DNA of 55,308 nt from the NCBI GenBank assembly GCA_040754315.1, contig JBFMCS010000045.1:1-55308 (forward strand). Direction: 5' to 3'. The notes beneath the pieces were generated by a model. It saw nothing but the letters and a program-made list of their open reading frames with translations. It made no database searches and was not told where the DNA came from. The DNA is from Bacillota bacterium (GTDB taxonomy: Bacteria > Bacillota > Sulfobacillia > DUSP01 > JBFMCS01). Shown in pieces: positions 1 through 55,308 of the stretch (positions within the stretch are counted from its first letter, which is position 1; the number at the start of each line of letters is the position of its first letter). Both the position numbers and the translations under genes were made by a program.

Positions 1-105
1 CTTCGCGGGATAACCCAATTCCCGGCAAACCGCGGCCGAGTGGCCGCCATGCTTGAGGTAGAGATTGACCGCCCTCATCCGGTCTTCCAGTGTGTACACG
101 GACAT
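1..105 (-). CDS. IS3-family transposase OrfA, N-terminal part (runs off window)
   Basis: Only the first 35 codons are inside the window. The reading starts with MSVYTLEDRMRAV and continues through LYLKHGG to CRELGYP. This is the usual N-terminus of IS3-family OrfA, a helix-turn-helix DNA-binding subunit that acts with the OrfB integrase. ATG at 105-103 is preceded by a GGGGG run at a proper distance. No disruption is visible, so it may be intact beyond the edge. The element appears to have inserted into the IS4-like fragment next to it. Confidence 0.72.
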   Translation of the reverse strand, partial: MSVYTLEDRMRAVNLYLKHGGHSAAVCRELGYPAK

Positions 106-114
106 CCCCCTGTC

Positions 115-453
115 TCATTTCGAGTCCAGGTTTTTGTCCGCACCCCCTTTTTTTTTCGGCCAAGAAGAATCCCCACCTTCTTGTTCCGGTTCCGAGAGAT
201 TAAGAGAGTGTGTTAGGCCAAAGGCGCGATGGAACTTCGCGTATGCCGTTTGATACGCCCGCCGCAAAAAAGCTAAGGTCCTTTCCACTCCAGTTCCAAA
301 ACCCAGCACCAGCACCCAGAAGAACCTAACCGGATCGATCTTGCGGTTGCGTTTGATTAGGCCTACCTTGGACGCTGTCTCCCGCAGCCATTCCGGGCTG
401 AACATCTTACTGGGCATCTCTTCTATTGCGTGGAGAGCGTCAATTGCCAACAT
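115..453 (-). pseudogene. IS4-like transposase N-terminal fragment
   Basis: The first 70 or so residues (MFSPEWLRETASKVGLI, then FFWVLVLGFG and LAFLRRAYQTAY) match the N-terminal region of IS4-family DDE transposases. The DDE catalytic domain is absent. The last third (KKKGGADKNLDSK) is not transposase-like and is probably the left end of the adjacent IS3-like element read in frame. I therefore read this as a truncated relic joined to foreign sequence. It has no function of its own. Confidence 0.6.
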
Positions 454-1234
454 CCCTAGCTGTTAGTGCCGATTCAACATGACGGTGAATATGGTCAGGA
501 ATCCGGTAGACGCTGACGGCTGTAGGATCCCCGGCTAACACGTGGGTTTGAGAGGCGCAAGACCCGTCCTAGAGCAGTTTCTTCCAGCTCCCAGTGTGCT
601 TTAGGATGGGCAATGTGGTCATTGGCCCCTCTAAAAATCCTGGTCAGTGAGTTGTGGTCTTAGTATCGCCACATGTTCCGGTGGATTACCGCCAATAGCC
701 CGTTGTTCAGTGCCATATGCCCCGACGCTAGACCGATGTCGAGGGAAGAGGCGAAAGAGTCATAGCACCTGCCCCAGGAGGGTCTTTAGGCCCGCTACCT
801 ACCTGAGTCAACAGGGTAGTCAGAGTCAATTGGAGGGTGTAACAGCAGCCAGCACAAAATTGGAAAAGCCGTCATCTATTCGTGGACACTCGCCGTCAAA
901 TTAGGCCGGTACCAACACTATGCCTCCCCCTTTCTCCGCCTTGAGAAAAGACATTCTACTAGGGCTGCCTAAATCCCTCTGGTTTCCCAGGTATAATATG
1001 GCATCACTACAACGTGCTGGGGCTTTTGGGGCTTAGCCGGAACATCGGCTATGAACTTGGCGCCTGTCTCGGGCCTGCTCGGAATACCTTGAGAAAATGA
1101 GTGCTTTGAACCGTCCTACCAGAGTAAGCCCTGACGTCTCGCCGGTTTCTCATTCCCATCTACCAGGGAGAATTCACGCTACAATCTGGCTTGACCTGCC
1201 CGAAGCAAAGGATCACGATGCTCTTAAGGCCTAC
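454..1234. other. Degenerate region without a supportable gene
   Basis: Only short frames are present and none resembles a known family. Several minus-strand frames read sensibly for 30-50 codons between stops, as expected of decayed transposase DNA. The 1000-1230 part may be the lost C-terminal portion of the TnpB relic that follows, but no motif proves it. Confidence 0.5.
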
Positions 1235-1695
1235 TTAAGAAAAGATGGGAGAAGTACCTTTGAGTACCCGGTTCCCTACCTCCTCGCGAGATCTGAAATA
1301 CCTGTATTCGTGGCCCACGATCACGATCCGGTTACCGTCCAGCAACCGGTATCCGGCCTGTTTCAGGCTGAAGGACTTGTACCTTCTGACCTTCTTGAAG
1401 GAAGGGGGAACTGATCTGATACCACGTTTACGGTTTTCAAAGAATGAGGCCCTGTCGATCCGTTGAGCAATATCCTGAATCGCCTGGGAGCCTAACAGAT
1501 TCCAATAAGCGAAACGCTTCTCTTTCTTCAGTTTCGTGATGTGCTTCATCAGCATTATTGACGTTCAGGCTCTTTCCGTACAGCCGGTAGTATGGTGCAG
1601 GGCGATCAAGTGGTTTGTAGATGCTCCCCGCGATGTTGAGGGCCTTGTGGAGCCTCTTATTTTGGCTGGTACAGCTTGAAGCAGTAGGTTTTCAC
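1235..1695 (-). pseudogene. tnpB: IS605-family TnpB (OrfB) relic
   Basis: A GTG start at 1695 gives KTYCFKLYQPK, then a frame change leads to KRLHKALNIAG-like sequence. After another change the frame from 1555 reads RFAYWNLLGSQAIQDIA, FFENRKRGIRSVPPSFKK and YKSFSLKQAGYRLLDGNRI. These are the N-terminal and central parts of TnpB, the RNA-guided nuclease of IS200/IS605 elements. The RuvC catalytic region and zinc finger are not recognisable. At least two frameshifts and a C-terminal loss make it a pseudogene. Confidence 0.68.
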
Positions 1696-2089
1696 TTGTT
1701 TTTCTGCTCCTCGATATACTTACGAACCGTTTCTTCGGAGAGGTGGCCGGCCGATTCGCAGTAGTATGATCTTGTCCATAGGGTTGGCATCCGGCTTTTC
1801 ACCCGAGGAAACTCTGACCGGATCATGCGAGAAGTATGGCCTTTTAGTTGCTGGACGATGAAGTGCGGGCTGTTGGTGGGTGTCGCTTTGACGAATAGAT
1901 TGCAGATGATCCGGCATAATCTCCATCTGGGCGATCTCTACCCGAATTTCGCGGGCTTTTTGGAATAACAGTTCCCGGAGCCGTTCCGCAACTTCTCCTA
2001 CGAGTACTTTTCGCCGGTACTTGGGGCACCAGATGATAGCCGGTGTTGTACACGGTTGTTGCTGATCGTTTCCATCGGTTTCCATTCAT
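1692..2089 (-). pseudogene. tnpA: IS200-family TnpA (Y1 transposase) relic
   Basis: Different frames together give VYNTGYHLV, WCPKYRRKVLVGEVAERL, VEIAQMEIMPDH and, at the C-terminus, LSEETVRKYIEEQKNK. These are hallmarks of the about 130-residue single-strand transposase. The normal HxH motif after MPDH is lost where the frame shifts (the frame reads LQSIRQSD), and the catalytic Tyr region is in another frame. At least two frameshifts are needed to restore the protein. Confidence 0.72.
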
Positions 2090-2145
2090 GGTTTAATCAT
2101 ACCATGATTATTAGGTGTCTGATAGGCTTATATGCCGCCCTTCAT

Positions 2146-2165
2146 CCCACCCTTGAAAGGGTGGG
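2146..2165. repeat. Hairpin at the IS200/IS605 end
   Basis: CCCACCCTT at 2146-2154 pairs with AAGGGTGGG at 2157-2165 across a two-base loop. Short subterminal hairpins of this kind are recognised by TnpA at IS200/IS605 ends, and this one lies about 60 bases upstream of the tnpA relic. An old rho-independent terminator is an alternative. Confidence 0.5.
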
Positions 2166-2596
2166 CTTTCCCAGCGGCTGATCGTAAACCAGGTGCCAGT
2201 CCGTTCGCAATTGCCGGATGACACGGGCAAGACGATAAGAACCCGGGGTTTTGACCCTAACCCCGGCAGGCTCAAAAACCGTTTGTTGTTGGCCACCCGG
2301 GGCAGATACTTGGCACACTGCCCTCTAGATCAGCCGATGAACCGGTCCCGGGCACTCTATTTTCGAGGCGGTGGAGAGACGTCCCAGGGCTGCGGCCAGC
2401 CGGCGACCGGAAAGATCAAGATACTTCAAACACTCGCCAAGCATCCTGCGGTGGCCCAAGTAGTGATGCTGGCTTAGCAAGCGCTCCAGGGCGAATGATT
2501 CGAAAACCGGATTTTAACCGGCCGGAGGCCTCGGAGATAGGAGGGGTTGTTAGCTGTAGCACCAAGTCCACCTTCACAAAGAGAGTGACACTTCCA
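2166..2596. other. Gene-free stretch beyond the IS relic
   Basis: Minus-strand frames here (for example GHRRMLGECLKYLDLSGR near 2420-2470) look like old coding sequence, but no family is recognisable and stops interrupt every frame. I see no intact gene. Confidence 0.4.
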
Positions 2597-2620
2597 GAAA
2601 CCCCGAAACTCCGGGGTTTC
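2597..2620. terminator. Terminator-like hairpin upstream of the ATPase promoter
   Basis: GAAACCCCG (2597-2605) pairs with CGGGGTTTC (2612-2620) across a six-base loop. It is followed by a pyrimidine stretch and lies just ahead of the ATPase promoter, where it could insulate it from upstream transcription. Confidence 0.45.
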
Positions 2621-2635
2621 TCCTTCATGGGCATA

Positions 2636-2664
2636 TTGACGCGTACTCCTGCTATGCATATACT
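2636..2664 (+). promoter_or_regulatory. Sigma-A promoter of the metal ATPase
   Basis: TTGACG at 2636-2641 and TATACT at 2659-2664 are separated by 17 bases, a near-consensus sigma-A arrangement. Transcription would start near 2671 and give a leader of about 280 bases. The -10 element overlaps an operator-like palindrome. Confidence 0.65.
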
Positions 2665-2683
2665 TAAATAGGTATTTAAATAT
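2660..2683. promoter_or_regulatory. Palindromic operator-like site at the ATPase promoter
   Basis: Two 11-base arms around a central GG pair at 10 of 11 positions: ATACTTAAATA (2660-2670) against TATTTAAATAT (2673-2683). The 12-2-12-like spacing and AT-rich arms fit ArsR/SmtB-type metal-sensor operators. The position over the -10 element and start site fits a repressor. No such regulator is encoded in the window. Confidence 0.5.
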
Positions 2684-2951
2684 GTTAGTGAGGAGCCCAC
2701 AGGTTATCCCACAGCCGAGTGACTTTCCAGGGTGGCAGAGGCAATTAGACAAGGAATGGGGTAGATGACGCAACAGGGTGTTGATATGCCTGAGCCTTGA
2801 GACACGGAGAGTCATGATGGCTAGCTTCATCAGGCACCTTCTCTAGCACTAGCACCGTTTCTCATTCTATTGCCGTTCTTGGTACTTGCCGAAAACGCAT
2901 GTTTTTTGAGGCACCTTGAGACTTGACCGGTGCAGAGGAGTGATGTGGACA

Positions 2952-4853
2952 ATGAAAGAGGTTTTGGCACAAAACGCTATCTACGGGGAGGCGCCCCGTC
3001 ATTCTTCTGTTTCCACGGAAGAATACAAAACTTATATCTTGACTGCTGTTTCTGGAGTGTTTCTCGTCTTTAGCTGGTTTGGCTGGTTTAGGGGACAACT
3101 CGGCTTCGACCCTGCCTGGGTAAGTATTATTATCAGCGGTACCCCTATATTGAAGGGGGCAATCACTGGCCTGTTTGCCCGAGGGGATATTAAGGCAGGG
3201 TTGCTGGTCAGCATAGCATTGATCGCCGCGGTAGCCATCGGCGAATACTTTGCGGCTGGTGAAGTTGCATTTATCATGATGATCGGCGAGCTCCTGGAAA
3301 ACAGGACTGTGGCCAAGGCTAGAGCAGGGATTAAGCAGCTACTAAGCGTTGTTCCCCCTACTGCCAGGGTGCGCCAGGACGGTCAGGAAGTCCGGGTTCC
3401 CGTGGAAGAAATACAGGTAGGAGACCTGGTGCTGGTGAAGCCAGGTGAACATATACCTGTCGATGGAGAAGTGGTTTCCGGAGAATCAGCGGTAAACCAA
3501 GCGGCGATAACCGGGGAGTCCATGCCGGTAGATAAATCGCCAGGAGACGAGGTATTCATAGGTTCCCTAAACCAACTGGGAGCGCTGGAGATCCGGGCGA
3601 CTAAAGTTGGGGCAAATACCACACTGGCCAGGGTAGTGAAACTAGTGGAAGAAGCAGAAAACAGTAAAGCTCCAGTAGTCCGCACAGCAGATCGCTGGGC
3701 TAGCTGGTTGGTGCCAGTGGCTTTGTTTACAGCCATAATGGTGTTCGTATTCACTAAGGATGTTATCAGAGCGGTAACGATCCTCATAGTCTTCTGTCCC
3801 TGCGCCCTTGTCCTGGCCACGCCGACAGCCATGATGGCTGCGATTGGCAATGCCGCCAGAAAGGGTATCCTGGTCAAAAGCGGTACGGCACTGGAATTAA
3901 GTGGCAAGCTGGATGCCTTTGTTTTTGATAAGACCGGTACTTTGACCAGGGGCAAACCTGAGGTCACCACAGTCAAGAGCTATAATAGTGGTTTCCCTAG
4001 GCAAGACCTGCTGCTCCTAGCAGCAGTTGCAGAGAAATTCTCTGAACATCCTCTTTCCCAGGCTACGATCCTTAAGGCCCAGGCAGAGAACTTGGCAGTC
4101 ATGGACCCTGAAGTATTCCAGACACAACCGGGCTTCGGGGTTAAGGCCTCCTACCAGGGAATGCAGATCCTGGTGGGCAATCGCAAACTGATGGACCAGG
4201 AGTCCGTTTGGATTTCCAATGAAGTCGAACAGTATGTTGAAGAGGCAGAAGAAAAGGGCCAGACTGCCATGCTGGTGGCGGTTGACGGTGCTGCGGCTGG
4301 AGTTATTGTGGCTACTGACCCTGTCAGGGAGGAATCTGCGGCAGCGATTAAAGGGTTACGGGAAAACGGGATCAAGAAGATCTTGATGCTTACCGGGGAT
4401 AACAAGAGAACCGCAGCGGCTATAGCAGCCAAGACCGGCATCACCGATTACATTGCCGATCAGCTTCCCCAACAGAAGGGTGAAACGGTTAAAGAGCTGC
4501 AAGGGCAAGGTTACCGAGTGGCCATGGTGGGCGACGGGATCAATGATGCCCCGGCCCTGGCCCTAGCCGATGTGGGCATTGCCATGGGAGTTGCCGGCAC
4601 CGATGTGGCTGTCCAAACCGCTGGCATCGCCCTAATGTCAGACAGTATTGGCAACCTAACCCAGTTATTGAGACTGAGCCGGCATGTCCTGCGCGTTATT
4701 AACCTCAATATCCTGTTTTCACTGTTTCTTAATCTGATTGCGATTATCCTGGCCTCTGCCGGTATCATGGGTCCCGTTCTGGGAGCGCTAGTTCATAATG
4801 CCGGTTCAGTGTTGGTGGTAATAAACTCGGGGCGGCTAATCAAGTACAATTGA
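2952..4853 (+). CDS. Heavy-metal-exporting P1B-type ATPase
   Basis: A membrane pump that uses ATP to expel a soft or transition metal ion. In order it shows ITGES of the actuator domain (about residue 186), the CPC metal-site motif (282-284), phosphorylation site DKTGT (Asp about 326), SEHPLS of the nucleotide domain, MLTGDN and GDGINDAPAL (about 527). The last helix carries HNAGS, not the ADxG of Zn/Cd pumps or the MxxSS of Cu pumps, so the metal is left open. There is no N-terminal metal-binding domain, and 633 residues is short for the family. ATG 2952 was chosen because AGAGGAG lies 11 bases upstream; ATG 2943 is too close to it, and an in-frame TTG at 2916 has no such site. It is transcribed alone. 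Base composition is lower in GC than the rest of the window and IS relics flank it, which suggests acquisition by transfer. Confidence 0.9.
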   Translation: MKEVLAQNAIYGEAPRHSSVSTEEYKTYILTAVSGVFLVFSWFGWFRGQLGFDPAWVSIIISGTPILKGAITGLFARGDIKAGLLVSIALIAAVAIGEYFAAGEVAFIMMIGELLENRTVAKARAGIKQLLSVVPPTARVRQDGQEVRVPVEEIQVGDLVLVKPGEHIPVDGEVVSGESAVNQAAITGESMPVDKSPGDEVFIGSLNQLGALEIRATKVGANTTLARVVKLVEEAENSKAPVVRTADRWASWLVPVALFTAIMVFVFTKDVIRAVTILIVFCPCALVLATPTAMMAAIGNAARKGILVKSGTALELSGKLDAFVFDKTGTLTRGKPEVTTVKSYNSGFPRQDLLLLAAVAEKFSEHPLSQATILKAQAENLAVMDPEVFQTQPGFGVKASYQGMQILVGNRKLMDQESVWISNEVEQYVEEAEEKGQTAMLVAVDGAAAGVIVATDPVREESAAAIKGLRENGIKKILMLTGDNKRTAAAIAAKTGITDYIADQLPQQKGETVKELQGQGYRVAMVGDGINDAPALALADVGIAMGVAGTDVAVQTAGIALMSDSIGNLTQLLRLSRHVLRVINLNILFSLFLNLIAIILASAGIMGPVLGALVHNAGSVLVVINSGRLIKYN

Positions 4854-4911
4854 GGTTGCGTTAGCGGGAGTCGTCAAGTCACCTTTTCCGAGAGTAATCT
4901 GCGGCCTCTAC

Positions 4912-5154
4912 TTGGTGGAGCAAGTGGTCAATCAGGTCTTGGATGCCCAGGCCGCTGAGCATCTGAAGGCGGGGCGTTACCAGGGGACGCCAGAGCGTGA
5001 AGGTTACCGGATGAGATACCCCGTGGAGATGAGACCCACTAGGCCCGGATTGGCAGAGTCCCTGAAGGCTCCCAGCGGCAGGACATACGGGACACCCTGT
5101 GTTGGCTTTTTTCAGGGAGGCCTGCCCCGGGTGCTATTAGCGGCAATGAAGTAA
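4912..5154 (+). pseudogene. IS256-family transposase N-terminal fragment
   Basis: EQVVNQVLDAQAAEHLKAGRY followed by ERTEER-like PEREGYR corresponds to the region before the catalytic core of IS256/MULE transposases. The usual YRNGY has decayed to YRMRY and all of the DDE domain is missing. It is a relic of about 80 codons that ends just before a terminator hairpin. Confidence 0.6.
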
Positions 5155-5170
5155 AGCACTGCATAGAAAT

Positions 5171-5197
5171 GAGCCCTCCCCCAATAGGGGCGGGCTC
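5171..5197. terminator. Terminator hairpin between convergent units
   Basis: GAGCCC-T-CCCC (5171-5181) pairs with GGGG-C-GGGCTC (5187-5197) with one mismatch and a five-base loop. It sits between plus-strand DNA and the end of the minus-strand catabolic operon and can serve both directions. There is no long T run. Confidence 0.6.
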
Positions 5198-5219
5198 TGC
5201 TATGTGACCGACGCTCCGC

Positions 5220-6380
5220 TCAGGCCGGGGGCAGGCCTCCCTGAGACCGCAGGTCCTCAACCCTTGTGTAGTCCATGTCGTAACCGAAGTACCTTGGGCC
5301 GAAGGTATCGATACCCTTAGGTGTCCTCATCCTCTCGTCAGCGGGGATGAGCACCACCGTCCCCCGGTACCCGTACTTCACCACGTCCGTCCTGATGGGT
5401 TCTCCTGTCTCGCTGTCCACTATCACAATGAGGTCAGGAGGAAGGCACAAGACCCTGCCCTCCACACGGAGCACAAGCCACTCATTCTGGAAGTCCACAG
5501 TTGCCTGGTTGCCCCTGCACTCATCAAGTCCCTCCAGGACTATGCGGCCTAGGGAAAACCCCTTACTGGTCTCCGCCCCGAACTCCCGCTGGATGTCCAC
5601 GACCTTGCCTCGAAACGCGGGGTATCCCCGGGTGAGCCGGCATATCTCCGCTATGGGATCAGAGTGTTCCTTGCGACATGCCATGACAGTCCTGCCTATC
5701 TCCCAGGCTACCGAGACTGACCCCAGGATGGCTGTGTCCTTCACCTGGCGGCCAGTCATGGGGTAACCCGCTATCCATGATATTCCGCCGTATGCCATAG
5801 CGACGGTACGCGCCAGGTGCTCCGCGGTAAGGGCGTCCTTGGTGTCTATGATGTTGACGTATCCCTTCTCGTTGGCTGATGCTGTTGGACAGGGCGAAAC
5901 CCCGTTGATGTAGAAGGACGTCATCTGCAGTTCCGGGAAGGCCCTTCCCATCCCGTCTCCGTCCAACACGGGCACCCCCACGGCGCCAGCCACGGCCATG
6001 GGCACAGGGGTGTTCACGCCCCCTGCCTCAGGGGGTATCACTCCCTCCACAGGACGGCCCATGTACCTAGCCAGGCGTTCATAGCACCAGAACAGCTCCT
6101 GGCCGCAGGGGGGCTTCTCAGTGAGAACCAGCGCTGCTCCCAGGCACCCGGCAATGGTGATGAGGGCCTCGTCCGGCACATCTTGCGGCTTCACCATGAC
6201 TATTGGGTGGCCCTGGTCAACCACGTTGTAGGCCCATAGGAGGCCGATTTCGGGATCCCCTCCGCCCCCTGTTGCCAGGATCGAGGCCCCCAGGGTTATC
6301 TCCTCCAACGCCCTCCTGTCGATCCCCTTGTATTCCTTGACGCCCCACTTTGCTAGAATATCCAGGGCGGTCTTCTTCAT
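5220..6380 (-). CDS. DUF917 family protein (S-methyl-thiohydantoin desulfurase-like), copy 1
   Basis: 386 residues, full length for DUF917/S-Me-THD. Family hallmarks are TLGASILATGGGGDPEIG near the N-terminus, a central FPELQMTS, and GEPIRTDVVKYGYRG near the C-terminus. Members sit beside hydantoinase/oxoprolinase genes and are thought to act on hydantoin-like rings; the exact reaction here is unknown. Start: ATG 6380 has GGGGGTG six bases upstream. A GTG at 6407 in the same frame has no site and overlaps the previous gene. It is the last gene of the operon, 19 bases after the M24 gene. A close paralogue lies three genes upstream. Confidence 0.85.
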   Translation of the reverse strand: MKKTALDILAKWGVKEYKGIDRRALEEITLGASILATGGGGDPEIGLLWAYNVVDQGHPIVMVKPQDVPDEALITIAGCLGAALVLTEKPPCGQELFWCYERLARYMGRPVEGVIPPEAGGVNTPVPMAVAGAVGVPVLDGDGMGRAFPELQMTSFYINGVSPCPTASANEKGYVNIIDTKDALTAEHLARTVAMAYGGISWIAGYPMTGRQVKDTAILGSVSVAWEIGRTVMACRKEHSDPIAEICRLTRGYPAFRGKVVDIQREFGAETSKGFSLGRIVLEGLDECRGNQATVDFQNEWLVLRVEGRVLCLPPDLIVIVDSETGEPIRTDVVKYGYRGTVVLIPADERMRTPKGIDTFGPRYFGYDMDYTRVEDLRSQGGLPPA

Positions 6381-6399
6381 GGAGCACACCCCCGAGTGT

Positions 6400-7497
6400 C
6401 TAGACACTGATTATTCTAGGGGCACGGGTAAGAACCTCAAAGCCGGATCCGGTCACCAGCACCATGTCCTCCACCCTGGCACCTCCCAGGCCCGGCATGT
6501 AGACGCCGGGCTCCACGGTGACCACCATCCCCGGCTGGAGCACCGTCTGGGAACCCTGGTCCAGGATAGGCATCTCGTGGATATCCAGCCCCACCCCGTG
6601 ACCAGTGAGGTGGGGGAAGAACCGCCCGTACCCGGCATCCGCAATGATGGTCCTCGCCACACGATCAACGTCCCCTGCCACCACTCCCGGCTTGATGCTG
6701 GCCACAGCAGCCTGCTGGGCGCTGAGAGCCAGGTCAAACAGGTCCTTCTTCTCGCCCTCCAGCTCGCCCACGTAGAGGGTCCTGGTAATGTCGGAGCAGT
6801 AGCCCTGGTAAATCCCACCCACATCAAAGATGACAAGGTCCCCATCCTCGAGGATACGGTGGGTGGAGTATCGCCGGGGCTTCCAGCTGTTGGGCCCCGA
6901 CATAGCGAAGGGCTCAAAGGAGGTCCCCTCCGCACCCTCCACCTCCATGGCAAACTTGGCCCTCAGGGATATGTCGCGTTCCCGGGCTCCCCGCCTGGCC
7001 TCCCTCACCCCTGCCTCCATGCCGGCGTCAGCTATCCGGGCAGCCTCCCTCAGGCGCTCTACCTCTTGGGGGTCCTTGATGGCCCTCATAGCCAGGAGGT
7101 CCCGGTCAACGGGGACCAGCCGCGCGCTGCCCAGTATGGCGCCGAGCATCTCCACCTGGGACGCTCCCGCAGACTCGAGGTCAACACCCACCTCGCTGGC
7201 GAAAGGCGAAATGACACCCCGGAAAACATCAAGGTAGTTGGGGGTATCCTCAGGGAAGCGCCTTATTTCCCCCACTTGGCCTAGCCAGCACTCCTCTAGG
7301 GCCACGCTATGGTCCAGCACGGGCACGGCGTAGACCACTTCCCCCGATGGCCTCACCAGGAGTACCGAAAAGGCCGCGACGTTCCAGCGCATGTCCGTGA
7401 TGTAACGGATGTTTGCCCGGCCAAAGAGCACCACCGCCTCGAACCCCTTGCCCGCGGCGAGGCTCGCAATGCGGTTCAGCCTTTCCTGGAGTCTCAA
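6400..7497 (-). CDS. M24-family metallohydrolase (Xaa-Pro peptidase/creatinase-like), copy 1
   Basis: 365 residues, cytoplasmic, with an N-terminal creatinase-like domain (about 1-130) and a C-terminal pita-bread domain. All five metal ligands are present: Asp in FDVGG, Asp in SDITRT, His in TGHGVGLDIHE, Glu in VEPGVY and Glu in ARVEDMV. It should be an active dinuclear hydrolase of peptide or C-N bonds; creatinase-type members show the fold can also cleave non-peptide substrates. The neighbourhood of Hyu and DUF917 genes suggests work on a ring-opened product. The start is uncertain: TTG 7497 is used, there is no ATG, and the best purine-rich site (near 7520) is rather far upstream. Confidence 0.85.
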   Translation of the reverse strand: MRLQERLNRIASLAAGKGFEAVVLFGRANIRYITDMRWNVAAFSVLLVRPSGEVVYAVPVLDHSVALEECWLGQVGEIRRFPEDTPNYLDVFRGVISPFASEVGVDLESAGASQVEMLGAILGSARLVPVDRDLLAMRAIKDPQEVERLREAARIADAGMEAGVREARRGARERDISLRAKFAMEVEGAEGTSFEPFAMSGPNSWKPRRYSTHRILEDGDLVIFDVGGIYQGYCSDITRTLYVGELEGEKKDLFDLALSAQQAAVASIKPGVVAGDVDRVARTIIADAGYGRFFPHLTGHGVGLDIHEMPILDQGSQTVLQPGMVVTVEPGVYMPGLGGARVEDMVLVTGSGFEVLTRAPRIISV

Positions 7498-7585
7498 CGT
7501 GCCGGCACCCCGCCCGAGCGGGTGCCTTCCCCCCTTCTCGCCAGAGGTTAGACAGTCCCTGGGATCGCGGCCGCAGGCGCTGGCT

Positions 7586-7852
7586 CTAGAGCACCCCTAC
7601 CTCCTCCTCCATCTCTGGGTTCACCAGGTAGACCGTCTTGGGCACCCTCGACTCAACGCTGGAGTCCGCCTGGCTCGCCAGTTCCAGCACATACATCTCC
7701 GAGAGAGCCGGCCCCAGGATGGTATCCACGGCCTCCGCCTCAATACCCGCCAGGGCAGCCAGGTCCTTCCGCTCGATGTAGGGGTTTTCGAGCACTAATT
7801 TGAGAAGGCCCTTGAGCCCGGGTTCCCGGCTAACCAGATCCTTCACTGACAT
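7586..7852 (-). CDS. Small winged-helix-like protein of unknown function
   Basis: 88 residues. The middle (ENPYIERKDLAALAGI, then AVDTILGPALSEMYVLELAS) reads as a helix-turn-helix, followed by a hairpin-like RVPKTVYLVNP resembling the wing of ArsR/MarR-type folds. ATG 7852 has GGGGGG six bases upstream. It lies 16 bases after a DUF917 gene and before an M24 gene, inside the operon. It could be a local regulator or an accessory subunit of DUF917. I do not recognise a named family. Confidence 0.6.
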   Translation of the reverse strand: MSVKDLVSREPGLKGLLKLVLENPYIERKDLAALAGIEAEAVDTILGPALSEMYVLELASQADSSVESRVPKTVYLVNPEMEEEVGVL

Positions 7853-7868
7853 TCAAGGCCCCCCTTTG

Positions 7869-9026
7869 TCACTTCACCAGTTCTTCCACGGGAACGTAGT
7901 CCATGTCATATCCGAAACACCTGGGACCGAAGAGCTTCGTTATGCCGAACTCCGTGCGCATCCTCTCGTGGGCTGGCAGGAGCAGGATGGTCCCCCGGTA
8001 CCCATACTTCATGATGTCGGTCCTGATGGGCTCACCGGTCTCGGTATCCAGTATGGCGATGAGATCCGGCGGGAGGCACATGATGCGCCCGTCCACCCGC
8101 AGGTTCAGCCACTCGTTCTGGAAGTCCAGTTCCGCGATGCTCCCCTTGTGGTCATCTATGCCATCCATGGTGATCCGTCCCATGGTGAAGCCCTTGGTGC
8201 TCTCCCCGCCGAACTCCCGGTTTATGTCCACGATCTTGCCCCGGAAGACCGAATAGCCTTCCACGTCCCTGGCTTCCTTGAGGGCCTTGAGGATCTCATC
8301 GATGGGCGGCAGGTGCTTCTCCCGGGCCCTGCTCACTGCCTTGCCCACCTCCCAGGCGATGCTCTGGGAGTTCAGTATGGAACTTTCCTTAGCCTGCTTC
8401 CCTGTCATGGGATATGAGGCGATCCAAGAGATCCCGCCGTAAGCCATGGCCACCCTGCGGCAAATGGTCTCCGCCAGGTGATCATCAGGTCCCGTGTCTA
8501 TCACCGTGACATTGTGACGGTCATCTGCGGACACCGCCGGGGAAGCATGCACCCCGAAGGTGACCCACGAGGTCATTTGCAGCTCTGGGAAGGCCCGGTT
8601 CATGCCGTCAACATCCAGCACGGGAACACCAAGCTCGGCTGCGGCGGCATAGGCCACCGGGGAGTTGACCCCTCCACACTCCACGGGCACGGTCCCCTCC
8701 AGCTTCTGCCCCATGTAGCGTTCCAGGCGATCGATAGCCACGTTGATCACGTCGCTCCTGGGAGGCTTCTCCGTCAACACCAGGGCTGCCCCCAGGCAGG
8801 CCGGGCTCGCCACCAAGATGTCATCGGGCACATCCATGGGGTCAACCATGACCATCTTCTTGCCTTCGTCCAGCACCTTGTAGGCCCAGAGAAGCCCTAT
8901 CTCCGGATCCCCTCCCCCGCCCGTGGCCAGGATGGAGGCCCCCAGGGTGATCTCGGCAATGGCCTTCTTGTCGATAATCTTGTAGTTCTTAGCGCCCCAC
9001 TGCTTGACCATATCCAGAGCGTCCAT
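7869..9026 (-). CDS. DUF917 family protein (S-methyl-thiohydantoin desulfurase-like), copy 2
   Basis: 385 residues. It is clearly homologous to the copy at 5220-6380 along its whole length, with identical stretches such as ITLGASILATGGGGDPEIG, AFPELQMTS and CLPPDLI. ATG 9026 has AAGGAGG seven bases upstream, one of the best sites in the operon. It follows the short HyuA-like gene by 31 bases; HyuA-DUF917 pairs are a common arrangement, so this copy may be the partner of that protein. The substrate is not known. Confidence 0.87.
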   Translation of the reverse strand: MDALDMVKQWGAKNYKIIDKKAIAEITLGASILATGGGGDPEIGLLWAYKVLDEGKKMVMVDPMDVPDDILVASPACLGAALVLTEKPPRSDVINVAIDRLERYMGQKLEGTVPVECGGVNSPVAYAAAAELGVPVLDVDGMNRAFPELQMTSWVTFGVHASPAVSADDRHNVTVIDTGPDDHLAETICRRVAMAYGGISWIASYPMTGKQAKESSILNSQSIAWEVGKAVSRAREKHLPPIDEILKALKEARDVEGYSVFRGKIVDINREFGGESTKGFTMGRITMDGIDDHKGSIAELDFQNEWLNLRVDGRIMCLPPDLIAILDTETGEPIRTDIMKYGYRGTILLLPAHERMRTEFGITKLFGPRCFGYDMDYVPVEELVK

Positions 9027-9057
9027 GCGTTAACCTCCTTGTAGGCAGCCCCTGAGC

Positions 9058-10650
9058 CTAGATCCGGGCCTTGCCCTTCACGCGGATCCTTATCTTCTCG
9101 CGCTTGCCCGGCATGTAGGCAAAGGGAACCTCCTCGATATCCACCACCGTGACGCTCTCCCGGAGGGCGCCAGCGCTCTCGGCGTTGTCCTTGGCCTTCT
9201 CCGTGACGAAGTCAATGGCCTCGTCCCGGTTCTCCGTCTCAAGGTCCACTACACCCTCGGCATAGGCGCCTATCTCCGCAATGGTGGTGCCGATTGCCCC
9301 GCCAACCTCGAAGTGCAGGGGCGTCAGAACCTCGGTCACACCGTCCAGGTCCACGGGCACGACCAGGGCGCCGCCGCCAATGAATATGGCAGGGACCTTG
9401 CCCGCAGCCGTTTTCATCTGGTCTATGGCAGTCTCCACCGTCTCCTTCACCTGGAGGCGTGCCTCCTCCATGACCTCCCTGGGAACCGCCTTCACCTTGT
9501 CAGGATGCGTGACGTAGTCGGTGTCGAAGATATCCAGCTTCGAGGCGAGCCTCCCGGTACCCACGGCGACATCGTGAACAGTGAGGAGGGGGCCCCCGTA
9601 GGACTTGCCCATCCTCACCAGGTTGTAGCCTACACTCTCAGGGCCGAGGCCCGTAACCTTGCCGCCCTTGGTCTTCACGATAGTCCCGCCACCCAGGGCA
9701 ATGGAAAGAAGGTCAGGACAACGAATGTTTGTCTTGACACCACCAATGTTCACGGTGATTGAGCTCTCCCGGGGAAACCCCTTCACGATGTAGGCCACAT
9801 CAGTGGAGGTGCCACCCACATCCACCACAGCGCCGTCCTCGATGCCCGAGAGGAATACCGCCCCCCGGACGCTGGCCGCTGGACCTGAAGCCACTGTGAA
9901 GATGGGATAGTCCACGGCGTAGTCCGCCGTCATGACACTTCCGTCGTTCTGCACTATGAAAAGCGGGGCATCCACGGACTTCTCCTTCATGGCCGCCCTC
10001 ACCGCGCCCACCGCCCGGCGCATGCAGGTGATGACCGAGGCGTTGAGGATGGTGGAGTTCTCCCTCTCCAGGATGGAAATGGAGGCGATCCTGTGGGACA
10101 TGCTCACGTGAACCTCGTCCCCCAGCTCCTCCTGGACTATGGCGGCCACCCGCTCCTCGTGGTCGGGCTTCATTGGGGAAAAAACCCCGGTTATGGCCAC
10201 CGAGTCAATCCGGCCCTTCATGGCGCGGCAGGCTCCAGCCACCGCCTTCTCGTCCAGGGGTACTATGTCCCGGCCGTCATACTCAGAACCGCCGTGGATC
10301 AGGTGGACATTCTGGATACCGCCGATGGCGTTCTTCAGATCCTCGGGCCACCCGGTAAGGGGCGGGATTGCAGTGGTAGCCGGGAGTGCTAGCCTGAATA
10401 CACCCACATTGTTGAGGCCGCGCCGCTCAATGATGGCATTGGTGGTATGCGTGGTGCCCAGGGACACCATGCCTATACTCCTGGCATCCACCCCGGGGTC
10501 GCTCAGGAGCTTCTCCAGGGCGTTGATTATGCCGGTGGTGACGTCCTCGGTGGTCAGCGTCTTGGTCTTCGCCACCACATCACTGCCGCGCACCACCACC
10601 CCATCGGTAAAGGTGCCACCTACGTCAAAGCCCACTCGGAGATCCTTCAA
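9058..10650 (-). CDS. Hydantoinase/oxoprolinase A-like protein, short form
   Basis: 530 residues with the ATP-binding fold of HyuA: VGFDVGGTFTDG at the N-terminus, SLGTTHTTNAIIERRG, NDGSVM, VVDVGGTSTDVAYI and ALGGGTIVK. It is about 150 residues shorter than the HyuA at 14364-16418 and lacks the C-terminal HyuA domain. The family couples ATP hydrolysis to opening of cyclic amides such as 5-oxoproline or hydantoins, often with a HyuB partner; short forms are usually found with DUF917 proteins, as here. Start: TTG 10650 with GAGAAGGAGG about ten bases upstream. It follows the racemase gene by 45 bases. Confidence 0.88.
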   Translation of the reverse strand: MKDLRVGFDVGGTFTDGVVVRGSDVVAKTKTLTTEDVTTGIINALEKLLSDPGVDARSIGMVSLGTTHTTNAIIERRGLNNVGVFRLALPATTAIPPLTGWPEDLKNAIGGIQNVHLIHGGSEYDGRDIVPLDEKAVAGACRAMKGRIDSVAITGVFSPMKPDHEERVAAIVQEELGDEVHVSMSHRIASISILERENSTILNASVITCMRRAVGAVRAAMKEKSVDAPLFIVQNDGSVMTADYAVDYPIFTVASGPAASVRGAVFLSGIEDGAVVDVGGTSTDVAYIVKGFPRESSITVNIGGVKTNIRCPDLLSIALGGGTIVKTKGGKVTGLGPESVGYNLVRMGKSYGGPLLTVHDVAVGTGRLASKLDIFDTDYVTHPDKVKAVPREVMEEARLQVKETVETAIDQMKTAAGKVPAIFIGGGALVVPVDLDGVTEVLTPLHFEVGGAIGTTIAEIGAYAEGVVDLETENRDEAIDFVTEKAKDNAESAGALRESVTVVDIEEVPFAYMPGKREKIRIRVKGKARI

Positions 10651-10695
10651 CTCGCTTCAACCTCCTTCTCAAACGCTGCTAAGAGGGCACAGAGG

Positions 10696-11469
10696 TTAGT
10701 CCCAGAGGTCTCCGAAGCCGTACTGCCCGCCCAGCCCCCAGGCAGCCAACTCTTCCTTGGGAGGGGTCTCGTACCCATACTTCTTTGAATGCAGCCAGGA
10801 AAAGCGCTGGCCCAGCTCCACCAGGAACTCGGCATACTTGAGCGGAGCCAGGATGGCATCGATCACAGGCACCCCTACGTGTGCCTGGAGCTCCTTATAG
10901 AAGCCGAACTGGATTGTGCACCCGAGTATGATGACCTCCGCCTTGTCCTTTTCCACGGCCTCCTCGGCGGCGGCCATGAGGCGGCGCCTGGTCTCGTTCT
11001 CGTCCCTGTGGAAGTCGTGGACCCCAAGGCCAACGGGTTTGAAGGAGGCCAGCCGGTCCTTGAAACCGTACTTGTACACGTTCTCCTTCATGGCTGGCAC
11101 CCACTTTGTGCGCCCGACTATCACTGAGAACTTATCCCCCAGGGTAGTAGCGATGTGCATGCAAGCCTCGGCGGGGGCCGTCACAACCATCCTATCAGTG
11201 ATCTCCCGGGCCTCTCTCAGCCCAGGGTCGTAGAAGCAGCCAATGACAGCGGCATCATAGCCGTCCTTCTCAGCCCTCTTCACCGCATGGAGCGTATCCA
11301 CCATTACAAGGGCTTCGTAGTAGTGGTACTCCAGGTGCTGGGGGCCCTTTTGCAGAGACACCACATCCACCGTGGTATCCGCCATCTTCTCCTGGTCAAA
11401 GATCTCCTTGATCGGGGCATCGAACAGCGATGTCCCCACCGGATTGATCCAGAGTATCCGCCTTGCCAT
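10696..11469 (-). CDS. Asp/Glu/hydantoin racemase family protein
   Basis: 257 residues. The two catalytic-type cysteines are present, Cys78 in AVIGCFYDPG and Cys184 in ILGCTIQFG, as in cofactor-independent racemases. Such enzymes interconvert D and L forms of aspartate, glutamate or 5-substituted hydantoins; with Hyu genes on both sides, hydantoin or a cyclic amino-acid derivative is the likely substrate. ATG 11469 has TTAGGAGG suitably upstream; an in-frame GTG at 11478 would overlap that site. Its first 74 bases overlap the end of the upstream M24 gene. Confidence 0.87.
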   Translation of the reverse strand: MARRILWINPVGTSLFDAPIKEIFDQEKMADTTVDVVSLQKGPQHLEYHYYEALVMVDTLHAVKRAEKDGYDAAVIGCFYDPGLREAREITDRMVVTAPAEACMHIATTLGDKFSVIVGRTKWVPAMKENVYKYGFKDRLASFKPVGLGVHDFHRDENETRRRLMAAAEEAVEKDKAEVIILGCTIQFGFYKELQAHVGVPVIDAILAPLKYAEFLVELGQRFSWLHSKKYGYETPPKEELAAWGLGGQYGFGDLWD

Positions 11470-12616
11470 CGAGTACACCTCCTAATTGCCAGTTATATGG
11501 GTCACGCTGGTAGGTAGAGAGCAGCCTGCACCCGTCCTGGGTCACCAGGGCCACATCCTCGATCCTGACCCCTCCCATGCCCGGGATGTATACCCCGGGC
11601 TCGATGGCCAGCACCATGCCTTCAGCCAAGCGCATGGACTCCTGGGGGGCAAGGGAGGGCTTCTCGTGCAGCCGGAGCCCGATGCCGTGCCCTGTGCGGT
11701 GGATGAAGTTGGCGCTGTACCCCCGGGCAGACACAACAGCCCTGGCCACGCTGTCCACCTCAGAACAGGGCACCCCTGGTCCTATGTGCTTGAGGGCCTC
11801 CTCCTCGGCCTGGAGCACGGTCTCGTAGATGTCCAGGTAGTAGTGGGAGGGCATGCCCATGACGAAGGTCCTGGTCATGTCGGAGCAGTACCCCTCATAC
11901 ACGGCACCCAGGTCCATCATGACGATGTCGCCCTCCCCGATGACCCTCCGGCTAGACTCCCCGTACACGAGCGCCGTCCGGGGTCCTGAGAGCACCCTCA
12001 CATCAAAGGCGGCGCCTTCAGCCCCGGCCTCCATCATGACCCTGTGGGCGTGGAGGGCCACCTCCAATTCCGTCCGCTGGTGCTCCTTGAGGAACTCGAG
12101 GGACGAGTCCAAAGCCGCCTGGGCAATTTGCACCGCCCGTTCGATTGCGGAAACCTCCTCGGGTTCCTTCACTGTTCTCATCTCACTGAAGAACACGCTG
12201 GTATCCACGAATCTGACGCCAGGCATCACACTCTCAAGGTTTTGCGCCTCCATGAGGCTCAGGCAGTCCACCTCCACCCCCAGCCGGGCTTTCCCCCTTA
12301 CCCCCAGCATGCCTAGGCCCCGGGCCAGCCCCTCGAAGGGGTCCTCCCCGTCCCTGCAAGTGATGATCCTCTCCACTGGGACCACCGCCTGTGCCCTGGC
12401 GAGGTCCAGCTCAGGCACAAAGAGGAAGGGAGGGTAACCTCGGGGTAGGATGACACCGGAGAGCCTTTCGTAGGATCTCCGAGGGAAGGCCGTGAGGTAC
12501 CTCATGTTCTCAGGGCCTTTGACAAACACCGCGTCCAGGTCCTCCCTGGCCATCCAGGCCTGGACCCTCTTGACCCGGAAATCCCTCACGCTACTGTCCC
12601 CTCTCGGGAAAGGCAT
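11396..12616 (-). CDS. M24-family metallohydrolase (Xaa-Pro peptidase/creatinase-like), copy 2
   Basis: 406 residues, N-terminal creatinase-like domain then the pita-bread catalytic domain. Metal ligands are intact: MDLGAVYEGYCSDMTRT (two Asp), RTGHGIGLRLHE (His), AIEPGVY and VRIEDVALV (two Glu). It is only distantly similar to copy 1, so not a recent duplicate. The last about 27 residues, after YNWQLGG, run through the ribosome site and start of the racemase gene, giving an unusual 74-base same-strand overlap. ATG 12616 shares its A with the HyuB stop codon (TGATG). GTG 12589, with GAGAGGGG upstream, is a reasonable alternative start. Confidence 0.85.
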   Translation of the reverse strand: MPFPRGDSSVRDFRVKRVQAWMAREDLDAVFVKGPENMRYLTAFPRRSYERLSGVILPRGYPPFLFVPELDLARAQAVVPVERIITCRDGEDPFEGLARGLGMLGVRGKARLGVEVDCLSLMEAQNLESVMPGVRFVDTSVFFSEMRTVKEPEEVSAIERAVQIAQAALDSSLEFLKEHQRTELEVALHAHRVMMEAGAEGAAFDVRVLSGPRTALVYGESSRRVIGEGDIVMMDLGAVYEGYCSDMTRTFVMGMPSHYYLDIYETVLQAEEEALKHIGPGVPCSEVDSVARAVVSARGYSANFIHRTGHGIGLRLHEKPSLAPQESMRLAEGMVLAIEPGVYIPGMGGVRIEDVALVTQDGCRLLSTYQRDPYNWQLGGVLDGKADTLDQSGGDIAVRCPDQGDL

Positions 12617-14361
12617 CAGGCCTTGCTGGTCATGGCCGCCTTCTGCCTGGCATCCTGTGTGGCCGCCCGGTCCACGGACCCGTCCGCGCCGAGGACCACT
12701 CCATAGACATCCCTGGCCTCTTCCACGCTGATATAGCCGTCCTCCACATCGGCCTTGACCATCTCCTGGTCGCGTTCGAGGGGATTACCGTAGCCGCCGC
12801 CCCCGCCAGTGATGAGTCTCACCAGGTCCCCCTTATTGATGGGATAGCGAGCGAAGGTGGACCCTGTGTAGGGTTCCTCTTCTCCATGCCTGTAGATCTC
12901 CACGCCGTTTCCGGTTCCCGCGCCTCCGCCGTCAACCCCCCAGGGTGGGAAGTCTACCCGGCTCACTATTGTGGTGAGCTCGCCACGGCTGTTCAAGAGG
13001 CGGTAGTCCCTGACCAACCCGTACCCGCCCCGGAACTTACCTGCCCCTGACTTGGGGAGTAACGCATACTGCTCCACCATGATGGGATACTTGGTCTCAG
13101 CCACCTCCACAGGGATGACAAAGGTCTCACCGTCGACGATGGACACCAGGCCGTTCTGGCCGTCACGGTCTATTCCTGCCCCCCAACCCCCTGCCTGGGG
13201 CTCACACAGCACAAAGGGCTCACCAGTGGAGTCGCCGATGCCTCCTAGAATCGTACCGAGGATGCTCAGGAAGTGCCCTGCGGTAATCCTCTCGGGGAGA
13301 ACCGGGGCTAAGGCCTTGAACACCAGGTCCGAAACGAACCCGATGGGCTCCCAGTGACAGGACACCGGGGCAGGCCGTGTAGCCGTGAACACCGTGCCCT
13401 CCGGAGCCACGAACTTGAGGGGGCGGTAGAAACCCTCGTTGGGGTGGGCCTTGGGGTTCATGATGGCGTGGTAGGCCACCCTGGCCGCCGCCAGGGCCCC
13501 CACCCGGGCACAGTTGACAGGTGCAGCCACCTGGCCACCGGAGCCCGTGAGATCAATCGTGAAGTCCTCATCGGTGATGGTCACCTCACACCTGGCGGGT
13601 ATGTGATCGATCCCCCTGGCCATGGTGTCGAAGAAGTCCTCCACGACAAAGGTACCCTTAGGCAGCCGGGCCAGTTCCTGCCGGGCCAGCTGCTCGCCCT
13701 GGTCAAGGATCAGGTTCACGCTGGCCAGCACTGTGTCTTTCCCATACTTCTTGCACAGCTCCACCACACGGCGCTCCCCCGTGCGAAGGGACGCGCACTG
13801 CGCGTACAGGTCCCCAACGGTCATGCTGGGGGTGCGGCAGTTCGCCGCTATCATGTCCCGGACAGCCTCGTTCAGGCGGCCCTCCTCGTATGCCTTTATG
13901 ATGGGGAACTGCAGCCCTTCCTGGTAGATCTCCGTGGAGTCCGTGGTCCAGCTCCCCAGGGCCATACCCCCGATCTCGTTCCAGTGCCCCTTGTTCGCGG
14001 CAAAGGCCACCAGTTCGCCACCTGCGAAGATGGGCATCACCGCGGAAACATCGCAAAGGTGAGTCCCGCTCCCTGTGTAGGGGTCATTGGTGAGTATGAT
14101 GTCCCCTGGCTTGAGCCCCTCAACCCCGAACTTGGCCAGCGCCGATATGACCGAGTATGTCAGGGTGGCCAGGAACCCCGTGACACCGCTGGCCTGCCCT
14201 ATGAGTTGTCCCTTGGCATCCGTAAGGCCGCAGGCACAGTCCATGACCTCGTAGATGATGGTGCTCTGGCTGGTCCTGCCCCAGGCGACGAACATCTCTT
14301 CCGAGGCCGATATCAGTGACTGGGCCACTATCTCACTTGTAAATGGGTCAACCTTGGCCAT
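12616..14361 (-). CDS. hyuB: Hydantoinase B/oxoprolinase B subunit
   Basis: 581 residues, full length for HyuB. Typical blocks are DPFTSEIVAQSL at the N-terminus, NDPYTGSGTHLCDV, a mid region with HWEPIGF, GGWGAGIDRDGQNG, and the C-terminal GGGGGYGNPLERD. HyuB hydrolyses the phosphorylated or activated cyclic amide made by HyuA, completing ATP-dependent ring opening of 5-oxoproline, hydantoin or related compounds. ATG 14361 has GGGGGTG five bases upstream; a GTG at 14367 overlaps that site. The gene starts at the end of hyuA, so the two subunits are translationally coupled. Confidence 0.92.
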   Translation of the reverse strand: MAKVDPFTSEIVAQSLISASEEMFVAWGRTSQSTIIYEVMDCACGLTDAKGQLIGQASGVTGFLATLTYSVISALAKFGVEGLKPGDIILTNDPYTGSGTHLCDVSAVMPIFAGGELVAFAANKGHWNEIGGMALGSWTTDSTEIYQEGLQFPIIKAYEEGRLNEAVRDMIAANCRTPSMTVGDLYAQCASLRTGERRVVELCKKYGKDTVLASVNLILDQGEQLARQELARLPKGTFVVEDFFDTMARGIDHIPARCEVTITDEDFTIDLTGSGGQVAAPVNCARVGALAAARVAYHAIMNPKAHPNEGFYRPLKFVAPEGTVFTATRPAPVSCHWEPIGFVSDLVFKALAPVLPERITAGHFLSILGTILGGIGDSTGEPFVLCEPQAGGWGAGIDRDGQNGLVSIVDGETFVIPVEVAETKYPIMVEQYALLPKSGAGKFRGGYGLVRDYRLLNSRGELTTIVSRVDFPPWGVDGGGAGTGNGVEIYRHGEEEPYTGSTFARYPINKGDLVRLITGGGGGYGNPLERDQEMVKADVEDGYISVEEARDVYGVVLGADGSVDRAATQDARQKAAMTSKA

Positions 14362-14363
14362 TT

Positions 14364-16418
14364 TCACACCCCCGTGGTGAGGACTAGGTCGCCGTAGTCG
14401 TCAACCTCCAGCGCTTGACCGGGGAACACAACAGTAACGGAAGCCCCCTCTTCCACCACGGCGGGCCCTTCCAGAGAGTGTCCTGGACCCAAGAGGTTCC
14501 GGTCGTACACCATAGTCTCAAGACGGCCGCAATCGTCAAAGTCCACGAGCCTCTTACCCCGGGTGGCCTGGTCCAGTCTCCCTGCCGGAGCCATGCGGGC
14601 CAGCTGGGGCTTGGGAACGGTGCCCAGGGCCGTGAGGTGGAAGTTGACGAACTCGGCAGGGGCGCCGTCCAGCTTGAAGGTGTAGTGCAGCTCATGAAGG
14701 TCATCAAAGGATGCCCTGGCGGCGTCCAGGTCAGCGGGGCCCCTGAGCGTGCCGGGTACCGGCGTCTTCACGGCATGTTCCTGTCCCAGGTACCTGACGT
14801 CACCATACCTGCGGAACACTATGCGATCCTCGGACACACCCTGGCCCCTCAGGACCTCGGCAGCCTCCTGCTCCATGGCCTTGAAGATGCTATTGATATC
14901 ATCAATGGCAGCGTGCTCCATAGGGAGGATCCTGGTCTCTATCAAGTCCTGCCTGAGGTCGGTGAGAAGCATCCCCCAGGCGGAGAAGGTGGCGGGTATC
15001 CGAGGTATGATTGTCTTCTTGATCTGCAGTTCCCTGGCAAGGGCCGCAGCGTGAACAGGCCCGCTACCCCCCATGGCCACCATGGCGAACTCCCTGGGGT
15101 CATAACCCCGGCGCAGGGACACCAGCTTGATGGCCGTCATCATGTTGGCATTTGCCAGGCGTATGACGCCCAGGGCAGCATCCTCCAGGGTTATGTCGAA
15201 GTGCCGGGCTATGGTGGCAATAGCATCCCTCGCCTTCTGGGCGTCCAGGGGAAACTCTCCACCCAGGAACCGCTGGGGGTCGATCCTCCCGGCCACCACA
15301 TTGGCGTCGGTAACAGTGGGATCCGTGCCTCCCCGGCCGTAGCAGGCTGGCCCAGGGTCGGCTCCGGCGCTCCTGGGACCCACCTTAAGGGCTCCAACCT
15401 CATCGATCCAGGCAATGCTGCCCCCGCCCGCCCCTATTTCCACGACGTCCACCACGGGCACCTTGATGGGATAGCCCGCAAAGGCTGGTGTCCACTCGAT
15501 CTTGTAGTCGGTGGTCACCCTCACCTCACCCTTGTGGATGAGGGAGGCCTTAGCCGTGGTGCCGCCGCTGTCCAGGGATATTATGTTCTCCTCACCCAGG
15601 ATCTCCCCGAGGGCTGTCGCGCCTATGACGCCCCCCACAGGGCCTGACTCCACGAGGTTGATGGGGGTCTCTTTGGCCCTGGGGAAGGAGGCTGTGCCGC
15701 CGTTGGACTGCATGGCGTGGGGCGCCACCCCCAGGCTCTTCTCCCGCAGGCGGGTGTCCAGGGTATCCAGGTAGCGCTTGGCTGCCGGCTGGACGTAGGC
15801 ATTCAGCACCGCGGTGCTGGTGCGCTCGTACTCGCGCCACTCCTTGATGAGGCTGGAGGAGGTGGTGACGGCGATGCCCGGCAGGTGTTCCCTCAGGATC
15901 TCCTCGCACCTCTTCTCATTCCCGGGATTAGCATAGGAGTGAAGGAAGCACACAGCGATGGCCTCCACCCCGGCATCCCGGCACCTCTTGGCGATACTTG
16001 CGACCTCCGCCTCGGGCAGGGGCCTCAGCATCTTGCCCCTGGCGTTCACCCGCTCGTCGACCTCAAAGCGGAGGGCGCGCCGGACAAAGGGTACCGGCTT
16101 CCTGTAGTAGAGGTTGTAGATGTCAGGGCGGTTCGCCCGCCCGATCTCCAGCACGTCCCTGAAGCCCTTGGTGGTTATCAGGGCGGCCTTGGCCCCCTTC
16201 CTCTCCGTGAGGGCATTGATGACTATTGTCGTGCCGTGAGTGAAGTAGCTGGCTTCATCCAGGGGCAGCCCAGCCTTTTCCAGGACATTGAGCACCCCCA
16301 GGCCGAAGTCAGCCGGAGTGGTGTGGGCCTTCTCTTCCCGGACATTCCCGGTCCTCTCGTCCAGGTATACCAGGTCGGTGAAGGTTCCACCGATGTCTAC
16401 TGCAATTCTGTAGCTCAT
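14364..16418 (-). CDS. hyuA: Hydantoinase A/oxoprolinase A subunit, full-length form
   Basis: 684 residues with all three HyuA regions: N-terminal domain with AVDIGGTFTDLVY and FTHGTTIVINALTERKG, central ATPase part with SLDSGGTTAKASLI and GAGGGSIAWID, then SAGADPGPACYGRGGTDPT and the C-terminal domain ending in EGPAVVEEG and LEVDDYGDLVL. It should activate a cyclic amide with ATP and pass it to HyuB encoded next. ATG 16418 overlaps the stop of the ABC ATPase gene (GAATGAG), so uptake and ring opening are expressed together. Confidence 0.93.
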   Translation of the reverse strand: MSYRIAVDIGGTFTDLVYLDERTGNVREEKAHTTPADFGLGVLNVLEKAGLPLDEASYFTHGTTIVINALTERKGAKAALITTKGFRDVLEIGRANRPDIYNLYYRKPVPFVRRALRFEVDERVNARGKMLRPLPEAEVASIAKRCRDAGVEAIAVCFLHSYANPGNEKRCEEILREHLPGIAVTTSSSLIKEWREYERTSTAVLNAYVQPAAKRYLDTLDTRLREKSLGVAPHAMQSNGGTASFPRAKETPINLVESGPVGGVIGATALGEILGEENIISLDSGGTTAKASLIHKGEVRVTTDYKIEWTPAFAGYPIKVPVVDVVEIGAGGGSIAWIDEVGALKVGPRSAGADPGPACYGRGGTDPTVTDANVVAGRIDPQRFLGGEFPLDAQKARDAIATIARHFDITLEDAALGVIRLANANMMTAIKLVSLRRGYDPREFAMVAMGGSGPVHAAALARELQIKKTIIPRIPATFSAWGMLLTDLRQDLIETRILPMEHAAIDDINSIFKAMEQEAAEVLRGQGVSEDRIVFRRYGDVRYLGQEHAVKTPVPGTLRGPADLDAARASFDDLHELHYTFKLDGAPAEFVNFHLTALGTVPKPQLARMAPAGRLDQATRGKRLVDFDDCGRLETMVYDRNLLGPGHSLEGPAVVEEGASVTVVFPGQALEVDDYGDLVLTTGV

Positions 16419-17443
16419 TCACTCTCCCCCTTGGCAACAGGTGTCCCCTCGGCCTCTCTAGGCTCCCCCGTCCCGCCATCTACCTGGCAGGGCTCGTACT
16501 TGTGGCACGCAACCTGGTGCCCCATTTCCACCATGACCAGGTCCGGCCTTGACTGGGCGCATAGTTCCATCCGGTCAGGGCACCGCGGGTGGAAGCCGCA
16601 CCCCGGGGGAACATTGACGGGACTTGGGATCTCACCCCGGGACATGATCTTGGTGGGCCTGAGCCTCTCTTCTTCTTCAGATACCACGGGAACGGAGGAT
16701 ATAAGCATCTTCGTGTAGGGGTGCAAGGGCCTGTGAAAGAACTCCGAGGCTAAAGAAACCTCTACGATCCTGCCCAGGTACATTATGGCGATGCGGGTGG
16801 CCACATTCCGCATGACGCTGAGGTCATGGGTGATGAACAGGTACGAGAAGTTGTAGGTCTTCTGCAGCTCAAGGAGCAGGTTGATGACCTTGGCCTGCTG
16901 GGAAACATCCAGGGCTGACGTGGGTTCGTCCAGGACAATGAGGGAGGGGTTCACCGCCAGGGCCCTGGCCACTGCCACAGACTGCTTCTCCCCTTCCCCC
17001 AGCTCCAGCGGGTGCTTGTGAATGAAACTCGCCGGGAGCTGGACCCGCTCCAGGAGTTCCCTGACCTTTTGGGTCACCTCGCTTGGAGGCACTATGCCGT
17101 GGACCCCAAGGGGCATCCCCAGGATCTGCCGGATGGTCTGCCTTGGGTTCAGGGAAGTGCCGGGGTCCTGGAAGACTATCTGGATCCCCTTCTTCAGGGA
17201 CTTGGGGCGACGGCCCCCTCCCGATATATCGCGGCCGCGGAAGAGTATCCGGCCCCCGGTGGCGCTGTATATCCCCACCACAGTGTAGGCCACAGTGCTC
17301 TTGCCAGACCCGGACTCCCCTACCAAGCCAAGGGTCTCACCCTCGTCCAGGCCGATGCTCACCCCATCCACGGCCTTAACCGTACCCTGAGCGGTGAAGA
17401 AGTACTTCTTGAGTTCCTCGATCCTGAGTATCTGCTCTCCCAA
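16415..17443 (-). CDS. Peptide/nickel-type ABC transporter ATP-binding protein (DppF/OppF type)
   Basis: 342 residues. Walker A GESGSGKST, Q-loop FQDPGTSLNP, Walker B LIVLDEPTSALD and H-loop FITHD are intact. The signature motif, normally LSGGQ, reads LGEGE in HPLELGEGEKQSVAVARAL. The other ATPase of this transporter has LSGGM, so the two nucleotide sites may be unequal. The C-terminal oligopeptide/dipeptide domain has the usual cysteines (PPGCGFHPRCPDRMELC). TTG 17443 is one base after the upstream stop codon and has AGGAG eight bases before it. Confidence 0.88.
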   Translation of the reverse strand: MGEQILRIEELKKYFFTAQGTVKAVDGVSIGLDEGETLGLVGESGSGKSTVAYTVVGIYSATGGRILFRGRDISGGGRRPKSLKKGIQIVFQDPGTSLNPRQTIRQILGMPLGVHGIVPPSEVTQKVRELLERVQLPASFIHKHPLELGEGEKQSVAVARALAVNPSLIVLDEPTSALDVSQQAKVINLLLELQKTYNFSYLFITHDLSVMRNVATRIAIMYLGRIVEVSLASEFFHRPLHPYTKMLISSVPVVSEEEERLRPTKIMSRGEIPSPVNVPPGCGFHPRCPDRMELCAQSRPDLVMVEMGHQVACHKYEPCQVDGGTGEPREAEGTPVAKGESE

Positions 17444-17444
17444 T

Positions 17445-18428
17445 TTAAGCACTCCTATAGCAGGCTACTTTGTGTTCCTCCCCCACCTCGAAGAAGGGTG
17501 GCTTCTCCTTGGCGCACACATCCATCCTTCCATCGCACCTGGGATGGAAGCGGCATCCTGTGGGTGGATTCACATACTCGGGGACCCTCCCCGGTATGCC
17601 TTGGGCTATGCCGCCCCCGGTGAGCTTGGGTACCGCCTGCAGCAGCCCGAGAGTGTACGGGTGAAGGGGGTTCCGGAAGAGATCCTTAGTCCTGGCCACC
17701 TCTACAGCCCGGCCTGCGTACATCACGTACACCCTGTCCATCCACTCCCTGATTACCCCAAGAGAGTGCTCTATGTAGAGGGTGGCGGTGTTCCTCTTCA
17801 TCACAGACTCGATGAGGAGGCGGAGTATCTGGTCCTGAATGGTCACGTCCAGGGCGGTCCCAGGTTCATCGGCTATGAGGAGGTCCGCGTCGGACACCAA
17901 GGCAAGGGCTATGCACACCCTTTGCTTCATGCCACCACTAAGCTGGACCGGGTAGTTATGCAACAGCCTATCGGGGTCAGGCAGGGCTGCCTCCCTCAAG
18001 GCCCGGATGGCGCGTTCCCTGACCTCCCGGGCGGGCAGGCGTCGCCCCACCTTCCTTACCGCATGGTGCCGGATGACATCCTCCATCTGCTGCCCGATGG
18101 TAAAAACGGGGTTAAGAGCGGCAGAGGGGTTCTGGAAGATAGCCGTGGCCTCAACCCCCCTGATCCGGTGCAACTCCTTCTCTCCAGCCTTCAGGAGGTC
18201 TTGTCCCTTGAAGATGATCCCTCCAGAATTAACACGCCCTGCGGGGCTCGGCAGTATCCCCAGGATCGAGCGCATGGTGGTGGTCTTGCCGCAACCGGTC
18301 TCCCCGACCAGGCCCACCCTTTCCCCACGGCGCACCTCCAGGCTCATACCGTCCAACACCTTGAGCTGGCCTTCATATGACCGGTAGCTCACCGAGAGGT
18401 CCTTGACTTCCAGGATCTTCTCCGTCAT
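17445..18428 (-). CDS. Peptide/nickel-type ABC transporter ATP-binding protein (DppD/OppD type)
   Basis: 327 residues. Walker A GETGCGKTT, Q-loop FQNPSAALNP, signature LSGGMKQR, Walker B LLIADEPGTALD and H-loop YIEHS are all present, followed by the cysteine-containing oligopeptide/dipeptide C-terminal domain (PPTGCRFHPRCDGRMDVC). It forms the ATPase pair with the gene downstream. ATG 18428 is preceded by GGAGGAGG and lies one base after the permease stop; an earlier in-frame start at 18470 would read into the permease gene. Confidence 0.91.
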   Translation of the reverse strand: MTEKILEVKDLSVSYRSYEGQLKVLDGMSLEVRRGERVGLVGETGCGKTTTMRSILGILPSPAGRVNSGGIIFKGQDLLKAGEKELHRIRGVEATAIFQNPSAALNPVFTIGQQMEDVIRHHAVRKVGRRLPAREVRERAIRALREAALPDPDRLLHNYPVQLSGGMKQRVCIALALVSDADLLIADEPGTALDVTIQDQILRLLIESVMKRNTATLYIEHSLGVIREWMDRVYVMYAGRAVEVARTKDLFRNPLHPYTLGLLQAVPKLTGGGIAQGIPGRVPEYVNPPTGCRFHPRCDGRMDVCAKEKPPFFEVGEEHKVACYRSA

Positions 18429-18429
18429 G

Positions 18430-19332
18430 CTAGACCTCCTCCACGGCCAGCATGTCTCTGAGCCCGTCACCCAGGAGGTTGAAGCCCAGAACGATGATGA
18501 CGATGGCCAGAGCGGGGAACACCGTCATCCACCACTGGTCCGGCATGTACTTGGCACCGTCAGCCACCATGGTACCAAGGTCAGGGGTGGGCGGCTGGGC
18601 CCCCAATCCGACGAAGCTGAGGCTGGACGCGATGATGATCACGAACCCCAGATCCAGGGTCATCTTGGTGAAGATGGCGGAGACACAGTTCGGGAGGATC
18701 TCCCGGAACAGGATGTGCATCCTGCTGGCTCCCGTGACCTGAGCCGCCTGCACGAAGAACTCATTCTGCAAAGACGATGCGATCCCGTATATGAGCCGCG
18801 CGTACCACGGCCACCACATAAGGGTGACCGCCACCATTGAGTAGAACACATTCGGCGGCAGCACCGCAGTGATGGCCATGGCCAGGATCAGCGGGGGCAC
18901 CGAGAGAAAGACATCGGTGATCCTCATGATCACTGTATCCACCCAGGTATCCCTGAAGTACCCGGCCACCAGCCCCGCCACGATCCCCGGGGGAGCAGCC
19001 AGGCCGATGACCACGAAGCCCATGATCAGGGAGAACCTGAACCCGAAGATGATGCGGGTCAGTATGTCGCGACCCACCGCGTCAGTGCCCAGCCAGTGGG
19101 CGGCGCTGGGCGACTGCATGGTATTGGCGAAGTCCACGTAGGCACCCCTGTGCTCCGGGTAAGGGGTCAGCCAGGGAGCGAAGATCGCAAGGAGGATGAC
19201 CGCCACCACTATGGAGAGACCTAGGATGGACAGGTAGTTACGGGAGAACTTGTACCATGCCCTGTGGAAGCTGTCTTTCTGGGCGTACCACCAGTCATCA
19301 CCCCAAGCCTTGGACATCTCTACAGGGCACAA
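18430..19332 (-). CDS. Peptide-type ABC transporter permease (DppC type)
   Basis: 300 residues, about six membrane segments, with HWLGTDAVGRDILTRIIFG before the core and the EAA-loop region (QAAQVTGASRMHILFREILPN) of binding-protein-dependent permeases. It ends with the family pattern NLLGDGLRDML. Start: TTG 19332 with GAGGAGGG seven bases upstream overlaps the end of the DppB-type gene by 13 bases; ATG 19317 is possible but has a weaker site. Confidence 0.91.
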   Translation of the reverse strand: MCPVEMSKAWGDDWWYAQKDSFHRAWYKFSRNYLSILGLSIVVAVILLAIFAPWLTPYPEHRGAYVDFANTMQSPSAAHWLGTDAVGRDILTRIIFGFRFSLIMGFVVIGLAAPPGIVAGLVAGYFRDTWVDTVIMRITDVFLSVPPLILAMAITAVLPPNVFYSMVAVTLMWWPWYARLIYGIASSLQNEFFVQAAQVTGASRMHILFREILPNCVSAIFTKMTLDLGFVIIIASSLSFVGLGAQPPTPDLGTMVADGAKYMPDQWWMTVFPALAIVIIVLGFNLLGDGLRDMLAVEEV

Positions 19333-20354
19333 GTGCGATCCCTCCTCAACCTGATACGAGGATCCAGGTAGGCCACGGCAATGTCCACGATGATGTTAAC
19401 AGTGACAAAGGTGATACCAAGGATCATGACCACCGCGGCTACGGCATTAAGGTCTTTCCTCAGAATGGCCGCCACGCCGTAGCGGGAGAGTCCCGGCCAG
19501 TTGAATACCATCTCCACTAAGAATGCGTTGCTCAAGAGGGCCGCGAAGTCCAGGCCCAGTATGGAGACAGTGGGTATGAGCGACGGTTTCAGAAGGTACT
19601 TGAACATGATGCGGCGTTCCGGGATCCCATAGGCCCTGTGCGCCAGGATGTAGTCCTTCTGCAGGTTGTCGCTCATGCTGGAGCGGGCGATCCTTGCCTG
19701 CTGGGAAAGGCCCGCCATGGAGAGGCTGAGCGCTGGGAGCAACAGGTGAGTCAACGCGCTGAAGAAAGCCCGGAAGTTGCCTGTGATCAGGCTGTCGATG
19801 GTGATCATCCCCGTGATTACCGGAGGGGGCTTGATCCCTGCAGCCAGGCGCCCGGAAATGGGGAACACGTCCAGGAGGTACCCGAACAAAAGCACGAAGA
19901 TCACGGCAAACACGAAGGCTGGCGTCACCACTCCCAGGTAGGATATGATCCTGACTATGTTGTCAACCCAGCTATTTCGCTTCTGGACAGACAGCGTGCC
20001 AAGGAGTATTCCGAACACCGTCATGATGGCCCCCGCGTAGATGGCCAGCTCGAAGGTGGCCGGCAGAAAGGCCCTGATGTCGTGGCCTACACTCCTCCTG
20101 GTGTAGAGGGACATCCCGAAGTCTCCCTTGAGAACGCTCTCGAGCCAGATCCCATACTGCATGTAAAGGGGTTTATCCAGGTGCATCTCCCGGGAGACCT
20201 TCTGTACCACCTCCTGGGGGGCCCTGGCGCCCAGGGCCAGCCGCACGGGGTCCCCCGGGACCACCCGGGCGATGATGAATATCAGGATCGACAGGCCCAA
20301 GAGTACTCCGATGGAGAGCATAAGGCGCCTTGCTATGAAGGTTTGAAGTTTCAT
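19320..20354 (-). CDS. Peptide-type ABC transporter permease (DppB type)
   Basis: 344 residues. The start FIARRLMLSIGVLLGLSILIF and RVVPGDPVRLALG are characteristic of DppB/OppB permeases, as is LEMVFNWPGLSRYG-like VEMVFNWPGLSRYG near the end. About six membrane helices. It forms the channel with the DppC-type protein. ATG 20354 has GAGG upstream and follows the binding-protein gene by 85 bases. Confidence 0.91.
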   Translation of the reverse strand: MKLQTFIARRLMLSIGVLLGLSILIFIIARVVPGDPVRLALGARAPQEVVQKVSREMHLDKPLYMQYGIWLESVLKGDFGMSLYTRRSVGHDIRAFLPATFELAIYAGAIMTVFGILLGTLSVQKRNSWVDNIVRIISYLGVVTPAFVFAVIFVLLFGYLLDVFPISGRLAAGIKPPPVITGMITIDSLITGNFRAFFSALTHLLLPALSLSMAGLSQQARIARSSMSDNLQKDYILAHRAYGIPERRIMFKYLLKPSLIPTVSILGLDFAALLSNAFLVEMVFNWPGLSRYGVAAILRKDLNAVAAVVMILGITFVTVNIIVDIAVAYLDPRIRLRRDRTCAL

Positions 20355-20439
20355 CCCAAGACCTCATTCCGCGCAGTTTCGCCTAAACCTTGAGGGGAAG
20401 GAGGGCGGGAGGCCGTGCAACCCGCCCTCCGTGAGACAT

Positions 20440-22101
20440 CTAGCTGCCCATCAACTGGGCCCGCTTGACCGGGTCCACGCGAATGAAACGCGCGTCGAAG
20501 TTGTACCCCATCACCGGTATGGGGGCCTTTATCTGGGGCCACTCAACGTACGCTGACTGGTACGCGTGGCGCTCCATGTTATCGTAGACGAATACACTGG
20601 GTGAGAGTTCTACGATCTTTTCCTGGATATCCCTGTATATCCCCATCCTCTCGTCGATGTCAACGGTCCTCATTGCGGTCTCTATCATCTCGTCTATCTC
20701 CGGGTCCAACAGCCACTCGGTCTGCTCCCAGCTGCCAGTGTTTGCGGAGTGATACTTGGCCTCCAGCACGGACCCAGCCTCGGCGTAGTGGGGCGCCACC
20801 CAGATGCTGGCTATGTGAGGTGTTGTCTCCTGGCTCGCAGCCCTGTCGATCATGGACATCCACGGGGTCTTGACGATATCCACCTTGAGACCGATCTTCT
20901 GGCAATCGGCCTGCACCATCAGGGCGATCTTCTCAAGGTCAGGCACCTCAGCCGTCCACGCGTACTCTATCGGGTACTTGTCCAGTTCCCCGTAGTACTT
21001 GGACTGCTCCAGCGCGGCCTTGGCCTTGTCCAGGTCAAAGGAGTACCTCGACACATCGGGGTTCCACCCAGGAAGCACGCTGGACACGGGACCCCTGGCG
21101 TACTCTGTGCCTGGGAAGATGCTGTTGACCACAGCATCGTAGTTGAAGGCCCACGCCAAGGCCTTCCTCACATGGATGTCGTCCATGGGAGGCTTCTTGG
21201 TGTTGAGCATGAGGTAGAGCATGCTGGCGTCAGGCCACTTGGCGACCTCTACACCATCGATCTGGGCCAGGGCATTGAAGGCCTCCAGGGTCTGCCACTG
21301 GTCGGAGATCTCCAGGTCCCTCTGCATCATCCGGGTCTTGACGGTTACCGCCTCGGTGGTGCCGATCATCTCGAAGTAGTCGGGTGCCAAAGGATCCAGG
21401 AACTCGAAGTAGTCGTCGAACTTCGCCATGAGGAGGAACGTTCCTACGTCGAACTCCTTGACGGTGTAGGCGCCGGTGCCAGCGTCATTTGTGTTCAGGA
21501 ATTCCTTGCCGTAGTCCCCAAACTCCCCGTAGGGTCCATCCTTCTTGTTTGCCATAACCAGGTCCTCGTTGACGATGTAGAGCCTGGTAAGGGTGGTTAG
21601 CAGGGGTCCAAAGGGCTTGGCCAGTTTGAACTCAACTGTATGCGTGTCCTTGACCTCCACTGAATCAACCCTGCCCTTGAAGATGTAGGCATAGCCCTCG
21701 CCGATGGCCTGGAGCCTGTCGAAGCTGAACTTCACATCCTGGGCCGTGAGCTCAGAACCGTCGTGGAACTTCACACCTTTCCTGATGTAGAAGGTGTAGG
21801 TCAGGTTGTCATCGGAAATCTCCCAGTCCTCCGCCAGGTGAGGCACCAGATCCCCGTCGGCGGTGGGATAGACAAGCGTATCATACAGGTTGGTGATGGC
21901 GGTGGAACTGGCGTAATCCGATCCCACCGCGGGGTCAATGTGGCATGGCCACGAGAAGCTGACTCTCAGGTAGGTCTCCTCGTCGACGGGCTCGCCATCC
22001 TCACTGGGCGGGGCCTCCGTGCTCGGGGCACCGCAACCCAAAGGGGCCGCGACGATCAACAGGAAGGTAAGGAGCCAGGCAATCCTGCGACTGTGGGACA
22101 A
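20440..22101 (-). CDS. Extracellular solute-binding lipoprotein, family 5 (peptide/opine/nickel type)
   Basis: About 553 residues, normal size for SBP family 5. The N-terminus is a lipoprotein signal (LLTFLLIVAAPLGCGAP, lipid on Cys) with a Pro/Glu-rich linker after it. The body has LAEDWEISDD, TYTFYIRKGVKFHDGSELTAQDV and other family blocks. It captures the substrate for the DppBCDF-like importer; given the operon, a cyclic dipeptide, hydantoin or N-substituted amino acid is more likely than a general peptide, but this is inference. TTG 22101 has GGGGGTG six bases upstream; GTG 22110 and TTG 22137 are alternatives. Confidence 0.9.
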   Translation of the reverse strand: MSHSRRIAWLLTFLLIVAAPLGCGAPSTEAPPSEDGEPVDEETYLRVSFSWPCHIDPAVGSDYASSTAITNLYDTLVYPTADGDLVPHLAEDWEISDDNLTYTFYIRKGVKFHDGSELTAQDVKFSFDRLQAIGEGYAYIFKGRVDSVEVKDTHTVEFKLAKPFGPLLTTLTRLYIVNEDLVMANKKDGPYGEFGDYGKEFLNTNDAGTGAYTVKEFDVGTFLLMAKFDDYFEFLDPLAPDYFEMIGTTEAVTVKTRMMQRDLEISDQWQTLEAFNALAQIDGVEVAKWPDASMLYLMLNTKKPPMDDIHVRKALAWAFNYDAVVNSIFPGTEYARGPVSSVLPGWNPDVSRYSFDLDKAKAALEQSKYYGELDKYPIEYAWTAEVPDLEKIALMVQADCQKIGLKVDIVKTPWMSMIDRAASQETTPHIASIWVAPHYAEAGSVLEAKYHSANTGSWEQTEWLLDPEIDEMIETAMRTVDIDERMGIYRDIQEKIVELSPSVFVYDNMERHAYQSAYVEWPQIKAPIPVMGYNFDARFIRVDPVKRAQLMGS

Positions 22102-22260
22102 GATAAGCACCCCCGTTTCTTTTAGGGTAGGTTCCAATCATACAAGGTGTCTAACCCCCTCATCCCCTGGAGAAGCCACACTCGAAGGCACCACTCCCTT
22201 CTTATTGCTAGGAGTCAATCCTGTGTTCCACGGCGTCTGGGACCCTCCGGACCCTTCCCT

Positions 22261-22322
22261 GCTAAGGAGTCCTTTATCCTGGTAAAGTTCGGTCGAGAGA
22301 GAGCTAATCCTTTATCTCCTGG
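22261..22322. promoter_or_regulatory. Repeated motif in the leader of the importer/Hyu operon
   Basis: In the 300-base gap between the PucR-type gene and the binding-protein gene, two related sites occur 42 bases apart: GCTAA-N6-CCTTTATC-CTGG (22261-22282) and GCTAAT-CCTTTATC-TCCTGG (22303-22322). The first also contains CTTTA-N6-TAAAG (22273-22288). They are candidate operators for the adjacent regulator. No convincing -35/-10 pair was found in this gap. Confidence 0.35.
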
Positions 22323-22399
22323 GGACAATAAAAGTGCCGATCCTTGGCGGTACTCGACAATTGGCAATAGACAGACATATTATGGCGTTTGATGGCCTG

Positions 22400-24055
22400 T
22401 TAGGAGGGGTTGGTCTTTAGAAGGCGCCTGATCTTTATGGCCAGCAGGGTATCGGCGCAGGCCTTGTCCTCGGTGATGTGAAGTCCCCAGGTATCCCTGG
22501 CCTTCTGTATGCGATACTTCACGGTGTTAGGGTGGACGTAAAGGCGTTTTGATGCCTTGAGCACGCTCTTGTTGCACTCCAGATAGGCCTCGAGCGTCTC
22601 CAGGAGCACCTCGTCACCCTGGCCTGCCAGGGGCAGGACCGCCTCCAGGTAACGGGTCAACTGGATGGTACGAGGGATGTTCCACAGGAGCCGGTAGACT
22701 CCCAGGTCCTCAAAGCTTGCTACCCCCGCGCCCTCTCCAAGGCTGAGAGCCATTTCCAGGCTGGCTTTGGCCTCCCGGTGGCTGTTGTGCAGCTCGCCGG
22801 GGCACCGGGCGAAGCCCCCCACTCCCACACGTATGCAAGCCTTCCCCATGTGCCTCTGGCACGCCTCCTTCACGCGGCGGGCAAAGCCCAGTACCTCAGC
22901 CTTCCGGTCTGGGCCGGACCCAGCAGCCACCACCAGCGTGACCCTTTTATCCTCCCCAGCCACCAGGCACCCTGGGTAGTGCTCCCCGGCTACCCTCCTG
23001 ATCTCCGCCAGGAGGCCTGGCGCATCCCCCATCCACCCCGTAGCTGGGTCCTCATGACGGGCCTGGTCGCTAGTGCTCACCTCCACGGCTATAACCACGT
23101 TGAAGGCCCGGACATTCAAGCCCAAGACCTCTCCTCGCTTCTCCAGGGACTCGTCCTGCCCCGGATCACCTGCAAGAATCCTATCGCAGAGCTCATTAGC
23201 CAGCCTTTGTCTCTGCTCGTCAATTGTCAGCCTGCGTATAAAGTCCAGAGCCAACGCGGTCGAGGCATGGGCTATCGCGTAGCCGTCAACATCGTCGAAG
23301 TGCTTCAGGACCTCCCATACCGTGACATAACCGTAGACCGATGACCTGATCATCACAGCCTGGACTCCGACTCGTACCAGCCTGCCCTTGACCGGCAGTT
23401 CCACGAAGAGCAGGGATTCCCCGGGCATGCCGCCCGGGCGAAAGATGTCCAGGTCCAGCAGCTTGGGAACCCCCTGGGCAAGGAATTCGCGCCCCACCTC
23501 TGAGTAGGGGTCCCCAGCGACAAGGTTCAATGAGGAATCCAGGAGGGCCACCGGGCTTTTGACCAGGCGTGCCAGGGCGGAGACGATCTCGGCAGTCTCG
23601 GCCCCGTTGAGAATTGCCTTGGTAAGCATCGAATTGATCTCGGTGGAGCGGCCCAGGAGGTAGGCCTGGCGGTTAAGGATGGCCTGCAACACAGCCGAAA
23701 TCACCGTGGCGTAGGGCATGTCCTTGGGCATCCTCAATAGGGGGAGCCCCATTTCATCCGCGGCGGACCGGAGCTCAGGAGCCAGGCGAGTCTCCGTCCC
23801 AGGGTGAAAACATATCCCCGCAGCCATCATCTCAGCAACCCGGCGCGCAAGGGAGACCTGGCCAGAACTGTCACCCCTTAGGCCGTAGAAGGTGGTAAGG
23901 AGCAGGTCTCCCTCTTTCACCCAGTAGACCGGGTCCGGCACCTCGATGACAGTAACGTTCCTCAGGACGCGGTCAAGACCGCTCTCGCCTGCCAAGACCT
24001 CCAGGTGCTGCAGCTCCGGGAGCTCCAGCGCCTGTCTAACAGTGATGTGGTGCAT
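22400..24055 (-). CDS. PucR-family transcriptional regulator
   Basis: 551 residues. The N-terminal PucR domain (about 5-125, with LELPELQHLEVLAG and VPDPVYWVKEGDLLLTT) is followed by a GGDEF-like middle region (about 290-420) and a C-terminal helix-turn-helix (LLETLEAYLECNKSVLKASK, then LYVHPNTVKYRI). PucR-type proteins control purine, amino-acid and other nitrogen-compound catabolism in response to a ligand. The gene is immediately upstream of the importer/Hyu genes on the same strand and is the obvious local regulator. ATG 24055 has GGAGG seven bases upstream. Confidence 0.9.
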   Translation of the reverse strand: MHHITVRQALELPELQHLEVLAGESGLDRVLRNVTVIEVPDPVYWVKEGDLLLTTFYGLRGDSSGQVSLARRVAEMMAAGICFHPGTETRLAPELRSAADEMGLPLLRMPKDMPYATVISAVLQAILNRQAYLLGRSTEINSMLTKAILNGAETAEIVSALARLVKSPVALLDSSLNLVAGDPYSEVGREFLAQGVPKLLDLDIFRPGGMPGESLLFVELPVKGRLVRVGVQAVMIRSSVYGYVTVWEVLKHFDDVDGYAIAHASTALALDFIRRLTIDEQRQRLANELCDRILAGDPGQDESLEKRGEVLGLNVRAFNVVIAVEVSTSDQARHEDPATGWMGDAPGLLAEIRRVAGEHYPGCLVAGEDKRVTLVVAAGSGPDRKAEVLGFARRVKEACQRHMGKACIRVGVGGFARCPGELHNSHREAKASLEMALSLGEGAGVASFEDLGVYRLLWNIPRTIQLTRYLEAVLPLAGQGDEVLLETLEAYLECNKSVLKASKRLYVHPNTVKYRIQKARDTWGLHITEDKACADTLLAIKIRRLLKTNPS

Positions 24056-24076
24056 TTCGGGGCCTCCCTGGAAAGA

Positions 24077-24433
24077 CTACAGGTCTAGGAGGAACCAGGC
24101 AAGCCTGCAGGGCTCATGGCCCAGGTTCGCGGACCTGTGGTCCTCACCCCTGGGAATGTGGCACATGTCCCCCGGACCCGCCTGGAAGGTCTCCCCCCCG
24201 GATTCCACCCTGAGGCTGCCTTCGATAATGAAGGAAACCTCATCCGCATCGTGGCTGGTGTAGCCGTTCTCAGGTATGGCGGAACCTGGGGGGAAGTACG
24301 CCACACCGCACTTACAAGCCTCGCCGGCTAGCCTCATGACCTCCTGGACCGAGAGCCCCCGAAAGGAAATACTGCCAGTCCTGTGCAGTTCCAAGCGACT
24401 GTCGCCTCCTGACAAGTGTGAACTGGATTGCAT
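24077..24433 (-). CDS. Small cupin-domain protein
   Basis: 118 residues (or 105 from TTG 24394, which has TCAGGAGG about ten bases upstream). The single cupin barrel shows PPGSAIPENGYTSHDADEVS, FIIEGSLRVESGG and AGPGDMCHIPRGEDHRSANLG. Only some of the usual metal-binding His/Glu residues are at the expected places (His in SHDADE and HRSAN). It lies 21 bases ahead of the PucR-type gene and is probably co-transcribed with it, so a ligand-sensing or small-molecule-processing role in the same pathway is possible. Confidence 0.78.
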   Translation of the reverse strand: MQSSSHLSGGDSRLELHRTGSISFRGLSVQEVMRLAGEACKCGVAYFPPGSAIPENGYTSHDADEVSFIIEGSLRVESGGETFQAGPGDMCHIPRGEDHRSANLGHEPCRLAWFLLDL

Positions 24434-24855
24434 ATCTGTCTTCCATCAGTACCGGTACGATTCCTCCCTGTGGAGTGCGAGGCAGGGCAAAGCACCCTGC
24501 CGTGACTAGGCTATGGGCTCCAGGTGGCAGCCCGTGGCTGTCCTAGAGGGACAACAGGGGCGCCAGGATTTTGGCTTGTCTCAGGATTCTCGCAGGTAAG
24601 GATGGGTACCCCTGTGCCCGGGTATGCCCTTGGGTTTCGGGGAGATGCCAGCATCACATCCCCCGTAAGAGGCTTCCACCAAGCACTTGGGCCGTTTTTG
24701 CTGGCCTCGGCAGGCCGCCGGTACAAAATCACTGTCACTGTCTAAGCCTGTAGGGGATCCCCGGGCGCCTGTAGAATGGGGTTCCCTAGCCCGCTGGGGG
24801 ACACCCCAGGCGCAGCCGCTTTTCCATAAAGAGAAAGAGAACGGAGGGATTCCAG
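24434..24855. other. Divergent intergenic region between cupin and nitroreductase genes
   Basis: No gene is supportable here. It must hold promoters in both directions, but none matches consensus well. A hairpin at 24482-24502 (GGCAGGG arm, seven-base loop, CCCTGCC arm) stands out; it has no T run and could be an operator or part of the cupin transcript leader. Confidence 0.45.
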
Positions 24856-25392
24856 TTGGACCTGTTCGAGGCCATTATGGAGCGAAGGAGTGTCAGGAGC
24901 TACCAGGGCAGGCCAATACCTGTGGGAGACCTGGAGAGACTGGTGAAGGCCGCGCACTGGGCCCCCAGCGCCGGCAACATCAACCCCAGGCACTTCGTAA
25001 CCGTCACCGAGCCTAAGATCGTGGAGGCCATCAAGGCCCTCTCCCCCGGCATGTTCGGAGGGCCGGTAGCGGTGATAGTGCTGTGTTCCGACAGGGCAAA
25101 GGCGGAGAAGAGGGCCAGTTCCAACGGCTACATCTACTCCATCATGGATGTATCCATGTCCGCCCAGAACCTTCTCCTGGCTGCCCACGCCCTGGGAATC
25201 GGCGCATGCGTGGTTCGCTCCTTTCACGCCAAGGCGGTAGGCTCACTCCTGGGGTGCCCGGAGCATGTGGTTCCGGAACTCCTGGTGGCCTTGGGCTACC
25301 CCCAGGGCAACCTGGGCCAGGGCATAAGGCCGCCCTTGGAGGACCTGAGCCACAACGAAAGATGGAGGCAGGAGGGATCAAGCCATGAGTAG
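24856..25392 (+). CDS. Nitroreductase family protein, copy 1
   Basis: 178 residues, an FMN-dependent oxidoreductase fold. FEAIMERRSVRSYQGRPIP and the WAPSAGNINPRHF segment are the FMN-binding N-terminal blocks; LLAAHALGIGACVV and LLVALGYPQG are the C-terminal ones. The substrate is unknown. TTG 24856 has GGAGGG seven bases upstream. It overlaps the next gene by eight bases. It is paralogous to the convergent nitroreductase at 25696-26229. Confidence 0.87.
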   Translation: MDLFEAIMERRSVRSYQGRPIPVGDLERLVKAAHWAPSAGNINPRHFVTVTEPKIVEAIKALSPGMFGGPVAVIVLCSDRAKAEKRASSNGYIYSIMDVSMSAQNLLLAAHALGIGACVVRSFHAKAVGSLLGCPEHVVPELLVALGYPQGNLGQGIRPPLEDLSHNERWRQEGSSHE

Positions 25393-25669
25393 TGCGGACC
25401 TGAGGGGGGAGGCTCACAAGCTCCTGTGTTACATGGCCACCAGCGCGCGGAACCTCGTGGGGGAGCCCCCAATGTATGGGCCCTTCAGGCTGGTGGACGC
25501 CAGCAGCCGTCTCATTGACATCCTGGAGCGACAGGGCGTTGACGACGGCACCCTCACGGAAGCCAGGGCCCTCATAGAGGAGAAGAAGTACCTGGTGATG
25601 AACGATGAGGATGCCTTCGTGGAGTTCCTGGACGATCTGGTGATGCTCCTGGCAAGGAGCCTGGTGTGA
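25385..25669 (+). CDS. Small DUF6092-like protein
   Basis: 94 residues, mostly helical, soluble. EAHKLLCYMATSARNLVGEP, YGPFRLVDASSRLIDIL and FLDDLVMLLAR resemble the small DUF6092 proteins found beside nitroreductases; this assignment is from memory of the pattern and not certain. The ATG overlaps the nitroreductase stop region and has GGAGGG upstream, so the pair is translationally coupled and probably acts together. Confidence 0.6.
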   Translation: MSSADLRGEAHKLLCYMATSARNLVGEPPMYGPFRLVDASSRLIDILERQGVDDGTLTEARALIEEKKYLVMNDEDAFVEFLDDLVMLLARSLV

Positions 25670-25677
25670 CCCCTGGA

Positions 25678-25710
25678 CCCGCCGGGGGAGACCGCTCAGC
25701 CCCCGGCGGG
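25678..25710. terminator. Bidirectional terminator hairpin
   Basis: An 11-base perfect stem, CCCGCCGGGGG (25678-25688) with CCCCCGGCGGG (25700-25710), and an 11-base loop. It lies between the convergent DUF6092-like and nitroreductase genes and overlaps the last codons of the latter. Confidence 0.7.
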
Positions 25711-26229
25711 TGTGGGATATGATTCCCACACCAGGATGTCCTCAACGGGTTTCCTCTTTGGGGCCTTGGGGGTCCCATCCGGCCACCCCAGGGCTATCAC
25801 GGCCACAGGCATGCGGTCGGCAGGGATCTTGAAGGCCTCCCGCACCACAACCTCATCGAAATCCCCAATCCAGCATGTGCCCAAGCCCAGGGCATGTGCC
25901 GCCAGCATCAGGTTCTCTATGGCAGCGGACACATCCTGGAGCCCGAGCCAGACCATGCGCTGGGCCATCCTGGACCTGCGGGAGACACCCCTCAGACTCG
26001 CGACGATGGCCACAGGCGCCTGTTCCAGGTGCCTCGCATAGGTCCGCCCTGCCAGGAGCCTCCTCTTTGCCGGGTCAGTAGTAACCAGGAACTCCCATGG
26101 CTGCCGGTTATGGGCAGACGGAGCCATGCTGGCTGCGGTCAGCAGTTCCAGGATGAGCCCGCCGGGAACGTCATCCTGGCAAAACCGCCTTACGCTCCTG
26201 CGTCCCTTGATGGCCTCAAGAACATCCAA
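25696..26229 (-). CDS. Nitroreductase family protein, copy 2
   Basis: 177 residues with the FMN-binding pattern LEAIKGRRSVRRF, MAPSAHNRQPWEFLV, and C-terminal MLAAHALGLGTCWIGDF and VIALGWPDG. This subgroup often serves as NADH-dependent reductases of quinones, flavins or unsaturated compounds; the substrate is unknown. TTG 26229 has GGGGGTG six bases upstream. It is monocistronic and convergent with the other nitroreductase operon. Confidence 0.87.
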   Translation of the reverse strand: MDVLEAIKGRRSVRRFCQDDVPGGLILELLTAASMAPSAHNRQPWEFLVTTDPAKRRLLAGRTYARHLEQAPVAIVASLRGVSRRSRMAQRMVWLGLQDVSAAIENLMLAAHALGLGTCWIGDFDEVVVREAFKIPADRMPVAVIALGWPDGTPKAPKRKPVEDILVWESYPTPAGG

Positions 26230-26386
26230 TCAAGTCACCCCCTCAAAGCGCGTGCGCCCCCGGTCCCCCAAGATGCCCGGGGTCACCTACCAGTGTGTGC
26301 TAGTCGGATTCTTCACCACCTCAAGGAAGCCCCATTCAAGCCTCCCCAAGAACGGCCGGGCCCTCGAGGCCCTCTTCCCTCTATCC

Positions 26387-26395
26387 ATTCTAGCA
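26387..26395 (-). promoter_or_regulatory. Possible extended -10 promoter for nitroreductase copy 2
   Basis: On the minus strand TGCTAGAAT forms an extended -10 element about 155 bases upstream of the start codon. No good -35 is present. The rest of the gap 26230-26589 holds nothing else I can support. Confidence 0.3.
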
Positions 26396-26589
26396 CCCCG
26401 TGATGAGGTCCTCTCATACTACCGTGGGCCAGCACTACGCTCTTCTACAACAAAGCGACTTCCCCCGCTCGGCAGGGGCCAGGGGGCTCTAAGGCCAGGG
26501 AGAAACCGGGACACGGCCTAGGGGCTAGCCACGTCTATCCTGTCATAGGCTCACCCCATCACAACTACATTCTTATCGAGGTGATGCCA

Positions 26590-27369
26590 ATGATCGTGAG
26601 GACAAGAGTCCTTGTGTTCCTGGTTTTCTTCCTGATGCTCTCCCTCATAGCGGGCCTTTACATCCAGCGTCAGAAGCACCAACCGGTATTCGAGTGCTCT
26701 CAGGCTCCCGCCAAGGCAACAGACCTGCCTATCTTCTACGTTCACACTCAAGAAAAGAAGATGGCCCTGACCTTCGACATTTCATGGGGGGAGAAGACAC
26801 CAGGCCTTGTGCTGCCCATTCTCAGGGAGAGGCAGCAGCGGGCCACCTTCTTCCTGTCAGGGCCGTGGAGCGAGAGGCACCCCCAGGTTGTAAGGCGGAT
26901 CGTTGATGACGGCCACGAGATAGCCAACCATGGCCACGACCACGTGAACCTGAGCCAGTACTCAAAGGATCAGGTAGCCAAGAACATCTCCCAGACCCAC
27001 GCCATACTAAAACGCCTCTCTGGCACCGAGCCCTGCTTCCTCAGGCCCCCTAATGGTGACTACGATGACGTGGTTGTCCTAACAGCCAGGGAGCTCAACT
27101 ATGAGACGGTGATATGGTCTGTGGATTCGCTGGACTGGAAAAACCCCGGTGTTGACTACATGGTGAAGAGGGTCACTGGCATGGCATTCCCTGGAGCTAT
27201 CCTCCTATTTCACGCCAGCGACTCTTCAAAGCAGACTCACGAGGCCCTTCCCAGGGTCCTGGACGCCCTCCGGGCCGATGGCTACACCCTGGTAACCCTA
27301 GGGGAACTCATGAAGGCCGGAGAGCCGGCCAGGGATGACCCCCGGGGCAGGCCAAAACCTACAGGCTGA
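26590..27369 (+). CDS. PdaB-like polysaccharide deacetylase (sporulation type)
   Basis: 259 residues with an N-terminal membrane anchor or signal (LVFLVFFLMLSLIAGLYI) and one NodB domain. Motif 1 reads ALTFDISWG, the form seen in spore PdaB proteins, in which the second Asp of the usual TFDDGP is absent. Motif 2 is HEIANHGHDH, motif 3 RPPNGDYDD, and the C-terminal motif AILLFHASD. Members act at the cell wall or spore cortex on N-acetylated glycans; catalytic status is uncertain given the altered motif. ATG 26590 has GAGGTGAT just upstream. Its presence points to a spore-forming host. Confidence 0.85.
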   Translation: MIVRTRVLVFLVFFLMLSLIAGLYIQRQKHQPVFECSQAPAKATDLPIFYVHTQEKKMALTFDISWGEKTPGLVLPILRERQQRATFFLSGPWSERHPQVVRRIVDDGHEIANHGHDHVNLSQYSKDQVAKNISQTHAILKRLSGTEPCFLRPPNGDYDDVVVLTARELNYETVIWSVDSLDWKNPGVDYMVKRVTGMAFPGAILLFHASDSSKQTHEALPRVLDALRADGYTLVTLGELMKAGEPARDDPRGRPKPTG

Positions 27370-27390
27370 GTCTTCTCCAGTTGGGTGAGA

Positions 27391-27413
27391 GTCCCCCAGG
27401 TCCCCTGGGGGAC
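27391..27413. terminator. Bidirectional terminator hairpin
   Basis: A 10-base stem, GTCCCCCAGG (27391-27400) with CCTGGGGGAC (27404-27413) around a three-base loop, between the convergent pdaB-like and folD genes. Confidence 0.65.
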
Positions 27414-27458
27414 CAAGATAATCACCGCTTTCCCACCGGCAACCAATGGGTCCTGCCT

Positions 27459-28322
27459 CTAGGCCAGGCCGTTCTGCATCTCGCAGGCCATGACGGTGTG
27501 CTTGCAGAGCACTGCTGTGGTAACGGAGCCCACACCGCCCGGAACAGGAGTGATCTTATCCACGATGGGCTCCACCGAGGCATAGTCCACGTCACCGCAG
27601 TACTTCCCGGGGTCGTCCGGGTCCTCGTTGATCCCCACGTCAATGACTACCTGGCCTGGCTTTACGTAGGAACTGTCCACCATCTTCGCCCTGCCCATGG
27701 CGGCCACGAGCACGTCCGCCTCGGCAGCTACGGAGGGCAGGTCTAGCGTCCTCGAATGGCAAATGGTGACCGTGGCGTGCTCCCTCAGGAGCAGGACGGC
27801 TACAGGCTTCCCCACTACCAGCGACCGGCCAAGGACCACCGTCTTCTTGCCCTTGAGGGCTATCCCGTAGTGTTTCAGGATGTCCATGCAGGCAGCGGGA
27901 GTACAGGGCGGGAACCCTGTGAGTTCATCGGCAAACACCTTGCCGGCGCTGCCCAGGCTCATGCAGTCCACGTCCTTCTCCACCGGGATCAGGTTGCGGA
28001 TCTTCTTCTCATCCAGGTGCTTAGGCAGCGGGGCGAACATGAGAATGCCGTTGATGTCCCTGTCGGCGCCCACCGCCAGCACCGCTCCTTCAAATTCATC
28101 CTGGGAGACGTCCTGCGGGTATTCAAATACCTGGTATGCTATCCCCATGGAATCGCAGGCCTTCTTGGCCCCCCCCTCGTAGAACAGGTCATCCGGCCGC
28201 GCGCCCACCCGGATGATACCCAGTTTCGGGGTAATGCCCTTTGCCTTGAGGGCATTGACCCTCTTTGCCACGTCCTCTTTCACCGCATCTGCTACCGCCT
28301 TGCCCTTTAGCACCTCAGCCAT
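27459..28322 (-). CDS. folD: FolD-type methylenetetrahydrofolate dehydrogenase with altered cyclohydrolase site
   Basis: 287 residues, standard FolD length, with the NAD(P) domain motif [10 protein letters not shown] and the C-terminal ITPVPGGVG. Bifunctional FolD enzymes have Tyr-x-x-x-Lys and a Gln in GILVQLPLP (Lys54 and Gln98 in E. coli). Here the first reads FYEGGAKKA, placing Ala52 where the catalytic Lys belongs, and the second reads GILMFAPLP, placing Phe96 at the Gln position. Asp of KDVD remains. I infer that it keeps the dehydrogenase step but not the cyclohydrolase step. The FchA-type gene just upstream in the same operon would supply it. ATG 28322 has AAGGAGG seven bases upstream. 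Confidence 0.9.
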
Positions 28323-28346
28323 GGCATAACCTCCTTGAAAGCTGGC

Positions 28347-28985
28347 CTAGGCCTGCTTCTTGATCTTCGAGATCACCAGTTCCAACGTGGCATCGGCCAC
28401 GCGGCTACCCTCATCCAGCATCTGGTCGATTTCCCTTGAAACCTCCGATACATAGGCTTCATCCTTGATGGTGTTGAGGTTGATGACCACGTTGAGATAA
28501 CCGCTGATCAATGCTGACTTGAGGAATGTCACACCGCAGCCCACATCGGATATGGCGATCCTGGAGCCTATCTGCCCCATCCGCTCGTGGATCCTGATGC
28601 CCTCGCAGGACTTGCGCATGATCTCCAGCGGCACTGAGCAAGCCACCTTTGAGCAGGCCTCAAGGGTTTCCTCCTTGATCCTGGCCTCCTCAGGGGTGTC
28701 CTTCGGCAAGCCGTAGGCCTCAGAAAGCGGCTCAAAGACCTCGGCGTCCTTGTCTACCAGCCCTTTCAGCTCCTCAATGATCTTGTCGCCCCTAGCCAGT
28801 AGTTCCTTTACTTCCTCCTCAAAATCAGCATACTTCTTCTTGCCCACCGTGAGGTTGCCCACCATGTTGGAGAGGGCCATCCCTATTGCGCCTCCCATGG
28901 CTGCGGCACCGCCACCGCCGGGGACAGGCGCCTTCGAAGCCAGGGCCGCCAGGAATTCTCCGCAGCTCTTGTCTACCATTGACAT
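28347..28985 (-). CDS. fchA: Cyclodeaminase/cyclohydrolase family protein (FchA-type methenyl-THF cyclohydrolase)
   Basis: 212 residues, all-helical formiminotransferase-cyclodeaminase domain: FLAALASKAPVPGGGGAAAM at the N-terminus, NMVGNLTVGKKKYADFE, and SDVGCGVTFLKSAL toward the end. In clostridia, free-standing members of this family are methenyltetrahydrofolate cyclohydrolases. It is 24 bases upstream of folD on the same strand; that neighbour has lost the cyclohydrolase residues, which supports this function over formimino-THF cyclodeaminase, although both are possible. ATG 28985 has GGGAGG upstream; a GTG at 29003 overlaps that site. Confidence 0.87.
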   Translation of the reverse strand: MSMVDKSCGEFLAALASKAPVPGGGGAAAMGGAIGMALSNMVGNLTVGKKKYADFEEEVKELLARGDKIIEELKGLVDKDAEVFEPLSEAYGLPKDTPEEARIKEETLEACSKVACSVPLEIMRKSCEGIRIHERMGQIGSRIAISDVGCGVTFLKSALISGYLNVVINLNTIKDEAYVSEVSREIDQMLDEGSRVADATLELVISKIKKQA

Positions 28986-29118
28986 AGAATCAACCTCCCT
29001 CACCTTGTCTTTTCACCTAGTCAAGACCGGCCACCATCGCCTTCCGGTTAGATAACACTCTAAGAAACGGGCCTTTCACCCATCCTGGCAGGCCAGGACA
29101 CATGGCCCAGCCTGGCCC

Positions 29119-31092
29119 TCACATCCTCCCCGAGAGAACCTGGAGGGGAATGTACAAGGCAAGAAAGACACCCAGGACAGTCACGAGGATCAGCGTATCG
29201 AAGTCCAGGTTGGTCAGGTTGAACTCCGCAGATGTCCGGGATTGAGGATCATAGTCGATGTTCTTCGCCAGGTTGGAGGAGGTCGTGATGCCGTCCTGCA
29301 ACCTCCTGGTGGCCCTGTCGGTCAGGAGCTGCCAGGACACGGCCAGCCGGGCCCATCCCCTCACGGCACTGCCTGCCAAGGCGCGGCCGCAGTACTCAAT
29401 GCTGAGAGCCTTCGGGAAGTGGAGGTGAAAGATACCTGTCCTCATGCCCACGGTAAAAAGCCCAAGTCCTAAGGCTAGCGTGATGAGGATGGCTATGACG
29501 TCCTTTGGGTACCAGAAGTCCAGGTGCCCCAGGTACTCATCGACAAAGTGGTGATCGTACCCGACCCCTGTCGCCGCCGGGCCTAATCCCACGTTCACCA
29601 GGAGGTTCGGGGCCAGCCCTATAGCCAGCATCACTACGCACAGTATTCCCATGCCCACCTTGACGGGTAAGGGTTCGCCCCTTACCGTCGCGAACCTCTC
29701 TGGCCGTTTACCCAGGAAGGTGAGGCCGAATAGCTTTATGAAGGAGCAGGCCGTGCCTACACCCGTGAGAGAGAAGACCTTCTCCCCCCACCACAGGTAC
29801 ATGCTGCCTGTGGTGTGGGCCATGTGCTGGGCCGCCTCAACGATGGAGTGATGAAGCATGGTCTTGGAGGCATACCCGTTCAGCCCTGGAAAGCCCGTGA
29901 TCCCCATGGCGGCTATGAGCATGGCAGCCGCCGTGAAGGGGAAGTTCCTCCATAGCCCGCCCAGCTTGTACATGTCCAGCTCCTCCGTGGAGAGGTAGAC
30001 AACACCTACAGCCAGGAAGAGTCCCGCCTTGAAGAGCGCATGGTTGATGATATGGTAGACCGCACCGCCAAAGCCCATGGCGCCATGCCCAAGGCCAAGG
30101 TAGGCGGCGACACCGGCACCCATGAGTATGTAACCCATCTGGCTTATGCTATGGTAGGCCAGCATCCGCTTTGAGTTGCCGGACTGCAGGGCCATGAACA
30201 CCCCGAAGATCATGGTGAAAAGCCCAGTGGTGATCACCGCCAGCCCGAGGCCCTCGTAGAAGGCCCCTTGCCCATGGCCATCCTCCAGGGCCATGAGACC
30301 AACGCGCACTATGCCGTAGGCCCCGGCCTTTATCATTACCCCAGACAGCAGGGCACTGGCTGGTGACGGGGCCACGGGGTGAGCCTGGGGCAGCCATATG
30401 TGAACTGGCACCATGCCAGCCTTGATCCCAAAGCCCAGCACCAGCAGGCTAGCCACCAACGGTTTCAGCGTCCCCAGCGAGTGCATGGTCCCGCTATCCA
30501 GCGCCAGGGTGTGCCCGAAGTAGTACTGCAGCGCCATGCCAGTGATGAGGCAAAGACCGCCGAATACCCCCATGAACAGGTAGAGGTTGCCGGCGGAGCG
30601 CGCCTCTTGGTCTTCCCTGTGGACCACAAGAACGTAGGAGGCGAAGGTTAAAGCCTCAAAGAACAGGAGCAGGCTCAGGAGATCCCCGGCAGTCGACACA
30701 CCCATCATGGCAGCCAGGGTCAGGTTATTGAAGAAGTAGTACCGGGTCCTCTGGCCTTCGTGGCCCATGTAGGCCCAGGCGTAGATGGTGGAGGCCAGCC
30801 ATACGAGGCTCGCCACGGCGCCCACCAGGAGGCCCAGGAAATCCACGCGAAAGGATATGCCAGAGGGCCACACTCCCTGGAGGAGGTGATAGACAACGGT
30901 ATTGCCGCGGGATAAGGCAGGGTACATGAGGACCACTGACAGGAACGCACCCAGGCACCCCATGGCTGCTACCAGGTCCCGGGCCTTGCTTCGCCGCTCT
31001 CCCAGGATCCCTGCGGCCACCGCCGAGAGCAGGGGAAACAGCACAGCCAGGATGGGCAATATGGATTGGACAGTTCCATGGTTTGGCATCAC
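29119..31092 (-). CDS. Mrp-type antiporter large subunit (MrpA/NuoL-like)
   Basis: 657 residues, about 16 membrane helices. Proton-translocation signatures are visible: Glu in LFFEALTFASYVLV, GFGIKAGMVPVHIWLPQAHP (Lys), then ALLSGVMIKAGAYG (Lys) and HIINHALFKAGLFL. It belongs to the antiporter-like subunits shared by Mrp, complex I and energy-converting hydrogenases. The MrpA C-terminal domains are encoded separately upstream (35220-35471 and 34940-35218). It is the last gene of the ten-gene operon. The start is GTG 31092 (GGAGG seven bases upstream) or ATG 31089. Confidence 0.88.
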   Translation of the reverse strand: MMPNHGTVQSILPILAVLFPLLSAVAAGILGERRSKARDLVAAMGCLGAFLSVVLMYPALSRGNTVVYHLLQGVWPSGISFRVDFLGLLVGAVASLVWLASTIYAWAYMGHEGQRTRYYFFNNLTLAAMMGVSTAGDLLSLLLFFEALTFASYVLVVHREDQEARSAGNLYLFMGVFGGLCLITGMALQYYFGHTLALDSGTMHSLGTLKPLVASLLVLGFGIKAGMVPVHIWLPQAHPVAPSPASALLSGVMIKAGAYGIVRVGLMALEDGHGQGAFYEGLGLAVITTGLFTMIFGVFMALQSGNSKRMLAYHSISQMGYILMGAGVAAYLGLGHGAMGFGGAVYHIINHALFKAGLFLAVGVVYLSTEELDMYKLGGLWRNFPFTAAAMLIAAMGITGFPGLNGYASKTMLHHSIVEAAQHMAHTTGSMYLWWGEKVFSLTGVGTACSFIKLFGLTFLGKRPERFATVRGEPLPVKVGMGILCVVMLAIGLAPNLLVNVGLGPAATGVGYDHHFVDEYLGHLDFWYPKDVIAILITLALGLGLFTVGMRTGIFHLHFPKALSIEYCGRALAGSAVRGWARLAVSWQLLTDRATRRLQDGITTSSNLAKNIDYDPQSRTSAEFNLTNLDFDTLILVTVLGVFLALYIPLQVLSGRM

Positions 31093-31111
31093 CGTCTTGC
31101 CTCCGTCTCCG

Positions 31112-32620
31112 TCATCCTAGGAAAGCCTGGACTACCAGGGATACCAAGGCCACGGGCAGATCAGGCCAGAACCCCAACACCAGGCAGAGGCAGGCGAGGG
31201 CAAGGGTGGGCCAGAGCATGGCAGGGTGGCCCTCGCCTAGCCCCTGGTGGTGCCCGTGGCCAGGCCCGTGAGCCTGGAGCTGTACCCCCGCGGGCTTATG
31301 GAAGAACGCCGATATGGAAATGGGCAGGAAGTAGGCGGCGTTCAAGAGGGCGCTCACCGCTAAGACCACGACGGCCGCGCTCATGCCCGACTCCACGCTG
31401 CCGTTGATCAGAAACCACTTGCTCCAGAAACCGTTCATGGGGAGCGCCCCGATCATGCCTATGCTAGCCAGCGCAAAGGCGGTCATGGTCAGGGGCATTG
31501 ACCGCCCTATCCCCGCCAGCTCGCTCACCCGGGTCTTCCCGGTGCCTTCAGCTATCAGGCCGGCGCAGAAGAACAGGGTTATCTTCATGAGGGAATGGTT
31601 GAACATGTGGAGCATCCCGCCCTTGAAGCCCATTGGCGTCAGCAGGGCAGCCCCCAGCATTATGTAGCCCAGCTGGCTCACAGTGGAGTAGGCCAGGCGT
31701 CTCTTAAGGACGTCCTGGTTTAGCGCAAAGACAGACCCCGCAAGTATCGTGGCCAAGAGCACCGCAACGAAGTAGGGGCTCACCGCCATCTCATGCATGA
31801 CCTCATCCCCGAAGACCGAGTACATGGTGCGAAGGACCCCAAAGACCCCCGCCTTGACCACTGCCACCGCGTGAAGAAGAGCGCTCACCGGCGTGGGGGC
31901 TACCATTGCCGAGGGCAGCCAGGAGTGGAGGGGCATTATCGCGGCCTTCACGCCGAACCCCGCGATGTAGAGGGCAAATGCCAGGGCCAGGGCTGTTGTG
32001 CTGAGCACCGCCAGGCGCGGCGCCCCTCCCAGGATGGAGAGCTCGCTGAAGGCCACGCTCCCTGTCCAGGTGTACGTGAGGACAATCCCGGCAAGGATCA
32101 GGGTGGCTCCGCACAGGCTGTAGACGATGTACTTGGCGCCCGCCACCATGGCCTCTTTGGTCCTGTAGTGTATGACCAGGGGATAGGTTGTAAGGGTCAG
32201 GAACTCGTAGAAGAAGTACAGGATGAACAGGTTTGCCGCGAAGGCTATGCCCATGGTCACTCCCAGGGAGAGGGTGAAGAAAGTGAAGTATGTGCGCTGC
32301 CCGTTTTCATGAGCCATGTAGCCTATGGAGTAGAGCATGGCGAACACCCACAGGCCCGAGGCAATGAGGGCAAACATCATACCCAGATGGTCGACCCTAA
32401 GTTCAATGGAGAAGGCAGGAGTAACCAGGAGTGGGGCCGTCCGCACTACTCCATCCTGGATGACCGCAGGCATCAGGAACAGCACGATCCCTGCGGTAAC
32501 CAGGGCCGTGCCCAGGGATATGGCGTTCCGGAGCGCCTTCTGCTCCTCCTTGAGGCTCCCAAGGACAGCGGCCGAAACGGCAGGCAGGATTACTGTAACC
32601 CATGGCAACCACGACTGCAT
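31112..32620 (-). CDS. Mrp-type antiporter large subunit (second MrpD/NuoM-like)
   Basis: 502 residues, about 14 membrane helices. It has FYEFLTLTTYPLVIH (Glu), GFGVKAAIMPLHSWLPSAM, ALLHAVAVVKAGVFG and NHSLMKITLFF with conserved charged residues. A His-rich loop, HGPGHGHHQGLGEGH near residue 455, is unusual and could bind metal or act in pH sensing. It lies between two other large antiporter subunits, with gaps of about 20 bases. Confidence 0.88.
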   Translation of the reverse strand: MQSWLPWVTVILPAVSAAVLGSLKEEQKALRNAISLGTALVTAGIVLFLMPAVIQDGVVRTAPLLVTPAFSIELRVDHLGMMFALIASGLWVFAMLYSIGYMAHENGQRTYFTFFTLSLGVTMGIAFAANLFILYFFYEFLTLTTYPLVIHYRTKEAMVAGAKYIVYSLCGATLILAGIVLTYTWTGSVAFSELSILGGAPRLAVLSTTALALAFALYIAGFGVKAAIMPLHSWLPSAMVAPTPVSALLHAVAVVKAGVFGVLRTMYSVFGDEVMHEMAVSPYFVAVLLATILAGSVFALNQDVLKRRLAYSTVSQLGYIMLGAALLTPMGFKGGMLHMFNHSLMKITLFFCAGLIAEGTGKTRVSELAGIGRSMPLTMTAFALASIGMIGALPMNGFWSKWFLINGSVESGMSAAVVVLAVSALLNAAYFLPISISAFFHKPAGVQLQAHGPGHGHHQGLGEGHPAMLWPTLALACLCLVLGFWPDLPVALVSLVVQAFLG

Positions 32621-32638
32621 GGTGCTTCATCCCTCTTT

Positions 32639-34141
32639 CTAGAAGAACAGGGTTTCCACAGCCTTCTCGATGATATCCAAAGCCAGGGCGGGCTTGATCC
32701 CCAGCAGTATCGTGGCACCGGTGAGCAACAGTATGGGTACCAGCATAGGCCAGGGTGTCTCCTTGATGGGTCCCTTGAAGGCGCCACTTTCATCCGTGGT
32801 GAACCAGGCTCTCCACACCACGGGGAGCAGGTAGGCCGCGGCCAGAAGGCTGCCTACCAGTATGACCACGACCATAAAGGGAGAACCCGCGTCAAGGCTG
32901 CCCGAAAGGAGGTACCACTTGGAGACGAAACCGCTCAACAGGGGTATTCCCATCATGGAGAAGGAGCAAATGGTAAAACAGGCCATGGTCCATGGCATGG
33001 CCTTGCCCAGCCCCGCGAAGTCCCGTATGTTCCTCCGGCCTGTGCGGTAGATGACGCCCCCCGCAGCCATGAACAGGCAACTCTTCATGATGGCATGGCT
33101 CATAATGTGAAAGAGCGCCGCTATCATCCCGAGCCTGGTGTTAAGGCCCAGGGCGAGGTATATGTAGCCTATCTGGGCCACAGAGGAGTAGGCCAGCCGG
33201 CGCTTTATGTCCGGCTGGATCATGGCGAACAGCGAGCCTCCGATGATGCCAGCGCAGGCCAGGCTCGTCAGGGTTGTGGGTATGAAGTACCGGGCAAGGA
33301 TCACGTGGTAGAAGCAGAAGTACAGCACCTTGATAAGTCCGAATATGTATACCTTGGACACCAGGCCAGATAGGAGGGCGCTGGAGGGGGACGGCGCGGA
33401 CGAGTAGGCGTCAGGCAACCAGACGTGCAGGGGGAACAGGGCGCTCTTGACACCGAACCCCGCCACGAAGAAGCTCAGGGCCACCCATAGAAGCATCGGG
33501 TAGGAATCCCTGGCGGTAATCAGGGCTGTCGTCACGTACCTCATGTTCAGGTGCCCGGTGACCACGTAGACCATGCCGATGCCCGCCATGATGAAGCCAG
33601 AACCCAGCGTGGCCAGCATCAGGTACTTGAAGGCTGCCTCCGTGGAGGCCTGGTCATCCCTGGCCGCCACCAGGGCCACGGCGGAAAACCCGGTGACCTC
33701 AATGAAGACGTAAAGGTTGAAGAGGTCATCGGTGACTGTCATGCCCAGCATGCCCGACATCAGGAGCAGGTACGTAGTTATGTACCACCCCTGGGAGGAC
33801 CTGCTCATACTCTCCTTGATCTCGCGTAGCGCGTAAAAGAGCACCACCAGGCCCACACCGCTGACCAGTGTTACAATGAAGGCAGTCATAGGATCGATGA
33901 CTATGCGGATGCCCCACGGCGGGGGCCAGTGGCCCACGTTGTAGTACACCCTGGTGCCGTCCCTGGTCACCCCTATGAAGTAAAGGGAGAGGCAGAAGGA
34001 GACAGCAACGCTCACCACGGCCAGGGGACCGCTGAGATTGAACCGTACCCGGGAGACCACTGGCATGAGGTAGGCCCCCAGGAGGGTGGACATGGTTACC
34101 AGGAGCGGCAGGTTCTCATGTAGCGTCTCGATCATGTCCAT
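32639..34141 (-). CDS. mrpD: Mrp-type antiporter subunit MrpD
   Basis: 500 residues with about 14 membrane helices, the proton/cation-translocating subunit. Key blocks are FIEVTGFSAVALVA (Glu), GFGVKSALFPLHVWLPDAY (Lys), ALLSGLVSKVYIFGL and HIMSHAIMKSCLFM. It immediately follows MrpC, as in canonical Mrp operons, and overlaps it by 26 bases. ATG 34141 has AGGAG eight bases upstream. Confidence 0.9.
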   Translation of the reverse strand: MDMIETLHENLPLLVTMSTLLGAYLMPVVSRVRFNLSGPLAVVSVAVSFCLSLYFIGVTRDGTRVYYNVGHWPPPWGIRIVIDPMTAFIVTLVSGVGLVVLFYALREIKESMSRSSQGWYITTYLLLMSGMLGMTVTDDLFNLYVFIEVTGFSAVALVAARDDQASTEAAFKYLMLATLGSGFIMAGIGMVYVVTGHLNMRYVTTALITARDSYPMLLWVALSFFVAGFGVKSALFPLHVWLPDAYSSAPSPSSALLSGLVSKVYIFGLIKVLYFCFYHVILARYFIPTTLTSLACAGIIGGSLFAMIQPDIKRRLAYSSVAQIGYIYLALGLNTRLGMIAALFHIMSHAIMKSCLFMAAGGVIYRTGRRNIRDFAGLGKAMPWTMACFTICSFSMMGIPLLSGFVSKWYLLSGSLDAGSPFMVVVILVGSLLAAAYLLPVVWRAWFTTDESGAFKGPIKETPWPMLVPILLLTGATILLGIKPALALDIIEKAVETLFF

Positions 34142-34517
34142 TTTGTGCGCTCCTTAAAAGTACGATCTTGCAGGCATCGATGGTGCCGTAGTAGCGGTAG
34201 AGCTTCACCAGGAGGCTGAGGGCGAAGGCCGTCACGCTAACGCTCACCACGATCCCCGTGAGGATCAGGGCGGTAGGCACGGGATTCGCGTACTTGGCAG
34301 CCTTGTCCGCCATGTCCGTTATGGGCACCTTGTATCCCTTGATGTGACCGGCGGCGATGAACAGCAGGAATATGGCGCTGGTCACGATGTTGATGCCGAT
34401 GATCTTCTTCATCATGTTGTTGTGGCTAAGTACCGTGTATGTGCCTATGGCGAAAAGCAAGGCGGCCGTGACATACGGGTAGTTGATGAGCAGCCTCTCC
34501 CAGAAGTCGGCGTTCAT
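34116..34517 (-). CDS. mrpC: Mrp-type antiporter subunit MrpC (NuoK-like)
   Basis: 133 residues, three membrane helices. FAIGTYTVLSHNNMMKKIIGINI and NPVPTALILTGIVVSVSVTA are the conserved helices of MrpC/NuoK. The start overlaps the MrpB stop (ATGA) and the end overlaps mrpD. The C-terminal tail after about residue 115 is hydrophilic and longer than usual because of the overlap. Confidence 0.9.
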   Translation of the reverse strand: MNADFWERLLINYPYVTAALLFAIGTYTVLSHNNMMKKIIGINIVTSAIFLLFIAAGHIKGYKVPITDMADKAAKYANPVPTALILTGIVVSVSVTAFALSLLVKLYRYYGTIDACKIVLLRSAQNGHDRDAT

Positions 34518-34927
34518 GCCCGGTGCCTCCCGTGACCGCCCGGTTCCTCCATGAGGGCGTAGTAGAGTGCCAGGATGGTACAGGCTACCACGATACCTAC
34601 TCCAACCGTGATGACGAATATCCAGCCGCTGGAGAACAGTTCTCCCGGTGTCCCCAGGGGCAAGTAGATATTAAACAGCATGCCCAGCCCCTTCAGCACC
34701 CCTACGAAGCACATGCCGGCGTACAGGAACGTTGTCACATAGTCCTCCTTCACCGCCCGTTCCATGCCGAAAGCCAGGGCCACCAGGATGAAGCACAACC
34801 CTATGACCATCCCTCCGGAAAACCCCCCGCCAGGGGTCAGGTGCCCGTGAAATAGCACGTAAAGCCCGTACATCTGCACGAAGGGTATTAGATAGCCTGA
34901 AACGGATTTCAGGAGGAAATCCTGCAT
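34514..34927 (-). CDS. mrpB: Mrp-type antiporter subunit MrpB
   Basis: 137 residues, about four membrane helices. PFVQMYGLYVLFHGHLTPGGGFSGGM contains the HGHLTPGGGFSGG signature of MnhB/MrpB domains. It is encoded between the small MbhE-like protein and MrpC. ATG 34927 has a GGGGGGG run upstream. Confidence 0.9.
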   Translation of the reverse strand: MQDFLLKSVSGYLIPFVQMYGLYVLFHGHLTPGGGFSGGMVIGLCFILVALAFGMERAVKEDYVTTFLYAGMCFVGVLKGLGMLFNIYLPLGTPGELFSSGWIFVITVGVGIVVACTILALYYALMEEPGGHGRHRA

Positions 34928-34939
34928 CCTTCGCCCCCC

Positions 34940-35218
34940 CTATGGCTTGGCGCTGGCCTTGAGTGTGATCATCACCGCTATGATTGCTGTAAATAGCACA
35001 GTTGTCTCAATCATCGTGTCGTACGCCCGGTAGTCCAGGATGACGCCAGCCACGATGTTGACAGCGCCGGTCTCCTCCAGGGCCCTGTAGTTGTACCACG
35101 ATGCCACCTCATTGTTGCTGGGGTTGTCCGGTGCACCGTAGGGCGGCAGCTCGCTTACCGCCAGGATGAACATGTATCCCACCAGCACGACGACAAGCAG
35201 CGTGCCAACCCTCTTCAT
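34940..35218 (-). CDS. MbhE-like subunit (separate MrpA C-terminal/MrpB N-terminal module)
   Basis: 92 residues with two membrane helices flanking a periplasmic-side loop. LPPYGAPDNPSNNEV, NIVAGVILDYRAYDTMIETTV and a final hydrophobic segment match the small E-type module that in many bacteria is fused to MrpA or MrpB. Here it is free-standing, as in archaeal Mbh-type operons. ATG 35218 is one base after the preceding stop with GGAAG upstream. Confidence 0.85.
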   Translation of the reverse strand: MKRVGTLLVVVLVGYMFILAVSELPPYGAPDNPSNNEVASWYNYRALEETGAVNIVAGVILDYRAYDTMIETTVLFTAIIAVMITLKASAKP

Positions 35219-35219
35219 G

Positions 35220-35471
35220 TCAATCTTCCTTCCGTTGGGTTCGCATGATTACCGCCACCATGAGGGTGGTCATGCCGATGCCTGCGGCGGCCTCCGTAAT
35301 GGCGATGTCCGGCGCGCTCATGATCTGCCACACGATGGCCATGATGACGCTGTACGCTCCAAAAATGATGATGGCATAGAGCAGGTCCCGGGTGAAGGAC
35401 ACGGCCACCGCGCAAAGGACCAGGAATGTCAGGAAGATCATGGTCATCCAATCCAGGCTGGTCAGGGTCAA
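35220..35471 (-). CDS. DUF4040 subunit (MbhD-like, separate MrpA C-terminal domain)
   Basis: 83 residues, two to three membrane helices. DLLYAIIIFGAYSVIMAIVW and APDIAITEAAAGIGMTTLM are the conserved core of DUF4040. It forms a module that in classical Mrp is the C-terminal part of MrpA. TTG 35471 overlaps the MrpG stop codon (TTGA); ATG 35447 is an alternative start that would shorten the first helix. Confidence 0.83.
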   Translation of the reverse strand: MTLTSLDWMTMIFLTFLVLCAVAVSFTRDLLYAIIIFGAYSVIMAIVWQIMSAPDIAITEAAAGIGMTTLMVAVIMRTQRKED

Positions 35472-35827
35472 CCTTCATCAAACTCCTTGTTGATATAACT
35501 CTCTGACCTATCAATCCAGAATGAGCCCCGCACAGGGCGTACACCGTGGGCCCTGGCCGCGCGCGCCACGACGTGGGCCGTCGTGGGGCTGATTATCCAC
35601 AGAAAAAGGCCCGCCAGCAACAGCTTTGAGACATCCCCCAGGGTAGAAAACCTGAAGACTAGGGCAAACACTACCAGGCCCACCCCGAGGGTATCGCACT
35701 TGCTGGTGGCGTGCATCCTGGTGTAAACATCCGGCAGCCGGATAAGCCCTACAGTCCCAACGGCCAGGAAGAAGAACCCCGCCAGGAGCAAAACCACAGT
35801 GAAGATATCCAAGATCATGCTAAGCAT
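35468..35827 (-). CDS. mrpG: Mrp-type antiporter subunit MrpG
   Basis: 119 residues, three membrane helices. LLAGFFFLAVGTVGLIRLPDVYTRMHATSKCDTLGVG contains the RLPDxYTRMHA signature of MnhG/MrpG. ATG 35827 has GGAGGG six bases upstream and overlaps the end of mrpF by eight bases; a longer frame upstream would read through mrpF. Confidence 0.9.
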   Translation of the reverse strand: MLSMILDIFTVVLLLAGFFFLAVGTVGLIRLPDVYTRMHATSKCDTLGVGLVVFALVFRFSTLGDVSKLLLAGLFLWIISPTTAHVVARAARAHGVRPVRGSFWIDRSESYINKEFDEG

Positions 35828-36104
35828 TCTTGTCCCTCCATGCCGTCTTGCTCTCGTAAAGGAACCTGACCACGCAGATGGTGGCGATGAAACTACACAA
35901 GACAAAGGTCAGCGCCACATCCAAGAAGAGACTGTTGCGCATGAAGAAGGCCAGGAGAAGTATTATCACGGTGGTCTTCGAGGTAACGGCTCCCACGGCC
36001 ACCACCCTGTCAGCGGCGGTGGGGCCCACCACGGCCCTGTAGAGCGAGATAAAACAGAGGGCGCCAACACCCGATATGACCAGCGCAACTGTGGCGTCAA
36101 CCAT
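35820..36104 (-). CDS. mrpF: Mrp-type antiporter subunit MrpF
   Basis: 94 residues, three membrane helices. YRAVVGPTAADRVVAVGAVT is the MrpF/MnhF signature (GPTAADRVVA). ATG 36104 is preceded by a G-rich site and overlaps the end of mrpE by eight bases. Confidence 0.9.
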   Translation of the reverse strand: MVDATVALVISGVGALCFISLYRAVVGPTAADRVVAVGAVTSKTTVIILLLAFFMRNSLFLDVALTFVLCSFIATICVVRFLYESKTAWRDKNA

Positions 36105-36642
36105 CCTGCCGTCCCCCCTCGATCCTAAGCATCTCCTCTTCCAGGGACCAGTGGGCGACACCCTCAGCCGCCTCGGCGGTAAGGGCATGGATTATGAACC
36201 TGTCCCCTTCCATCTCCACCGTGAGTGTGCCAGGGGTCAAGGTAATGGAGTTCGCGTAGATGACCCTGCCGAAACGAGTCTTCAGCCTTGTCCTGAGCAC
36301 GATAAAACCCGGCGAGATGGGCAGGCTGGGGTGGAGCACGATGAGGGCCACCTTGATGTTAGCTATCACTACCTCTATAATAAGGTCTATCATGTACCGG
36401 GCAAACTTCCCCATGGTGCGGATGTTGGGCATCATGGCGCCGCTCTCAATAAGGAGATCGCTCCAGAGATAGGAGGTCAGGAGGGAGAGAATTACGCCGG
36501 CAAGGAGGTGCTGGAGATCGAAGGAACCGGATAACAGCATCCAAAATAAAAGAAGCGCCAGGAACACCATCCAAACACCTAGATTCCCGAACCGTTTGAT
36601 CCCCGTCTCCGGTCTTCTCAGGTTGGTCCCGGTAGGCACCAC
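36097..36642 (-). CDS. mrpE: Mrp-type antiporter subunit MrpE
   Basis: 181 residues with two membrane helices near the N-terminus and a soluble C-terminal domain. IEVVIANIKVALIVLHP, FGRVIYANSITLTPGT and FIIHALTAE are typical of MrpE (ANSITLTPGT signature). It is the first gene of the operon, about 60 bases downstream of a strong sigma-A promoter. GTG 36642 is preferred because GAAGGG lies seven bases upstream; GTG 36648 touches that site. Confidence 0.89.
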   Translation of the reverse strand: MVPTGTNLRRPETGIKRFGNLGVWMVFLALLLFWMLLSGSFDLQHLLAGVILSLLTSYLWSDLLIESGAMMPNIRTMGKFARYMIDLIIEVVIANIKVALIVLHPSLPISPGFIVLRTRLKTRFGRVIYANSITLTPGTLTVEMEGDRFIIHALTAEAAEGVAHWSLEEEMLRIEGGRQDG

Positions 36643-36705
36643 CGACACACCCTTCGCAAAGGCCCATTTGCTTCTTTACCTGCGCTAACGCCATAAGCCA
36701 TACCA

Positions 36706-36734
36706 ATTATAACACTGTGTGAAAATGAGCACAA
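36706..36734 (-). promoter_or_regulatory. Sigma-A promoter of the Mrp operon
   Basis: On the minus strand TTGTGC (36734-36729) and a perfect TATAAT (36711-36706) are separated by 17 bases. Transcription would start near 36699, roughly 57 bases before mrpE. A TTTTCACACAGTGT stretch fills the spacer. Confidence 0.75.
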
Positions 36735-36780
36735 GGAAATCCATTGCTGCACCGGACAAGATGTAACATTCAATCTTTTG

Positions 36781-37230
36781 CTATCCCAGTACGTAGCGGG
36801 CCCTCACCGGGGCTGGACGGGTTAGGGTTTGCAGCACCGCGCACTGCCCTTGGGCGATCTCCACGGCCTTTGCCACACGCTCTGGAGGGAGACCATCGCC
36901 GCTGGTTAATCCAGCGACAGGGAATTCCGTGAACACCCTGGGGGGTCTAGCCTAGGCGCCTTCAGACCCTTCTGCCTTCACCTCCAGGCTGGCAACGGTA
37001 AGCCCCATCCTTCCTAGGGTCTCAAGGAGCGTCACACCCCAGGAGGCTGCCAAGCCTCCTGGGATCAGGCATCTGGGTCTAGGGCCGTCCCCCGCCAGGG
37101 TTACCTCCAGCCCCGACTCCGCACGCACCCTGAAGGCACCCTCCTCCCACCAGGCCTTGGCCTTCTGTGTGAATACCCCCCAGCCGCAGCTGCCACCCCC
37201 TATTCGTTCTCCCGGTCCCTTACCTTTCAC
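36781..37230 (-). pseudogene. OsmC-family protein gene interrupted by an in-frame TAG
   Basis: The frame from 37230 encodes FTQKAKAWWEEGAFRV, AGDGPRPRCLIPGGLAASWG, VTLLETLGRMGLTVASLEV and stops at TAG (36954-36952). In the same frame translation continues after it as ARPPRVFTEFPVAGL, LPPERVAKAVEIAQGQCAV and LQTLTRPAPVRARYVLG up to TAG at 36781. Together this is an OsmC/Ohr-like protein of about 149 codons, the family's usual length, with both halves recognisable. OsmC proteins reduce organic hydroperoxides through two cysteines; one Cys is in QGQCAV, and the usual N-terminal one (GGLAACW-like) is Ser here. One base change explains the break; sequencing error or readthrough are alternatives. 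Confidence 0.72.
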
Positions 37231-37254
37231 CCGGCCACGTGTGGAGGCGTTTTT

Positions 37255-38871
37255 CTAGGGTATCTCCCCCAGGACGATGAACTCATCAGACTCGGGGCCC
37301 GGCCTGTAGGCAATGTGGGCCAGGCCGAACCGTTCAGGGGAGAGGGTGAAGCCCTGGCTGTGCCATCCCTCGGCCGAGAGGGGCTCCAGAAAGCCACCCC
37401 AGGCGTCAACCAGCCAGAGGTCAATCCCCTGCTGCCTTTCGAGAAACCACACCACCAGGCGTTCATCATCCACCCATGCAGCCTCACCGATCTCGCCCAG
37501 CCTGGCTGCGGGCTTGCCATCCATCGCCGTCAGGAACGAGATATCCCTGGCCTGGGCTCCCTGGGCCACGTAAACGGAAAGGAGCAGGTAACTGCCGTCT
37601 TGAGAGAAACACACAGGCCTGGCGTAACCCTCCGTAGGGACGCCTCTCACCACTTGGGGAACCCCTCCCAGGCTGAGGACATGCACCTCAGACTGGGGGA
37701 AGTAGCCGCCTGGCATCTGGCCAGCGGTAATGGCGAAGGCAACCTTCCGGCCATCAGGGCTCCAGACTGGGGAGCCTACTATGAGGCCGGAATCGGGCCT
37801 GTAGTAGGAGACCTCTCCTTCCAGCGAGGCCACTGCCAGCCGCTGGCCGAAGGGAAGGTCCATCTGCCCGCCGTTCTCCGGCAAGGCCGTGGGCTCGTCC
37901 ACAACCAGGAAGGCATAGTGCTTCCCCGACGGAGACCACTCAGGGTATATCATGCGGGCGCCAGGTTGAAAAAACCTGGACATCAAGGACCACGAGGTAG
38001 TGTCAACCACCTCCACCGCGCTATCTCCCTGTGACTCGCTGGTCTGGTACAGGAGGTACCTCCCGCCAGGGCACCAGCTGGAATCCAGCCCGGTGTAGGG
38101 GAACTCGTAGGCCGGAACCCGGGGCAGACCCGTGGAGAGTCCCGACTGGAAGTCAATGATGTGAACGTGCCCCGCCTGGTCATCATAGACAACCCCCCGC
38201 TGCCGGTCGGGGGAGACCTTGAAGATGAGGCCGGTCGATACAGGCTCTGGCTCCCCGCCGGGCCTCACATGCCACACCTTGCCGTTTTCAAGGCTCGAAT
38301 ACACCAGCCCCAGGCCATCCGCCAGGGGCTCCACCATGTAGAAGGTGTGTACATCCGTTTCGAACACCACCTCCTGGGTACCATCCGCTCCCACGGATAT
38401 GACGGCCTCGGTTCCCTGGTCTCGTATGATGGCCGCCAGCCTCCCCTCTCGAAGCCACCTTAGGCCTATGACCTGGCCGAATGGCCCGATGGCGCTAGCC
38501 CCGGGGGGCCCTGCGGTGGACGGGTCATCCCCTAGGCTGCCCGTTGTGAAAGACCATGAGATCTCCTGGACCCTGGGGTGGCCGTAGATAACCGTGTAGG
38601 TCGTGTCAGGCTCCCATGACTGGGATGGCTCAAACATGACCTTGTTACCATCAACCCAGAGTCTTCCTGGCATTAACGGGTCAGTCGCAATGAGCCCGGG
38701 TCCATTGTCCAGGGGGAGATCCTCCTCCAGGACCAGCACAATGAAGCTCCTAGTGGACACACCGGTGGAGTCCTCCTCCGGGACCACCGACTCCACACTG
38801 ATGCGCGGGATCTGGGAGCACCCCCCTATGGAGACTATGGCGGCTATGAGTGTCAACGCGACCAGCCTCAT
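37255..38871 (-). CDS. Lipoprotein with Ig-like and TolB-type beta-propeller domains
   Basis: 538 residues. A lipoprotein signal (LTLIAAIVSIGGCSQ) is followed by an SbsA/Big_5-like Ig domain (about 25-125: VPEEDSTGVSTRSFIVLVLE, NKVMFEPSQSWEPDTTYTV, WSFTTG). Then comes a six-bladed WD40/TolB-like propeller with repeated blocks such as YPEWSPSGKHYAF, SPVWSPDGRKVAF and PVCFSQDGSYLLL. It is anchored outside the membrane and probably binds a ligand or another surface protein; no catalytic residues are evident. ATG 38871 has GAAGGGTGAT upstream; a longer frame would lie wholly inside the methyltransferase gene. It is six bases from the methyltransferase stop. Confidence 0.82.
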   Translation of the reverse strand: MRLVALTLIAAIVSIGGCSQIPRISVESVVPEEDSTGVSTRSFIVLVLEEDLPLDNGPGLIATDPLMPGRLWVDGNKVMFEPSQSWEPDTTYTVIYGHPRVQEISWSFTTGSLGDDPSTAGPPGASAIGPFGQVIGLRWLREGRLAAIIRDQGTEAVISVGADGTQEVVFETDVHTFYMVEPLADGLGLVYSSLENGKVWHVRPGGEPEPVSTGLIFKVSPDRQRGVVYDDQAGHVHIIDFQSGLSTGLPRVPAYEFPYTGLDSSWCPGGRYLLYQTSESQGDSAVEVVDTTSWSLMSRFFQPGARMIYPEWSPSGKHYAFLVVDEPTALPENGGQMDLPFGQRLAVASLEGEVSYYRPDSGLIVGSPVWSPDGRKVAFAITAGQMPGGYFPQSEVHVLSLGGVPQVVRGVPTEGYARPVCFSQDGSYLLLSVYVAQGAQARDISFLTAMDGKPAARLGEIGEAAWVDDERLVVWFLERQQGIDLWLVDAWGGFLEPLSAEGWHSQGFTLSPERFGLAHIAYRPGPESDEFIVLGEIP

Positions 38872-38876
38872 GTGAA

Positions 38877-41219
38877 TCACCCTTCTCGCCGGCCAGGGCC
38901 ACTCGCTTGCCTGCAAGCGGCCAGGCTCTCGAAATCCAGACACCAGAGGGCACCAGCCAGCTCGTCCAGGCGCTCCTGGGAGGAACCCCCGGAGGGACCC
39001 GAATGGCATTCCATGGAGAACCCGGCCAACTCCCGGTGAACCTTGCATGACCTGTCGAATGCCGGCACCGCTAGGTGCTCCAGCAAGTGAACGGATACCT
39101 GCGTGCTAACAGTATAGGACGACACAAGGAACCTGGCAGGCGATGAGTTAAGGACCGCCGAGAGGTAGTGGGCCTCTTCCTCGCTGGCCATGACCATCAC
39201 CACCTTGCAGTCAGGCACGCAAGACCTGTAACCCACAAGGGGGTCATCATGGGGCCCCAGGACAGCCGCACCGAAGCCCCCCGTAACATAGGGCCACACG
39301 ACCTTGTATGGCGCCACAGTGTATTCCCCCACGTTATACATGGAGTAGAAGGGTCCTTTGCCCGGGAAGAACCGCCGGTAACCCCTCCTGGCCTCCAGTG
39401 CCGCCCTGAAGATCTCCAGAAACCTGTAGGTCAAGGGAAGGCTGCTCCTGAGATACCCCTCATCCATCCCCATGCGAGTCCTGGGATCCTGGGCCAGGAG
39501 GATGTGACCGGAGGCCCGAGCCCGCCAGCGGCCCACATCCCGCCCCCTCACCAAGGGGTAGATAAGATCCGGCTCAATCCAGCAACGGTGGCGTGCCAGG
39601 GGCTTCCTCCCGGCCCCTGGCATGTTCTCCACGAGGCACCGGTCACCCTCACGGCGAATCAGCCTCAACCAGTAAATGCCGTTGGCTCCCAGGGTGTTGC
39701 ACCCTTCCCTGGCCGAATAGGCAGACCGCCCCAGGATGGCGGCGCAGGCCTCGCGCATCCGGGGGCTCCTGACCATCCACGGGGAAAGGTTATGGGAGGC
39801 ATCCACCGGAAGCGCCTCCATCTCCTCGCTATCTAGCATTGCCCTGGCATCCCGAAGGGGAGCATCCCGGGGGATCCTGCCTCCCTTGAGACGCCATACA
39901 ACGTAGGGAACGGGATATCTCGTCACCTCTCCCTTCTGGGCCTGCACCACAGCAGGCCTGATGGTACAGGACCCAAAGGCTGCAGTGTGCACCAGGTCGT
40001 CAACCCGCAGTATCCCCAGGGGCTCTCCAGACGGTAGCCTGAAGGAACGGAAACCCTCCCCGGCCCCCTTTGATTGGAGGAGGCTCTGGGTTACCACAAA
40101 GGAGATCTTGCCCCCGGTCTCAAGGAACTCCCCCGCTGCCTTCTGCCAGAACAGCATTGCCAGGTCCTTCTTGGCTCCCCCCAGTATCGTGCGGAAGCCC
40201 TTGAGGGTGTACAGCCCATGGTCGCGAAAGAGTTGTCCCATGGCCGCCCTGGATGAATCAGGGAGCCGTTCCCAGTTGATCCACGGGGGGTTCCCCACCA
40301 CAAACCGGAAATCCCTAGGGATGACCCCGGCCCCCTGCAGGAAATCCCCAGGAACAATGTGGGCTTCCCTCCATACCCCAGGACGGGATAGGGCCAAGGC
40401 ACAGTTGAGCCTGGCAGCTTGGGCAGCCACCGGGTCCCTCTCCACACCCCAAGGGGGCAGTGCACCTCGGGTCCTGGAGATCAACCCCACTAGGAAGGCC
40501 CCCGTCCCGCAGGCCACATCCAGGCACCTCCCCTCGACCCCCAGTGAGTCCAGGGCAAGATCCACCACCCACCTTGGAGTGTAGTGCTCACCCCGGCCCT
40601 TCCTGGCCTCCGGCGCCCTTACTGCATCGAACAGGGGAGCGAAGATGTCCTCGGTATCCTGGGGGGCAAGCCAGAAGGTAAGACCCTCCAGAGACCTCGC
40701 CCGCTCCCTGAGGGACCGGCTCAACTCATCTCCCGGAGGGGGCGATTGGGCTTCTCCCTCAACATCCCGGCGGGCACTCTCAGCTAGGGCTGCGACGACT
40801 CGTGACAGGTAGCCATCGGATGCCTCGCCAGGAGCCAAGTGGCCCAGGCATTTCATTGCTGAGGTGTACTGGGGGGATGCAGGTCCAAACAACTCCATGA
40901 CTGCCTGGGAGGAGAGAGGGAGCCTTGATAGTGAGCGAAGCACGGTGAGGGCCAGGTTCCACCCGTCGCTTGAAGCCAGCCAGGTTCCGTTCCACCTGAC
41001 ATCCATGTCGCAAAACACTAGGCTTACGTCGCCTCCGGTCACTTGGGGACAGTCTCGGTCTACACCTAGGAACGCCTTCCCGCGACGGCCCGCCTGTCCC
41101 GTTACCACCATACCCGAGGCGCACGGTTCCGCCCTGAGTCCCCACCGGCTGAAGAACGGGGCAAAAGCCCCCACTACATCGGAAAGAGTCCCTACCGGGC
41201 GGGGCTCAGGCCAGGGCAA
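38877..41219 (-). CDS. Large N6-adenine-specific DNA methyltransferase (type I/IIG-like)
   Basis: 780 residues. Motif X-like GEHYTP (210-215), the AdoMet motif I DVACGTGAF (234-242) and catalytic motif IV NPPW (310-313) identify a gamma-type N6-adenine methyltransferase. After it lies a long C-terminal region (about 430-780) with IEPDLIYPLVRGRDVGRW, typical of the target-recognition part of type IIG and BREX-like enzymes. The N-terminal 200 residues show no PD-(D/E)xK nuclease motif I can recognise, and no restriction or specificity gene is adjacent. It may be a solitary or epigenetic methyltransferase. TTG 41219 has AGGAGGG five bases upstream. Confidence 0.85.
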   Translation of the reverse strand: MPWPEPRPVGTLSDVVGAFAPFFSRWGLRAEPCASGMVVTGQAGRRGKAFLGVDRDCPQVTGGDVSLVFCDMDVRWNGTWLASSDGWNLALTVLRSLSRLPLSSQAVMELFGPASPQYTSAMKCLGHLAPGEASDGYLSRVVAALAESARRDVEGEAQSPPPGDELSRSLRERARSLEGLTFWLAPQDTEDIFAPLFDAVRAPEARKGRGEHYTPRWVVDLALDSLGVEGRCLDVACGTGAFLVGLISRTRGALPPWGVERDPVAAQAARLNCALALSRPGVWREAHIVPGDFLQGAGVIPRDFRFVVGNPPWINWERLPDSSRAAMGQLFRDHGLYTLKGFRTILGGAKKDLAMLFWQKAAGEFLETGGKISFVVTQSLLQSKGAGEGFRSFRLPSGEPLGILRVDDLVHTAAFGSCTIRPAVVQAQKGEVTRYPVPYVVWRLKGGRIPRDAPLRDARAMLDSEEMEALPVDASHNLSPWMVRSPRMREACAAILGRSAYSAREGCNTLGANGIYWLRLIRREGDRCLVENMPGAGRKPLARHRCWIEPDLIYPLVRGRDVGRWRARASGHILLAQDPRTRMGMDEGYLRSSLPLTYRFLEIFRAALEARRGYRRFFPGKGPFYSMYNVGEYTVAPYKVVWPYVTGGFGAAVLGPHDDPLVGYRSCVPDCKVVMVMASEEEAHYLSAVLNSSPARFLVSSYTVSTQVSVHLLEHLAVPAFDRSCKVHRELAGFSMECHSGPSGGSSQERLDELAGALWCLDFESLAACRQASGPGRREG

Positions 41220-41335
41220 GATATCCCTCCTATTCTTGTCACAATTCTATCACCCCTCACCCTCTCTTCACAACGGCCCATGTAGGAATCTCTACCCTCC
41301 AGGAAGAAAGGCCATCCAGAAGGAGGTATGGCGCA

Positions 41336-42940
41336 TTGAACCTGGTGAAGTTCCACGGCGGCGCAGGTACAGTCACCGGATCGTGCTTTGAGGTTAGGCA
41401 CAATGGGGTCCGCTTCCTCGTGGATTGCGGGCTCTTTCAAGGCTCCAGGGAGACACGGGAGCAGAACTATAAACCCTTTCCCTTCGACCCTGCGTCAATA
41501 GGTTTCGTGCTTCTTACCCATGCCCACATAGACCACTCGGGCCTGTTACCCAAGCTGGTTCGGGCTGGCTTTACCGGCCCAATCATCAGCACCAAGGCCA
41601 CCCGGGACCTCTCCGCGATAATGCTGCCTGACAGCGGCCACATCCAGGAGATGGAGGTTGGGCGCAAGAACCGGAAGAGAAGGAGAGCGGGCCAAGGGCT
41701 CCTGGAACCCATCTACACCGTAGAGGATGCGGAAAAAAGCGTGGCTCGCTTTGAGATGGTCAGCTACGGAGAGGTCATACGCCCTGACCCACTGGTAAGG
41801 GTCCGGTTCATCGATGCCGGCCATATACTGGGCTCAGCCACCATTGAGGTGTGGCTGGAGGGCGAGCACAGCGCCAAGCTGGTGTTCTCGGGTGATGTAG
41901 GGCCAGTGAATTGTCCCATCGTTAATGACCCTGACGGCGTGGCCTCCGCCGATTACGTGGTCATGGAGTCCACCTACGGGAACCGCCAGCGCCCCCCCGG
42001 CCTGGATCCCGCCGGTGTCCTGAGGGACGCCGTCCAGGAGACACTCACCAAGGGTGGCAACGTGGTAATCCCGGCCTTCGCCGTGGAGAGAACCCAGGAC
42101 ATTCTCTACATCATTCACAGGATGCAGCTGGAGGGAGAGTTTCCCAAAGCCACCATCTACCTGGATAGTCCCATGGCTCAGGCGGCAACCGAAGTGTTTT
42201 GCCAACACTACGAGTACTTTGATGAGGAGACCAGGGAGATGGCCGACCGCCTGGGCAAGTGTCCCCTAGACCTCCCCAATCTAGTCCATGCCCGCACTGC
42301 CGAGGAATCCAAGGCCCTCAACGAGTTGAAGGGGGGCGCCATCATCATTTCCGCCAGTGGCATGTGCGATGCCGGGCGTATCAAGCACCACCTCAAACAC
42401 AACCTCTGGCGCCCTGAAAGCACCGTGATCCTGGCGGGCTTCCAGGCCGTGGGCACCCTAGGGCGACAGCTCCTGGACGGGGCGCAGGAAGTCACGATCC
42501 ACGGCGAGACGATAAAGGTGAAGGCTACAATCCGTGCCATTGAGGGCTTCTCCTCCCATGCGGATCAGGGAGGGCTCCTCTCATGGCTCCACTGCCTCCA
42601 GGCAAAACCGGCCAGGGTCTTCGTTGTCCACGGTGAACCCGAAGCTAGTTCCACCCTGGCATCTCTCATCGAGGCAAGGCTGGGGATCGAGGCTGCGGTG
42701 CCTGGCTACGGCGAGGGCGTCGAGCTGGACGGGGGAAGGGTCTCTAGGCGGCTACCCTTGACCCTCCAGGAGATGGACGAGCAGTGTGTCCTTGATGCGG
42801 AGCGCGCTTATCTCAACCTGGGGGACAGCCTCAGGGCACTTATGTGCCAAGCCGGGAGTAAGCACAGTGTTCGCCAGCGCATACTGCCCCTTTTAAGGGA
42901 ACTACAGACAGCCATCTCCGAGGAGATGGCCTCCAGTTGA
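41336..42940 (+). CDS. Metallo-beta-lactamase fold beta-CASP protein (RNA/exonuclease type)
   Basis: 534 residues. The zinc motif HAHIDHSG (His62, His64, Asp66, His67) is followed by DAGHILGS, FSGDVG and MESTYGNR of the metallo-beta-lactamase part. The beta-CASP insert starts with NVVIPAFAVERTQDILY and carries ISASGMCDAGRIKHH; the last motif is IEGFSSHADQGGLL. These enzymes are mostly RNA endonucleases or 5' exonucleases related to CPSF73 and Ysh1. The 70 C-terminal residues after the domain are not recognised. TTG 41336 has AAGGAGG nine bases upstream. It is divergent from the methyltransferase gene. Confidence 0.88.
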   Translation: MNLVKFHGGAGTVTGSCFEVRHNGVRFLVDCGLFQGSRETREQNYKPFPFDPASIGFVLLTHAHIDHSGLLPKLVRAGFTGPIISTKATRDLSAIMLPDSGHIQEMEVGRKNRKRRRAGQGLLEPIYTVEDAEKSVARFEMVSYGEVIRPDPLVRVRFIDAGHILGSATIEVWLEGEHSAKLVFSGDVGPVNCPIVNDPDGVASADYVVMESTYGNRQRPPGLDPAGVLRDAVQETLTKGGNVVIPAFAVERTQDILYIIHRMQLEGEFPKATIYLDSPMAQAATEVFCQHYEYFDEETREMADRLGKCPLDLPNLVHARTAEESKALNELKGGAIIISASGMCDAGRIKHHLKHNLWRPESTVILAGFQAVGTLGRQLLDGAQEVTIHGETIKVKATIRAIEGFSSHADQGGLLSWLHCLQAKPARVFVVHGEPEASSTLASLIEARLGIEAAVPGYGEGVELDGGRVSRRLPLTLQEMDEQCVLDAERAYLNLGDSLRALMCQAGSKHSVRQRILPLLRELQTAISEEMASS

Positions 42941-42950
42941 GCCTGAAGCC

Positions 42951-44423
42951 CTACCTCAAGGGAAGGTAGGTCACTCCGTGACGCCGGGCTACCTGCTTCA
43001 TGGTGTTGTCCAGTGCTCGCTCCACACCCCTGTCCAGGGGTCTTGGCTTGTGGGAGCTCAGGATTTGCTGGACATGCCGGTTCGCCCTCACCAGTGCCTT
43101 CATGCTCCCCGCTTCGTACCATGCCCTGCGATCCTGGCGGTCTATGGGCAGGCCTGGAATCGCCACCTCTTTCCTGAACCACCTCCGGGTGTGCGCGGTG
43201 TTGAGGAAGTCACCGCCAGGACCGATGCCCTTTATCACATCCACCGCCATGGCATCCTCACCCGTCTCGATACCCTTGAGATACCTTAGCACCATCCCAC
43301 AGATTTCGTTGTCGATAACCAGCTTCTCCAGACTCTGGGTGCCTACGAAATCCAGCATCCCAGGGCCGGATATGACGTTGACCCCTGTCATGCCCGCCAG
43401 GAGAGCCCCCATCGCAGATTCCAGCCCAGCCTGCACATCCACCACCTTGGAATCGCTGAGGCAACCGTGTGTGTGCGTCGGGAGCCCTAGGACCTTGCCT
43501 ACCTGGGCAGCGGTGGTGGCCATCAACATGGCTTCCATCGCACACATGGGTGTGGTGCCGTACCGCATATCAAACACCATCGGCCCGCCGCCCCACACCA
43601 CCGGAGCACCCGGGGTCACCGCCTGGGCCAGGGTTAACCCGCTGAGGTTCTCGGCCACGTGGCAGATGACAGTCCCCGCAAGTGTCACCGGGGTGGAGGC
43701 GCCCGCCATGGGCATGGGCAGGAACTCCACAGGTATCCCATAACGCGCCAAATCCATGATGTTCTTGCAGGCTACGTTGGTCCACCTCAGGGGGGAGAAC
43801 GGGCACACATCCATTACCGCCAGGGGCTTTGCCCTGAGTTCCTCGAGGCTGCCCCTCACCGCCACCAGGAGCTCCTTGATATCCTCAATGCCGTTCACCG
43901 TGAAGGCGCCACTGATTATGGGCTTGGTTGAGTTCTTCAAAACCGTGTAGAGCCTGTAGCTGTCTCCTACCTCCTTGGCCACCTCTCCCGCTACTACCGC
44001 AGTGGACTGCAGGGCGATGTTCTCCAGCGCGTCCGTGAGCCTGGCAATATTCGCCAGGTCTTCACCGGAGGAATCCACGGCAAGCCCATCGCTATTGAGG
44101 AAGTGCACAGCCGAGGAGCCGGGGTCGAAGTAGACGTTGTTTCCCTCAAGGAAGGCATGGGGGTTACCCTCCCTGTCGTAGAGGGTTATGGCCTTGGGGG
44201 CCGTGGCCAGCGCCTTCTCGATTGCCTCCGCTGGGAAGAGGGCCACCCTCTGCTGGTGGTCAACGGTACACCCGTAGGCCTCCAGGGCCTCCAGGGCCTC
44301 GGGCGTCTCGTAGAACACGCCGGTTTCCGCCAGTATCTCCATGGCCTTGGCCTTGAACTCGTGTATGTCCTCCCCCGGCAGCATCCGGAGTGGAATGGGA
44401 AGGCTCATCCTGCCCACACTCAT
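42951..44423 (-). CDS. MttB-family (COG5598) methyltransferase, non-pyrrolysine type
   Basis: 490 residues, a TIM-barrel trimethylamine methyltransferase homologue. EILAETGVFYETPEALE, NNVYFDPGSSAVHFLNS, GAFTVNGIEDIKEL and GGDFLNTAHTRRWFRKE are typical of the family. The open frame has no internal TAG, so it lacks the pyrrolysine of true MttB and belongs with the non-Pyl members, several of which demethylate quaternary amines such as glycine betaine. It would transfer a methyl group to the corrinoid protein encoded upstream. ATG 44423 overlaps that gene's stop (ATGA) and has GGGGGTG seven bases upstream. Confidence 0.88.
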   Translation of the reverse strand: MSVGRMSLPIPLRMLPGEDIHEFKAKAMEILAETGVFYETPEALEALEAYGCTVDHQQRVALFPAEAIEKALATAPKAITLYDREGNPHAFLEGNNVYFDPGSSAVHFLNSDGLAVDSSGEDLANIARLTDALENIALQSTAVVAGEVAKEVGDSYRLYTVLKNSTKPIISGAFTVNGIEDIKELLVAVRGSLEELRAKPLAVMDVCPFSPLRWTNVACKNIMDLARYGIPVEFLPMPMAGASTPVTLAGTVICHVAENLSGLTLAQAVTPGAPVVWGGGPMVFDMRYGTTPMCAMEAMLMATTAAQVGKVLGLPTHTHGCLSDSKVVDVQAGLESAMGALLAGMTGVNVISGPGMLDFVGTQSLEKLVIDNEICGMVLRYLKGIETGEDAMAVDVIKGIGPGGDFLNTAHTRRWFRKEVAIPGLPIDRQDRRAWYEAGSMKALVRANRHVQQILSSHKPRPLDRGVERALDNTMKQVARRHGVTYLPLR

Positions 44424-45085
44424 CTGGGAACACCCCCTCGCATATCCCTGGCAAGTCCCTTGGCGATGCTCACCGCCTGGTGGGCGTTGGCAGCATAGGC
44501 ATCGGCCCCGATCTCTTCCGCCCACGCTATGCTCACTGGAGCACCACCCACCATTATGCGGGTCTTGGCCCTGAGGCCTGTCTCTATAATGGCGTGAATG
44601 ACGTTTTTTTGCTCTATCATGGTAGTGGTCAAGAGGGCGCTCATGCCAAGGATGCCCCCTCCGAGGTTCTTCAAGGCATTCACGAAGTCCTCAGCGGATA
44701 CATCCCTGCCCAGGTCGTGAACGCGAAAGCCCGTAGTCTCAAGCATGACGGCAACCAGGTTCTTGCCAAGGTCATGAAGGTCTCCGCTGACAGTGCCGAT
44801 GACGAAATCCCCGAGGGCCCCCACGGTCTTGCCCCCGGCACGGATGGCCGGCTCCAGAATAGCCATGGCCTCCTTGAAGATCTGGGCAGATAACATCACC
44901 TCGGGCAGGAACATCTCCCCCCGGTTCCATCTCTTCCCGACATCCTCCATCCCGGCGCCCAAGCCCTGTGAAGCCATTAAAGGGAGGTCCAGCCTGCGTT
45001 CCACAGCAGTGCGGGCTGCCTTCAAAACCCGTTCCTGGTCTCCCTGAACCACACCCTCCTTGAGGCTCCTCAAGACGTCCCTCAT
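44420..45085 (-). CDS. Methyltransferase cognate corrinoid protein (MttC/MtbC-like)
   Basis: 221 residues. A helical cap domain (1-85, with RWNRGEMFLPEVMLSAQIF) precedes the B12-binding Rossmann domain with GDLHDLGKN (axial His104), a conserved MSALLTTTM and VGGAPVS. It shuttles methyl groups from the MttB-type enzyme to a second methyltransferase, usually one that methylates tetrahydrofolate. Neither that methyltransferase nor a RamA-like reductive activator is in the window. ATG 45085 has GGAGGGGG six bases upstream. Confidence 0.9.
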   Translation of the reverse strand: MRDVLRSLKEGVVQGDQERVLKAARTAVERRLDLPLMASQGLGAGMEDVGKRWNRGEMFLPEVMLSAQIFKEAMAILEPAIRAGGKTVGALGDFVIGTVSGDLHDLGKNLVAVMLETTGFRVHDLGRDVSAEDFVNALKNLGGGILGMSALLTTTMIEQKNVIHAIIETGLRAKTRIMVGGAPVSIAWAEEIGADAYAANAHQAVSIAKGLARDMRGGVPR

Positions 45086-45503
45086 GCAAAACCCCCTCCA
45101 TACGGCCAGCCTGGCGCAGAGCACCGCTACGTTCTACCCAGCCAATTCTCTAGGTCCTGGCCCTTCTCCTTCCCACACCGCTCCCATCCATTTTGTGGCA
45201 GGGAGCCTTGTTCGCAGGATTGAGGAGCGCTACGAACCCTCAAGGGGATACCCTTGCACAAGGCTCCGTGCCCGCAGGCCTTCGCCCACCAGGGACACCG
45301 GGCAAGCCCTGGTTCACGGGCCAAGGGAATCTATCCCGGGAGTCCGGGCAAAGACCCCTCCCTTTGCCGCTGGCGCCCGCCCGGGCGCCAGGCAGGAATG
45401 CCAACCCCCATCCCAGTCTCTTCCCCTTTAGCCTTTTAGCAGGAGTAATGGGAAGACCTATCGAATCTTGGAGATAAAGGTGCAGTTAGACCGGAGGTGT
45501 CCC
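45086..45503. promoter_or_regulatory. Divergent promoter region with two palindromes
   Basis: This gene-free stretch separates the corrinoid/methyltransferase pair from the GH18 gene. CAAGGG-GATA-CCCTTG at 45241-45256 is a perfect short palindrome, and CTGGCGCCCG/CGGGCGCCAG at 45370-45391 is a ten-base inverted repeat with a two-base centre. They could be operators for one or both units. No consensus -35/-10 pair was found. Confidence 0.4.
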
Positions 45504-47171
45504 ATGGAACCCAGGTTGCGTCCAGCCCGCTCCGGGCTGCCAGCTGTGCTTTTTGTCCTGGTGTGCCTTGGAGTGGCCGCCTGGGGCGCGTCCATCGTCT
45601 TCCTCCCCAGCATGCAGCAGGTGCCCCCCCCAGACACACCCAGGCTTATCATTGGGGGAGAAACCCTTGCGTCTTCGCCCTGGCTGGAAGAGGCTGAGGT
45701 GTTCCTGCCAGTCGAGGTTGTGAAGGCCCACCTTGACCCTACGATAAGGTGGGACGAGGAGGAGGGCCTTGTGGTCATCACCACAGGCGCCAGTGTGGTG
45801 AAGATGGCCACAGACCGCCTCACCGCCCTGGTGAACCTGGAGCCCATGGATCTGGAGATCCCGGTGCTTGACCGCGATGGACAACTCTACCTGCCCCTTG
45901 GCCTTGCCGAGAGGTACTACGGGATCACAGCCTCTACCCACCCGTCCGGGGCAGTAGTGGTGGACCTTCCCGGCCAGCCTGTGCAAACCGGAGTGTGCTC
46001 CCTGGAGGGATTCCTCCGGGAGGCACCCACAATGAAAGCCCCCTTCACATCCAGGCTTCCCGTGGGAAGCACTGTCAGGATCCACGGAGAGGATAGTGGT
46101 CACTACCTTGTCCTGTCGGATGAAGGGATCCTGGGTTACCTGGACAAGGACAGTGTGACCCTGGGGTCCATCATCATGCCCTCCCCACCATCTCCCCCCA
46201 GGCCCGAACCCTGGCGCCCCCTGGGTCAGCCCATCAACCTGACGTGGGAACACGTGACCACCCGGAACCCAGATCCCCAGGATATCCCGGATATGCCCGG
46301 GGCCAACGTGATGTCCCCTACGTGGTTTGCCCTTTCGAGCCCCTCCGGGCACATCTCCTCCAAGGCTGACCTGGCGTACGTCCAGTGGGCCCACTCCAGG
46401 GGATACAGGGTCTGGGCCCTGGTGTCCAATGGTTTTGACCCCAGGATGACCTCGGAGTTCCTGGGAGACAGTGAAGCCAGGGACTTCTTCACAAGACAAC
46501 TCCTGGCCTACTCGGCCCTTTACGGCCTTGACGGCATCAACGTGGACTTTGAGAACATGTACATGGAGGACAGGGCCCAGTTCGTGCAGTTCCTCCGGGA
46601 GCTGGTGCCCCCCGCCCATGAACAGGGCTTGGTGGTTTCGGTGGATGTAACGGTTCGTTCGAACAACCCCAACTGGTCCCTGTGCTACGACAGGACCGCC
46701 ATTGGCCAAGTGGCTGACTACGTAGTACTCATGGCCTATGACCAGTATGCCGCTGGCTCCCCCTCCCCCGGTCCTGTCGCCTCCATCCCTTGGACGGAGT
46801 GGGCCATCACCAGAACACTGGAAGAGGTGCCTCCCGAACGCCTTATCCTAGGCATCCCCTTCTACACCCGTATCTGGAGGAACGAGGGAGGGAAGCACAC
46901 CTCTACAGCCTACGGCATCGGCAGGGCCCACTCCATCATGCTCGAGAAGGGCGCCGGCGTGGTGCTGGATGAGGAAACCGGGCTTCACTTCGGCCAGTAT
47001 GAGGAGGGCGGGTCAGGCTACGTGGCATGGCTGGAGGACGCCGCCACCTTGAGACAGCGGGTGGAACTGGTGAACCAGTACAGGCTGGCTGGAGTCGCCT
47101 CGTGGCGCAGGGGCCTAGAGCCCGGATGGGCCTGGACCGTGATAGCCGATGTGCTGAGGGGCCCCAGGTGA
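45504..47171 (+). CDS. Glycoside hydrolase family 18 protein (spore/cell-wall type)
   Basis: 555 residues. A signal/anchor (LPAVLFVLVCLGVAAWG) is followed by a copper-amine-oxidase-like N-terminal domain (about 45-160), an SH3-like segment (about 175-215, STVRIHGEDSGHYLVLSDEG) and the GH18 barrel. The catalytic motif is LDGINVDFENMY, with the acid Glu near residue 350; MAYDQY, LGIPFYTRIW and GVASWRRGLEP are the later barrel strands. It resembles YaaH/YdhD-type enzymes that cleave N-acetylglucosamine linkages in peptidoglycan or spore cortex. ATG 45504 with GGAGGTG four bases upstream is preferred; it is transcribed alone. Confidence 0.87.
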   Translation: MEPRLRPARSGLPAVLFVLVCLGVAAWGASIVFLPSMQQVPPPDTPRLIIGGETLASSPWLEEAEVFLPVEVVKAHLDPTIRWDEEEGLVVITTGASVVKMATDRLTALVNLEPMDLEIPVLDRDGQLYLPLGLAERYYGITASTHPSGAVVVDLPGQPVQTGVCSLEGFLREAPTMKAPFTSRLPVGSTVRIHGEDSGHYLVLSDEGILGYLDKDSVTLGSIIMPSPPSPPRPEPWRPLGQPINLTWEHVTTRNPDPQDIPDMPGANVMSPTWFALSSPSGHISSKADLAYVQWAHSRGYRVWALVSNGFDPRMTSEFLGDSEARDFFTRQLLAYSALYGLDGINVDFENMYMEDRAQFVQFLRELVPPAHEQGLVVSVDVTVRSNNPNWSLCYDRTAIGQVADYVVLMAYDQYAAGSPSPGPVASIPWTEWAITRTLEEVPPERLILGIPFYTRIWRNEGGKHTSTAYGIGRAHSIMLEKGAGVVLDEETGLHFGQYEEGGSGYVAWLEDAATLRQRVELVNQYRLAGVASWRRGLEPGWAWTVIADVLRGPR

Positions 47172-47525
47172 TCCAAGACCCTCCCAGCTGCAGCTTGCAT
47201 GGGTGCCACCAAGGGTGACCCGGTCTAGGACCCAGCTACACAGCCAGCCCGGCCTGGCCCTCAATGCCCCCCCCCCCCAGGCTATTGCCCCATCTCCCTT
47301 ACCCGGACGCCCCGTAGTCACTCACCTGCGCCCTACATCCAAGACCCTGGAAAACCAGGGAATATTAGGCAGGACTTGCAGCCCCTGGCGACGAATAGCA
47401 GGAAATGTGGTGCCTGGGAATCTATTAAGCCGCCAGAGGCATGGGACAGGGGGTGGTAAGGCGCAAGCCAGTCCTCTTGGGGCAGGAAAACTCTCCCAAT
47501 CATTCAGTGAGGAGGTCGGACCAAG
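47172..47525. other. Leader region of the Liv-type operon
   Basis: No gene. CCCTGG-AAAA-CCAGGG at 47345-47360 is a small hairpin, perhaps the terminator of the GH18 gene. After it comes AATATTAGGCAGGACTTGC and GGCGACGAATAGCAGG (47361-47402), a pattern I associate with leader segments in related Firmicutes, but its role is not established. A run of eleven C at 47268-47278 is also present. Confidence 0.35.
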
Positions 47526-48701
47526 GTGTCCAGGACATTTATGGTGATCCTGTGTTTGGTTGCCCTCATTTGCGCTGGCTGCGGCTCCCCAGCCTCTACC
47601 ACACAACCCGTTATAAAGATCGGCATTAACGCTGAAATGACCGGCGATATCCCCAAAGTGGGAGAAGGCACCAAATTCGCAGCTCAAATGTGGTTAGAGG
47701 ACATTGAGGCGGCGGGCGGCCTTGAGGTGGGGGGCAAGAAGTACAAGGTGGAACTGGTGATTGAGGATAACGAGTCAAAGGCTGAGTCGGCCGTGGCCGT
47801 GCAGACCAAGATGATAAGCCAGGACAGGGTCCTGGTGATAGTGGGCCCCCAGGCATCAAAACAGGCTATACCCGCGGGTGAGGTGGCCAACAACCTTGAG
47901 ACTCCCATGATCAGCCCCTGGTCCACGAACCCCCGCACCACATTGGATAGGCCGTGGGTGTTCAGGGCATGCTTCCTGGACTCCTTCCAGGGCCCCGTGA
48001 TTGCCAACTTCGTCACAGAGGAGTATGGGTTCACCAAGGCTGCGGTACTCTACGACGTGGCCAGCGACTACCCTAAGGGCCTTGCTGAATACTTCAAGCA
48101 GGCCTGGGAGAAGTTACATGGGCCCGGCTCGGTTGTGGCATATGAGAGTTTCACCACCAAGGACAGGGACTTCAGCGCCCAGATAACAAAGATCATCGGC
48201 TCCGGCGCGGAGTTCTTCTTCACCCCACAGTACTACGACGAGGTGCCCCTCATACTGAAGCAAGCGCGGGAGTTGGGCTGGGATAACCCCATAGTCGGCA
48301 GCGACAGCTGGGGTTCCGCTGAACTCGTAAACCTGGCAGGTGACCTCTGCTACGGGTTGTTCTTCCCCACACACTACGCCGCAGCTGGGGCCACTGGCGC
48401 CACCAAGGAGTTCATCGATCGCTACGAGGCCAAGCACGGCTATATCCCCGATGACGTGGCCGCGCTGACCTGGGACTCGATGCTCCTGGTCCAGAAGGCC
48501 ATCCAGGATACCGGCGAGATCACCGGTGATCTGGCTAAGGACAGAAAGAACGTCCGTGATGCCTTGGCCCAGATAAAGGACTTCGAAGGGATCACCGGCA
48601 AGCTAACCTTCACCGAGGATGGCGACCCAATCAAGGCCGCGGTCATAGTGCGTATCAGTGACCAGGGCGAGTTCGAGTTCTACGGCTACGCGAGCCCCTG
48701 A
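47526..48701 (+). CDS. livJ: Branched-chain amino-acid-type ABC transporter substrate-binding lipoprotein
   Basis: 391 residues, lipoprotein signal FMVILCLVALICAGCGSP, then the Periplas_BP_6 fold: IKIGINAEMTGDIPKVGEG, GGKKYKVELVIEDNESKAES, VIVGPQASKQAIPAGEVANN and AVLYDVASDYPKGLAEYFK. It delivers a ligand to the permease encoded downstream; Liv-type receptors bind branched amino acids, amides, urea or aromatic acids, and the ligand here cannot be read from sequence. GTG 47526 has GAGGAGG ten bases upstream; ATG 47541 is possible. Confidence 0.88.
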   Translation: MSRTFMVILCLVALICAGCGSPASTTQPVIKIGINAEMTGDIPKVGEGTKFAAQMWLEDIEAAGGLEVGGKKYKVELVIEDNESKAESAVAVQTKMISQDRVLVIVGPQASKQAIPAGEVANNLETPMISPWSTNPRTTLDRPWVFRACFLDSFQGPVIANFVTEEYGFTKAAVLYDVASDYPKGLAEYFKQAWEKLHGPGSVVAYESFTTKDRDFSAQITKIIGSGAEFFFTPQYYDEVPLILKQARELGWDNPIVGSDSWGSAELVNLAGDLCYGLFFPTHYAAAGATGATKEFIDRYEAKHGYIPDDVAALTWDSMLLVQKAIQDTGEITGDLAKDRKNVRDALAQIKDFEGITGKLTFTEDGDPIKAAVIVRISDQGEFEFYGYASP

Positions 48702-48763
48702 GGCCGGGTGGTGCCATCCCATACCAGAACTTCGTAACCCTGGAAAACGCAAGAACGGCCGCA

Positions 48764-48804
48764 CCGGAGGCCAAGTCTTGGCGCGAGCCAGGCTTGGCCT
48801 CCGG
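48764..48804 (+). repeat. Strong hairpin between binding-protein and permease genes
   Basis: CCGGAGGCCAAG (48764-48775) pairs perfectly with CTTGGCCTCCGG (48793-48804). Inside, TGGC-GCGA-GCCA forms a second stem with a GNRA-type tetraloop. No T run follows. Such hairpins after binding-protein genes stabilise the upstream mRNA and lower expression of the permease genes. Confidence 0.7.
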
Positions 48805-48826
48805 GAATAACGGGGAGTGAAAGCAT

Positions 48827-49750
48827 ATGGGCTTCGTGATGCAGAACATCGTTAACGCCCTCCAGTGGGGCAGCTTCTACGCCGTCATCGCCCTGGGCTA
48901 TTCCATGGTGTACAGCGTGCTGATGCTGTTCAACTTCGCCCACGGCGACATCTTCATGACTGGGGCCTACATAGGGTTCTTCGTTTCCACAGGACTTCTT
49001 GCCCTGTCTTCCCTGGGCTACGTGGTCCTGCCTCACTGGCTAATCCTGCCCCTCACCATCATCCTGGCGATGTTTCTCACCGCAACGGTGGGCATGCTCG
49101 TGGAGAGGGTCGCCTACAGGCCCCTGCGCGGGGCACCCAGGGCATCCGCTGCGCTTACCGGTCTGATGGTGGGCATCATCCTGCAAACCTTGAACCTGGC
49201 CTTGCTCGGCGCGAGGCGGCGCACATTCCCCTTGCTCATCGAGACCGAGACGTTCCAGATAGGCCTTGCCAGCGTCACCAACACACGGATCATGATAGTA
49301 CTGGTATCCCTGCTGATGATGCTGGTACTTCACCAGTTCGTGAAAAGGACGAAGTGGGGCATGGCTATGAGGGCAATGGCCTATGACTTCGCGGCCATAC
49401 CCCTGATGGGGGTCCCCATTAACACCATAGCGCTGCTGGCCTTCGGGCTGGGCTCCGCGCTGGCAGCTGTGGCCGGGATCCTCTTCGGCATTGCCTACCC
49501 GGTGCTGGAGCCCTACATGGGGATGCTCGTGGGTTGGAAGGCCTTTGTCGCCGCCATCCTAGGCGGCCGGGGCTCAGTGATGGGTGCGGCCCTAGCCGGC
49601 TTCTTGCTGGGTTTCATTGAGATCTTCGTGGCCGCGGTATTTCCTTCCACCCTGCGTGATCTCATTGCCTATTCCATCATCCTGGTTATCCTGACCTTCA
49701 AACCCCACGGCTTCTTCGGGGAGTCTTACAGCGCCCGCCTGAGGCTCTAG
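48827..49750 (+). CDS. livH: Branched-chain amino-acid-type ABC transporter permease LivH
   Basis: 307 residues, about eight membrane helices. GSFYAVIALGYSMVYSVLMLFNFAHGDIFM at the N-terminus and MRAMAYDFAAIPLMGVPINT, GWKAFVAAILGGRGSVMGA toward the end are LivH signatures. It pairs with LivM. ATG 48827 has GGGGAG upstream, after the intra-operon hairpin. Confidence 0.92.
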   Translation: MGFVMQNIVNALQWGSFYAVIALGYSMVYSVLMLFNFAHGDIFMTGAYIGFFVSTGLLALSSLGYVVLPHWLILPLTIILAMFLTATVGMLVERVAYRPLRGAPRASAALTGLMVGIILQTLNLALLGARRRTFPLLIETETFQIGLASVTNTRIMIVLVSLLMMLVLHQFVKRTKWGMAMRAMAYDFAAIPLMGVPINTIALLAFGLGSALAAVAGILFGIAYPVLEPYMGMLVGWKAFVAAILGGRGSVMGAALAGFLLGFIEIFVAAVFPSTLRDLIAYSIILVILTFKPHGFFGESYSARLRL

Positions 49751-49788
49751 GGGCCTATCCAAAACACTTAAGTAGACGAGGGATTAGC

Positions 49789-51114
49789 GTGGAAATGACA
49801 TCCGCGAGCGCCACGGGATATCGTGCCGGTCTCTCCTGGAAGACCCGGAGGCTTCTGGGCAGGGTATCCCTCCTGGGCTGGCTCTCCGGCGCGCTGGCCG
49901 CCGTTATTGTGGAACACCTCTTAGGCCGCGGGCTGGCACTCCGCCTTGGCCTGGGTTCCATCCCCCTCCTGTTTGGAGTCACGGACATCCTGAGGCAGCC
50001 CCTGATGATCCCTAGCACATCTGTGTATGTCCTCCTGGTGTACCTTCTTCCCATAGCCCTCGTAGCGTCCGTGACAGCACCAGCGTTGAACAGGGTCGCC
50101 GGCAGGCTGCTGGGCATGTCCACGTGGCTGTCCATCATCACGCACCTGGCCATTGCCTACACCGTTTTAGACCTGTGGTGCGCCCTGAATGACTACCGCC
50201 TCCTCATCGTCAAGCTAATGCTGGTAGCCGTGATGATCACCCTCAGCCTGAACATTGTCAATGGCTACATGGGTGAGTTCTGCTGCTCTCACCCGGGCTT
50301 CATGGCCCTGGGAGCCTATTCGTCCTCCGTGTTCACCGTGCTCTTCTTCGTTGACGACGACGTGTTCGGCGCGGCACTCCTCCCCCCGGCCCTTGCCCCA
50401 TTCTTGTTCCCCTTGGCCCTGCTGGCCGGCGGGTTGGTGGCGGCGGCGGGCGCCCTGGCCGTGGCAATACCGTCCTTCAGAACCCGCGGTGACTACCTGG
50501 CCGTGATATCCCTAGCCTTCACCTTCATAGTCAAGAGCTTCATTGAGAACTTGGAGATCATTGGGGGGCCCAGAGGGTTCATGAGCCAGCCCGACCTGGC
50601 ATCCCTGCCCGTGGTATTCGCCTGGACGGTCATCTGTATGGCAGTAATCAACAACTACGTGCGTTCCACCTTGGGAAAGGCCCTGAATGCCGTGAGGGAT
50701 GACGAGACCGCCGCCAACGCCATGACCGTGGACACCCGTCACACAAAGATGACGGCGTTCCTGTTCTCCGCCTTCTGGGCAGGGGTAGCCGGCGGGCTCT
50801 TCGCCCACATCATGCGCTACGTGAACCCGGCTACCTTCGGAGTCCAGAAGCTGGCCGAGGTCCTGGCCATGCTCTACTTCGGCGGCTTGAACTCGGTGAT
50901 AGGCTCCGTGGTGGGCGCAGTTGGCTTCACGCTCTTCAGCGAGGCCCTTCGCCCCCTGGAGATATACAAGTGGGTCATCATCCCTGTGCTTCTCATCCTG
51001 ATCATGATGTTTCGCCCCACAGGGCTGCTGGGCTTCCGGGACTTTGACGTGCGAAAGACCCTGAGCCCCAGGGACATTCGGGAAAGGGGGGGCAGGACCG
51101 TTGCTTCAGGTTGA
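49789..51114 (+). CDS. livM: Branched-chain amino-acid-type ABC transporter permease LivM
   Basis: 441 residues. The conserved LivM part starts near residue 135 (SLNIVNGYMGEFCCSHPGFMALGAY) and continues with FRTRGDYLAVISLAF, GPRGFM, RSTLGKALNAVRDDETAANAM and FRPTGLLG. About 120 residues with four extra hydrophobic segments precede it, longer than many LivM proteins; E. coli LivM also has such an extension. GTG 49789 has GAGGGA upstream. Confidence 0.91.
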   Translation: MEMTSASATGYRAGLSWKTRRLLGRVSLLGWLSGALAAVIVEHLLGRGLALRLGLGSIPLLFGVTDILRQPLMIPSTSVYVLLVYLLPIALVASVTAPALNRVAGRLLGMSTWLSIITHLAIAYTVLDLWCALNDYRLLIVKLMLVAVMITLSLNIVNGYMGEFCCSHPGFMALGAYSSSVFTVLFFVDDDVFGAALLPPALAPFLFPLALLAGGLVAAAGALAVAIPSFRTRGDYLAVISLAFTFIVKSFIENLEIIGGPRGFMSQPDLASLPVVFAWTVICMAVINNYVRSTLGKALNAVRDDETAANAMTVDTRHTKMTAFLFSAFWAGVAGGLFAHIMRYVNPATFGVQKLAEVLAMLYFGGLNSVIGSVVGAVGFTLFSEALRPLEIYKWVIIPVLLILIMMFRPTGLLGFRDFDVRKTLSPRDIRERGGRTVASG

Positions 51115-51865
51115 AAACATGACTCACTACTTCGGTGGCCTAAGGGCCGTCCACAACTACAGCCTTCGCGTAGAACCGGGGCAGATCAAGGGGCTCATCG
51201 GACCTAACGGCGCTGGCAAGACCACCATATTCAACCTGATCACCGGTATCTACAGGCCGACCCAAGGTGCGATCTCCTTCTTAGATGCCAGCATCGTGGG
51301 ACTGGAGCCCCACCGCATTGCGTCCCTGGGCATCTGCAGGACCTTCCAGAACATGAGGCTCTGGCGACACATGTCTGTCCTGGACCACGTGAGGATGGCC
51401 TGCTATTCCAGGCTCACCTATGGCTTGAAGGGCGCCTTCTTCGGCACGCCCCACCGGTACAGGGAGGAGGCCGCCATCGAGCAGAAGTCCCGGCACCTCC
51501 TGGAGATGCTTGGGGTGGCCAGGTTCGCCGACCAGATCATAACAGCACTCCCCTACGGGGCGCAGAGACGGGTCGAGGTGGCCAGGGCGTTGGCGACCGA
51601 ACCCAAGGTGCTCCTCCTTGATGAACCTACCGCCGGGATGAACCCCGAGGAAATGGTGGAGATGGTGCGTACCATAAGGCACATCCACGAGGAACTGGGG
51701 CTGTCCATCTTCCTCATAGAGCACCGCATGCGCGTTGTGATGGACCTGTGCGAATCCCTCCAGACCCTGGTCTTCGGTGAGGTCATAGCCGAGGGCAACC
51801 CGGACGAGATACGTGGGAACCCTGATGTCATCGACGCCTACCTGGGCAAGGAGGTTGATACCTAG
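51101..51865 (+). CDS. livG: Branched-chain amino-acid-type ABC transporter ATP-binding protein LivG
   Basis: 254 residues. Walker A GPNGAGKTT, Q-loop-region ICRTFQNMRLW, signature LPYGAQRRVEVARAL (the LivG form of LSGGQ), Walker B LLLDEPTAGMNPEE, and H-loop LIEHRM. TTG 51101 overlaps the end of livM by 14 bases. Confidence 0.93.
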   Translation: MLQVENMTHYFGGLRAVHNYSLRVEPGQIKGLIGPNGAGKTTIFNLITGIYRPTQGAISFLDASIVGLEPHRIASLGICRTFQNMRLWRHMSVLDHVRMACYSRLTYGLKGAFFGTPHRYREEAAIEQKSRHLLEMLGVARFADQIITALPYGAQRRVEVARALATEPKVLLLDEPTAGMNPEEMVEMVRTIRHIHEELGLSIFLIEHRMRVVMDLCESLQTLVFGEVIAEGNPDEIRGNPDVIDAYLGKEVDT

Positions 51866-52575
51866 TGCTGGCAGTGGAAAACCTGAGGGTTTCGTACGAC
51901 AGGATCAGGGCGCTGCACGGTGTCGACTTCCGGGTGGACGAGGGAGAGATAGTGTGCATAATCGGCGCCAATGGAGCGGGCAAGAGCACCACGCTCCGGG
52001 CCATCTCCCGGCTGGTGCCTGTGGAGCCCGGCACCAGGATGACCTACATGCAGAAGAACCTTCTGGAGTATACCCCAGACAAGGTGGTAAGCATCCTGGG
52101 CATGTCCCACGTGCCAGAGGGCAGGCGCATCTTCGAGAACCTCACCGTCATGGAGAACCTCAGGCTGGCGGCCTTCGCCAGGAGGGATCACAGGGCTGTG
52201 GAAACCGACCTGGAGAGGGTGTTCTCCATCTTCCCCAGGCTAAAGGAGAGGGCGTCCCAGAAGGCAGGCACCCTCAGCGGCGGGGAGCAGCAGATGCTGG
52301 CGGTGGGAAGGGCCTTCGTGAGCGGGAGAAAGATGATGCTCCTGGACGAGCCGTCCATGGGCCTGGCTCCCCTGCTGATGGCCGGTGTCTTCCAGGCGCT
52401 GAAGGAGATCAACCGGGAGGGCACCACCATTCTCCTCGTGGAACAGAACGCCCGGATGGCCCTGAAGTTCGCCCAGAGGGGCTATGTCCTGGAGAATGGC
52501 GTGCTCGTTCTCCAGGGACCCACCCAGGAACTGCTGCAGGACCCCGAGGTAAAAAGGGCATACCTGGGAGGATAA
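51865..52575 (+). CDS. livF: Branched-chain amino-acid-type ABC transporter ATP-binding protein LivF
   Basis: 236 residues. Walker A GANGAGKST, SHVPEGRRIFENLTVMENL (a LivF hallmark), signature LSGGEQQMLAVGRA, Walker B MLLDEPSMGLAPLL and H-loop-equivalent LVEQN. GTG 51865 overlaps the livG stop codon. It is the last gene of the transporter operon and is followed by a terminator. Confidence 0.94.
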   Translation: MLAVENLRVSYDRIRALHGVDFRVDEGEIVCIIGANGAGKSTTLRAISRLVPVEPGTRMTYMQKNLLEYTPDKVVSILGMSHVPEGRRIFENLTVMENLRLAAFARRDHRAVETDLERVFSIFPRLKERASQKAGTLSGGEQQMLAVGRAFVSGRKMMLLDEPSMGLAPLLMAGVFQALKEINREGTTILLVEQNARMALKFAQRGYVLENGVLVLQGPTQELLQDPEVKRAYLGG

Positions 52576-52595
52576 CCCGGTTTCCAGGCTCGTAG

Positions 52596-52628
52596 GGCCA
52601 TACCGTGCCCCCGGGGCACGGTATGGCC
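52596..52628. terminator. Terminator hairpin of the Liv-type operon
   Basis: A 15-base perfect stem, arms GGCCATACCGTGCCC (52596-52610) and GGGCACGGTATGGCC (52614-52628), with a three-base loop, 21 bases after the livF stop. There is no T tract on either side. Confidence 0.7.
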
Positions 52629-52630
52629 TG

Positions 52631-52812
52631 TTGAGCAAGGCGAATCACGCCTTGGGGACCTCATCCGCGAACTGCGGCGAGCCCGCGAGAGGCTGTCTCC
52701 GCGATGCACGAACCTCTCAGCAAAACCCCTGCCATTCCTTGGATACAGTACGCGGGCACCTGCGGGTCTCACTGTCACGCGCCTATGGTCCGCCCCCTCG
52801 TATATGCTGTAA
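52631..52812 (+). pseudogene. Possible XRE-type helix-turn-helix relic
   Basis: TTG 52631 reads MSKANHALG, and a shift by two bases gives LGDLIRELRRARERLS followed by less clear sequence to TAA at 52810. The combination resembles the N-terminus of XRE-type regulators. The recognition helix region is not convincing and the frame is broken. It lies directly after the operon terminator. Confidence 0.3.
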
Positions 52813-53204
52813 AGGACTGGTCATGGAAGGGGCGGTGAGAAAACCCCGGGAATCTGGGGAGTGAAGAACCCGGTGTGGTATCCATCATCATCGAGAAGTA
52901 CTGCCCATCCCTCTTCAGCTCCCCTCCTGAGACTTGGGGACCCGAGATCCTGTGCCGAGGGCATCCTCAAAGAAGCTTCGTCAAGACGGCCAGGTATCTC
53001 CAGGATACCCGGCGAAACCCCGTGGCTCCTCACCATAGCCAAGAGCACATCCAGGGATCATTTAAGAAAGGCGTTCTTCTGGAGCCGTCCAGGGGCACCA
53101 CAATCTTTTTGGAGAACGAACCGCCCAGGGGACTATCCCGGGGCCCCCTTGCTTGAAGGAAAGTGCTGTCAGGGTCCGGTGGGCCCCGCCATGTGAGTGG
53201 CCGG
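52813..53204. other. Gene-free region before the Nudix gene
   Basis: A plus-strand frame stays open from 52861 to 53196, but its Ser/Arg/Pro-rich translation resembles no family, codon choice is unlike the genes nearby, and the start lacks a ribosome site. I see no supportable gene. Confidence 0.4.
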
Positions 53205-53666
53205 TCAAGATGGGCTCCCCTCGTGCCTCCCATTCCACATCTCCCTGGCCTTGCTGATGACCCTCTGGGTCTCCAGGGATACCCGGTAGTTACCCAAGGC
53301 GGACTCCTGGACCCATCTCGCATCTGTCACATCGCTGGCAGGCACCACCTCACCGGCCTTCCAACGGGCCAGGAAGTCAAGGATCACATAGTGGTATTCC
53401 ACTTGCCCGGCCCGGTCGATGAGGATCCTTTCCACCGTCTCCACCAGATCCAAGACCTCCACATCGAGGCCGCACTCCTCCATGACCTCCCTGGCGGTGC
53501 CCTCTCTCACCGTTTCTCCAACCTCGAGAAGCCCTCCTGGCAGGGTCCAGATGCCGCTTCCTGGGTCCTTGCCCCTCTTGACCAGGAGAACCTCATCTTG
53601 CCTGAACAGGATAGCCCCTAGCCCCACAAGGGGGGCCTCAGGGTAGCGACGCCTCATCAGCTGCAC
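53205..53666 (-). CDS. Nudix hydrolase
   Basis: 153 residues. The Nudix box GGLLEVGETVREGTAREVMEECGL (GX5EX7REUXEEXGU) is complete, so it should be an active Mg-dependent hydrolase of a nucleoside-diphosphate derivative. The strand before it, DPGSGIWTLPG, resembles ADP-ribose or (d)NTP pyrophosphatases, but the substrate cannot be fixed. GTG 53666 is used; ATG 53657 is an alternative. Single gene, convergent to the Liv-type operon. Confidence 0.9.
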   Translation of the reverse strand: MQLMRRRYPEAPLVGLGAILFRQDEVLLVKRGKDPGSGIWTLPGGLLEVGETVREGTAREVMEECGLDVEVLDLVETVERILIDRAGQVEYHYVILDFLARWKAGEVVPASDVTDARWVQESALGNYRVSLETQRVISKAREMWNGRHEGSPS

Positions 53667-54020
53667 ACCTTCTATCCTCCTAAACCCTCACCCCGGCATA
53701 CTCTTCTAGGGACACACCTGTGAACCCTCCCCTATGTAGGTTTGCCCAAGTCCCCCTAGCGCAGGCCACATAGGGTGTTGAACACCAGCGCCGAATGAAG
53801 GGTGAACCCCATGGAGGACCAGGCCCTAGGGGCTCGCCAGGAGAACCGGGCTAAGAAGGCAAGCGTTGTGACGGCAGGAACCCTGCAGTATGAACGCAGG
53901 CACCCTGCCTCCTTGGTGTAATCGGCGCTGGGGATAGTTCCCCCTTCCAGGGAGGAACCGCCCTCATTACCCTCGAAGTAGTAGTGCTGGGCCATGGAAG
54001 GATGGAAGGGAGAGAGACCA
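53667..54020. other. Intergenic region with one doubtful small frame
   Basis: A minus-strand frame at 53756-53995 (79 codons) starts AQHYYFEGNEGG and has GCLRSYCRVPAVTTLAFLARF, which could be a small Cys-containing membrane protein. It has no ribosome site and no recognised family, so I do not call it a gene. Otherwise this stretch should contain the promoters of the divergent Nudix and PspC genes; none was identified. Confidence 0.35.
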
Positions 54021-54458
54021 GTGAAGCGCCTCTACCGCTCGAGGAGAGAAAGGATGGTGGCCGGAGTCTGTGGCGGCGTAGCCCAGTACTTCAATGTGGA
54101 CGTGGTTATCGTCCGTCTAGCCTGGGTGATCTTTGCCCTGGCCGGGGGGCCGGGCATCATTGCCTACATCATCGCCTGGATCATCGTGCCAGAGGAGCCA
54201 GCGGCACCCGGGACCCATGTCTCCGTGGAGGGCGATACCCACGCTGAACCGGCGGATATACCCTCCAAGAACAAGTCCCAGAAAGCCCTGGGCTACATCC
54301 TCGTAGCCCTGGGCCTTTACATTCTTCTTCGCGCCGTGTTTCCCATGCCCTGGAGTCTATCCTGGGGCTTCTCCCTCGGGCAGTGGTGGCCTGTCATCCT
54401 CATTGCCCTGGGTGTTGCCATGGTACTGGGCTTCTTTGATCGGGGGCGGTCCGCTTGA
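54021..54458 (+). CDS. PspC-domain membrane protein
   Basis: 145 residues. KRLYRSRRERMVAGVCGGVAQYF and the membrane segment after it (VIVRLAWVIFALAGGPGIIA) are the PspC domain. A charged linker and two further membrane helices (LGYILVALGLYILL; WPVILIALGVAMVLG) resemble the LiaI/DUF5668 hairpin. Such proteins sense or respond to envelope stress. GTG 54021 has AAGGGAG about eight bases upstream. Its stop overlaps the start of the LiaF-like gene, so the two form an envelope-stress unit. Confidence 0.86.
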   Translation: MKRLYRSRRERMVAGVCGGVAQYFNVDVVIVRLAWVIFALAGGPGIIAYIIAWIIVPEEPAAPGTHVSVEGDTHAEPADIPSKNKSQKALGYILVALGLYILLRAVFPMPWSLSWGFSLGQWWPVILIALGVAMVLGFFDRGRSA

Positions 54459-55176
54459 GACTGGCAAGGCTCTTTAACGGGCTCCTCTTCATAGCCGTGG
54501 GCATCCTTCTCCTCGCCAATACAATGGGGGTTCTCCCTTGGACGCTGTGGCGAAACCTCCTGTCCCTCTGGCCCGTCTTCATCATAGGGCTGGGACTGCG
54601 TATCGCCACGCGGAAGGAGGCCTTCGTTCCCCTGGCTCTCCTGGTAATGGTGGTATGGGCTAGCCTTGCGCCGGCGGCTCCCGGGGGGTTCTTCCCTTTC
54701 GGGTGCATGTGGACGCTGCCGGAGTCCACCTTCTCCGGCGAGGTTCCTATGCCGGCGGATGAAGCCAGGGTCGTCTTGAGGATGGGAGCCAGCAGGATGG
54801 ACCTGCGCGGCGGGGCAAGAGACCTCCTCGAGGCCGAAGCGCGCTAGCGGGGCCAGGTGCCTAGACTCACCAGCATCACGACCGGAGGGAAACCCGGTAT
54901 AACGCTGGATCACTCCGGGGGCGGCGAGTGGAAGGTGCGCCTCAATGAGGACGTGGTCCTAGACATTTCGGTCCAGGGAGGCGCCTCCTCGCTGGAATGG
55001 ACCTCAGGAACCTGCAGGTTAGAAACCTTGAGGTGGACTCGGCAGCCTCATCTGTGGAGCTGAGGCTTGGGGACCGCCTGGACTGGCCTAGCGTCTCCAT
55101 AGACGCCAAGGTATCCTCGGTCAGGATCAGCCTCCCACAGGATAGCGGCGTAAGGGTTGTTAACTGCTGGCGATAG
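54455..55176 (+). pseudogene. LiaF-like (DUF5668 plus toast-rack type) gene with in-frame TAG and frameshift
   Basis: TTG 54455 opens a frame with three or four membrane segments (FNGLLFIAVGILLLANTMGV, LWPVFIIGLGLRI), then RVVLRMGASRMDLRGGA and a TAG at 54845. The same frame resumes at once: VPRLTSITTGGKPGITLDHS, WKVRLNEDVVLDISVQGGAS. Near 54998 the homology moves to another frame (DLRNLQVRNLEVDSAASSVE, then SVRISLPQDSGVRVVN) and ends at TAG 55174-55176. The repeated GASS-type strands match the C-terminal domain of LiaF-like envelope-stress proteins. One nonsense change and one single-base indel are needed to restore it. It is co-encoded with PspC and adjoins the IS607-like element. Confidence 0.72.
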
Positions 55177-55207
55177 TGCAGATGCTTTTCTATGTTATAG
55201 TAATCCC

Positions 55208-55308
55208 ATGAAGCTGTCAGAATGGGCAAAGCAAAACGGCGTACGATACCAGACGGCCTGGCGCTGGTTCAAGGCAGGGATTCTACCGGTTCCAGCGACC
55301 AGGCTGCC
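55208..55308 (+). CDS. IS607-family serine recombinase OrfA, N-terminal part (runs off window)
   Basis: ATG 55208 gives KLSEWAKQNGVRYQTAWRWF and KAGILPVPATRL before the edge. This is the MerR-like DNA-binding N-terminus of the IS607 transposase (OrfA), a serine recombinase whose catalytic domain follows. The element would begin within the 31 bases after the LiaF-like relic. No defect is seen in the visible part. Confidence 0.78.
   Translation, partial: MKLSEWAKQNGVRYQTAWRWFKAGILPVPATRL

Follow-up and report, generated by a model that had tools for sequence, protein, structure and literature searches.

Peroxidases of the OsmC/Ohr family have two redox cysteines, the first of which we take to be the peroxidatic one. 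The locus described here lies in a 55,308-nucleotide stretch of a Bacillota genome (the window, meaning that whole stretch) and resembles this family (PF02566) in its homology over profile positions 3-98 and in keeping the second cysteine. It differs from the family in that serine replaces the first cysteine, a TAG interrupts the frame, the putative loop around that TAG carries a two-codon insertion, and no start codon lies at the usual place. The methylamine methyltransferases MtbB and MttB of the same genome likewise contain one in-frame TAG behind which homology goes on. In contrast to the OsmC frame, their TAG is covered by the models TIGR02368 and TIGR02369, and they show strong coding signal or a strong match, whereas the TAG of OsmC falls in an apparent loop and is matched by nothing in the homologues. 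A further comparison is with bacterial pseudogenes that carry one nonsense codon: in these, as at this locus, a lone stop breaks a frame that can otherwise be read, and the sequence looks relaxed. Here, however, a cognate suppressor tRNA exists, and the stop may leak. For bacterial genes whose only damage is a single in-frame stop, it has been argued that many are functional (PMC7918605).

An OsmC-like frame interrupted by one TAG

An earlier note on this DNA had described an OsmC gene split by a single TAG without any indel. Its coordinates were right; the gene is on the minus strand, and the PF02566 match spans the TAG. The features of the locus are as follows.

36781..37230, minus strand: OsmC-like frame of 92 codons, TAG, 56 codons and a TAG stop (translation, PF02566, codon score)
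36952..36954, minus strand: in-frame TAG of the OsmC frame, in a probable loop (translation and alignment)
36781..36783, minus strand: end stop of the OsmC frame, likewise TAG (translation)
37255..39048, minus strand: gene upstream of the OsmC frame, with PD40 and Big_5 matches (profile matches)
36097..36648, minus strand: gene downstream of the OsmC frame, Na+/H+ antiporter subunit MnhE (PF01899, Pfam match)

In translation, the reading frame (37230..36784) starts at GTG, and its sole interruption is the TAG at 36954-36952, with no frameshift and no deletion; the plus strand at 36781-37230 holds no OsmC frame. The PF02566 match, with 35.8 bits and E 1.1e-8, runs across the TAG and takes in profile positions 3-98 of 100. 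Scored singly, the halves reached 16.2 bits and 17.1 bits, both under the cut-off of 27.5 bits. The frame thus belongs to the OsmC fold above cut-off only if the TAG is read through. Since each half is below cut-off alone and one match spans both, the two halves represent one protein, beyond chance, and a chance meeting of two unrelated frames is ruled out. Codon scores were negative in the other five frames over both halves, leaving the OsmC frame the best of six. The upstream PD40 gene ends in a TAG (37257-37255, minus strand) that lies in frame with OsmC, 8 codons before the GTG, and three TAGs (this stop, the interruption and the OsmC stop) are aligned in a single frame. A search of the surroundings of the OsmC gene gave no consensus promoter or terminator.

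Coding signal and conserved residues

The codon score of the OsmC frame was 9.1 over 148 codons; among 665 equally sized pieces taken from called genes, only 6 scored as low. By half, the scores were 7.3 (92 codons) and 1.8 (56 codons), compared to means of 21.3 and 12.9, so neither side of the TAG shows the strong coding signal expected of a pyrrolysine protein. The GC fraction at the second codon position was 0.584, and none of the 1141 gene pieces used for comparison reached this value. Such odd composition can reflect recent acquisition, as an alternative to decay.

We aligned the frame with 20 homologues from relatives and with the second OsmC of the same genome, a paralogue (21 sequences in all; 20 of 29 relative loci were aligned, and the 9 left out had been extracted in the wrong frame). 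The nearest solved structure by sequence was PDB 1vla, hydroperoxide resistance protein OsmC. The first cysteine, present in 21 of 21 homologues, is serine here; the second cysteine is present, and the pair of redox cysteines typical of the peroxidase family is therefore incomplete. The frame also has proline at a leucine position kept in 18/21 homologues and glycine at a tyrosine position kept in 20/21. It retains 15 of 25 well-conserved positions, no fewer than some divergent homologues that are intact (the lowest of these retains 12/25). The claim that conserved features are intact on both sides of the TAG holds for these 15 positions, which include the second cysteine, but not for the first cysteine. 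Compared with the 21 aligned homologues, the stretch bearing the TAG has two extra codons; it would form a variable surface loop outside the active site. At the position where the homologues start, the frame has no ATG, GTG or TTG; the sole in-frame one lies 18 codons upstream.

No OsmC orthologue was found in 60 relatives, all from outside this genus and family (best identity, 37%), or among 398 sampled genomes of the phylum (identities, 27-36%), and none of the other OsmC matches listed from these two sets contains an in-frame stop. Scans of a collection of genome contigs with the N-terminal half of OsmC and with PylS likewise turned up no relative. The homologues have no TAG at the corresponding site, where they show a two-residue gap. 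PylS was found in two of the 60 relatives: G030 (same class), whose OsmC is uninterrupted, and G001 (same order), which has no OsmC. G002, of the same order, has a homologue of the upstream gene and, behind it, a frame that looks nitrilase-like to us; no OsmC lies between the two. These comparisons are best read as indicating that the OsmC frame is a divergent copy without an orthologue in the relatives searched.

A complete pyrrolysine system in the genome

A search for pyl genes, which the earlier note had proposed, was carried out in the window's own genome (G000; a draft of 2.92 Mb in 65 contigs) and returned both a complete cassette and TAG-interrupted methyltransferases. On contig 43, a match to the PylS model (345 bits) is adjoined by tRNA-Pyl with anticodon CUA and lies beside PylB (455.7 bits), PylC (381.3 bits), PylD (248.4 bits) and PylSn (117 bits). 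The bacterial set (tRNA-Pyl, PylSc, PylSn, PylB, PylC and PylD) is therefore complete, and the organism has the pylT, pylS and PylBCD pathway expected where a pyrrolysine-containing protein is made.

L035 (G000:C43:50000-69999), 9118-15015: pyl cassette pylT-pylSc-pylB-pylC-pylD-pylSn, then TAG-interrupted mtbB
42951..44525 of the window, minus strand: MttB-family gene without in-frame TAG (PF06253, 304 bits)

At least four methylamine methyltransferases in the genome are interrupted by TAG (two MtbB and two MttB); the second TAG-interrupted dimethylamine methyltransferase lies in L094 at 6545 (PF09505, 588.5 bits). The MttB family is large in this genome, and many of its methyltransferases have unknown substrates. 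There are 30 PF06253 matches genome-wide (26 near full length and 4 partial), only 2 of which contain a single in-frame TAG; these scored 632.5 and 757.8 bits with the pyrrolysine-type trimethylamine methyltransferase model. One MttB gene, on contig 4, contains two TGA codons and was considered as a decayed copy; this was rejected because both TGAs precede the likely start. The MttB-family gene of the window had been offered as a hint of TAG suppression; it does not serve as one, since it has no TAG and scored 422.7 bits with the pyrrolysine-type model TIGR02369, under the cut-off of 525. In all likelihood, the organism decodes TAG as pyrrolysine. RNA folding behind the TAG was uninformative (z of -1.75 for OsmC, -0.27 for MtbB and -1.46 for a second TAG-interrupted gene of the window, described below).

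TAG as a stop codon

We called genes with a simple codon-based caller in the window and 41 further stretches (825,903 bases; 698 genes). TGA ended 336 genes, TAG 256 and TAA 106, in agreement with the observation of the earlier note that many genes end normally with TAG. Release factor RF1 is intact (prfA, 526.8 bits). Genome-wide reassignment of TAG is ruled out by these two results.

First codon scans across all frames were noisy because antisense frames score; a test of gene ends and Pfam scans of TAG sites were then used. Wide readthrough would make the sequence behind TAG stops more coding than that behind other stops. At the same threshold, a coding-like extension was seen behind 8 of 254 TAG, 9 of 333 TGA and 4 of 106 TAA stops, showing no such excess; this test covers 693 of the 698 genes, the other 5 extending beyond the end of their stretch, and is blind where a gene is called directly behind the TAG, as for the MtbB of L035. 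For the Pfam scan, 20 TAG sites were picked by hand, with preference for sites flanked on either side by the strongest coding signal. At 17 sites the domains were one-sided or belonged to different proteins, 2 sites had no match, and the one domain-spanned TAG in this 0.83 Mb sample was that of the dimethylamine methyltransferase MtbB. A short frame in L067 (G000:C4:1-20000), minus strand, near 14925, scores well for codon usage before and after a TAG and has no Pfam match.

Under the codon usage of this genome, 58-61% of one-base nonsense changes yield TAG, so the presence of TAG rather than another stop tells little. In pyrrolysine-using archaea amber is rare as a stop, and bacteria cope through regulation, according to a published account (PMC3941956); the present genome fits the bacterial pattern given there.

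Other interrupted genes

The earlier note also pointed to a second in-frame TAG in the window, at 54845. This TAG is real, on the plus strand, but the gene also appears to shift frame.

54455..55176, plus strand: LiaF-like gene interrupted by TAG at 54845-54847 and apparently by a frame change near 54996

Matches in the gene from 54455 are to LiaF-like membrane domains and, weakly (20.2 bits, below cut-off), to a toast-rack domain that extends over the TAG. Past ~54996, the sequence seems to continue in another frame; in our reading the shifted part resembles a toast-rack repeat, and Pfam gave no match on that part alone. Because the gene is seemingly broken twice, it gives no support to TAG decoding. 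On another contig, an arginase-family gene (L103, G000:C22:1-20000, minus strand, near 6200) has conserved sequence that, by reading of the translation, drops out of the frame and returns to it around a TAG, a sign of decay or base errors elsewhere in the genome.

Discussion

The locus is probably a degenerating OsmC gene that has lost its first cysteine and gained a nonsense TAG, which is perhaps read through incidentally. The TAG, the lost cysteine, the missing usual start and the low codon score would be in keeping with a pseudogene, and OsmC function may have been lost. Set against decay are the absence of any frameshift, a frame that outscores the other five in each half, and the 15 of 25 conserved positions retained. 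Ordinary translation would halt at the TAG and leave a 92-residue fragment without the second half of the OsmC fold. Pyrrolysine insertion at this TAG is possible because the organism encodes tRNA-Pyl(CUA), and some ribosomes may insert it when the system is on, giving a full-length by-product; incidental readthrough of this kind is plausible. The earlier note had left the break as recent, a sequencing error or read through. The positive pyl search keeps readthrough in view, but the OsmC frame itself points to decay.

Two other explanations were considered. The TAG could be a base or assembly error, with a true sense codon in an intact OsmC gene. The genome is a draft in 65 contigs, the LiaF-like gene (54455-55176) seems to shift frame inside conserved domains as errors would also produce, and the arginase-family gene on another contig appears, from its translation, to shift likewise. 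However, the lost cysteine, the weak coding signal and the missing start are independent of any one base, and we regard an error at this codon as unlikely. Alternatively, OsmC could be functional with its TAG decoded as pyrrolysine in a surface loop, full length being reached only if tRNA-Pyl is charged, e.g., during growth on methylamines. The complete pyl cassette and the TAG-interrupted methyltransferases favor this explanation, as do the single frame shared by both halves, the homology on either side of the TAG and a loop position at which any residue might be tolerated. It is nevertheless somewhat less likely than a base error. Against it stand the lost first cysteine and weak coding signal, the frequent use of TAG as a stop in this genome, the lack of a TAG in every listed homologue, and the restriction of domain-spanned TAGs among the 20 scanned sites to MtbB. 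Selenocysteine at this site was rejected, since selenocysteine uses TGA.

More specifically, we consider it improbable that OsmC is a pyrrolysine protein distinct from the methylamine methyltransferases and reaches its full length only while the pyrrolysine system is active. If it were, a redox-type protein would be tied to methylamine growth, and an OsmC made at full length would be a pyrrolysine protein unconnected to methyl transfer. Pyrrolysine gene candidates beyond the methyltransferases require experimental proof, as stressed in an earlier study (PMC3639795). The papers listed by a literature search on pyrrolysine and OsmC all deal, by title and abstract, with selenoproteins.

A probably degenerating OsmC gene in such a genome bears on how pyrrolysine candidates are recognized. 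In bacteria that decode TAG as pyrrolysine and yet use it as a common stop, any gene broken by TAG resembles a pyrrolysine candidate. The OsmC case shows which criteria can sort them: the coding signal, the conserved active-site residues and a counterpart of the TAG in homologues.
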